The notes beneath the pieces are model-generated. The model searched no databases, had not been told where the DNA came from, and saw only the letters and a program-made list of their open reading frames with translations. A stretch of 40,058 bases of DNA from Fidelibacterota bacterium (GTDB lineage: Bacteria > Fidelibacterota > UBA8477 > JABMPR01): NCBI GenBank assembly GCA_021734255.1, contig JAIPJM010000026.1, forward strand, positions 1-40,058. The letters run 5' to 3'. Positions within the stretch are counted from its first letter, which is position 1, and every line of letters starts with the position of its first letter. Shown here piece by piece: positions 1-40,058 of this stretch. The position numbers and the translations under genes were made by a program.

Positions 1-214
1 TCTCATACTCTACGTGGGCTGTTGCGATCGTAATTCCACGCTCCCGCTCTTCAGGGGCGTTATCAATACTGTCAAATGAACGAACTTCACTCAAGCCCTT
101 GGCTGCAAGCACCTGTGTGATCGCTGCTGTCAGGGTTGTTTTACCATGATCTACGTGACCGATCGTTCCGACGTTCACGTGAGGCTTGGTACGTTCAAAT
201 TTTTGTTTTGCCAT
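1..214 (-). CDS. tuf: Elongation factor Tu, N-terminal part (runs off window start)
   Basis: This is the first 71 residues of translation elongation factor Tu, the GTPase that delivers aminoacyl-tRNA to the ribosome. The protein begins [20 protein letters not shown] and contains the G1 P-loop GHVDHGKT, followed by the switch I region ending ERERGITI, which is diagnostic of EF-Tu rather than SelB or EF-G. The start is supported by a GGAGGAAT ribosome binding site about six bases upstream. It sits 52 bases downstream of tRNA-Thr(GGT), the arrangement of the classic tRNA-tufB operon. The rest of the gene lies outside the window. Confidence 0.97.
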
Positions 215-266
215 ACTTCAATTCCTCCGTATCGCTTCGTTATTTAAAATGTTATGGGGAAGCTAG

Positions 267-339
267 AGCTCGGAAGCGGATTTGAACCGCCGACCTTCTC
301 CTTACCAAGGAGGTGCTCTACCGACTGAGCTATCCGAGC
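267..339 (-). tRNA. tRNA-Thr (anticodon GGT)
   Basis: The reverse complement folds as a 73-nt cloverleaf. It has a 7-bp acceptor stem GCTCGGA/TCCGAGC, a D-arm with AGCTCAGTCGGTAGAGC, an anticodon loop TTGGTAA reading ACC (Thr), and a T-arm GGTTCAAATCC. The CCA end is not encoded. Positions 27-43 form a C-A mismatch at the top of the anticodon stem. It lies directly upstream of tuf. Confidence 0.96.
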
Positions 340-435
340 AATTGACATTACCCGGCTCAACTCATCAAGCAATTCAGGTGACCCTTACCGAAGTTAGGAT
401 TGATTACCCGTCTTCGCTCTGCGAGCTTTACCGCG

Positions 436-464
436 GTTATACCGATGCTTAGTGGTCGGCATAA
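436..464 (-). promoter_or_regulatory. Candidate internal promoter for tRNA-Thr(GGT)-tuf
   Basis: A TATAAC box (436-441) lies 17 bp downstream of TTATGC (459-464), between the upstream terminator and tRNA-Thr(GGT). Such a promoter would restart transcription for tRNA-Thr and tuf after the hairpin at 463-485. The -35 match is poor, so this is a weak candidate. Apart from this and the terminator I see nothing recognisable in the 161-nt spacer at 340-500. Confidence 0.25.
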
Positions 465-485
465 AAAAGCCCCTGATTCTGGGGC
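463..485 (-). terminator. Terminator-like hairpin between tRNA-Gly and tRNA-Thr(GGT)
   Basis: On the minus strand GCCCC-AGAATCA-GGGGC is followed by six T residues, which is a compact Rho-independent terminator shape. The 5-bp stem is short but all G/C. It falls inside the tRNA-tuf cluster, so it may act as an attenuator or separate the first three tRNAs from tRNA-Thr-tuf. Confidence 0.6.
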
Positions 486-500
486 AATTCACTGTCATTG

Positions 501-571
501 AGCGGGTGATGAGAATCGAACTCACATGACCAGCTTGGAAGGCTGGTGTTCTACCATTGAACTACACCCAC
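501..571 (-). tRNA. tRNA-Gly (anticodon TCC)
   Basis: A 71-nt cloverleaf on the reverse complement. The acceptor stem is GTGGGTG/CACCCGC with one T-G wobble. The D-arm contains AGTTCAATGGTAGAAC, the anticodon loop is CTTCCAA (reads GGA), and the T-arm is GTGAGTTCGATTCTCAT. CCA is not encoded. It is second from the tuf end of the four-tRNA cluster. Confidence 0.96.
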
Positions 572-624
572 TGGGTTCAGACAGCAACGTCTAAGAATTG
601 CCTCCCCAATATTGTCTAAAAGCG

Positions 625-707
625 TGGGCCGGGATGGATTCGAACCACCGTACTCATCCGAGAACAGATTTACAGTCTGCCGCCTTTAACCACTCGGCCA
701 CCGACCC
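625..707 (-). tRNA. tRNA-Tyr (anticodon GTA)
   Basis: An 83-nt class II tRNA with a long variable arm. The acceptor stem is GGGTCGG/CCGGCCC, the anticodon loop CTGTAAA contains GTA, the variable arm is TCTCGGATGAGTAC-like, and the T-arm is GTGGTTCGAATCCAT. The discriminator base is A and CCA is not encoded. Bacterial tRNA-Tyr is normally class II, in agreement with this call. Confidence 0.95.
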
Positions 708-722
708 CAAAAGCGTTGCTCG

Positions 723-795
723 AGCCAAGGAAGGGACTCGAACCCCCGACCGGCGGTTTACAAAACCGCTGCTCTACCAACTGAGCTACCTTGGC
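723..795 (-). tRNA. tRNA-Thr (anticodon TGT)
   Basis: A 73-nt cloverleaf on the reverse complement, with acceptor stem GCCAAGG/CCTTGGC, D-arm AGCTCAGTTGGTAGAGC, anticodon stem GCGGT/ACCGC with loop TTTGTAA (reads ACA), and T-arm GGGGGTTCGAGTCCC. It is the promoter-proximal tRNA of the cluster. Confidence 0.96.
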
Positions 796-816
796 CGTTT
801 TATTCAAAAGCCGAAG

Positions 817-844
817 AATATATAAGCTAATTATCGCGTTGCAA
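817..844 (-). promoter_or_regulatory. Candidate promoter of the tRNA-tuf cluster
   Basis: On the minus strand TTGCAA (839-844) is separated by 16 bp from TATATT (817-822). The predicted start falls about 15 nt before the mature 5' end of tRNA-Thr(TGT), a sensible leader for a processed tRNA. The box pair resembles the one in front of tetR (TTGCAA-16-TATAAT). Confidence 0.5.
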
Positions 845-953
845 GGACTATTGGGAAAGAAATCCTGGAGAAATTTTTATCTCGATTTGGAGTGACATGT
901 GGATCTGAAATATTTAGGTGGATCTCAGCTGAGGTAGGGCGACGGCAGTTCTG

Positions 954-2360
954 CTATTTGACCTTCCATTTCGTGCCCTCAGGCGTATCGATCAATTCGA
1001 TGCCTTGCTCGGCCAATTCATCCCTGATGGTATCGCTGAGGGCAAAATCTTTATTTGCCCTGGCCTGCTTACGCTCTGCTATCCTGGCCTCAATGAAGGC
1101 TGCATCAAATTCTTGTTCCAAACCACTGTCCATCCGTAGTACGGCAAGGACATGATCAAAGCGATCCATGAGCGTTGACAGTGACAGTGCGCCTGATCCA
1201 CTGAGATCGCCATCATCCATGGCTTTATTCCCCCAGCGTACCAGATCGAATATAGCTGCCAGACCACCAGAGATATTCAGGTCGTCATCCATGGCTGCTG
1301 TGAAACTGGATTCAGCTTCCTCGACCTGTATTTTTGCTGATGCGCTACCATTGCGATCATAGCTTTTAAGTTTATCAACAAATTCGCGCAGGCGATTGAC
1401 TGCTTTCGTTGCTTCGTCTAATCGTTTAACCGAGAAATTCAGCTTCTGTCGATAATGGGTGGTGAGCAGCATCCAGCGGATGGCATCTGCAGGATAGCCC
1501 TGGTTCATAAGATCCCGTAAGGTGTAAAAATTGTTCAGCGACTTGGACATCTTCTTATTATCAACCAGCAGATACTCAGAGTGGAGCCAGTAATTTACAA
1601 ACGCCTCGCCTGTTGAACAGACACTCTGGGCGATCTCATTCTCATGGTGAGGAAAAATATTGTCAACACCCCCGCAATGAATGTCAAAATGGTTTCCCAA
1701 TAATTCAGTAGACATGACCGAGCATTCGATATGCCAACCCGGTCGACCTTTCCCCCAGGGAGAATCCCACTGGACCTCTCCGTCCTCCTCCTTGTAGCCC
1801 TTCCAAAGCGCGAAATCCCTGGCGCCCTCCTTCTCGTAGCTATCGTCACTGACCCGCTCGGCTTTCACCATCTCCTCAGGATTTAAGTTGGCCAGTTTAC
1901 CGTAGTCATTGAATTTATCGATCTCAAAGTAAACACTACCATCATCTGACTTGTAGGCGAAGCCTTTGGATTCCAGGTCCTGGATCATCTGGATCATCTC
2001 TGCTACGTACTGTGTGGCCGCCGGATAATGATGAGCAGGCTGGATATTGAGTGTTTTCAGGTCTGCATGAAAGGCTGTCTTGAACTCATCTGTCAGTTCG
2101 CTAAGTGAGACTCCACGTTCACGGCTTCTCCTGATCGTGTTGTCATCAACATCGGTGAGGTTCATTACTTGGGTGACCTCCAAGCCTCGAAACTCAAGAT
2201 AGCGACGCAGGAGATCCTCGAACATGAAGGTACGGTAATTACCAATGTGGGCATAGTCATACACTGTGGGTCCGCAGGTATACATTCGGACCTTTCCAGC
2301 TGCGATCGGGTTGAATGATTCTTTCTGACGACTCTTCGTGTTATAAAATTGTATGCTCAT
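954..2360 (-). CDS. cysS: Cysteine--tRNA ligase
   Basis: Class Ia aminoacyl-tRNA synthetase that charges tRNA-Cys in the cytoplasm. At 468 residues it has the usual bacterial length. The adenylate-binding HIGN motif is at residues 38-41, following CGPTVYDYA with the zinc ligand C29. The second active-site motif KMSKS is at 270-274. The family segment GRPGWHIECSVMS provides another zinc-ligand cysteine, and HCGGVDNIFPHHENE follows it. The C-terminal anticodon-binding region ends ELIDTPEGTKWKVK, as in CysS. The ATG at 2360 is the natural start because the following residues align with family N-termini; the ribosome binding site there is weak. It is separated from upstream ddl by a palindromic repeat. 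Confidence 0.97.
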   Translation of the reverse strand: MSIQFYNTKSRQKESFNPIAAGKVRMYTCGPTVYDYAHIGNYRTFMFEDLLRRYLEFRGLEVTQVMNLTDVDDNTIRRSRERGVSLSELTDEFKTAFHADLKTLNIQPAHHYPAATQYVAEMIQMIQDLESKGFAYKSDDGSVYFEIDKFNDYGKLANLNPEEMVKAERVSDDSYEKEGARDFALWKGYKEEDGEVQWDSPWGKGRPGWHIECSVMSTELLGNHFDIHCGGVDNIFPHHENEIAQSVCSTGEAFVNYWLHSEYLLVDNKKMSKSLNNFYTLRDLMNQGYPADAIRWMLLTTHYRQKLNFSVKRLDEATKAVNRLREFVDKLKSYDRNGSASAKIQVEEAESSFTAAMDDDLNISGGLAAIFDLVRWGNKAMDDGDLSGSGALSLSTLMDRFDHVLAVLRMDSGLEQEFDAAFIEARIAERKQARANKDFALSDTIRDELAEQGIELIDTPEGTKWKVK

Positions 2361-2390
2361 ATCATTACCAATAAAAAAAATTTAATATAA

Positions 2391-2490
2391 CTGTCATCCT
2401 GAGTGAAACGAAGGATCTTGATCCTTAAAGCAGAATTCTCATGATGGGACCAAGATTCTTCGCTTCATTTCATTCCGCTCAGAATGACAA
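2391..2490. repeat. Palindromic intergenic repeat (TGTCATyCTGAG family)
   Basis: The spacer between ddl and cysS is an imperfect inverted repeat. The left arm reads TGTCATCCTGAGTGAAACGA then AGGATCTTGATCC. The right arm, reverse-complemented, reads TGTCATTCTGAGCGGAATGA then AATGAAGCGAAGAATCTTGG. The arms differ mainly by a short expansion in the right arm. Related arms occur near 24912-25016 and 26009-26035. This is a REP/MITE-like element and would be able to fold in RNA; no coding potential is seen. Confidence 0.75.
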
Positions 2491-2493
2491 TTC

Positions 2494-3399
2494 TTAGGAA
2501 TTTTTGTTTAGAGATTTCTTTATTATCTCGTCAATCAACTCTGGAAATGAGATACCAAATGCCTTTGCTCCCATTGGCAAAAGTGAAGTCTCCGTCATGC
2601 CAGGTAATGTGTTGATTTCCAGGCACCAGGGATTCCCCTCTGGATCCAATCGAAAATCCACGCGCCCATACACCTGAACACCTACCGCTTCCATGGCCTT
2701 TTTTGCCAGCGTCTGGATCTGGCTGGCCAGATCATCATCCAGGTCAGCCGGACATTTATACTGGCTCATCCCCTTGGTGTATTTGGATTCATAGTCGTAG
2801 AGCTCGTGCCCGGGAAAAATTTCAACAATGGGATAAGCCTGTCCACCAACTACCCCCACCGTCAATTCACGTCCCGGAATAAATTTTTCGTAGATCAATC
2901 GACTGAAAGGGCCTGAGACTGCATCGGCATTTTTGAAATCCAGCTCAGTCTGACAGACTGAGAGACCAATGGTGGAGCCCTCGTTGTCCGGTTTGATCAC
3001 AAAGGGAAGCCCGATCGTGGTTTTCGGAAGGGCAGTGCCTGGATCATGCAACTTCATTTCCCACTCAGCAGTGGGAACGCCTCTGGCTTTAAATATGCGC
3101 TTGGAAGCATCCTTGGAGAATGCCAGCAAACTATCTTTTACGCCAGCACCAGTGTAAGGGATCTCGTGCGATTCCAGAATGGACTGAAGCAAACCATCTT
3201 CACCGGCACGGCCATGGAATCCCAACAAAACGATATCAAAATCATCCTCCCAGTGATCCACTACATCCATTTCACTTTCAACATCAATGCGTGAATAATC
3301 ATAGGCCAGATCCTGAAGTGCTCGCTCCATGGCATCTGTAGATTTAAGTGATACTTCCCTTTCATGGGAACTACCGCCACCGGCCAATAATACTTTCAT
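2494..3399 (-). CDS. ddl: D-alanine--D-alanine ligase
   Basis: ATP-grasp enzyme that joins two D-alanines for peptidoglycan precursor synthesis in the cytosol. At 301 residues it matches the short DdlB type. The N-terminus MKVLLAGGGSSHEREVSLKS is the family substrate-binding signature. The central part contains the ATP-grasp lysine region PFVIKPDNEGSTIGLSV. The C-terminus has GRVDFRLD..GNPWCLEINTLPGMTETSLLP, with the Mg2+ ligands and the catalytic loop. It is the third gene of a tight minus-strand run lgt - permease - ddl (28-nt gap from the permease), so it is likely co-transcribed with lgt, another cell-envelope gene. Confidence 0.96.
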   Translation of the reverse strand: MKVLLAGGGSSHEREVSLKSTDAMERALQDLAYDYSRIDVESEMDVVDHWEDDFDIVLLGFHGRAGEDGLLQSILESHEIPYTGAGVKDSLLAFSKDASKRIFKARGVPTAEWEMKLHDPGTALPKTTIGLPFVIKPDNEGSTIGLSVCQTELDFKNADAVSGPFSRLIYEKFIPGRELTVGVVGGQAYPIVEIFPGHELYDYESKYTKGMSQYKCPADLDDDLASQIQTLAKKAMEAVGVQVYGRVDFRLDPEGNPWCLEINTLPGMTETSLLPMGAKAFGISFPELIDEIIKKSLNKNS

Positions 3400-3427
3400 T
3401 CGATCATCTCATAACTCTCATTATTGC

Positions 3428-5224
3428 TTAGTGATCATGGCAATTGCATGATTCTTCCTCTTCCTCGGAAGAGCCCAGACCTTCGTATAAATTTTCAAGC
3501 ATGCCCCTTGGCCCTATTCTTAGTAATGATCCAACAAATAATAGGCAGAGGGCCAGTCCAGAGCTCACATTCAATAGTGTAAAATCATCATGCAGATGCT
3601 CATCCACCATGATGTTAGAAGCATCCCCAAGCATCAAATTAACAAGTAAGCCCACCACGATAGTGAGCGTGATAATGACCACTGGAAAAATAACGGCCAC
3701 CCGGGTACTGTGCAGTTTCCTCATTACACCGAGAGTCGTAATATTGGTAGCCGGGCCCGTGATCAAGAAGGCCAGCACGGCACCAGCAGAGACGCCGTTC
3801 ATAAGCATCACAGCCGCAATAGGAGTCGCACCTGTGGCGCAGACATATAATGGCATACCTATCAGAGCCATGACCAGGATATCCAGACCATAGGAAAATT
3901 GCGTCCAGTCCTGTTTCGCCAGGAAGGGATCGGCTATGGCGGCCAAGATGAGACCCAGGAGAACCCAGGGCCCCAAGTGATCGATCAGTTCATGATTAAG
4001 GGTGTGCCAGAATTTGCCCCAACCGCTACGCTTATCTTCCAGCTTTTCAGTAGCGATGGTTGGGATCTCTACTTTTTCAACGGGAGGTACCAGTAGATCC
4101 ATGACGTAGCCTGTTAACCAGGCGATGAGAGCAGCTGCCCCCAGGCGAATCAGTGTCATTTTTGCTCCCAGCAGTGGGATGGAGATCAGGATAGCATCGA
4201 TGCCCAATTCAGGTGTTGCGATGAGAAACGCGATCGCGGCGCCCATGGGCACCCCTCTCCGCACCAGACTATGGTACAGCGGTACAACCCCACAGGAGCA
4301 TATAGGCAGCGGTAATCCGAACAGCATCCCCTTGCTTACCCGGACAGACCGATTGCGACTTTTCAACCAGTTCATACCTGCTTCTGGTATAAAATTTTGG
4401 ATACCGGCTGCAATAATGAAACCCAGCAGCAGGGCAGGTGCGCTTTTCAGGAACAGTGATAGGGTAATCGTTGCAGTTGAGTCAATGGAATGGTCATGTG
4501 GCAGATCACCGCCCAGGGGTAACACATAGAGGAGAACTGCCCCCATGAGAGCTCCCAGGGCTGCAGGAAGGGCACTTTCTTTATTCGGATGCAGGGCTTC
4601 ATGTTCATGATCATCTTCATTTTTTTTGTGCATGTGTCTGTGGAAAAGTACATGGAGTAATGACCCTGTTACGAGGGACTGGAAGTAAACCAATCCGCTG
4701 GATTGTGTGAATGAAAAATCGATCTCCCCTACTGAGAATCCGGCGATCGTACCCAGACTCATGAGCGTGAGAGCCATGATGATGGAGCGCATCCCTGTCA
4801 GTGGTTTCAGAGCCCACCAGATCAATAGACCGATCGGTAGCCGATGTAAAATGACTGCCAGGGCCAGGGCTATTCCTTTGTCAGTGTTGGCCGAATATGA
4901 CGAGAGGGCGATACCATCCAACATGGTGTGGGTCAAAATACCGCTAAACGCCAGGATCAGTACTCCGCTATGAGTGGCACGTTCATAATTATGAAATGCT
5001 CGTTCAGCGAAATAGGGTAATAAAGCGCCTAGCACAACCATAACCAGCGCTGCCCCACCGATCTGCACCACAGCCTCAGGCAAGAGGTGGATCACAGCGA
5101 TACCACCTATGGTCACCAGGATGAAACCATCCAGGAAGCGATTCACTCCAGGCTGCCGCTCAAATAGTTTGGCTATGAAAGGGCCGACGATCAGGGCGAC
5201 AATTGCGAGGACGAGCAGAGTCAT
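3428..5224 (-). CDS. ZIP-like domain fused to a YraQ/ArsP-type permease
   Basis: A 598-residue inner-membrane protein with two recognisable halves. Residues 1-215 resemble ZIP metal transporters, with HLLPEA at 46-51, H99-x3-D103-G (ZIP TM4 type) and an HRLP motif at H127 (TM5 type, although the usual Glu is replaced). A His/Asp-rich linker follows (HRHMHKKNEDDHEHEALH). Residues from about 245 onward form a COG0701/DUF318 permease, with GLPLPICSCGVVP (C309, C311) and a second half-repeat GMPLYVCATGATP. The tail ends SCNCHDH, a likely metal-binding tag. I place the start at 5224 because this ATG overlaps the lgt stop (ATGA) and follows GGAG. The open frame continues to 5305 inside lgt but adds no supported sequence. 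The substrate is unknown; metal or metalloid export is an inference. Confidence 0.85.
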   Translation of the reverse strand: MTLLVLAIVALIVGPFIAKLFERQPGVNRFLDGFILVTIGGIAVIHLLPEAVVQIGGAALVMVVLGALLPYFAERAFHNYERATHSGVLILAFSGILTHTMLDGIALSSYSANTDKGIALALAVILHRLPIGLLIWWALKPLTGMRSIIMALTLMSLGTIAGFSVGEIDFSFTQSSGLVYFQSLVTGSLLHVLFHRHMHKKNEDDHEHEALHPNKESALPAALGALMGAVLLYVLPLGGDLPHDHSIDSTATITLSLFLKSAPALLLGFIIAAGIQNFIPEAGMNWLKSRNRSVRVSKGMLFGLPLPICSCGVVPLYHSLVRRGVPMGAAIAFLIATPELGIDAILISIPLLGAKMTLIRLGAAALIAWLTGYVMDLLVPPVEKVEIPTIATEKLEDKRSGWGKFWHTLNHELIDHLGPWVLLGLILAAIADPFLAKQDWTQFSYGLDILVMALIGMPLYVCATGATPIAAVMLMNGVSAGAVLAFLITGPATNITTLGVMRKLHSTRVAVIFPVVIITLTIVVGLLVNLMLGDASNIMVDEHLHDDFTLLNVSSGLALCLLFVGSLLRIGPRGMLENLYEGLGSSEEEEESCNCHDH

Positions 5225-6081
5225 ACTTTTTTCTCCAACTCCTTCTGATGCTGCGTATAGCCCAGGTACCAAACCAGACCAGCCACCAGCAGCATAAAGA
5301 AGCACAGGATCTGGCCCATGCTGAATTTAAGGAATACGAAGCCCAGATGAGCATCCGGCTGTCTGAAAAATTCAATGAAGAATCTCACAAAGCCATAGCC
5401 AAAGATGTAGAGTCCAGATAAAAATCCCGGAAAGGGTGACTTCTTCCTGAAAGACCAGACAACAATGAAGAGAACGATCCCTTCAAAGAAGGCTTCATAC
5501 AATTGTGAGGGGTGGCGCAGCTGGCCATCCCCGGCGTGGGGAAAGTACATCCCGATCCAGGAGTCCGTGACCCGACCGTACAACTCACCGTTGATAAAAT
5601 TTCCGATCCGGCCAAAAGTGAATCCCAGGGGGATACCTGCCATGAGGAGATCGGTGAGCTCAAAATATTTCACTTTGTGTTTGCGGGCATAGAGCCACAG
5701 AGCGATGGCCACACCGGATATTCCGCCGTGGTAGGACATTCCCGAGATACCGGTAAATTTCCAATGGCCATTGATCTTCGTCACGGGTGAAATGATGCGG
5801 AAGGGATCCTGGATCAGATCTTCGAAGCCATAGAAGAGGACGTAGCCCAGTCTACCCCCCAGGATAACCCCGACAATGGCCCACATGATGGCATCGGCAA
5901 CAAAATCCAGGGTATAGGGCAATTTTTCATCTTGTATGCGATATTTAGCCACCAGATAGGTCGTGGCGAATGAGGCGATATACATCATGCCGTACCATCT
6001 CAGGGGGAAATTTCCAATTTTGAAGATGACAGGGTCCATCTGTGACGGGAGATGCTGCCAGAAATATATAAAACTATCCAA
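5221..6081 (-). CDS. lgt: Prolipoprotein diacylglyceryl transferase
   Basis: Inner-membrane enzyme that transfers diacylglycerol from phosphatidylglycerol to the lipobox cysteine of prolipoproteins. It is 286 residues, the usual length, with about seven hydrophobic segments. Visible signatures are SYHGGISGV, the Lgt hallmark GRIGNFINGELYG, RHPSQLYEA (containing the conserved H-P-S-Q) and GYGFVRFFIEFFRQPD. It is first in the lgt-permease-ddl run and overlaps the permease start by four bases. Lipoproteins elsewhere in the window (21572-22615 and 37126-37626) are expected substrates. Confidence 0.96.
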   Translation of the reverse strand: MDSFIYFWQHLPSQMDPVIFKIGNFPLRWYGMMYIASFATTYLVAKYRIQDEKLPYTLDFVADAIMWAIVGVILGGRLGYVLFYGFEDLIQDPFRIISPVTKINGHWKFTGISGMSYHGGISGVAIALWLYARKHKVKYFELTDLLMAGIPLGFTFGRIGNFINGELYGRVTDSWIGMYFPHAGDGQLRHPSQLYEAFFEGIVLFIVVWSFRKKSPFPGFLSGLYIFGYGFVRFFIEFFRQPDAHLGFVFLKFSMGQILCFFMLLVAGLVWYLGYTQHQKELEKKV

Positions 6082-6163
6082 AGTGGGACTCCTCAGTCAA
6101 TTTTTCCACGGCAGAAAATTAGACAGAATGAAAAGCTTACCAAGGGTTTAGTCATGAGTTTTC

Positions 6164-6190
6164 TTACCGCAAAGTCGCAAAGAACGCAGA
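6164..6190. repeat. Short dispersed repeat fragment (ACCGCAAAGTCGCAAAGAACGC type)
   Basis: This stretch matches a motif of tandem CGCAAAG words that I recognise as common in intergenic regions of many bacteria. It lies in the 377-nt spacer between lgt and the next plus-strand gene. It has no coding potential. Confidence 0.45.
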
Positions 6191-6264
6191 TCACTAAATA
6201 TGCCCGCCAAGATTGGACGACACGAATTGACTAATTGTTTCAACTACTGGTGACTGGGCAATAG

Positions 6265-6300
6265 TCCTCCCCTGGGGGAGGTGTCCGAAGGGCGGTGGGG
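6265..6300. repeat. GC-rich palindromic repeat (CCTCCCCTGGGGGAGG core)
   Basis: CCTCCCC and GGGGAGG form a 7-bp inverted repeat with a two-base loop. It is followed by TGTCCGAAGGGCGGTGGGG, which can pair back to the left arm as an alternative. This looks like a dispersed REP-type unit. No T-run follows, so it is a poor terminator candidate. Confidence 0.55.
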
Positions 6301-6358
6301 CTGTTTATTCTTTCTGGCTTCACCATTTGACCTCTGTCACAATAGGTATTTACCCTTA

Positions 6359-6386
6359 TTGGAAGGACCCAGTCCTGCATTATATT
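6359..6386 (+). promoter_or_regulatory. Candidate promoter for the sorting-domain protein
   Basis: TTGGAA (6359-6364) and TATATT (6381-6386) are separated by 16 bp, about 70 nt before the ATG at 6459. It has the same geometry as the tRNA-cluster and tetR candidates. The remainder of the 6082-6458 spacer holds two short repeats and nothing else I recognise. Confidence 0.5.
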
Positions 6387-6458
6387 TTCTGCGGTTATTG
6401 TAGGCTAAAAATGGAAATATTGGAGGGCTTGACCTAAGCCCTACCGGAGGATACATCC

Positions 6459-7616
6459 ATGTCAGATAAGAAGAAGATCATTCGTATCGATGAAAATCAT
6501 ATATTAACCTATTCAGCTCTTGCTGCTGCATTCGTGGCAGGAAGCAATGCACGAGGGGCAGTTGATATAACCGATATAGCAGATGAAACAGTTACCAATA
6601 CCACCTTTGGTATTGACTTCAATGATGATGCAACAGACGATTTCGATATATATCATAATGGGAGTATTGCTGCTGTAAAAGAAAAAACAGCATCAGGAGA
6701 AGTTGTTTGGAAAAATATTGCAATTACTGCTGCCTATGCCCTGAACTCTGGTGATCTTATTGCACAAACTCTTTCAAAAGGCCAGTGGGGTGGTATTGCT
6801 ACGAAATGGTTAGGTTCTGGTAATTCATTTATGTTCCCAGGCCAAGGTGATAGATATGTTGGTGTTAAATTTAAAATTGGTGGGAACACTCATTATGGAT
6901 GGATTCTGCTAAATGTACCAGCACTTACACCTAATGTATTAGTTAAAAAGTTTGCCTACGAGACTACCGCAGATTTGGGAATCAATGCAGGCTTTGAAAC
7001 CTCTCTTCCCGTAGTCCTCTCTGAGTTCAAAGGGTTTCAGGAAGGCAAAACCGTGGTTGTGAACTGGTCTACTGATTCTGAGATCGAAAACATTGGTTTC
7101 ATCCTGGAACGGCGAGAATCAGGCCCTTCGGGAGCCTCAGGGTCCGATTGGCAGCAGATCGCTCATTTTGATTCTGATCCCGAGCTGCAGGGTCAGGGCA
7201 GTAAGGTGACCCGGACGGACTACAGCTTTGTGGATAAAAATGTGGAGATCGGGAAGCGCTACAGCTACCGCCTCACCGATGTGAGCTACCAGGTCATGTA
7301 CAAGGGAATCTCCCGCATCATTCAGGATGTGGAAGTAAATCCCTTGATCGCCTCTTCCTTCAAGCTGCATCCCAATTATCCCAATCCATTTAACCCGGAG
7401 ACCACCCTGGGCTTCACTCTGGATGAGCCGGGTAATGTGCAATTATCCGTATATAACCTGAAGGGTCAGTTGGTTACCTCCCTCCTGAACGAGGAGCGGA
7501 CCGGTGGCTTCCATGAAGTGAATTGGAACGCCAGTGAAATGGATGCCGGTGTTTATTTTGTGGAACTCATTTCAGGCGCTCAGCGCCAGATGCAGAAGAT
7601 CACCCTGGTAAAATAA
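6459..7616 (+). CDS. Secreted protein with C-terminal sorting domain
   Basis: A 385-residue protein of unknown function. The N-terminus has a basic stretch and then the hydrophobic segment YSALAAAFVAGSNARG, a possible though atypical signal peptide. The middle (about 35-180) resembles the anonymous choice-of-anchor type beta domain (GIDFNDDATDDFDIYHNG, YVGVKFKIGG..HYGWILL). Residues about 185-290 are a fibronectin-like segment (LPVVLSEFKG, VVNWSTDSEIENIGFILERR). The end is a type IX-like sorting domain: HPNYPNPFNPETTLGF, then YNLKGQLV, GVYFVEL and a final KITLVK. A GGAGG site lies 8 nt before the ATG. The first half is visibly richer in A/T than the second, which suggests a domain-level mosaic. 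Confidence 0.85.
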   Translation: MSDKKKIIRIDENHILTYSALAAAFVAGSNARGAVDITDIADETVTNTTFGIDFNDDATDDFDIYHNGSIAAVKEKTASGEVVWKNIAITAAYALNSGDLIAQTLSKGQWGGIATKWLGSGNSFMFPGQGDRYVGVKFKIGGNTHYGWILLNVPALTPNVLVKKFAYETTADLGINAGFETSLPVVLSEFKGFQEGKTVVVNWSTDSEIENIGFILERRESGPSGASGSDWQQIAHFDSDPELQGQGSKVTRTDYSFVDKNVEIGKRYSYRLTDVSYQVMYKGISRIIQDVEVNPLIASSFKLHPNYPNPFNPETTLGFTLDEPGNVQLSVYNLKGQLVTSLLNEERTGGFHEVNWNASEMDAGVYFVELISGAQRQMQKITLVK

Positions 7617-7727
7617 GTAGACCTGTCATTTTTCCAGCGGGGGGTCCCCTTCTTGGCTACAGAGTTCAACCAGGCAGGCGATCACCCGCTCTTTTATTTC
7701 CAACTTACGCTGTAACTATAGAGAGCT

Positions 7728-7946
7728 ATGAAAAAAGATCAGCAGCAACTCAACGACGCTCCTCTGGAAGAAAAAACCTACGCCAGTTACGATGCGTTCT
7801 ATGATGACATTCCCGTAGAGGGGTCCCTGGGTATTTTAGCCATGGGCGCTTCTGGTGTCATCCCCTGGCGTATCAAACGGGAAAAAGCCGGTATCAAACC
7901 AGAATTCATTCTACCTGAGGAGCATGAGGATGATGGCGAAGCGTAA
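7728..7946 (+). CDS. Small protein (72 aa) leading the phosphatase-TPR operon
   Basis: I do not recognise a named family. The 72-residue product is acidic at both ends, with a central stretch EGSLGILAMGASGVIPWRIK that is glycine-rich and mildly hydrophobic before a basic turn, possibly a short membrane-contacting helix. A purine-rich AGAGAG site precedes the ATG. Its stop codon lies inside the next gene (17-nt overlap with the preferred start at 7930), and the next gene's ribosome binding site lies within it. This implies translational coupling and is the main argument that it is real. Confidence 0.65.
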   Translation: MKKDQQQLNDAPLEEKTYASYDAFYDDIPVEGSLGILAMGASGVIPWRIKREKAGIKPEFILPEEHEDDGEA

Positions 7947-9918
7947 ACTGCTCCTCATTGGTTGGGATGCTGCCGACTGGAAGCTGATCCACCCCCTCAT
8001 GGATGCCGGGATGATGCCCACCCTGAAAAGACTGGTTGAAACCGGGTCAGCCGGAAATCTGGCCACGCTAGACCCCCCCATGTCCCCTATCATGTGGACG
8101 TCTATCGCTACTGGTATGCATGCTGACAAACATGGCATTCTCAACTTCACTGAACCAGATCCCTCCAATCAGGGCATCCGACCTGTATCCGGGCTGTCCC
8201 GAAAGAAGAAAGCTATCTGGAATATGCTCATGCAGGAGAATTATAAGGTCCATACGGTCGGTTGGTGGCCCAGCCACCCCTCAGAGCCCGTCAATGGTAT
8301 CTCAATTTCTAATTTTTATCCTCATATAACCAAAAACGGCATGATGCCGGCTGAGATGTCAAAGGGCACGGTCCACCCGGAATCCATGGCCAGCACATTT
8401 GATCAACTCCGGCTCTTTCCCCACGAGCTGACGTCTGCTCACCTGAAGCCCTTCATCCCCAACCTGGATCAGGTCGATCAGAAAGCAGATCGTCGCGTGG
8501 GGTCAGTGGCGAAAATTCTGGCAGAAGCGGCCACTGTGCACAACGCTGCCACCTGGATCATGGAGAATGAGGCGTGGGATTTTCTGGCTGTTTACCATAC
8601 GGCTATTGACCATTTCGGGCATGGCTTCATGAAGTACCATCCACCCCGCCAACCCCAGGTGCCTGAAGCTGATTTCGAGACCTACCAGCACGTGGTACGT
8701 TCTGGTTATAAGTTCCATGATATGATGTTGGCGCGGATGATCCAGCTGGCTGGACCCGATACCACCGTTGTCATAGTATCTGATCATGGATTTCATAGTG
8801 ACCACCTCCTGAAGGTGGCACCACCAAAAGAACCGGCTGGTCCTGCTCATCAACATCGGCCCTATGGTATTATGGTCATGAATGGTGAGGGCATTAAACA
8901 GGATGAACTCATTTTTGGTGCCAGTCTGCTGGATGTAACGCCGACCTTGCTCACTCTTTTGGGGCTACCCGTCGGTGAGGATATGGATGGCAAGACATTG
9001 GTCCAGGTATTTGAGGATGATCGCACACCGGACTTCATCTCTAGTTGGGAAGACCGCGAGGGGTCAGATGGTAGACATCCAAGCGATAAGTATATCGATC
9101 CGATTGCTGAACAGGAAGCCCTGGAACAACTCATTGCCCTGGGATATGTGGATGAGCCAGAAAAGGATGTGGCTGAAACTGTCGATCGAACGATCAACGA
9201 ATCCCAATACTTCCTGGCCCGGGCCCTTATGGACAAACAGCAATATGGGAAAGCATTACCTATACTGGAGGAGCTCCATGAAAAGGACCCTGATGCTGTC
9301 CGCTTTACGTTCCGTCTGGCCAAGTGTTACCAGAACCTGGGAAAAATAGCGGAATGTCGCTTCGCTGTGGAGGAGATCTCCAGCCAGATCCGAAGTTCCA
9401 ACCCACAGCTCAATTTACTGGAAGGCTCCCTGGCGCTTGCCGAGCAGGATTATGAGCTGGCACTCAAACATTTTAACACGGCTGAAGCTCACAGTCCTGA
9501 TTTGCCCAGCCTGCATCAACAGATCGGGAATGCTTATCTTTCATTAAAGAAACCAGATGATGCAGCACGGGCCTTCAATCATGCGCTGAATCTGGATCCT
9601 GAGAATCACATTGCCCTCAACGGTCTGGCGGAAGTATATCTTCAGAAAGGAGATTATCCCCGGGCACTGGATTACGGACTGAATGCAACCGGACTGATCT
9701 ATAATTATCCCCGAGCACATTTCAATATTGGTGAAGCCTTGCTGGGAATGGAAGAGTTCGAGCGTGCTTCTCAAGCATATGAGGTCACGATGTCCATCAC
9801 CCCCAACTTTATCCTGCCTAGGAAGCGTGTCGTTAATTTGTATCGGAACAAATTGGATCAAAAAGATAAGGCAAGGGAGCACCAGCTTATCCTGGACCAA
9901 CTCAAGGAGCAGAAATGA
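7930..9918 (+). CDS. Alkaline-phosphatase-superfamily protein with C-terminal TPR repeats
   Basis: A 662-residue protein without a signal peptide, so probably cytoplasmic. Residues 1-400 are a type I phosphodiesterase/nucleotide pyrophosphatase-like domain. It has metal ligand D13 (IGWDAADW), probable nucleophile T57 (MWTSIATG), D227 and H231 (DHFGHG), D285-H286 (VSDHGF) and H307/H309. All expected metal-binding positions seem present, so it should be an active hydrolase or transferase. From about 430 to the end there are tandem TPR helices (e.g. ALPILEELHEKDPDAVRF, NALAEVYLQKGDYPRALDYG-like). I chose 7930 because GAGGAG lies 7 nt upstream; ATGs at 7924 and 7933 are alternatives, and the open frame extends to 7855. 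The stop overlaps the sulfotransferase-like gene by ATGA. The substrate is unknown. Confidence 0.85.
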   Translation: MMAKRKLLLIGWDAADWKLIHPLMDAGMMPTLKRLVETGSAGNLATLDPPMSPIMWTSIATGMHADKHGILNFTEPDPSNQGIRPVSGLSRKKKAIWNMLMQENYKVHTVGWWPSHPSEPVNGISISNFYPHITKNGMMPAEMSKGTVHPESMASTFDQLRLFPHELTSAHLKPFIPNLDQVDQKADRRVGSVAKILAEAATVHNAATWIMENEAWDFLAVYHTAIDHFGHGFMKYHPPRQPQVPEADFETYQHVVRSGYKFHDMMLARMIQLAGPDTTVVIVSDHGFHSDHLLKVAPPKEPAGPAHQHRPYGIMVMNGEGIKQDELIFGASLLDVTPTLLTLLGLPVGEDMDGKTLVQVFEDDRTPDFISSWEDREGSDGRHPSDKYIDPIAEQEALEQLIALGYVDEPEKDVAETVDRTINESQYFLARALMDKQQYGKALPILEELHEKDPDAVRFTFRLAKCYQNLGKIAECRFAVEEISSQIRSSNPQLNLLEGSLALAEQDYELALKHFNTAEAHSPDLPSLHQQIGNAYLSLKKPDDAARAFNHALNLDPENHIALNGLAEVYLQKGDYPRALDYGLNATGLIYNYPRAHFNIGEALLGMEEFERASQAYEVTMSITPNFILPRKRVVNLYRNKLDQKDKAREHQLILDQLKEQK

Positions 9919-10472
9919 TCACGATCGTCTCAGGTTTACCCCGTTCTGGAACCTCAATGATGATGCAGATGGTGGAAAAAGCCGGCGTCCCTGTTTTAAC
10001 AGATGGGATCCGGTCAGCAGATGAGAGCAACCAAAAGGGGTATTATGAATATGAAGCGGTGAAGAAGCTGAAGCACGATACCTCGTGGCTGAGTGAAGCA
10101 GAGGGGAAAGCGATCAAAGTGGTCTCCATATTCATCGATGAGCTACCCGCGACCTTCGATTACCGGATCATATTCATGGAACGTAACATTGATGAGATCC
10201 TCCATTCACAGCATACTATGCTGGAGCGGCAGGAAAAGACATCCCCAGCCGGTCAAACCCTGCTCAGGGCAACATTTCTCAGTCAAATTCAGCGAGTGAA
10301 GACTTACATAGAGTCGCAGAAGAATATGAGCTTACTCTGTCTGCAGTATGAAGATATCCTGGCAAACCCATTGCCGGCAGCCGTCCAGTTGGCGACTTTC
10401 ATTGATCAGGGCGACGCCCTATCAATGGCATCAGTGGTTGATCCCAGCCTACGCACTGCCTTCGCTGAATAA
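9915..10472 (+). CDS. Sulfotransferase-like P-loop protein
   Basis: A 185-residue protein beginning MITIVSGLPRSGTSMMMQMV, a clear 5'-phosphosulfate-binding loop of the PAPS-dependent sulfotransferase fold. A later segment, IIFMERNIDEILHSQHTML, corresponds to the 3'-phosphate-binding strand and helix (R..D...S). It is shorter than most sulfotransferases, so the acceptor region is minimal. Its ATG overlaps the stop of the preceding phosphatase-TPR gene (ATGA), so the two proteins are probably made together and act in one pathway. Acceptor and true activity cannot be read from the sequence. A terminator follows immediately. Confidence 0.8.
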   Translation: MITIVSGLPRSGTSMMMQMVEKAGVPVLTDGIRSADESNQKGYYEYEAVKKLKHDTSWLSEAEGKAIKVVSIFIDELPATFDYRIIFMERNIDEILHSQHTMLERQEKTSPAGQTLLRATFLSQIQRVKTYIESQKNMSLLCLQYEDILANPLPAAVQLATFIDQGDALSMASVVDPSLRTAFAE

Positions 10473-10500
10473 AAAAGGCGCATCCGCAGATACGCCTTTT
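10473..10500. terminator. Bidirectional Rho-independent terminator
   Basis: AAAAGGCG and CGCCTTTT form a perfect 8-bp inverted repeat around a 12-nt loop, flanked by A-run and T-run. It sits between two convergent transcription units (sulfotransferase-like gene, plus; Omp85-like gene, minus) and can terminate both. Confidence 0.9.
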
Positions 10501-10522
10501 CCATAGTAATTACAGCTAATCG

Positions 10523-11815
10523 CTAGTAGAGATATCCAAGTCCGATATATAGTCCGGAGTTTCCGTCCTGTTCATCGGCTGCCAGCCCATAGTCTACAGC
10601 GATGATAAAGTTTTCGTTCAACACGATCCGCAAACCACCACCATACGACAGATGCAATCCATCATCACCTGTGGGGATAGGCAGTAGACTGCTGGGTGCC
10701 GCCATTTCGGGGTACTCGTAAGGATCGATCACCTGTCCCATGTCAGCAAAGCCATTCAGAGCCAGGTAAAGATTTTTATTGGCGATCACAGTTTTGAAAA
10801 ACTTCCAGCGAGCTTCGAGGTTGGCCATAACGATGGAGTTTCCAACAATTCGGTTTTTAAGGATCCCGCGGAGAGACTTGGATCCACCAAGACCTTCCGT
10901 CATCTTATAACTACTCTGATACCAGGGCAGCATATAGAATGGGACATCACCAAAATGCTGTTGGTATCCCAACCGGTATGTCATTGACAGATCATTTTCG
11001 ATGATGGTGAAATACTGTCTGTGGGTAGCGGTAAGGGTTGAGAAAGCGAAATCACTTCCCAGGAAGCTGGGATAGGTTGTGAATAGCGCTTCGGTCCAGA
11101 TGCCACTCATTGGATTGGGTTCATTATCCCTGGTGTCATAGACAAGACCGAGCTTCAGATAGTTGGTAGCCCCACCTTTAGCTTCATCTGCGCCGATAAA
11201 TCCTGCTGCCACGTATTCATCATAAAGCGTAGGTTCATCCAGTGGCAGGAGATCTTCATCTTTTCCCTCATTCAGTCCAGCTTCATCAACAGTGTCAACC
11301 TGAGTATCGATGTAGCCGACCCCTGCGATCACCCTCAGATTTTCACTCAGTACGCTTTTTTGAAAATCAGCCGTTAATCTCAGGGTGTTTCGTTCATGCC
11401 GATAATACATACGGGTCCTGTAATTGCTGGAATCAGAGAGTTCGAAAGCAGGTGTATAATTAGTTTGAGCACCATTAAAACCATAAAAAGGGAGAGCCTG
11501 TTCTGTTAAATATCCTGCATAAGCAGTGATACGAATATCATTGGGCAGCAGATATTTTGAGTCGAAGAAAAGCGTATTCTCACCGCTTCCCTTGGTGGTC
11601 CGCGTCCAGGTTGGTTTCAGCGTGTAATTGTAATCAGGGTAATGTGATCCATCACCGTAATTATATGCTTCAAATACGATCCCATACAAAAAACCAGTAT
11701 CCGAATTGTAGGCTACAGCAGGCACACCTCCGAAGCCCCACCCGCTTTTCGCTTCCTGTGCCATGGACATACTGATCCCGAGCAATAGCAGAACTGCTAA
11801 AGTTTTGCGAACCAT
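10523..11815 (-). CDS. Omp85-family-like outer membrane beta-barrel protein
   Basis: A 430-residue protein with a clear signal peptide (MVRKTLAVLLLLGISMSMAQ). No POTRA domains are seen; the mature part is nearly all barrel. Features typical of the bacterial surface antigen (BamA/TamA/Omp85) barrel are YDTRDNEPNPMSGIW and GLGGSKSLRGIL, the latter matching the conserved loop 6 (V/L)RG(F/Y) motif. The last strand ends LYIGLGYLY with a terminal aromatic, as outer-membrane barrels require. GGAGGAGA lies upstream of the ATG. It is the last gene of a minus-strand run that includes a TPR-thioredoxin protein 25 nt upstream. The cargo is unknown; the BamA role itself is unlikely without POTRAs. Confidence 0.8.
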   Translation of the reverse strand: MVRKTLAVLLLLGISMSMAQEAKSGWGFGGVPAVAYNSDTGFLYGIVFEAYNYGDGSHYPDYNYTLKPTWTRTTKGSGENTLFFDSKYLLPNDIRITAYAGYLTEQALPFYGFNGAQTNYTPAFELSDSSNYRTRMYYRHERNTLRLTADFQKSVLSENLRVIAGVGYIDTQVDTVDEAGLNEGKDEDLLPLDEPTLYDEYVAAGFIGADEAKGGATNYLKLGLVYDTRDNEPNPMSGIWTEALFTTYPSFLGSDFAFSTLTATHRQYFTIIENDLSMTYRLGYQQHFGDVPFYMLPWYQSSYKMTEGLGGSKSLRGILKNRIVGNSIVMANLEARWKFFKTVIANKNLYLALNGFADMGQVIDPYEYPEMAAPSSLLPIPTGDDGLHLSYGGGLRIVLNENFIIAVDYGLAADEQDGNSGLYIGLGYLY

Positions 11816-11840
11816 AAGACTCTCCTCCTTTTGATGCGTA

Positions 11841-13049
11841 TTAGCTATCGAGCAAGCTCTCCAGACGCCAGTTCATCTCTGCGATGAAGTCCTTGTCTGG
11901 ATCAAATCCCACGATCTTGTAACGGATTTTTCCTTGTGGTCCTATTATAAACAGACTGGGGATACCTTCCACACCAAATTTTGTGGCATTGCCCTCGTCA
12001 TAAGTGATGGGAAAAGTGAATCCCATCTCGTCTACATAAGGTTGTACCTTCTGCTTTTCTGCGTCAGTTGATGCCGCAATAAATGATACCCTTGGATCGT
12101 TCTTATGCATTTCATAGAACTTCTGGAATTCCGGTAGCTCACGTCGACAGGGTCCACACCAGGTTGCCCAGAAATCCACAAAGACAACTTTACCCATTTG
12201 ATTCATATTGGTATAGGTTTTTCCTGAGAAGTCAGAGAATGAGAACTGAGGAGCCTCAAGGTATATGGTCTCTGCCAGGACCTGTTCACGTCGTTTCTCG
12301 TTCAGACTTACCTGCAGGTCATTGATGAACTGGGTAGCATCTTGACCTGGATTCAGTGCTGTATATAGTTCCTTGACCTTATTCGTAAGCATGGGCTGGT
12401 TCGGAGAAAGTCCCAGGGCGGTTACAAAATCCTCCAGGGCTGCAGACAGATCTCCCTGTTCCTCCAGGATCAATGCGCGCTGGATCAATGCCTCGGGCTG
12501 TTCATAATGGTCGATGGAGGCGCTGTAGGCCTCCAAGGCACCCTCCTGATCGCCGGCACTTGAATAGACAACAGCCTGGGTGGCATATACGGCTGCACCG
12601 ATCTGATCCCGATACTCGAGACTGTCCGCATTTGCATTGAAGGACTTAATGGTAAACTCAATAACTTCCTGAGCCATATTGGGGAGCATATTCTGGGTGC
12701 TCATGATCCAGGCCAGCTGATTTCCGATAGCGATCTGGTCAGACATCTCCAGCGCGCCATTCTCTGGATAATTCTTCAACAGACCGTAGAATTTGCTGAA
12801 TTGCTCCGAATCGTTTTCCATGAGAGCCCGCTCAGAGCCCTGGGCCAGAATGACGGCAGCTTCATACTTTTCAGGGTAGTTTTTTGCCAGCTCGTAAGCA
12901 AAATCCATCCATTCTTCGAACTCTAACTCATTGAGGAGTGTATCTGTAAGGATGATGAAGCGTTCCTCAGATATTTCTTCCTTTTGTGAGCAGACATTCA
13001 GGCTCACTATTAATCCTGCTACCAGGACGAGACTCATTAATTTTTTCAT
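11841..13049 (-). CDS. TPR protein with C-terminal TlpA-like thioredoxin domain
   Basis: A 402-residue exported protein. The N-terminus MKKLMSLVLVAGLIVSLNVC looks like a lipoprotein signal, but the residue before Cys is Val, so lipid attachment is uncertain; ordinary secretion is the alternative. Residues 30-255 are helical with TPR-like units (GALEAYSASIDHYEQPEALI, ALEDFVTALGLSPNQPMLT). Residues about 265-402 form an AhpC/TSA/TlpA thioredoxin fold with the redox motif WATWCGPC (C298, C301) and the cis-proline region GVEGIPSLFII. It probably reduces or exchanges disulfides in the periplasm. It is 23 nt from the hydrolase gene upstream and 25 nt from the Omp85-like gene downstream, so it is operonic. 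Confidence 0.88.
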   Translation of the reverse strand: MKKLMSLVLVAGLIVSLNVCSQKEEISEERFIILTDTLLNELEFEEWMDFAYELAKNYPEKYEAAVILAQGSERALMENDSEQFSKFYGLLKNYPENGALEMSDQIAIGNQLAWIMSTQNMLPNMAQEVIEFTIKSFNANADSLEYRDQIGAAVYATQAVVYSSAGDQEGALEAYSASIDHYEQPEALIQRALILEEQGDLSAALEDFVTALGLSPNQPMLTNKVKELYTALNPGQDATQFINDLQVSLNEKRREQVLAETIYLEAPQFSFSDFSGKTYTNMNQMGKVVFVDFWATWCGPCRRELPEFQKFYEMHKNDPRVSFIAASTDAEKQKVQPYVDEMGFTFPITYDEGNATKFGVEGIPSLFIIGPQGKIRYKIVGFDPDKDFIAEMNWRLESLLDS

Positions 13050-13072
13050 GTTATCTCTTTCTATCTATGGGG

Positions 13073-14029
13073 TTAAAAATTTTCAAAGTATTGGAACACA
13101 GTCGGAACCATCCACGATTCCCCGCTATGATCTATAAAGCCCACATGTCCCCCATGTTCCGTCAGGAGTGCAGGTATTTCTCCAATACGCTCCGGCATGG
13201 AATCCGGTGGAATAAATGGATCATCCCTGGACGCCAGGTAAAGTGTTGGCTTGGTGATCTCTGGCAACACATTTTTTGCACTCATCTTGTGGTAGTAATC
13301 AGCGGCATCTTCAAATCCATGCATTGGCGCTGTGGCAGCACCGTCAAGATCCCAGAAATTCTTCGCTCTGGCCAACTTCTGCTCAAATATGGGATTATCA
13401 ATGAGTGCGGATTTTGCCCGGTATTTTTGGAGCAGGGTCCGTCTGAATTTGTAGATATACAATCGATTCAGCCCACTCTCCATGTAATCTGCTGATCCCC
13501 GCAGGTCCAAGGGTGCTGAGATGAGGACAGCAGCTTTAAGATCAGCTGAGGGCTGCCCCTTTGCCAAATAATGGACAAGCTGACTTCCCCCCAGAGACAC
13601 ACCGGCAATGTAGATCTGCCTGCCAGGCATTCTTTCTGGTAAGGCCTGGTCCATAAAATACTGAATATCCTGGTAAAAGCCGGCATGATAGAAGGTCGGC
13701 TTCTTGTTCAGCAGGCCACCGCAACTTCTCATATTTAGGACCACCCCGGTCCAGCCTTTCCGGGCTGCTTCATTCATCAGCAGGCGAGTATATCGACTAT
13801 TGGAATCACCCTCCATACCGTGGATCAGCACGAAAAGTGGTCGTGATTCATCACCATCTAACCAATCAGCCGCAATGACATCACCATCCGGAAGGTTGAT
13901 TAGCTCACGACGATATGGCGGCAGGGGTGTTCGCTTGAAAAGAGAGGCATATACTGTCTGAGCGTGGGCATTAGAAAGCCACCAGGGCGGATTGAAAGAT
14001 TGGAATTGTTCTAAAAACGTGTCGTGCAT
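13073..14029 (-). CDS. Alpha/beta hydrolase of the YheT/EMB8 type
   Basis: A 318-residue cytoplasmic hydrolase of COG0429. The N-terminal motif NPPWWLSNAHAQTVYASLF is characteristic of the family. The oxyanion segment FVLIHGMEGDS and NMRSCGG precede the nucleophile elbow GVSLGG (S145). The acid is in SRDDPFIPP and the histidine in TEHGGHVGF, completing the triad. The start is the ATG at 14029; a TTG one codon earlier is possible, and no strong ribosome binding site is visible. It is 36 nt downstream of the class V aminotransferase gene. Ester or thioester hydrolysis is known for the family; the natural substrate is unknown. Confidence 0.9.
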   Translation of the reverse strand: MHDTFLEQFQSFNPPWWLSNAHAQTVYASLFKRTPLPPYRRELINLPDGDVIAADWLDGDESRPLFVLIHGMEGDSNSRYTRLLMNEAARKGWTGVVLNMRSCGGLLNKKPTFYHAGFYQDIQYFMDQALPERMPGRQIYIAGVSLGGSQLVHYLAKGQPSADLKAAVLISAPLDLRGSADYMESGLNRLYIYKFRRTLLQKYRAKSALIDNPIFEQKLARAKNFWDLDGAATAPMHGFEDAADYYHKMSAKNVLPEITKPTLYLASRDDPFIPPDSMPERIGEIPALLTEHGGHVGFIDHSGESWMVPTVFQYFENF

Positions 14030-14065
14030 CAAGAGATTGGATGAGCTCAGGGAGTGAAAGTTACT

Positions 14066-15550
14066 TTAATCCAAATATTCATCCAGAGCGTCCTTAATGT
14101 TGAATATGGCGTCATGGTCAGGCTTGTAGTGAATATGCTCATAATCGTTTTGATCATTAATTTCGTAAAGCTTTCCATATGCTTCGCCATTTTCAATGAT
14201 ATCCTTGAGGGCGGCAATAAGTACCTTGGCATCATCCATGGTGGAGTACATTCCAAAACTGGCCCGGACCATCCCTGCTTTACGCATGAACTCATCACTC
14301 ATATTACCGAAATCGATCTCACCGAAATCCTTCTTCAGTTCATCAGACATCATTTCCTTTACATAGGGATGGGCACAGAAGCATTGATTGCGGACGGCTA
14401 TGTTAAAATAGTCATTCAATACTGCCGCCACCAGTCCATGGTCCAAGCCGCGAATGTTAAATGATATGGACGCCGCTCGCGGACAATTTTCGAAATCTGT
14501 GCCACCATAGACGATGACCTGCTCCAACCTGGCAAATTCACTGAGAGCAAAGTGCATGATCTCATCCTCAATTTCCATGAGGAGATCCATGCCGATCCTA
14601 TCCAGAACTTCAATGGTGGTGGCTAAAGCAATAGCACCGGGAATATTGGGTGTACCTGCCTCTTCCCTGTCCGGAAATTCTTCCTTTACCAGGTATTTAT
14701 CCTCCATGACACGTTCCACCATACCACCACCTACTTCTTCTGGTTCGATGCCAAGTAGATGATCTTTCCGGGCAATAACAACCCCAGGTGAACCAGGGGT
14801 GTATGTCTTGTGCCCTGAGAACACGAGGGCATCAATGGTGGCATCAGGATCATCAGCATGAAAGATCTGGGTGGGCAGATGAGCCACACTTTGCGCTCCA
14901 TCCACCATAATAAGTGCCCCATATTTGTGGGCCATTCTGGCGATATCATGGATCGGATTAATAATGCCCGTCACATTGCTAACTGCCGTAATTGAAACAT
15001 AATTGATCTTCCCCTTCCCGGCTTTCAGGGCATCCTCAAGTTTGGCAAGATCAATGCACATGAGGTTGTCATCTATCCCTTGAACGGGGATGTGAATGAC
15101 TGACTGCATATGTTTGCGATGTGGAAGATCATTGGAATGATGTTCCATGATGGAGATCACAGCCGTATCCTTCTCCGGCCTGAGGTCTCGGAAGACCCGG
15201 GCCATTCTATTGACACCGGCTGTGGTTCCTGCCCCGGCAAAAAAGCAGGTATATATCTCTTCTGGCGCACCGACAAATGCCAGGATCCGACTGTGGGCCC
15301 AATCGTAGGCGGCAGTTGATATGAAGGCACTGTGATGAAGTTTGCTATGGGTATTGGCATAATGACTCATGAAGGAGGTCACGATCTCGGCTGAAGGGCG
15401 AAACATGAGCGAGCTTGCCGTTGAATCCATGTAGATCCTCCGGGTTAACTCTCCGCGAGCATTCTCGTAGGTTGTATCCAAACCCAGGAAGTCATTTCTG
15501 ACTTTTTCGAATAGTGTTTTTCCCCGCAGTGTATCTCCAGATAAACCCAT
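14066..15550 (-). CDS. Class V aminotransferase (cysteine desulfurase / selenocysteine lyase-like)
   Basis: A 494-residue PLP enzyme, longer than SufS/CsdA (about 400) because of a C-terminal extension after residue 430. The PLP lysine is K248 in FSGHKTYTPG, the cofactor-binding Asp is in MVDGAQS, and the catalytic cysteine loop is VRNQCFCAHPY with C390 and C392 (C392 aligns with the SufS C-A-x-P cysteine). The N-terminus contains the family segment RRIYMDSTASSL. AAGGAG precedes the ATG. It likely removes sulfur (or selenium) from cysteine (or selenocysteine), though other class V reactions are possible. It leads a four-gene run with the hydrolase, TPR-thioredoxin and Omp85-like genes. Confidence 0.87.
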   Translation of the reverse strand: MGLSGDTLRGKTLFEKVRNDFLGLDTTYENARGELTRRIYMDSTASSLMFRPSAEIVTSFMSHYANTHSKLHHSAFISTAAYDWAHSRILAFVGAPEEIYTCFFAGAGTTAGVNRMARVFRDLRPEKDTAVISIMEHHSNDLPHRKHMQSVIHIPVQGIDDNLMCIDLAKLEDALKAGKGKINYVSITAVSNVTGIINPIHDIARMAHKYGALIMVDGAQSVAHLPTQIFHADDPDATIDALVFSGHKTYTPGSPGVVIARKDHLLGIEPEEVGGGMVERVMEDKYLVKEEFPDREEAGTPNIPGAIALATTIEVLDRIGMDLLMEIEDEIMHFALSEFARLEQVIVYGGTDFENCPRAASISFNIRGLDHGLVAAVLNDYFNIAVRNQCFCAHPYVKEMMSDELKKDFGEIDFGNMSDEFMRKAGMVRASFGMYSTMDDAKVLIAALKDIIENGEAYGKLYEINDQNDYEHIHYKPDHDAIFNIKDALDEYLD

Positions 15551-15602
15551 TTACTGCTCCTTATATCTAGAAGATCCTGGTCGATATTAAGTTGATGGAT
15601 TG

Positions 15603-15629
15603 AATATAAGTGGGGATTGATCCAAACAA
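15603..15629 (-). promoter_or_regulatory. Candidate promoter for the aminotransferase operon
   Basis: TTGTTT (15624-15629) and TATATT (15603-15608) are 15 bp apart, about 50 nt before the ATG at 15550. The spacer is short and the -35 box weak, so this is tentative. Confidence 0.3.
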
Positions 15630-15639
15630 ATAATTCCTT

Positions 15640-15673
15640 AAAAAAGAAGAGGTCACCCCAGGGCGACCTCTTT
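15640..15673 (-). terminator. Rho-independent terminator of the thioredoxin/propeller gene
   Basis: On the minus strand AAGAGGTC and GACCTCTT form a perfect 8-bp stem, followed by CTTTTTT. It lies 27 nt beyond the stop codon of the gene at 15700-18348 and separates it from the aminotransferase operon downstream. Confidence 0.88.
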
Positions 15674-15699
15674 CAGTTATATATGTTTCAGTCTCACAA

Positions 15700-18348
15700 T
15701 TACTTCATCAGAATCATTTTCACGACCTTCGACTCATTGGCAACATCAAGTTTGGCAAAGTAAATACCAGTTTCCACGAGCTTACCCTGTTTATCCATAC
15801 CATTCCAAACAACTGAATAAGATCCTTCAGAAAGAGTCGTATTTACTAACTGACTCACCTCATGTCCCAGGGCGTCAAAAATTCGTAATGTGACTGGTTT
15901 GTCTTCTGGGATACCAAATTCTATCGTCGTGTTTGCATTAAAAGGATTCGGAAAATTCTGAGCCATAATAAGCGTTGACGGCACCTCCACTTCACTGTCA
16001 TTGGACACTAAAAGCGGATTGTAGAAGCCTGTTCGCTGCAGATCGCCCCTGGCTGTACTCCATTTGTAGCCAACTGATGATCTGATCTTCGAGTTCACAA
16101 TCGTAATATCTTCATCGGTTCCGATCACGATATCAAGCCAGCGATCTCCATCGATATCGGCCACTGTTGGTGTACCCTGAGCCTGACTACTGAGGGGAAC
16201 AGGAAAATCAGCAACAACGCTACCATCAATATGGAAAGCAAAGAGTTCACCGGAATTGGTGCCTACTATGATTTCTGGCACCCTATCTCCAGTCAGATCA
16301 GCGATTACGGGTGAACTGTAAAAGCCTTCACCTACCGTCTGGGGCCAGCCGGAGAGATCATTCCCCAGGTGATCCACCACGGTTATCATGCCGTCCAGCG
16401 TATTGAACACTGTCTCCATGGTACCATTTTCATCAAAATCCGCGACAGCCGCAGACGTTCTGATCCTGGCACTGGAAAGTTGGTGGGTCCAGAGGGTGTC
16501 ACCCGTGTTGGCGACAGCCAGGAAGAGGCCTTTATCCTGGCCAACCAGGATATCCATGCTCCCATCACCATCTATGTCTGTAATAACCGGGGGTGAGTTC
16601 ACCAGCGATCCGGGTAAACCATTGGAGACATCAACAGGAAAACCGGTAAGTTCTGCACCAGTAAGGTCAACTGCGTGTAGCAAACCCTTCCAGGTACCAA
16701 ATACGATGTCTTTATTACCATCATTATTAAGATCAGCGATGGCAGCTCCCTTGGATATGATCTCAGCGGTGAGAATCAGCGGAAATCCGGCGTAGGCTGT
16801 GCCATCATGATGCAGTACGGATAACTCGGAAGCGAAGTTTCCAATAACGATCTCCATGTCTCCGTCCTTATCAAGATCAGCGATGGCAGGTGTGCCCATG
16901 ATCAGGCTGGAAGTCTCTGCAACAGGACCGCCGGTACCGTCATGATGCAGGACATAGACTTTCTTATCCTGTGAGGCGAAGACGATCTCCAGATCACCAT
17001 TATTGTCAATATCGGCAACTGCTGGTGAGCCCAGAATTGTATGGCCAGCCCGGAAGGGGAAGCCTGAAAATTCTGATCCATCACTCTGGAACACATGTAG
17101 TGCGCTGTCCAGACCACAAATAATGATCTCCATTATACCGTCCCCATCCAGGTCAGCAACAGCATTTCCTGTGGTCAGAGGTTCAGAATTCTTTACTGGA
17201 AAATTCAGCTTGAACCGATCCAGCTTAACTTTAAGGGGTAATTCCTGCTCGTAGGGGATGTAGGATACTGTGCCACCATCCCAGGTGGTAACTCTCAAGC
17301 TCAGATCTAATTCAGTTATTGCTGGTGTATCATCTGCAACCTTGATCCGGAATGCAGACTGCAGATTTGTTTGCGCTTCACACGCAGTCAGATCTCCAAA
17401 AGTCCCAACGCTGTCTAAAACAATGACATGGGGATCATTACTGGTCAATATCCCCTGCACATTAGAAGCACTCTCCCAGTTGCACTCGTTGCTCAATGTA
17501 ACCAGATACTGGGCCGTCTCTCCTCGATTAAGCTTCATATCCCCGTCATCATCAGTGACTGACACCTGCGTGTCTCTAACGGATAGTAGTGGCAGCGGTG
17601 GGGTGGGTAGCGCTGTTAGATCCTCAGTGGCTGCATTTAATATGCTCCCATCTGATCCCTGAACAAAAGCGACCAGGCGGCAATTCTCTGGGGCAAAGGC
17701 AGGATTGATACCGATTTTAAATTGTTTGACGGTCTCAACACCACTTTCCAATGCAATAGATGTACCGCTGGCATTGGGAATCATATCCCGCATGACAGCC
17801 TGGTGCAGATCGTCAGAGGTAGTGGAACCTGGGTGATAGAGGTCGTCTTCAACCAGCACGAAATGCAGGGTGTAATCCCCATTCGTGCCAGCTTCGGGCA
17901 GCACAGTGATCATCGCAGTTGCCACCAGCGTTTCACTGTTAAAGCTACCGGCAATCGATAGCTCGATCGGCGCCGATGTGGTAGCCTGGGAAAGGAGGTG
18001 ATTCTTCCAATCCTGAGTTGATGATGTCTCTGTATTCATGCTATTATTGCCGTTCGAGACAAACCAGGGGACCCAAACTACCTGGTAATGGACTCGACGC
18101 GTATTCGCCTCGGTCACATTAAAATTATGATAGGGGTCCACGCCTGGCCAGGACATATGGTAGGCAATGGTCGTATATTCGTTCAAATGGTCTTGCTGAA
18201 ACACGCTCAGCTCGTCCCCAACGGGGCCGCAGCCAGGTCAGCCAGTGTTGGTAAAATACTCAGCCAAAACCAAACGCTCGGCACCAAAAGAGGCCAGGGC
18301 AGATAGGCTTAGGATGAGTAAAACCAGGGTCTTTAAATCGAATCTCAT
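15700..18348 (-). CDS. Probable selenoprotein: secreted thioredoxin-fold / FG-GAP beta-propeller protein with in-frame TGA
   Basis: Translation from the ATG at 18348 (GGGGAG 9 nt upstream) gives a signal peptide, MRFDLKTLVLLILSLSALAS, then LAEYFTNTG, an in-frame TGA at codon 37 (18240-18238), then PGCGPVGDELSVFQQDH and the open frame to 15700. Total length is 882 residues if the TGA is read. The context is that of an Omp28/thioredoxin-like CxxC motif (FTxTGCPxCGP), so the TGA replaces the first Cys, exactly where selenocysteine would sit (UxxC). Then follow a beta-sandwich region (to about 380), eight FG-GAP/VCBS-type repeats with DxDxDG calcium motifs (ADLDGDGIME, ADIDNNGDLE, ADLDKDGDME and others) and a C-terminal sorting domain (NFPNPFNANTTIEFG ... 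KMILMK). Without readthrough only a signal-less product from GTG at 18204 is possible. Nonsense mutation or sequencing error remain alternatives. Confidence 0.75.
18209..18240 (-). promoter_or_regulatory. Candidate bacterial SECIS hairpin after the in-frame TGA
   Basis: Starting four bases after the TGA the mRNA can pair GGCU (18234-18231) with AGCU (18212-18209), CG with CG past a bulged G, then, after a G-A mismatch, CCCC (18226-18223) with GGGG (18219-18216), closing a GUU loop. A small apical loop beginning with G, about 15 nt after the UGA and within the coding region, is the general layout of bacterial SECIS elements read by SelB. The spacing is at the short end, and the GC-rich stem could be chance. 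Confidence 0.45.
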
Positions 18349-18406
18349 TGTATAGTTCTCCCCTTGAAATAATCTGAATAAATCATCGCTAAAATCAGCT
18401 ATTAAC

Positions 18407-18435
18407 ATAGTAAGTCATTGAAATAATAGCCACAA
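18407..18435 (-). promoter_or_regulatory. Candidate promoter of the thioredoxin/propeller gene
   Basis: TTGTGG (18430-18435) and TACTAT (18407-18412) are 17 bp apart, about 60 nt before the ATG at 18348, in the spacer after the RND pump gene. This supports a transcript that includes the upstream ATG, signal peptide and TGA. Confidence 0.4.
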
Positions 18436-18466
18436 GAAAACGAATGCGTCTGCCCTACTGATGATA

Positions 18467-21400
18467 CTAGGTCCTGCCTTTCTTCTCTAAAAGCTTCCGT
18501 TCTCCACGGCTTTCCAGAAGCGAATAAAGAACAGGCACTATGACCAGCGTCAGAAAGGACGATATTGCCAGACCAAAGATCAAGCTAACGGCCAGAGGTC
18601 GCCAGTATTCAGCTCCGCCTGCCAGGTTCAAGCTCAGGGGGATCATTCCTGCCAGAGTCGTCACCGTGGTAAGGATAATGGGTCTGAGTCGATTCCGCCC
18701 CGCTTTGATCAAGGCTTCTCTTATCAGCATTCCTTCCCGGCGCAGATCATTCACATAGGCAATGAGAACAATGGCATCATTCACAACGACTCCCATAAGA
18801 GCCACCACACCAAAAAAGGCCATGATCCCAAAGGGTACCCGCGTGACCATCAAACCAAAGATCACACCAATAAAGGACAAAGGAATAGCCAGAGCGATGA
18901 TGAACGGCTGTATCACGGACTGAAATTGAGCACTAAGAATGATCATGATGATGATAAATCCGATGATCATGGCCCGTCCCAGACTGGCAAATGATTTGGA
19001 CGCCTCATCTTCGATGCCACCATACTCAACCGTAACCCCATTTGGTATGGTCAATCCTTCAAGGAATGGATCCATACGGCGATGAATGTCTGTCACATCA
19101 GAGCCCTTGGCCATATCACAACTGACGGAGATGTTTCGTTTGAAATCTTTGTGCTTGATCAGGGTTTCAGCGCTACCCAGCTCCAACGTGGCGACATTCT
19201 GAAAAGGCACCATCTGCCCCCTCTGGTTCATGACGTTCAGATTTTGAATAGCCTGAACGGCATCATCCTCATCCACATCCAGCCGCACAACGACGGGAAT
19301 ATCCTCCAGACCATCTGTGTATGTTGTAGCTTCCATACCGATCATGGCAGCCGCCAGTGTATTACTAACGTCCTGACTGCTAAGTCCGTAGCTGGCCGCA
19401 CGATCATGATCGACCTTGGCCTGAAATTCTGTTCTACGGACGCCAAGACTGGAAACAACGTTCACCGCCCCCTCAACTGTTTGCAGTTTATTTTTGATCT
19501 GGTCAGAGACAAAACTGATGGCGGCCAGGTCATCACCACTTACATCGATGATGACATTGGATGAAACCGGTGGTCCTTCCTGTATGGTTTCAATGGAAAT
19601 ATCAATACCGGGCATTTTGGCAAATTCAGCACCCATGATCTCAATGAGGTCATCAACCGAACGATCCCGCTGCGTCGCATCCACAAGATCAACATTGATC
19701 TGAGCGATCTCCGCTCCCTTCCCTCCACCCTGGGCTGTTCTCAAATTCTGCACACCACTTTCTCCCACCGTAGAAACGTAGCGATCGACCTCTTCAATGC
19801 TTTGCAGGTATCGCTCAATATCCCGAACCACTTGATCTGTATATTCCAGCTGACTCCCGGCCGGAGTGTTGATGTCAAGGATGATCCTTGGGCGGGGGAC
19901 ATTTGGAAAGATCTGCAGTTTTACCAGCTTCAGGTCACTTACGGCTGAGATTCCAACAATGGCTATGGAGAGAAAAAAGGTGAAAATTGCACTAAAGACC
20001 ACTGTCCAACGGTGGTTCAGTGACCAGCCCACGATCTTCGTATAGATTCGTTTCCCAACCCATTCCCCACTAAGGACACCGGCTCGTTTCGTCACAGACA
20101 TTATTTTAGAGGCCAATACAGGAATTAGGAAGTGATCGGCTAAAAAGGCGCCGACTAGCGTGAATATCACAACTTTGGGGATCACAGAGAGAAACTGTCC
20201 CATGGTTCCGGACATGTAAATGATCGGGGCGAATGCTACCATCGTGGTCAATACGGCAGTCATGATCGGCACACCTACTTCATCCACCGCCATGATGGCA
20301 GCGTCTCTTCTACTCAGCCCCTCCTCCATGTGTCGATATGTGGATTCGGCAATTATGATGGCGCCGTCAACGACGATACCGAGAACGATAATAAGCCCGA
20401 ACATGGATATTCCTGTCCGGTCAACCTCGAACAGATACATGAGCGGAAAGGAGGACATAAGCGCGAAGGGGAGTGCCAGGGAAACGATGAGTGCATTTTT
20501 AAAACCGATACCAGCAAAGAGGACGAGGATCACAAAGATGATACCCCACATGGCATTCTTGTTTAGCTGGCTGTTTTGCGTTTCTATATCCGTTGCCTGT
20601 CTCGCAGTATAGGCAAATTCCATTCCCTCGGGAAATTTCAGTGCTGACGCATTTACGACCGCCTCTATCTCCTCGGTGGCTTCTACGATGTGAGCGCCGG
20701 TCCGTTTAGAGATCAAAAGGGTTACACTATTTTGACTTTGGTACCGGGAGTAACTGCTGGGGATCTCAAACCCATCAATGACCGTACCTACATCCTTGAT
20801 CCTTTTGATGTTGCCGGATTGATCCACACCAAGGATCGTATTTTCTATATCTTCAATTTTTGCGAACTTGCCTACCGTGCGGATAAAAATATCCTGCCCT
20901 TTGAGTTTAATGGTTCCGCCAGGGAAATTCAGGTTGTTCCTCTGGAGGGCCATGAGGACTTGGGGCATACTCAAATTATTTGCGACCAGCAGGTCTGGGT
21001 CAAGTTCCACAGAGATCTCCCGCTCCTCGCCACCGAACATCTCAACCTGGTTAACGCCAGGTACACGCGTGAGCTTATCCTTGATTATTTCAGCCTGGGA
21101 ACGGAGCTCGTGAGGCGAAAATTCACCATAAATATTTAAAATGCTAATGGGTGTATCGGTAATATCCACATCTCGAACAGTCACATTCTCGACTTCATCC
21201 CTGAGTTCGGGGAGGGCTTCATTCACCTTTTCTTTCAATTCATCGATACTGCTCTCCAGATCCGCGTCTGCCGAAAACTTTACAGTAATGAATCCTGCAT
21301 TTTGCATGGCATAGCCATTGATCTCCTCAACATCCTGGAGCTGAGATAACTTATCCTCAATGGGTTTGATGATCTCGGTTTCGATCTCTGATGGAGCGGC

Positions 21401-21559
21401 ACCAATATATGTGGCAGAGACAAATGCATAAGGGATCTCGATCCGGGGAACCAACTCCAGAGGTAGGATCATGTAGGCCGCTACACTGGCCAGAAAGATC
21501 CCAAGGGAAGCGAAAATGACGCCCATGGGGTGATCAATTGCCTGTTTTGATATTTTCAT
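18467..21559 (-). CDS. RND-family efflux pump, inner membrane permease
   Basis: A 1030-residue transporter of the AcrB/MexB (HAE-1-like) type, driving export with the proton gradient. It shows the duplicated layout of 12 membrane segments with two large periplasmic loops. TM1 follows the short N-terminus (MKISKQAIDHPMGVIFASLG). The TM4 proton-relay region reads LGIVVDGAIIIAES, so only one Asp is present where AcrB has D407-D408. The second half carries the matching VVALMGVVVNDAIVLI. GPPVSSN and SAQFQSVIQPFI are family signatures. It is the last gene of the tetR-tolC-acrA-acrB run, 12 nt after the membrane fusion gene. Substrates cannot be predicted. Confidence 0.95.
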   Translation of the reverse strand: MKISKQAIDHPMGVIFASLGIFLASVAAYMILPLELVPRIEIPYAFVSATYIGAAPSEIETEIIKPIEDKLSQLQDVEEINGYAMQNAGFITVKFSADADLESSIDELKEKVNEALPELRDEVENVTVRDVDITDTPISILNIYGEFSPHELRSQAEIIKDKLTRVPGVNQVEMFGGEEREISVELDPDLLVANNLSMPQVLMALQRNNLNFPGGTIKLKGQDIFIRTVGKFAKIEDIENTILGVDQSGNIKRIKDVGTVIDGFEIPSSYSRYQSQNSVTLLISKRTGAHIVEATEEIEAVVNASALKFPEGMEFAYTARQATDIETQNSQLNKNAMWGIIFVILVLFAGIGFKNALIVSLALPFALMSSFPLMYLFEVDRTGISMFGLIIVLGIVVDGAIIIAESTYRHMEEGLSRRDAAIMAVDEVGVPIMTAVLTTMVAFAPIIYMSGTMGQFLSVIPKVVIFTLVGAFLADHFLIPVLASKIMSVTKRAGVLSGEWVGKRIYTKIVGWSLNHRWTVVFSAIFTFFLSIAIVGISAVSDLKLVKLQIFPNVPRPRIILDINTPAGSQLEYTDQVVRDIERYLQSIEEVDRYVSTVGESGVQNLRTAQGGGKGAEIAQINVDLVDATQRDRSVDDLIEIMGAEFAKMPGIDISIETIQEGPPVSSNVIIDVSGDDLAAISFVSDQIKNKLQTVEGAVNVVSSLGVRRTEFQAKVDHDRAASYGLSSQDVSNTLAAAMIGMEATTYTDGLEDIPVVVRLDVDEDDAVQAIQNLNVMNQRGQMVPFQNVATLELGSAETLIKHKDFKRNISVSCDMAKGSDVTDIHRRMDPFLEGLTIPNGVTVEYGGIEDEASKSFASLGRAMIIGFIIIMIILSAQFQSVIQPFIIALAIPLSFIGVIFGLMVTRVPFGIMAFFGVVALMGVVVNDAIVLIAYVNDLRREGMLIREALIKAGRNRLRPIILTTVTTLAGMIPLSLNLAGGAEYWRPLAVSLIFGLAISSFLTLVIVPVLYSLLESRGERKLLEKKGRT

Positions 21560-21571
21560 AGCTGACCTTCC

Positions 21572-22615
21572 CTACTCAATAATATTAAGGAGTGAGCCAT
21601 CTCTGACATCGTTGTAGCCCCTCATAATGAGGCTTTCACCCTCCTCGATCTCCGCTTCCACCATGACGCGTGCACCAGCCAGCGCTTTGATCTTTACTGG
21701 TTTCCGGACTGCCCGTCCATCCTCAGCTATGAACACAAATTGATCGGTTCCATCATCCTGAATCAGATTCAAGGGTAGTACGATCGCGTTATCAAAGTTC
21801 TCCAATATGATCCGCACATCAGCGACCAATCCTAACTTCAGATCAGCGGTGTCTCCTGTCAAACGAACTTCGACGTCGTAATTGTTGGAAAAATCCTTGG
21901 GCGCTAACCCTACTCGCAGCACTTCACCGGGGAAAATACGGTTGGGGAAGGTCTTAAAACTGACCGTTGCAGCCTGGCCAACCCTGATCTGCCCGATCTG
22001 CGCTTCAGGCACTGGTATCGTTATCTTGAGACGTCTCATATCAGCCAATACAAAGGGCGGCTGCATAGCGCCGGCAGGTGATGCAAGGTCACCTACATTC
22101 AGATTTTTTGATACGATCCAGCCGCTAAAGGGTGCTCTCAACACTGTATTCTCCAGCGTATTTTTCGCCTGGGTATATCCTGCTCGGGCGTTGTCCAATC
22201 CGATGCGGGCCATTTCATATTGATCTGACGAGATCACATTGGATTCGTATAGATCCTTTGAGCTTGCCAAGTCCCGTTTGGATTTTTCATACATGGATCG
22301 AGCCTGGGTATACATGGTTTGATATACATTATTCTCAAGGCTGGCCAGTTTCTGATTCTTGTTGACAAAATCCCCGACATTGACCCAGATAGAGTCGACT
22401 TGACCGCTGGACTGGAATAATAGATTCACCTGGTTTTCTGAGAGAACTCTGCCAATACTGTGATATTCTATCTGAAATTGTTGATAGTTGAAGGTATCAA
22501 CTGCAACTGCAACTTTTGATTCAACCTTCTGCTCAACAGTCTCTCCTCCACCGCATGATATGAGGATCATCACACCGGTCAGGGTTAAAATTTTATTCAT
22601 CCATCCTGTTTTCAT
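21572..22615 (-). CDS. RND efflux periplasmic adaptor (membrane fusion) lipoprotein
   Basis: A 347-residue HlyD/AcrA-family adaptor bridging the RND pump and the outer membrane channel. The N-terminal signal ends in a lipobox (MILISC followed by GGG), so it is probably an inner-membrane-anchored lipoprotein. The lipoyl halves are at about 70-100 (VDSIWVNVGDFVNKNQKLAS) and 170-200 (APFSGWIVSKNLNVGDLASP), separated by a short helical hairpin. The beta-barrel (KITIPVPEAQIGQIRVGQ) and membrane-proximal domain (IVLPLNLIQDDG) follow. Its ATG overlaps the upstream channel gene stop as TAATG. Confidence 0.94.
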   Translation of the reverse strand: MKTGWMNKILTLTGVMILISCGGGETVEQKVESKVAVAVDTFNYQQFQIEYHSIGRVLSENQVNLLFQSSGQVDSIWVNVGDFVNKNQKLASLENNVYQTMYTQARSMYEKSKRDLASSKDLYESNVISSDQYEMARIGLDNARAGYTQAKNTLENTVLRAPFSGWIVSKNLNVGDLASPAGAMQPPFVLADMRRLKITIPVPEAQIGQIRVGQAATVSFKTFPNRIFPGEVLRVGLAPKDFSNNYDVEVRLTGDTADLKLGLVADVRIILENFDNAIVLPLNLIQDDGTDQFVFIAEDGRAVRKPVKIKALAGARVMVEAEIEEGESLIMRGYNDVRDGSLLNIIE

Positions 22616-24036
22616 TACTCATCTCCCAGTGCGCGTGCCAGAGATGCACGGGCATTATTGTATTCAAAATATGCTTGGTATAAACCGAGTTCCGCCTGAT
22701 CACTGGCACTCTGGGCATCCATTACCTGCAATTGGCTGGCCATCCCCTGCTTATAAAGCTGTTGAGCCATGTCGACCCCTTTGCGAGCCTGCTGAACCCC
22801 CTTCAATCCTGCTTCGATCTTTCGGGCTGATTCCTGAATGCTCAAATAAATACTCTGTAACTCGAGCAGTAGATTTTCTTTGACATCATAGAGCTGATAT
22901 TCAGATTTTCTATGTTCGGCTTTCGCTTGCTGGACCCTGGCTGTTGAACCGAATCCGTTAAAGAGGGGCAGATTAATTCCGACTGCTAGAGATGATGATT
23001 CTCTGAATTCAGCATCAGTAAACTCCCCATCATTGTAGGGCAGCATTTGCTGGTAGGAGCCAGTCAGCGCAATGGAGGGCATGAATTCGGCCTTCACCAT
23101 GAGGATATTCTCCTTCATCAGCCTCACACTTGCTTCCACCTGATTCAGTAGGGGTTGCTTTGCCAACATCTGTGCTTCCAGTTCACCAAGATCAAGATCA
23201 GTCTCAATGTTGACCTGGAGCGCTCCTATTGCAGAGATATCCAATTCAAGATCAATACCACAATTGCGCTTCAATCCAGCGTATGCAAGTTCCTTCATCT
23301 TCCGGGCATTACTGACCATGGTTGTCTGGTTGGCTACCTGTACTTCAGCCCTGATCACATCAAATTCAGCTGTTTTCCCCTGAGCGTAAAGGGCTTTCAC
23401 ATTTTCCAGGTTCTGAATCATCACGGTGAGTGAATGTTCAAAGACCTGAACCATTTTGTCAGCCAGGAGTACACCATAAAATGCCTGTTTGGTCTGTTCG
23501 ATGACGGCTAGTCTGGTTACCTCAGCTGAATAGTCAGTCAGATCCTCAAGTGCATCGGCCCCACGGATAGCCGCGATCACTCGGCCTTCAAAAAGAGGCT
23601 GGGTAAGGTTTAAGCCGTATACCATGTTATTATCATTACCAAAGGCAAGATCAAAAGGCACCAGCATGATGCCCGTTTTCTGGAGGAATTCACCTGGGAT
23701 CGGATTTCCATTTGGGTCCGTATTCTGGCTTCCCAGAGCAATTGGATCTCCGTTGGCATCCAGAACTCCGAATGGTATTGGGAAGGAGATGGGTTGGGAG
23801 GCAATGGAAAAACTATGGGATGCTTGTCCGAAAGCAGAAACCACTGGCAAGGCTGATGAGAAAGCTTCTTTTTTCTGCGCCTTGGCCTTGATCAGATTCT
23901 CTTCCACATTCTGGATCTGGATGTTGCTCTCAAGTGCCATATCAATGGCTTTGTTCAAATCCAGGGCCAGTGTTTCTGCCTGAACGATGCTGACCAGTGC
24001 GATTCCTGCAAGCGTGATTGTTAAATTTTTTCTCAT
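22615..24036 (-). CDS. TolC-family outer membrane channel
   Basis: A 473-residue outer membrane efflux protein with a signal peptide (MRKNLTITLAGIALVSIVQA). It begins with the TolC repeat signature LALDLNKAIDMALESNIQIQ and has the long coiled-coil helices in two structural halves (residues about 190-260 and 400-460). The middle region LPLFNGFGSTARVQQAKAE is the typical second-repeat strand. It overlaps tetR upstream (ATGA) and the adaptor gene downstream (TAATG), so the four genes are one operon. Confidence 0.94.
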   Translation of the reverse strand: MRKNLTITLAGIALVSIVQAETLALDLNKAIDMALESNIQIQNVEENLIKAKAQKKEAFSSALPVVSAFGQASHSFSIASQPISFPIPFGVLDANGDPIALGSQNTDPNGNPIPGEFLQKTGIMLVPFDLAFGNDNNMVYGLNLTQPLFEGRVIAAIRGADALEDLTDYSAEVTRLAVIEQTKQAFYGVLLADKMVQVFEHSLTVMIQNLENVKALYAQGKTAEFDVIRAEVQVANQTTMVSNARKMKELAYAGLKRNCGIDLELDISAIGALQVNIETDLDLGELEAQMLAKQPLLNQVEASVRLMKENILMVKAEFMPSIALTGSYQQMLPYNDGEFTDAEFRESSSLAVGINLPLFNGFGSTARVQQAKAEHRKSEYQLYDVKENLLLELQSIYLSIQESARKIEAGLKGVQQARKGVDMAQQLYKQGMASQLQVMDAQSASDQAELGLYQAYFEYNNARASLARALGDE

Positions 24037-24650
24037 GATTTGGCTCCGTTCAGAAAAATATCGATGATCTCATCGGCATTCATTTGATCCTCAGGTAATT
24101 CCCCGGCCCTTAGAGACCTGACCTGGGCATGGATCATCCCGCTGAGGTAGCTGGCATAATGTTTGGGATTCCCAGGACGTAGTTGTCCGGCGTCTATGGC
24201 TGCCTGCATTTCCTTGACCACCAGTTTTTTCAGTTCCTGGAAGCGTTCAAAGACAGACCGACTGGCAGGGTGATGCATGAGTAACTGTTGATTGGTCATG
24301 ATCACATTCATGAAATTTGTGTTTTTTTGATAGTATGCGAATTGGGAATTTGCGATCAAGCCGATCCGCTCCATGGGATCATCCACCGAGGAGAGCTGTT
24401 CATAAAGAAAATCCAGTACATTATTGACAGCATACTCAAAGGTACACAGGAGGAGGTGATCCTTATTCTCAAAGTAGTTATACAGGGTACCTTTGCCGAA
24501 TTCAGCCCGAGCTGCCACATCTTCTAATTTGGTATCGGCGAATCCCTTCTGTCCAAAGATGTGTACAGCCGCTTCCAGAATAGCCTGTTTATTCCTGAGC
24601 TTATCTCTTTCTTTGCGACTTAATGTGTCAGTCTGTGAATTTATATTCAT
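24033..24650 (-). CDS. TetR-family transcriptional regulator of the RND operon
   Basis: A 205-residue repressor. The N-terminal helix-turn-helix spans about 18-64: ILEAAVHIFGQKGFADTKLE, then DVAARAEFGKGTLYNYFENK, the standard TetR motif. The C-terminal ligand-binding domain is helical and has no obvious relative. As the first gene of the efflux operon it very likely controls itself and the pump, released by a pump substrate. GAGGAG lies 5 nt upstream of the ATG at 24650. Confidence 0.93.
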   Translation of the reverse strand: MNINSQTDTLSRKERDKLRNKQAILEAAVHIFGQKGFADTKLEDVAARAEFGKGTLYNYFENKDHLLLCTFEYAVNNVLDFLYEQLSSVDDPMERIGLIANSQFAYYQKNTNFMNVIMTNQQLLMHHPASRSVFERFQELKKLVVKEMQAAIDAGQLRPGNPKHYASYLSGMIHAQVRSLRAGELPEDQMNADEIIDIFLNGAKS

Positions 24651-24652
24651 AA

Positions 24653-24697
24653 TATGACTCCTCGGTCACATTATAAACTTACTGGTCACCCTTGCAA
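24653..24697 (-). promoter_or_regulatory. tetR promoter with candidate operator
   Basis: TTGCAA (24692-24697), 16 bp, TATAAT (24670-24675) is the best sigma-70-like promoter in the window. Two GTGACC words (24685-24690 and 24664-24669) bracket the -10 box as direct repeats. The downstream one belongs to TGACCGAGGAGTCA, an imperfect palindrome with TGAC/GTCA ends that also contains the ribosome binding site. Either could be the TetR operator for autoregulation. Confidence 0.6.
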
Positions 24698-24771
24698 TAG
24701 GAAATATCCTGATTTCCGTGTCTAATCCCCTTTGTGTTCTCCTGAATAAAGCGATTAGGTGATGAAATTAT

Positions 24772-25016
24772 TTTGATTCGTCTTTCTTCGACTTCGCTCA
24801 GGGCAAACTCCACGAGGCGGCCAGTCACGCCCTTCAGGCTCACGAAGACGGTTCATGGTTTTGGGTAAAGGAACGGGTGGTCGAGGACTGCCTGTATTTA
24901 TAACCCCATTATTGTCATTCTGCGTGAAGCCTTCGGCGAAATGAAGAATCTTGAGCCTAATTACGAAATCTTGGATCAAGATCCTTCCCCTTCGACAAGC
25001 TCAGGGTCAGAATAAC
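24772..25016. repeat. Composite of dispersed intergenic repeats
   Basis: The 429-nt gap between tetR and the next gene is mostly repeat. A fragment CTTCGACTTCGCTCAGG lies near 24783-24800. Then comes an inverted pair: TTGTCATTCTGCGTGAAGCC on the left (from 24914) and CTTCGACAAGCTCAGGGTCA on the right (near 24990-25009), around AAGATCC/GGATCTT-like words. The right arm matches the TGTCATTCTGAG family of 2391-2490 with a different filler. ORFs crossing this region read as ERSRR-type low-complexity peptides and are not real genes. Confidence 0.65.
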
Positions 25017-25079
25017 ATAAGTAAAAACTTTTTGCACTAAATCCATATGACAGGCACGGGTTTTGAATAAATTGCGCTC

Positions 25080-25997
25080 ATGATCAATATCATTAGCAGC
25101 GACAGATTTCTTTTGCATGATACGGGTTACGGCCATCCAGAACGTCCTGAACGGCTCTCTGCCTGCATCAGAGGAATTCAGAAAATAGAGGTGCAAGACG
25201 CATTTCACTGGGTCGAGCCAAGGCGAGCGACAATTGAAGAGGTACAGCTGGTCCACCCGCAAGCACATATCCAAAATGTTAAGAATACTGCGGAACGGGG
25301 CGGTTTCAGTTTGGATCCGGATACAACTGTTAGTCCAGAGAGCTATGATGTGGCACTTCAAAGTACCGGTGCCTGGCTGGATGGTGTAGACAAGGTCCTT
25401 GATCAGAAGGAGTCTTCCTTTGTTCTCTCCCGGCCGCCTGGGCATCATGCAGAGGCAGATCATGCCATGGGTTTTTGTCTTTTCAGTAACTGTGCTATCG
25501 CAGCCAGGTATGCAAAATATGTCAAGGGTGTGGATAAGGTGGCGGTTCTGGATTGGGATGTCCACCATGGTAATGGAACCCAGCACAATCTGGAAGCTGA
25601 TAGCAATATGGCTTACGCTTCACTGCATCAATGGCCCTTTTTTCCCGGGACCGGGGCTGCTCACGAAAAGGGTGAGTATGATAATGTTCTGAACATCCCC
25701 CTAAATATTGGTTCAGGGAAAGATGAATATTTTACTGCCTTTGATAAAAAGATCATGCCCTTTCTGAGAGCGTGGGAACCAGAGCTGCTCATTATCAGTG
25801 CTGGATTTGATGCCAGCATCAATGATCCCATTGGTAGTATGCAGCTGCTACCCGGACATTTTGCAGAGTTCACTCGCTCCTGTCTGGATGTTTCTCCCCA
25901 GCTCTTACTGGGTCTGGAAGGTGGTTATGATCTCAAGGACCTGGCTGATTGTACCCAGGCTGTCACTGAGGTTTTAATTGAGGGTGAAGATCAGTAG
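25080..25997 (+). CDS. Histone-deacetylase-family protein (acetylpolyamine/acetyl-lysine amidohydrolase-like)
   Basis: A 305-residue zinc deacetylase of the arginase/deacetylase fold. Signatures appear in order: DTGYGHPERPERL, the catalytic RPPGHHAEADHAMGFCLF, DWDVHHGNGTQ with the zinc-ligand Asp and His, ISAGFDASINDP with the second zinc Asp, and GLEGGYDLKDL. It is full length and apparently intact. Bacterial members deacetylate polyamines, acetoin-related or protein substrates; which applies here is unknown. The ATG has no clear Shine-Dalgarno. The gene stands alone on the plus strand, with repeat-filled spacers on both sides. Confidence 0.93.
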   Translation: MINIISSDRFLLHDTGYGHPERPERLSACIRGIQKIEVQDAFHWVEPRRATIEEVQLVHPQAHIQNVKNTAERGGFSLDPDTTVSPESYDVALQSTGAWLDGVDKVLDQKESSFVLSRPPGHHAEADHAMGFCLFSNCAIAARYAKYVKGVDKVAVLDWDVHHGNGTQHNLEADSNMAYASLHQWPFFPGTGAAHEKGEYDNVLNIPLNIGSGKDEYFTAFDKKIMPFLRAWEPELLIISAGFDASINDPIGSMQLLPGHFAEFTRSCLDVSPQLLLGLEGGYDLKDLADCTQAVTEVLIEGEDQ

Positions 25998-26008
25998 GTT
26001 CAATATTA

Positions 26009-26035
26009 TGTCCCTCGACTCCGCTCGGGATGACA
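26009..26035. repeat. Single repeat arm (TGTCATCCCGAGCGGAGTCGAGGG)
   Basis: The reverse complement reads TGTCATCCCGAGCGGAGTCG then AGGGACA, a member of the same family as 2391-2490 and 24772-25016, here as a lone arm just after the deacetylase stop codon. Confidence 0.6.
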
Positions 26036-26126
26036 GAGCGGTAATCATTCATATAAATGATTTTTCACCCCGACATCAGCTTGGAAACCTTATCACATGC
26101 TAGATATGAGACGACCAGTCTACGCT

Positions 26127-26172
26127 CATCCCCCGCCGTGGCGGGGTTCGACTTCGCCGGACAGGCAAGCTA
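26127..26172. repeat. GC-rich palindromic repeat (CCCCGCC-GT-GGCGGGG)
   Basis: A perfect 7-bp inverted repeat at 26131-26146 is followed by TTCGACTTCGCCGGACAGGC. It stands directly in front of the transporter gene at 26192, so if transcribed it would put a stable hairpin in that leader. It resembles a dispersed REP unit. Confidence 0.55.
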
Positions 26173-26191
26173 GATTACCTGGGGTTAAGTT

Positions 26192-27607
26192 ATGTTAGAT
26201 ACAAGACGCCAAGCTGGGCGGTTGCTGGGGGCACTCCAGATCTCTTCCACTACTCGTTTCCTGAAGCTGATCAGTGCTGCCATCGTTGCAGCAGTGATCG
26301 CGTTTGTCCCGAACTATACCGGTCTGGACCCGGCGCCTATGTGGACCCTCTTCATTCTCATTTTTGCTGCTGGGCTGTGGTTGACAGAGGCCATTCCTGC
26401 ATTTGCAGTCGCAATACTCATCATTGCTCTGGAAATACTCATTCTGGGTGAACCGGGTGGTGTCTTCGCCAAAGGACCCAACGACTGGCAGATGTTCGTC
26501 GCACCCTGGGCCAGCCCAATCATGTGGCTGTTCCTGGGTGGATTTGTCCTGGGGCAGGCCGCTCAGTCAACCGGTCTCGATCGAATGATGGCTCGATTTG
26601 TTCTGCGAGGATTTGGAACCAATCCATCCATCATTCTTCTGGGTGCCATGGGGATCACATTCCTCTTCTCAATGTTCATGTCCAATACGGCAACAACGGC
26701 TATGATGATGTCGGTTATGGCCCCGGTGATCTCAGCTCTCAAGAAGGAAGACCCATTTGCCAAGGCGCTCCTGTTGGGTATCCCATTTGCAGCGAATGTC
26801 GGTGGCATGGCGACCATCATTGGTAGTCCCCCGAATGCTATTGCAGCTGGATTGCTATCAGAATCGCACGACATCAATTTCATTCAGTGGATGATAGCTG
26901 GGCTACCCCCAGCGCTGATTCTCTTTTTCGTCGCCTGGTTGTTCCTGAAAACGGCTCATCCCGCACAGGAGGCCAAGTTGGACCTGAGAGGTTTGGAGTG
27001 GGAAACCCGTACCGGTTCTCAGATGCCTATGTGGAAACGACTCCTGGTCCTGCCTGTATTTATGGTAACGGTCCTACTATGGATGACAGGACCGCTTCAT
27101 GGCATGCCCACCGCTGTCGTTTCATTTCTGCCGATCACGGTGTTTGCCGTCGCCGGGATCCTGAATGCTGCTGAGGTCCGTCGTCTGAACTGGGATGTTT
27201 TGATACTGCTTGCGGGTGGTCTCTCACTAGGAATCGCCATTCAGAAAACCGGTCTTGCAGAATGGTTACTAGGTCTGCTGCCCTTAGGATCTCTAGGGAT
27301 GATGGCCCTGGCTTTTCTGATGGCCTACGCGACGACCATTCTATCCAATTTCATGAGCAATACGGCGGCTACCAATATTTTGGCACCTCTCGCCATCGCC
27401 GTTGCAGTCGGCTTCGAGCCCATCATCGTGATCCCTCTCGCCCTGGGTGCATCGGCAGCCATGTGCCTGCCCATCTCCACACCGCCAAATGCCATTGCCT
27501 TTGCAACGGGTAAATTAAAATCCACCGACTTCCTGAAGGGAGGGTTGATCATGGGTGTCCTTGGACCACTGGTTGCCGTACTCTGGATATTCTGGTTGAT
27601 GGGGTGA
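26192..27607 (+). CDS. SLC13/DASS-family sodium-dependent anion transporter
   Basis: A 471-residue inner membrane protein with about 11-12 hydrophobic segments. It has the duplicated DASS substrate/sodium motifs: SNTATTAMM and IGSPPNAIAAG in the first half, and SNTAATNILAPLA and ISTPPNAIAFATG in the second. LWLTEAIPAFA is another family signature. DASS members import dicarboxylates, citrate or sulfate with sodium; the substrate is not decidable by eye. The ATG at 26192 has only a weak GGGGTT upstream, and a palindromic repeat lies within 20 nt. Confidence 0.92.
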   Translation: MLDTRRQAGRLLGALQISSTTRFLKLISAAIVAAVIAFVPNYTGLDPAPMWTLFILIFAAGLWLTEAIPAFAVAILIIALEILILGEPGGVFAKGPNDWQMFVAPWASPIMWLFLGGFVLGQAAQSTGLDRMMARFVLRGFGTNPSIILLGAMGITFLFSMFMSNTATTAMMMSVMAPVISALKKEDPFAKALLLGIPFAANVGGMATIIGSPPNAIAAGLLSESHDINFIQWMIAGLPPALILFFVAWLFLKTAHPAQEAKLDLRGLEWETRTGSQMPMWKRLLVLPVFMVTVLLWMTGPLHGMPTAVVSFLPITVFAVAGILNAAEVRRLNWDVLILLAGGLSLGIAIQKTGLAEWLLGLLPLGSLGMMALAFLMAYATTILSNFMSNTAATNILAPLAIAVAVGFEPIIVIPLALGASAAMCLPISTPPNAIAFATGKLKSTDFLKGGLIMGVLGPLVAVLWIFWLMG

Positions 27608-27631
27608 CCGGCATTCAACGTTTACGCGTGA

Positions 27632-28006
27632 CTATTTGATCAATGCCCTATATACGATAGATCTCTTGGGAATCTTATACTTTGGGAAATGCTCTGGGGT
27701 AGTAAATTCTTCCAGTTTCAATCCAATATCTGGATCAAATGTATACTTAAATATTGCTTTAGGGTCATCACCAGGACTCATCCCATACTTTGAAATTTGG
27801 TAGAGGTACAAGGTGTCATTTGATACATCATACCAGCCCTCTGCATTGCTTCCTTCTTCCGAAGGCAGCTGAAGATATTTATGCCTGGAATAAAATCTCA
27901 GACTATCGCTCCCACTCAACCAGATAGTGTTGATCAGCATCTTCCTCGTGAAGTCCGCCTGAATAACCAGCGGAAGGAATATGAACGCGATAATAGCCCT
28001 TTTCAT
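27632..28006 (-). CDS. Small secreted protein of unknown function
   Basis: A 124-residue protein with a signal peptide (MKRAIIAFIFLPLVIQADFT). The mature part is beta-rich, with alternating hydrophobics such as AEGWYDVSNDTLYLYQ and AIFKYTFDPDIGLKLEEF. I do not recognise the family. It is 12 nt downstream of the M56/TonB gene, so it is probably co-expressed with it and with the BlaI-type regulator. Confidence 0.65.
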   Translation of the reverse strand: MKRAIIAFIFLPLVIQADFTRKMLINTIWLSGSDSLRFYSRHKYLQLPSEEGSNAEGWYDVSNDTLYLYQISKYGMSPGDDPKAIFKYTFDPDIGLKLEEFTTPEHFPKYKIPKRSIVYRALIK

Positions 28007-28018
28007 GGGATCAATCTA

Positions 28019-29647
28019 CTATTTGAACTCAAATTCTAAGGGGATTTCAACCCAACCAGGCTCTGGGGTACTTCCTTCAGGATCTGGGACCCATCTGGTT
28101 CCGTACCACTCTCTGAGACCCTGTTCTATTGATTGCCGGAATACATCCATATCAATGTCAAAGCCCTCGGAAAGTGATGGTGATTTCATCGAGGTGTTGT
28201 TAGATACCCCATCCTCATCAATGTATAGCATAATGGATATCTCTTTAGCATGCTCCTTTTTATAGGTGCCTTTCAAAACCACTTGGACTGGCTGCGTAGC
28301 ACGCATAGGACGCCAACCTGTTGCTTTCTGGATTGCAGTGAGTCTAAACACTACTGGGACTGATACTCTTACAGCGACCGCTGCACCTAATTTTTTCGCA
28401 GGTTCCCATTGGACTTTTTTCACAGCCTCCATAGCAGCGGCATCCAATGACTCATTGTCAGCTGATTTTAATACAATTACCTTTTGGACCACTCCTAGAC
28501 TATCCAGGGTGATTTGCACGATAGTTGTCCCCTCAATTCCCGCAGCCCGAGCAAGATCTGGATACTCAACGGCTTCCTGAATAGCTTTATAGCCGCCGAT
28601 TGGTTTTGGTGGATCATCATAGGCCTCAAACACTACATTCTTGTTTAATAGTGGTACTGGATCAGGGTTGGCCGAATCGATCGGTCCCTGTGCTTTTTCA
28701 ACATCACAGGCGATCACGACAGCTGTGATAATGACACCCAAAATGAGGATGATGTGGTGTGATTTTAGTTTTTTTTGCATATTCCCCCGCTTTTCTATGA
28801 TATACCGAAATCTTTTTATTACACTATTGTCACTCATGAAAAACCCACCCGCCAGCACAGGGAACGACCGACTTTGCGCATCATTTGAAATCTGCTGGAA
28901 GAGCTGATCCCCATACGTCTGCCTGCTTGTCTTTGAAAGCGCGATAGCGGCATCATCACAAATCTTCTCCCGTTCCAGATCGATCTGATCATTGGTCAAC
29001 CAAACAGCTGGATGGAAGAAATACACCGTGCGTACGATGGCCTGGAGATAGATGACAATGATATCATTGCGCCTGGCGTGCATGAGTTCATGTGCCAACA
29101 CATTCTGCTGTTCCTGATCCGACCAGGATAAAAAATGGGTGGGCAGGTAAATGCGAATGTTCCACAGCCCCTGCATGAAGGGACTGCCTACGGATTCGTG
29201 GGTGAAGAGTCTGACAGGTCGCTTGAGTCCGATCTCAGTCACCATTGAATGAAACCAGGTGCTGGGTGATATTTCGACCGACCTGGCCAGACGTTTCCGG
29301 TGTACGATCTCACTTATAAGCAGTTTGATGCCAAAAAATGTGACCCCTAATCCCCAGAACAACATTAGCCCATGACTAAAGGTAATAAGCGGGGTGTCTT
29401 TTGTAGCGGCCGCAACCATGAATTGCCCTGTGATGATCGGAGATATTTCAACCACCGGTAATTGACGTGCTGGCAGAGTAATATTATAAGGGATCAGTGC
29501 TTTGATCAGCACGACTACCCAGAGCATGTAGGCAAAATTCGGGTAAGCTCGCAGGCTCAGCCGGCTTAAAGGCCAGACAATAGCTGTAAGCATTAAAATT
29601 TGCCATGAAGATTGCAGCAGAATTTGTACGAATTGATCAAGCATCAT
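28019..29647 (-). CDS. M56-family (BlaR1-like) membrane metallopeptidase with TonB-like C-terminus
   Basis: A 542-residue membrane protein. Four hydrophobic segments surround a cytoplasmic zinc peptidase with HELMH (186-190) and the downstream glutamate region DLEREKICDDAA. A further membrane segment lies at about 292-308 (HHIILILGVIITAVVIAC). In place of the beta-lactam sensor of BlaR1 the periplasmic part is TonB-like: YPDLARAAGIEGTTIVQI ... AAMEAVKKVQWEPAK (about 345-425). A second, weaker TonB-like copy follows (EISIMLYIDEDGVSNN ... LREWYGTRWVPDPEGS). It overlaps the BlaI-type repressor gene by 11 nt. By analogy it senses an envelope signal and cleaves the repressor; the signal is unknown. 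Confidence 0.88.
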   Translation of the reverse strand: MMLDQFVQILLQSSWQILMLTAIVWPLSRLSLRAYPNFAYMLWVVVLIKALIPYNITLPARQLPVVEISPIITGQFMVAAATKDTPLITFSHGLMLFWGLGVTFFGIKLLISEIVHRKRLARSVEISPSTWFHSMVTEIGLKRPVRLFTHESVGSPFMQGLWNIRIYLPTHFLSWSDQEQQNVLAHELMHARRNDIIVIYLQAIVRTVYFFHPAVWLTNDQIDLEREKICDDAAIALSKTSRQTYGDQLFQQISNDAQSRSFPVLAGGFFMSDNSVIKRFRYIIEKRGNMQKKLKSHHIILILGVIITAVVIACDVEKAQGPIDSANPDPVPLLNKNVVFEAYDDPPKPIGGYKAIQEAVEYPDLARAAGIEGTTIVQITLDSLGVVQKVIVLKSADNESLDAAAMEAVKKVQWEPAKKLGAAVAVRVSVPVVFRLTAIQKATGWRPMRATQPVQVVLKGTYKKEHAKEISIMLYIDEDGVSNNTSMKSPSLSEGFDIDMDVFRQSIEQGLREWYGTRWVPDPEGSTPEPGWVEIPLEFEFK

Positions 29648-30026
29648 CGTCCCCCTCTTCTAATATCTGTCGGATTTGCTCCAGATCGTCTTTTCTCAAT
29701 TGCTTGTTTTTAATAAGGTATGCTGCCAAGCTGGAGCCCGACCCCTGAAATACGCGCTCAATAAAACTGTTTGTGGCACCATCAACGATCTCATCTCTCG
29801 GAATCACCGTTTGATACAAATTTACATTTCCGGCCTTTTTTTTGGAAAGATATCCCTTTTCTACCAATCGTTCCAGGTAGGTCTGGATGGTCGTATATGC
29901 GCGCTGAGAGTTCTCTGGGAGAGCATCTATGATGTCACGAGCCGAGGCATTTTCAAGTTCCCAGAGTTCGTTCATGATCGTCCACTCGAACTTACTTAGC
30001 GCATCGATCTTTGGATTTTTGCTCAT
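29637..30026 (-). CDS. BlaI/MecI/CopY-family transcriptional repressor
   Basis: A 129-residue winged-helix repressor. The family pattern is clear: ALSKFEWTIMNELWELENAS, then ARDIIDALPE, AYTTIQTYLERLVEKGYLSK as recognition helix and wing, and a helical dimerisation tail LRKDDLEQIRQILEE. GGAGA precedes the ATG at 30026. It leads an operon with the M56/TonB protein that would inactivate it, matching the blaI-blaR1 arrangement. Two matching operators lie upstream. Confidence 0.93.
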   Translation of the reverse strand: MSKNPKIDALSKFEWTIMNELWELENASARDIIDALPENSQRAYTTIQTYLERLVEKGYLSKKKAGNVNLYQTVIPRDEIVDGATNSFIERVFQGSGSSLAAYLIKNKQLRKDDLEQIRQILEEGDDDA

Positions 30027-30038
30027 ATCATTCGTCTC

Positions 30039-30104
30039 CTACTTATGTAGTAATTTAGCGCAGAGCATGTGCGGATACAAGAGAATTCTCCTACTATTGT
30101 AGTA
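30039..30104 (-). promoter_or_regulatory. BlaI-type operator pair around a promoter
   Basis: On the minus strand TACTACAATAGTAG (30104-30091) and TACTACATAAGTAG (30052-30039) are near-identical palindromic 14-mers, each followed by GAGA or GGAGA. They fit the TACTACA/TGTAGTA half-sites known for BlaI/MecI. Their centres are 52 bp apart, about five helical turns. Between them lie TTGTAT (30080-30075) and TAAATT (30057-30052), spaced 17 bp. The inner operator touches the -10 box and the ribosome binding site. Confidence 0.8.
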
Positions 30105-30140
30105 GAGATATTGAGCCTTTGCACCAGGCTGCAGCCCGGT

Positions 30141-30245
30141 GATGATGGTATTTCATTATCATCGCTCTCTGAGGACTCCGCATCCCGCAGGGTGACTAGA
30201 ACCCACAAAGGTTCTAGTCGCTCACTCCATGTGATACCTCAGAGG
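30141..30245. other. Nested palindromic element, possible structured RNA or mobile repeat
   Basis: Three inverted repeats are packed here. GATGAT/ATCATC (30141-30146 and 30158-30163) forms a small hairpin. CTCTGAGG/CCTCAGAG (30167-30174 and 30237-30244) forms an outer 8-bp stem. Inside it GACTAGAACC/GGTTCTAGTC (30194-30203 and 30210-30219) is a perfect 10-bp stem with a 6-nt loop. No T-run follows, so it is not a simple terminator, and no ORF is convincing. It lies in the 308-nt gap between the D-lactate-dehydrogenase-like gene and the blaI promoter. Confidence 0.5.
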
Positions 30246-30270
30246 TGTCTTTAATTATTCAGGCAACAGA

Positions 30271-30290
30271 CCCCAGGCTAAAGCCTGGGG
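30271..30290. repeat. Perfect hairpin repeat (CCCCAGGC-TAAA-GCCTGGGG)
   Basis: An 8-bp perfect inverted repeat with a TAAA loop, 45 nt beyond the stop of the gene at 30335. I recognise this sequence as a type dispersed in intergenic DNA of several bacterial groups. It could slow transcription, but no T-run follows on the minus strand. Confidence 0.6.
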
Positions 30291-30334
30291 CTATGTGTAT
30301 TACATCAATTTTGTACGAGTGAATGACAGTTACA

Positions 30335-33184
30335 TTAGTGCCCGAATACAGATCTGTGAACTAAGTGTACGATGGAAGAATAGCTTTCATCCGTGGCATT
30401 CGACATGCCCATTTCGCAGGTTCTGGAGCTGGAGTAATGCCCTTGTGCACCTTCAAGCTGCTTGACCTCACTGGCTTCCCTCTTGGTAGCTGATTCTGTA
30501 AGTTCCGGGACCAGAAAACCTCTGTCACCAGCAAATCCACAACAGCCCACATCCTCAGGAATGATGGCTTCTTCAGAACATGTACAAGCGACAGCTTTCA
30601 TCTTACCCTCCAGGCCCATCTTCTGGGTTGAGCAGGTGGGATGCAGGACAATCTTGTCCAGTGTATGACTTACTTCCAGTCGCGGGATAACCGTATCATG
30701 CAGATACTCGATGATATCCAAAATTTTAAGTTCCCGCCACTGTTTCAGGTGCTCCCCTTCCAAAACAGTATCGTAGTGCTGCATCTTATACGTGCAGGGC
30801 GAGGTATCTACTACAATGGGCAGTGTCCCCTGTTTGGATGTCCGCCACAAGGATCGAACCGTATTCTCCGCCATGAGTTTAAACGCCTTATTAAATCCCT
30901 TTGACGAATACGGAGTCCCACAACACAGTTCTTCTAGATGAGAGGGATAGATCGGATGGATGTCTGCTTCCTGTAGGAGATCAATAAATGCCCTGGCGGT
31001 ACTGATATTATTTTCTTCCCCTGGCGTCTTATGCATGCCCCGATTAAGGCAGGATGCAAAATAGACCACCTCATCCTTGCCCTGGGGATTCTTTAGGCTA
31101 ATGACTGGCAGACCTTTGCCCCCCGTTGGCATAAATTTATGCCAGACCGGAATTCTACCACCACTCCAGCGATGGATCTTCAGGGACAGAGCAGCGATCC
31201 TTTCGCTGCCCAGGAAGCGCGCAATGGGTGTGGCGAAGTTGAGACCAATCCGGATCATTTCCACAACAAAACTAAAGTACCGAACGGTCCACCAGGCGAT
31301 CCTTCTCCCAAGCAGTCCATGTTTTTGCGTGCGAAAATGGCGGGTTAGGTCACCCGTATCGATCTTGACTGGACAACCCAGAGCACAGAGTCCATCGACT
31401 GCACAGGTATCCACACTCTCATAGGCATAGTCCTTCAGAATGGCCTGGGCAGTCTCACGCTCAGTAAAGTCCCCTGCCTGCAGCATCTGGATCTCTCGCC
31501 AGGTGGCAATGCGTTGCCTGGGTGTCATACTGAGATCAAGGGATGGACACCAGGTCTCGCAGAAGCCGCACTCAATGCACGTATCAACAACATCCTCAAC
31601 AGTGGGGGTGGCTTTGATGTTTTTCAGGTAGACCTCTGGATCATCATTGATGATCACACCTGGATTGAGCAAAAAATCTGGATCAATGAGCGCTTTAAGC
31701 TCACGCATGATACTAACGGCCTCGGGGCCCCATTCTGTCTCCAGAAAGGGGGCCATATTACGACCCGTTCCATGCTCAGCCTTGAGGGCTCCATCGTATT
31801 TGCCTGCAGTCATTTGAACCACATCAGCCATAAAATCTTTATACTGTTTAAGTCCAGCGTCATCTGAGAAAGCCTGAGTAATGACAAAATGTAGATTACC
31901 ATCTTTTGCATGACCAAAAATGATAGCCTCGTCATAACCGTGCTTCTTGAAAAGTCCCTGCAGCTCCAGGGTGGCATCTGCCAGATCATCCAACCTGAAA
32001 CAGACATCTTCAATGATCACTGTTGTCCCTGATTTTCGTACTGCTCCAACGGAGGGTAGCAGACCTTTCCTGATCTTCCAGTATTGAAGGCGCTGGGTCT
32101 CATCAGTGGTAAAATCGGCAGGATGCAGAAGTTTGGCTTTTTTTAATATCTTTTGTCCAGCTTCAACTTTTTCATGCATCTCCCCTGCATCAGCCCCCTG
32201 GAATTCACATAGGAGTGCAGCGGACTTCTCTGGTAATGACTTGATCGCTTCAGGCATCCCCTTTTCGTCTTCAATGCTATGGAGGGAGGCTCGGTCCATC
32301 AGTTCCAACGCTTCGGCTCCGGCTGCTTCCAGTGGCTTCACCGCATTTGTTGCCAAGCGAATATCCTTGAAGAAAAGCAGAGCTGTCGCTTTGTGGGGTT
32401 TATCAGGTAGTGTCCTCAAACGCACCTTGGAAATGAACCCAAGCGTGCCTTCGGACCCGACCAGGAGATGAGCTAATATATCGATGGGTGTATCATAATC
32501 TATAAATGCATTCAGGGAATAGCCCTGTGTATTTTTGCGTGTATACTTATCTCGAATACGGGCATGCAGATCTGTATCCTCAAGCACCCGCTGCCTCAGC
32601 TTCAGTAGACCCGCATGAATATCAGGTGAATTTGCCTTCAGCTGATCATCCGCATCTGCATCCAGGGTATCGTAGATCTGCCCATTGGGCAGGACAAAGC
32701 GCAGTGAATCCATCGTATGGTAGGCATTATCCTTTACACCGCAGCACATACCGCTGGCATTATTGGCGACGATGCCACCGACCATACAGGCATCCAGCGA
32801 TGCAGGGTCAGGCCCCATTTTCCGACCCAGGGGTGTCAAGCGACGATTAACCTGTCCTCCGATGAGCCCCGGATCCAAATGGACGGTATGGTCGCTTTCG
32901 TTGAAATTGAAATCCTGCCACTTTCGGGCGACCTCCACCAGGATACCGTCTGTAATGGATTGCCCTGATAATGACGTACCGGCGGCTCTGAATACCAGCG
33001 GCTTTCCTGTCCTCTGAGAGAGGGCGAACAAACCCCTGATCTCCTCCTCATTGACCGGTTGAACTACCACCTCAGGAATGAGTCGGTAAAAACTGGCATC
33101 CCGGGCATAGCGATGGCGATCGATCAGTCTGGATTTGACCCTATCTTCATCCAGCAATGAGTGCAGATCATTAAGGATGTTCAT
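30335..33184 (-). CDS. FAD-binding and Fe-S oxidoreductase (D-lactate dehydrogenase / GlcD-GlcF-like fusion)
   Basis: A 949-residue enzyme combining a flavin domain and an iron-sulfur/CCG domain. The FAD-PP region is at about 60-240 (FRAAGTSLSGQSITDG, GGIVANNASGMCCG, GSEGTLGFISKVRLRTLP). The FAD-oxidase C domain contains HAKDGNLHFVI and EHGTGRNMAPFLE. Two 4Fe-4S motifs follow (CIECGFCETWCP, and CAVDGLCALGCP which is slightly irregular). The C-terminal CCG domain has CCGTPYSSKGF and CCGFAGDRGF. The length suits bacterial quinone-linked D-lactate dehydrogenases. It oxidises a 2-hydroxyacid and passes electrons to the membrane, by family knowledge. It is 33 nt downstream of the ppx-like gene. 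Confidence 0.92.
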   Translation of the reverse strand: MNILNDLHSLLDEDRVKSRLIDRHRYARDASFYRLIPEVVVQPVNEEEIRGLFALSQRTGKPLVFRAAGTSLSGQSITDGILVEVARKWQDFNFNESDHTVHLDPGLIGGQVNRRLTPLGRKMGPDPASLDACMVGGIVANNASGMCCGVKDNAYHTMDSLRFVLPNGQIYDTLDADADDQLKANSPDIHAGLLKLRQRVLEDTDLHARIRDKYTRKNTQGYSLNAFIDYDTPIDILAHLLVGSEGTLGFISKVRLRTLPDKPHKATALLFFKDIRLATNAVKPLEAAGAEALELMDRASLHSIEDEKGMPEAIKSLPEKSAALLCEFQGADAGEMHEKVEAGQKILKKAKLLHPADFTTDETQRLQYWKIRKGLLPSVGAVRKSGTTVIIEDVCFRLDDLADATLELQGLFKKHGYDEAIIFGHAKDGNLHFVITQAFSDDAGLKQYKDFMADVVQMTAGKYDGALKAEHGTGRNMAPFLETEWGPEAVSIMRELKALIDPDFLLNPGVIINDDPEVYLKNIKATPTVEDVVDTCIECGFCETWCPSLDLSMTPRQRIATWREIQMLQAGDFTERETAQAILKDYAYESVDTCAVDGLCALGCPVKIDTGDLTRHFRTQKHGLLGRRIAWWTVRYFSFVVEMIRIGLNFATPIARFLGSERIAALSLKIHRWSGGRIPVWHKFMPTGGKGLPVISLKNPQGKDEVVYFASCLNRGMHKTPGEENNISTARAFIDLLQEADIHPIYPSHLEELCCGTPYSSKGFNKAFKLMAENTVRSLWRTSKQGTLPIVVDTSPCTYKMQHYDTVLEGEHLKQWRELKILDIIEYLHDTVIPRLEVSHTLDKIVLHPTCSTQKMGLEGKMKAVACTCSEEAIIPEDVGCCGFAGDRGFLVPELTESATKREASEVKQLEGAQGHYSSSRTCEMGMSNATDESYSSIVHLVHRSVFGH

Positions 33185-33217
33185 TGCGCCCCCCTGTGTT
33201 TCTTAGATACATCATCC

Positions 33218-34168
33218 TCAGTTCGCTGCATATTCTTCATGCATCATATGTATGAGCCCATCAGCCAGACCAAATTGGGGCACATGGATCCTGCTGATCT
33301 TGCCCCACTTCATGATAGTAGTAAATATTTTACTGGCTGGAAGGATGACATCTGCTCTGTCTGGTCTCAGGTTGAGAACGCGGATCCTCTCTTCCAGATC
33401 GTGGGCATTTAACATCTCGTCTATTTTGATCATATTTTCAAAAGTGATGGGCTCCCCGGACTTTTTACCGGCTAGGCGGTAGATCTTGTTCATATTACCA
33501 CCGGATCCGATGGCAGAAATATTGGCAACTGCAGGGAGATGGGACGTGACCCATTGCTTCATTGATCTCCACAGCTCTTTGGACACCTGTCCATTCAGCA
33601 TGCGAACCGTTCCAATTGGAAATGACCTGGAGGCAACCCGTTCATTCTTTGCAAAGACAGTTAATTCAGTGCTACCACCGCCAACGTCGATATACAAGTA
33701 GGCATGTTTTGGGTTCAGGTTTTCTGCAATGTGGGAGGCAAAGATGATCTCAGCTTCCTCCCCACCGCTTATGATCTTGATATCTACATCACATTCCCGC
33801 TTGATTCGCTTACAGATGGTTGATCCATTCTCGGCCTCTCGCATGGCTGAGGTAGCGCAAGCTCTATATGTGACTGGATCATAGGCTTTTACAAGATGTG
33901 AAAAACCTGTCAGGCTGGATACCAACTTGTTTTCCAGCTTTTGACTGATCGTGCCCGTTTGAAACACATCGGCACCGAGTCTGATGGGCATCCGGACAAG
34001 GGATTCTTTGGTGAAGACGATATAGTCGCCATTTGAGATAACTTTGGAGAGGAGGAGGCGCACACCATTGGAACCAATGTCAATGGCAGCATACCGGTAT
34101 TCGCTGTCGGGAGACCAATGCCCATTTGAGTGGCGCTTTGCCACTTTAAATGTTTTCTTTGCGCTCAC
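33218..34168 (-). CDS. Ppx/GppA-family exopolyphosphatase / pppGpp phosphatase-like protein
   Basis: A 316-residue protein of the actin-like ASKHA fold. The first phosphate loop is YAAIDIGSNGVRLLL and the second LYIDVGGGSTELTVF. RACATSAMREAENG is another family signature. It lacks the C-terminal HD-like domain of long Ppx enzymes, so it matches the short type. The start is GTG at 34168, three bases after the sixA stop, which suggests translational coupling. Polyphosphate or pppGpp hydrolysis is known for the family; which one applies is undecided. Confidence 0.92.
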   Translation of the reverse strand: MSAKKTFKVAKRHSNGHWSPDSEYRYAAIDIGSNGVRLLLSKVISNGDYIVFTKESLVRMPIRLGADVFQTGTISQKLENKLVSSLTGFSHLVKAYDPVTYRACATSAMREAENGSTICKRIKRECDVDIKIISGGEEAEIIFASHIAENLNPKHAYLYIDVGGGSTELTVFAKNERVASRSFPIGTVRMLNGQVSKELWRSMKQWVTSHLPAVANISAIGSGGNMNKIYRLAGKKSGEPITFENMIKIDEMLNAHDLEERIRVLNLRPDRADVILPASKIFTTIMKWGKISRIHVPQFGLADGLIHMMHEEYAAN

Positions 34169-34171
34169 GTT

Positions 34172-34675
34172 CTAATTTGATTTGATCTGTTTCTTGGTCA
34201 AGTATGCGATCAGTTTACCCTTAGCTTTCCGTATATTTCGCCACTGTTTGATATTCAACTCAAGACCGACCACTGCTGACGTTGGCATGACATCACGGAA
34301 ATCCTCACACAAGTGCCAGGCCAGAGCATTAAAGGTGGGATTGTGTCCGATTAACATGAGTGATTTTACTGAATCATCTACTTCAGAGATGATCTCCAGT
34401 GCATTTTCAATCCCACCAAAGTGGTAAAGTTTGTCTCGGGCCAGAATTTTTTCCTCCGGATAGTTCAAGGTCCGGGCAAAGATCTGAGATGTTTCCAATG
34501 CACGACAGGCGGGGCTGGACAACATAAGATCAACACTTTTGACATTCCTGGATAATACATCTGATATCCGTATTGCCTTGTTCACCCCGTAGGGAGCGAG
34601 ACAGCGACCAAAGTCTGTATTATCAGGTGAGGTTTCTGATGCCTTGGAGTGCCTAATAATGAATATCTCTTTCAT
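34172..34675 (-). CDS. sixA: SixA-like phosphohistidine phosphatase
   Basis: A 167-residue histidine phosphatase of the RHG superfamily. The catalytic motif is IIRHSKA near the N-terminus, with the variant S-K in place of G. The second arginine is in SSPACRALETSQIFA, and the second histidine in LMLIGHNPTFNALA. SixA removes phosphate from the HPt domain of ArcB in E. coli; here no partner kinase is in view. It is coupled to the ppx-like gene and lies 65 nt downstream of kbl. Confidence 0.87.
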   Translation of the reverse strand: MKEIFIIRHSKASETSPDNTDFGRCLAPYGVNKAIRISDVLSRNVKSVDLMLSSPACRALETSQIFARTLNYPEEKILARDKLYHFGGIENALEIISEVDDSVKSLMLIGHNPTFNALAWHLCEDFRDVMPTSAVVGLELNIKQWRNIRKAKGKLIAYLTKKQIKSN

Positions 34676-34740
34676 GATTATCTATACTTCCCCCTGTGGG
34701 GAAAAAGTTAGTACAAATCATCATGATTGGTTAGGCAAAT

Positions 34741-35928
34741 CTACTCGCTGATCACACCAAATTGTCTACCAACTTCTGTAAATGCCGCGATGGCTTTATC
34801 CAGATGATCACGCGTATGGGCAGCACTGATCTGTACCCTGATCCGGGCTTCGCCCTTGGGTACTACCGGGAAGGAGAATCCAATAACATAAATGCCTTTA
34901 AGCAGCATGGCGGCAGCAATATCCTGGGCCAGTTTAGCGTCACCCAGCATGATGGGTACAATGGGATGTTCACCCCGTTTGATATCAAAGCCAGCATCCG
35001 TCATTCTGGTTCTAAAGTATTGCGTATTTCCCACTAATTTCTCACGTAAATCACCTGACTCTGAGAGTAAGTCCAGAACAGCTATACTGGCTGCTGTGAT
35101 CGCCGGTGCAAGTGTATTACTGAAGAGATAAGGCCGGGATCGTTGGCGGAGCATATCGACGATCTCCTGCCGAGCCGACGTGAAACCACCACTGGCACCG
35201 CCCATTGCTTTCCCCAGCGTTGATGTGATGATATCCACCCGTCCCATGGCACCACGATACTCATAGGAACCTCTGCCATTTGGGCCGAAAAACCCGGTAG
35301 CGTGAGAATCGTCAACATGGACCAGCGCATCATACTTATCAGCCAGATCACAGATCTTGTCAACCTGGGCAACATATCCATCCATAGAGAAAACCCCATC
35401 TGTTGATATGAGGCGCGTCCTGGCATTTTGAGTTTTCTGGAGGATCGCTTCCAGTTCTTCCATATCGTTATTGGCGTAACGATGGCGTTCAGCTTTGCAG
35501 AGGCGAACCCCATCAATGATGGAAGCGTGATTCAATTGATCGGAGATGATCGCATCCTCTGGTCCTAACAGGGTTTCGAACAGCCCACCATTGGCATCAA
35601 AACAGCTGGAATAAAGGATGGTGTCATCCATACCAAGGAAAGCGGATATCTTCTGCTCCAACACTTTATGTATGCTTTGTGTCCCGCAGATAAAGCGCAC
35701 GGAGCTCAAGCCAAAACCCCATCGGGCTAATCCATCCTGGGCCGCCTTGATCAGCACGGGGTGATTTGCCAGGCCGAGATAATTGTTTGCACAGAAATTG
35801 AGAACTGAGTCTCCAGCCACCTGGATCTCAGCACTCTGCTGTGATTCTATGACGCGTTCATCTTTATACATGCCCGCAGATCTGATATCAGCCAGTTCGG
35901 TCTGCAGACGATCCTTAGCTTTGTTCAT
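34741..35928 (-). CDS. kbl: Glycine C-acetyltransferase (2-amino-3-ketobutyrate CoA ligase)
   Basis: A 395-residue PLP enzyme of the alpha-oxoamine synthase family. It cleaves 2-amino-3-ketobutyrate with CoA to glycine and acetyl-CoA. The Kbl signature [15 protein letters not shown] is at about 43-60. [18 protein letters not shown] and the PLP-lysine segment [17 protein letters not shown] follow, and the C-terminus has [25 protein letters not shown] precedes the ATG. It overlaps the threonine dehydrogenase gene by 14 nt, so the two steps of threonine degradation are encoded together. Confidence 0.96.
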
Positions 35929-36937
35929 AGCGACTCCTGATCTCAGGGATTAAATATTCTGAAAATGCCTTTTCCAAATCGTGGACCTCTGCCCAGCCCC
36001 AATCCTGACGGGCCTTGTTATCATCAATATCCTCAGGCCAGCTGTCAATGATGGACTGGCGGTTATCATTAATAACAAAGTCGATCTTTGCATCGGGATA
36101 ATACTCTCTCACCTTCTCCAGAAACTCGCCAGCAGAAGGGTTGAAAGCTCTCACATTATAGACACCCTGGCTGAGCGCTTTCTGTGGGGCTGCCATGAGC
36201 AGTTGAATGGCATGAATGGCATCTGCCATGGTCATGAAGGGAATCCGGGCATCCTCACGTACAAAACAACTATACTGTTCCCCCTTTGCTGCAGCGTGAA
36301 GTATTTCGGGGGCAAAATCGCTGGTACCGCCAGCTGGTAGGGTATGGGCACTGATGATCCCTGGAAACCGGATGGCTCGGAAATCAACCAGTCCACCTGA
36401 ATCCTTGGCTGAGAGGCGTTTAAAATAGTGTCCATAGTAGTTGCCCAGGTTTTCACAGTAGAGTTTGTTACAACCATACATGGTCTGGGGGTGTCGATGA
36501 TCATCTTCGCCTGGTGCGCCAGCGCTTGATTTTTCTTCCAGACTGGATAGACCATACACCGCAATAGAACTGGGGAAAAAGAATTTTACTGGTTTTCCAC
36601 GACTCTGCGCTTGTTCCATGGCCAGATCAAGCAGATTCAAGGTACCGTCCACATTCACCTCATGAGCAATGACAGGTGAAAATTCTGCCCGGGTACTCAG
36701 GAGCGCAGCCATGTGGTAGATCGCTTCGATCTCATATTGGGCGTTTAATCGTTCCAGCAGGTTCCGATCCAGAATATTACCCACAAGGCAATCCTGTGTA
36801 CGTTCCTGAATGAAATCATCTACGCCTTTCAGATCGATACCAATAATATTATCGACTCCCTTACGAGCAAGTGCCCGAACCAGTCCATGTCCGATTTCCC
36901 CATTTACTCCCGTGATCAATACGACAGATTTTCGCAT
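35915..36937 (-). CDS. tdh: SDR-type L-threonine 3-dehydrogenase
   Basis: A 340-residue NAD-dependent epimerase/dehydratase-fold enzyme. The Rossmann motif [14 protein letters not shown] is at the N-terminus, and the catalytic YxxxK is Y-GCNK in [16 protein letters not shown]. The substrate segment [20 protein letters not shown] is typical of the short-chain threonine dehydrogenases, unlike the zinc-dependent E. coli Tdh. It oxidises threonine to 2-amino-3-ketobutyrate, the substrate of the overlapping kbl product. AAGGGAG lies upstream of the ATG. A possible -10 box TATACT lies near 36970, with a poor -35. Confidence 0.94.
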
Positions 36938-37062
36938 GGTGCATCTCCCTTGAGGGTATTACTAAAGTATATTCTCGACCAAATCGTCTGGACAGTAAAT
37001 TATTGGCAAATATCGAGCCGACCTGATATTAATCAACCCCGCGGAGAGGGTCGCCCATAAAT

Positions 37063-37100
37063 AAAAATGTCCCTGAAATCCTCAGGATCACAGGGACATT
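37063..37100 (-). terminator. Rho-independent terminator after the small lipoprotein gene
   Basis: On the minus strand AATGTCCCTG and CAGGGACATT form a perfect 10-bp stem around a 15-nt loop that contains its own small ATCC/GGAT pairing, followed by TTTATTTAT. It lies 26 nt after the lipoprotein stop codon. Confidence 0.85.
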
Positions 37101-37125
37101 CAAACTGTTTAAGAAGAGAAGGGGA

Positions 37126-37626
37126 TTATTCTTCCGGTGCGGCTTCCTGGTCGTCCTTGTGCAGATAAGCATCGATGGCCTCATTGAAAGTCTCCAGGGC
37201 TTTCAGTGGCAGGTTATCAATATTATCGTTGATGCGGCGGATGACCATTCGCGTGCTGCTGGCATTGGTCTTCACACTGGTCAACTCTTTGGACATGAGG
37301 GCCATAGATCGGTCCGTCATCATCTCAGTTGTATCGATCCGGGCAGAAAGCACCATCAGCGCAGAATCCAGTACGTTGAGCTGGTCAGTGAATGCATCCA
37401 ATGACGCTCTATCTTCAGTCAGTAGAGAATCAATTACGCTAACTATATGGTCGGAAAGATTTGAGATGATCTCAGCTTCCTGCTGGGCATTCCGACTCTG
37501 TACATATTCTACAGTAGCCAGATTGAATTTTGAGGCGCCCCCCTCGGTGGGAATGAATGATAATGTACTACATGACATGATCAGGGTTGTTGCTAAAACG
37601 GCGATTGTTATAAATCTTGTTTTCAT
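37126..37626 (-). CDS. Helical lipoprotein of unknown function
   Basis: A 166-residue protein with a lipoprotein signal ending LIMSC-STL, so it is probably lipid-anchored. The mature part is almost entirely helical with heptad-like spacing of hydrophobics (NLSDHIVSVIDSLLTEDRAS, DSALMVLSARIDTTEMM, MVIRRINDNIDNLPLKALE) and an acidic tail DDQEAAPEE. It resembles coiled-coil envelope spacers, but I do not recognise a family. It is monocistronic, between a good promoter and a strong terminator. Confidence 0.78.
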   Translation of the reverse strand: MKTRFITIAVLATTLIMSCSTLSFIPTEGGASKFNLATVEYVQSRNAQQEAEIISNLSDHIVSVIDSLLTEDRASLDAFTDQLNVLDSALMVLSARIDTTEMMTDRSMALMSKELTSVKTNASSTRMVIRRINDNIDNLPLKALETFNEAIDAYLHKDDQEAAPEE

Positions 37627-37680
37627 GATTTCCCTCTTCTGTATCTGAACTGAATTTTTTAGACCTTTCGACCTGTGTCG

Positions 37681-37708
37681 AAATTATGTTCACCACCGCA
37701 CAAGTCAA
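37681..37708 (-). promoter_or_regulatory. Candidate promoter of the helical lipoprotein gene
   Basis: TTGACT (37703-37708) and TAATTT (37681-37686) are 16 bp apart, about 55 nt before the ATG at 37626. Confidence 0.5.
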
Positions 37709-37848
37709 GTGAAAAGCCTCTAATGTCCCATCCCGTAAGGCGCTTATTCCCTCTATTTATCCCCTTTTGACCATTTGCATTTTTCCCTGTGAAGTTTATT
37801 CTAATCAGCAGGTATAAATATCATTTTTCTAATCAAATAGGGGCAAAT

Positions 37849-38838
37849 ATGGAATACAGACATCTCGGAAGTTCAGGTCTTAAGGTCAGCACACTATCGT
37901 TGGGTTCATGGGTCACATTTAAAAGTCAGGTCGATCTGTCTCTGGCCGAAAAGATGATGGGTCATGCTTATGATGCCGGAATCAACTTTTTTGATAACGC
38001 TGAAGCGTATGCCGCAGGCGCTTCCGAGGAGATCATGGGGAATGCTCTGAAGCGTCTTGGCTGGGGCAGGGATACCTATATCGTCTCCTCGAAGGCCTTC
38101 TGGGGTGGCGACAAACCAACGCAAAAGGGACTCAGTCGTAAACACCTGACAGATGCCTGTCATGCAGCCTTAAGAAGACTCAAAGTAGATTATCTGGATC
38201 TGTTTTTCTGCCATCGTCCAGATGAATCCACCCCCATCGAAGAGACCGTTCGGACCATGAATGACCTGATCCAGCAGGGTAAGGTCCTGTATTGGGGAAC
38301 CTCTGAATGGAGCGCTCAGCAGATCATGGAAGCTTACGGTGTGGCTCGACAGTACGGGTTGATACCACCCAGCATGGAACAGCCTGAATACAATATGTTC
38401 AACCGCCATAAAGTTGAATCTGATTATCGTCGGCTATATGCTACGGTGGGTCTTGGGACAACGATCTGGTCCCCATTGGCTTCCGGTTTACTCACTGGAA
38501 AATATGCCAATGGTATTCCTGATGGGACCCGGGCCAAACTACCTGGATATGGATGGTTGCGGGATAAGTTTGAGTCAGAAGAAGGCCAGGAAAAGATCCG
38601 ACAGGCTGGAGAGCTGGGAAAGATCGCCAAGGAGATCGGTGTTCCTCTCACCAATATGGCTATCGCCTGGTGCGCCGTGAATCCTCATGTGAGTACAGTC
38701 ATCCTGGGTGCCTCCAGCATGGAACAGTTGCAGGAAAATTTGAAGTCTCTGGATGCGCTGCCAGCGCTTACATCTGATGTGATGGGAAAAATTGAGGACG
38801 TTCTGGGGAATAAACCAGCTCCTCCCCCACAGTTTTAG
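37849..38838 (+). CDS. Aldo/keto reductase (Kv-beta / YghZ-like)
   Basis: A 329-residue NADPH-dependent oxidoreductase of the TIM-barrel AKR superfamily, closest by eye to the potassium-channel beta-subunit-like group. It begins MEYRHLGSSGLKVSTLSLGS. The catalytic Asp is in INFFDNAEAYAAGASEE (D-x4-Y) and the Lys in VSSKAFWGG. YLDLFFCHRPDESTPIEET supplies the His, and SPLASGLLTGKY is the cofactor segment. I chose the ATG at 37849 because residues match family N-termini there; an ATG at 37789 would add 20 unrelated residues. It is convergent with the disrupted gene that follows. Confidence 0.93.
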   Translation: MEYRHLGSSGLKVSTLSLGSWVTFKSQVDLSLAEKMMGHAYDAGINFFDNAEAYAAGASEEIMGNALKRLGWGRDTYIVSSKAFWGGDKPTQKGLSRKHLTDACHAALRRLKVDYLDLFFCHRPDESTPIEETVRTMNDLIQQGKVLYWGTSEWSAQQIMEAYGVARQYGLIPPSMEQPEYNMFNRHKVESDYRRLYATVGLGTTIWSPLASGLLTGKYANGIPDGTRAKLPGYGWLRDKFESEEGQEKIRQAGELGKIAKEIGVPLTNMAIAWCAVNPHVSTVILGASSMEQLQENLKSLDALPALTSDVMGKIEDVLGNKPAPPPQF

Positions 38839-38862
38839 GCCATTTGATCCATCCTGGGTGTT

Positions 38863-39925
38863 CTATTCCAGGATGAAGTCAAGTCCTTCAACATAGTCGC
38901 CTTCCGCACTGGGCTGAATCGAAAATGACTGTACTGCTGGAATAGAGACCGCTCTCAGAAATACGAGCTGGGCATCATCCACTGAAAGCTCATAACGGCC
39001 AGGTGGAACCTCCATGGAGTAGAAGGATCCATCTCCAAACGTTCTCACCGTCTTTTCAAAATTACCATCAATGGCACGGATATGGATCCGCAGACCAGAG
39101 AGCGGAACCAACTCCCCGTCCTTGCGCTTGTCAACTCGGCCGTCGATAACCCCGGTTGTATAAAATGGTACGTCCAATTGCTTGTATTGATTCGGGTCGG
39201 TAATGATGGAGAACTTCTTATGACTAGCGACCAACATTGGATTGTCGACGCGGGCTTCATTCACCCTGAAATTGTAGCGACGATAGGGTTGCAGCTGTGT
39301 CATTCGGGTGATCCCATTCTGTGTAACTTGCCGGCTGGATGAACGTTCAATGGTCAATGCATTTCCAGGCAACAACTCCTCACCTTCATCAAAGATCCCG
39401 GAATTGTCATCGTCAACAAACATACGAACCGTAACGCCTGCGCGGCCAACCTGCTGGCGATTGTCAAACAGGAGGCTATTCGTATTCCGATCCCAGCCCA
39501 TGGAACCTCTGGCTGTTTGAATAAATGACGGTGTGGAGCGAATCGTTCTGACACTGGTCGTTGTCCTAAATGCGTCAAGATCCCATGAGATGCCAACCTC
39601 AAAGTACTTGCTGTCTCTGAGGAGATCAAAAGAGGCTAATCCCTGGGCCTTAAAACGGGCACTGAATTGTTTGATATACTGGAACCGCCACTCCTCAAAT
39701 GATCCCACCCTGGTGCTGTAGGCTAGATCTGTCCGAAGGTAGGTCCCCCGGACCAGAGGGTGCATGGTGGGATTTCTTGGTATGATGTATACCGCTCCAA
39801 CCTTGAGGTCGCTGGCGTTCACATGCCCGTTTGAGCTAAAGGAATGTCTTTCCCTCAAGCCATATTGGAACCTGAAACCTTTAATGAATTGGGTCATATC
39901 AATTGAATAGTTCAGAATATACAGG
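38863..39925 (-). pseudogene. C-terminal part of an outer membrane protein gene, cut by an IS element
   Basis: The remaining 353 codons encode beta-strand-rich sequence (about the first 140 residues, with alternating motifs such as WRFQYIKQFSARFKAQGLAS), then a calcium-loop-like DDDNSGIFDEGEELLPG. Last is a carboxypeptidase-regulatory/SpaA-like domain (TTGVIDGRVDKRKDGELVP ... FGDGSFYSMEVPPGRYELSV). The layout resembles the end of a large usher-like or surface protein. The open frame continues to an ATG at 39948, but those first eight residues come from the IS terminal repeat. The 5' part must lie beyond the IS element, outside the window. It is therefore probably inactive. Confidence 0.7.
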
Positions 39926-40058
39926 TGGACCCCATCCCTTGGACACATTTTCTTGAATCTTAGGTGTGGAGCTTCCGGTGTTCATTATCCTACAAGCTTC
40001 CTCATAGATTCTTTAAAGTATACTTCATCCGGAGTCAGCTTGTCAAGTGATTGATGGG
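39926..40058 (-). mobile_element. IS3-family element, one end (continues beyond window)
   Basis: The end is TGGACCCCATCCCTTGGACA (39926-39945). It starts with TG and has the GACCCC...TTGGACA form typical of IS3-family (IS150-like) terminal repeats. The transposase stop codon lies 39 nt further in. The other end, and so any target-site duplication, is not visible. Confidence 0.65.
39985..40058 (-). CDS. IS3-family transposase, C-terminal fragment (runs off window end)
   Basis: The minus strand reads HQSLDKLTPDEVYFKE then SMRKLVG and stop (TAA at 39987-39985); the partial codon before His fits the usual Pro. PHQSL..LTPDEVY is the highly conserved tail of the rve integrase domain in IS3-family OrfB. 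The rest of the transposase lies outside the window. Confidence 0.85.
   Translation of the reverse strand, partial: HQSLDKLTPDEVYFKESMRKLVG

Follow-up and report, generated by a model that had tools for sequence, protein, structure and literature searches.

A gene on the minus strand of the window (the whole stretch of DNA analysed, 40,058 nt of contig JAIPJM010000026.1 from Fidelibacterota bacterium assembly GCA_021734255.1) very probably encodes, judging from its sequence, a protein with selenocysteine (Sec) at codon 37 within an exported thioredoxin-like domain. The comparative evidence that this is a real selenoprotein is very strong, and the reading is supported by the conserved UGA, Cys equivalents, hairpin covariation, the Sec machinery and the predicted fold. 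The first-pass annotation had proposed an exported beta-propeller protein with Sec as the leading residue of a UxxC motif; this is supported by the machinery, the aligned Cys homologues and the covarying SECIS-like hairpin. The gene and the parts of its product are as follows.

15700..18348, minus strand: selenoprotein gene, 882 codons with a TAA stop, by translation
18280..18348, minus strand: signal peptide MRFDLKTLVLLILSLSALASFGA, recognised by eye on inspection of the sequence; helix at residues 5-19 in the model
18238..18240, minus strand: in-frame TGA, codon 37, read as Sec; same codon in 30/30 TGA-bearing matches
17602..18279, minus strand: thioredoxin-like plus beta-sandwich domain (Omp28/HBP35 type), about residues 24-249
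16081..17166, minus strand: FG-GAP beta-propeller, about residues 395-756; eight repeats by eye, strand list of the model
15703..15954, minus strand: C-terminal T9SS type A sorting domain, residues 799-882 (TIGR04183)

Translation of 15700-18348 (-) gave 882 residues with a single internal stop, the TGA at 18240-18238, which is residue 37 in the context ...LVLAEYFTNTG-U-PGCGPVG.... The gene starts with ATG at 18348, with the ribosome-binding site GGGGAG just 5′ of it. Translation therefore bore out the earlier description of an in-frame TGA with start codon, ribosome-binding site and signal peptide upstream. No cysteine is found before residue 37 and hence there is no lipobox. Mechanical ORF listing with table 11 instead gave an 834-aa ORF from GTG 18204, in which the signal peptide and the active site with its motif are lost, as had been foreseen for standard annotation. 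Seventeen other long homologues align over the length of the window protein with 34-50% identity (alignment A4, 18 of the 19 complete long genes, leaving out that of genome G006).

The N-terminal domain matched Pfam Omp28 (PF11551) with 66.8 bits against a gathering score of 34.9, and its predicted structure has the thioredoxin plus beta-sandwich fold of the HBP35 kind. The full-length model (mean pLDDT 71.0) was used for the propeller only; its thioredoxin half was poor (pLDDT block means mostly 31-43), but a run on the domain was good. The thioredoxin-like character proposed in the first-pass annotation stands, with the correction from Pfam Omp28 and structure comparison that the domain is of the HBP35/Omp28 kind. 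FG-GAP repeats and a sorting domain, also proposed there, were confirmed by profile matches and the model: TIGR04183 scored 36.5 bits, above its cut-off of 23, and Pfam Por_Secre_tail 24.2, under its 27. A search for the T9SS translocon component SprA found it in the genome (735.4 bits, cut-off 200).

The closest solved structure is HBP35 of Porphyromonas gingivalis (PDB 5y1a), which has 16% identity to the window protein, carries Cys where the latter has Sec, and with a solved chain of 314 residues against 882 has no room for a propeller. We infer that the protein would cross the inner membrane via its signal peptide and the outer membrane most likely via the type IX system, to a presumed surface location. 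In the HBP35-like thioredoxin domain, Sec37-Pro-Gly-Cys40 would serve thiol-disulfide (or peroxide) chemistry outside the cytoplasm as a selenenylsulfide/dithiol centre, and the probable ligand of the FG-GAP propeller is a partner, a glycan or calcium. If Sec is granted, a redox role is probable on the grounds of fold and motif. It is unlikely that Sec is read but the domain is no redox catalyst, the Sec-Cys pair being structural or binding heme or a metal. HBP35 itself binds hemin, and a deletion mutant lacking it grew more slowly when hemin was depleted (PMC2907840), as that reading would have it, but two active-site cysteines are needed for the thioredoxin activity of HBP35, UxxC is a redox layout, and most uncharacterised selenoproteins are considered likely to have redox functions (PMC13188914).

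Sec at codon 37 is supported by its conservation. The N-terminal 249 residues of the window protein were searched against 60 genomes, the window's own included, and 54 matches were found in 25 of them, 30 of which carry a TGA. All 30 (19 genomes) have the TGA at one and the same codon, close to the N terminus and within a U-x-x-C motif whose Cys is kept. Of the 19 genomes of the genus that were searched, 15 have UGA genes of the window clade, as do two others from the same order; their hosts we take, from isolate names, to be marine bacteria. Among the 24 stop-free matches, Cys occupies the aligned codon in all seven inspected, the remaining 17 of the 54 matches being outside the inspected set. 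A collection of named organisms gave 19 loci (15 Candidatus Neomarinimicrobiota, two "bacterium", one Zixibacteria and one Euryarchaeota), with TGA in 17 and Cys in the Zixibacteria and Euryarchaeota loci; several of these duplicate loci of the 60-genome set and are not independent rows. A phylum-wide search found a match in 98 of 245 genomes. At the 42 rows examined, the site was TGA in 31 (29 distinct genes), Cys in 11 and nothing else; these are the fetched rows, with many more TGA matches among those listed, and since they were mostly picked for TGA the Sec share is no sample. The Cys homologues at residue 37 that had been proposed as a check were found in 7/7 inspected stop-free matches and 11/11 phylum-wide. 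Among viral contigs, 23 stretches fit a pattern and none is a relative. In five relatives (L052, L053, L059, L060 and L061) the propeller selenoprotein is present as two adjacent copies; the window has a single copy. The homologue L067 of genome G006 has a TAG besides the Sec TGA, possibly through decay or assembly error.

That the TGA is a true stop, by nonsense mutation, pseudogene formation or sequencing error, with the 834-aa remainder decayed or separately started, is very improbable. The ORF from GTG 18204 in the mechanical listing and the additional TAG of the G006 homologue would fit it; against this, the TGA falls at the same codon in 30/30 TGA-bearing matches from many assemblies, so that a sequencing error or a nonsense mutation does not account for it, the protein is conserved on both sides, and RNA covariation is found downstream of the TGA. 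Pseudogene and sequencing error were rejected on the shared codon and the aligned Cys.

The covariation that accompanies the Sec codon lies chiefly in the first listed of two hairpins, the one farther from the UGA.

18195..18211, minus strand: likely SECIS hairpin, stem 18211-18206 with 18200-18195, loop CGUGU 18205-18201
18215..18227, minus strand: upstream GC-rich hairpin GCCCC-GTT-GGGGA, four pairs in the window, GGG codon kept

The likely SECIS hairpin has 32 nt between the UGA and the loop, a 6 bp stem and a 5-nt loop with G second, then U. This agrees with the geometry of the bSECIS model as quoted in PMC13188914 (loop 3-9 nt, stem 4-16 bp, G in the first two loop positions, spacing 16-37 nt). 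The free energy of the 18-nt hairpin, -6.8 kcal/mol, is better than shuffles (z -2.39) but short of the at most -7.5 kcal/mol given for that model (PMC13188914); a 36-nt stretch reaches -11.1 kcal/mol but takes in part of the upstream hairpin, and a 54-nt window stretch folds no better than shuffles (z 0.42). Alignment A2 comprised 28 of the 30 TGA genes, without that of G006 (further TAG) and a contig-end fragment of G018. Counting the UGA as columns 1-3, columns 30-35 pair with 41-46 in 95.2% of 168 cells, 25 of them doubly changed, where cells count related sequences and not events. Paired cells, double changes and covariation score were each matched by 0/500 shuffles and lie far above slid versions. 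Two weaker measures on the same columns gave four pairs changed on both sides (20/500 shuffles as high) and nine further pair types (151/500). Within the window clade alone (26 distinct rows) all cells of the hairpin pair, 24 doubly changed, and Leu TTG is accompanied by Gln CAA in 13 rows and CTG by CAG in 10, without any mixing, a doubly synonymous covariation.

The upstream hairpin is not preferred as the SECIS, because of its little covariation, its spacing of 15 nt (model 16) and some rows without the loop G. It pairs in 86.4% of 140 cells, with a covariation score of 0.172 against 0.067-0.137 for slid versions (25/500 shuffles as high) and two doubly changed cells (slid versions 1-4). 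It may still have a SECIS role, because its GGG codon, with a synonymous G, is kept in 25 of 26 distinct rows; among the 1995 Gly codons of the TGA-bearing homologues, 245 are GGG.

The window's genome (2.87 Mb, 59 contigs, 91.3% complete) has all of the Sec machinery that the first-pass annotation had proposed to look for, each above its curated cut-off: selA (432.8 bits, cut-off 22.8), selB (353.1, 242.25), selD (374.5, 125) and tRNA-Sec with anticodon UCA (72.5, 47). UGA-37 would be decoded by SelB with Sec-tRNA(UCA), with the hairpin at 18211-18195 as the directing element. The SelD encoded in this genome (L018 1393-2529) has an in-frame TGA of its own, in KAAGUAGK, and is likely a selenoprotein itself. 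Across the phylum, SelA was found in 43 of 46 genomes with a verified UGA versus 141 of 199 others (Fisher test, p = 0.001, relatedness ignored); the three UGA genomes in which it was not found, G014, G115 and G134, are 86, 67 and 93% complete. No SelA match was obtained in genome G027 (98% complete), whose homologue is of the Cys form. Reassignment of TGA in the window's genome to an ordinary amino acid (Trp, Gly or Cys), for which the frame open through the TGA might speak, is extremely improbable and was rejected, since TGA ends five of 27 little-overlapping window ORFs (150+ aa, mechanically chosen) with at most 13 open codons beyond, tRNA-Sec(UCA), SelA, SelB and SelD are all present, and 11/11 stop-free rows examined have Cys at the aligned residue; the same evidence upholds the earlier statements that TGA serves as a stop in the window and that global recoding is unlikely.

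Sec in the Omp28 family has precedents. NCBIfam NF045500, "Omp28-related selenoprotein", is the GOS_C of Table 1 in PMC13188914, which was described in 2008 from 74 Sec sequences with a thioredoxin-like fold and UxxC (PMC2398784). The window protein shares with it the Omp28/thioredoxin-like domain, the UxxC and a Sec that falls on model position 51 in both: the alignment puts window residue 23 on position 37, so that residue 37 falls on 51 if ungapped, and the sequences of L135 and L137, which began with the U, have their alignment start at 51. It differs in its score (32.4 bits, cut-off 200), in belonging to another clade, in adding the FG-GAP propeller and T9SS tail, and in having the SECIS loop at +36 and not at +23 as in the clade of L135 and L137. 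These two same-phylum rows scored 507.4 and 355.5 bits with NF045500 (cut-off 200). Window-clade kin L054, L062 and L066 scored 45-64, five f11/f25 relatives 171-184, and L125, L126 and L141 26-44; eight of the ten rows are given from U onward, so the scores are somewhat low. NF045500 proper is a clade mostly of f26/f28, other than the f11/f25 clade. On a midpoint-rooted tree with long branches, including G006 with X at its TAG, the Sec/Cys label needs five changes, of no set direction. Further Sec-containing Omp28-like rows were seen in L141 (G079), L123-L130 and L131-L140, with the motifs FTATWUPTC, FTSSTUGPC and FTGxxUPYC; L125, L126 and L141 are far below the NF045500 cut-off.

With the Omp28 outer-membrane lipoproteins the window protein shares its match to PF11551, but it scores 49.6 bits with NF033782 (cut-off 150), lacks a lipobox and has Sec. 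Agrobacterium Atu2684 (2axo) has Cys and, with 270 residues, no propeller. No row of Table 1 of PMC13188914 names an FG-GAP architecture. The literature searched, with most subscription papers outside it, held no description of the window branch or of its combination of domains. The earlier claim of a new selenoprotein therefore holds for the clade and its propeller architecture, and not for the family, as Omp28-related selenoproteins (NF045500/GOS_C) were already known.

The genes upstream on the same strand (window 18467-24650 (-)) form an RND efflux set of TetR, outer-membrane factor, HlyD and RND permease genes. Just downstream is a SufS-like class V aminotransferase (14066-15550 (-); 245 bits, under its cut-off of 475.1), and a hydrolase is also found downstream. 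Relatives of the permease (79-82% identity among the matches listed) and the aminotransferase (71-77% among the matches listed) lie near homologues in many fetched loci, some of which are one contig twice. The recurrence of the permease makes co-regulation possible; a link of the aminotransferase to Cys or Sec supply is speculation. Farther downstream, at 11841-13049 (-), a TPR protein with a ResA/TlpA-like thiol oxidoreductase domain was noted, possibly a redox partner of the selenoprotein. The contig end (23-795 (-)) has a short elongation-factor-like match and four tRNA genes (Thr, Tyr, Gly and Thr, minus strand).

These data extend the known Omp28-related selenoproteins by a clade whose Sec proteins are exported and bear a propeller, and they point to redox chemistry outside the cytoplasm that depends on selenium. 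In the best hairpins the loop starts at +36 in the window clade versus +21 to +23 in three other Sec clades, which pair poorly (33-44%) at the window clade's hairpin position. We tentatively suggest, as somewhat less than an even chance, that Sec was gained or re-anchored in the window clade separately from the NF045500 clade and its relatives, with a SECIS 13-15 nt further downstream and possibly a two-hairpin element. As SECIS position differs between clades that share the Sec codon, SECIS turnover is testable; if the gain was independent, the Omp28-type surface thioredoxins of one phylum would be a record of SECIS elements moving or arising anew around a fixed Sec codon.
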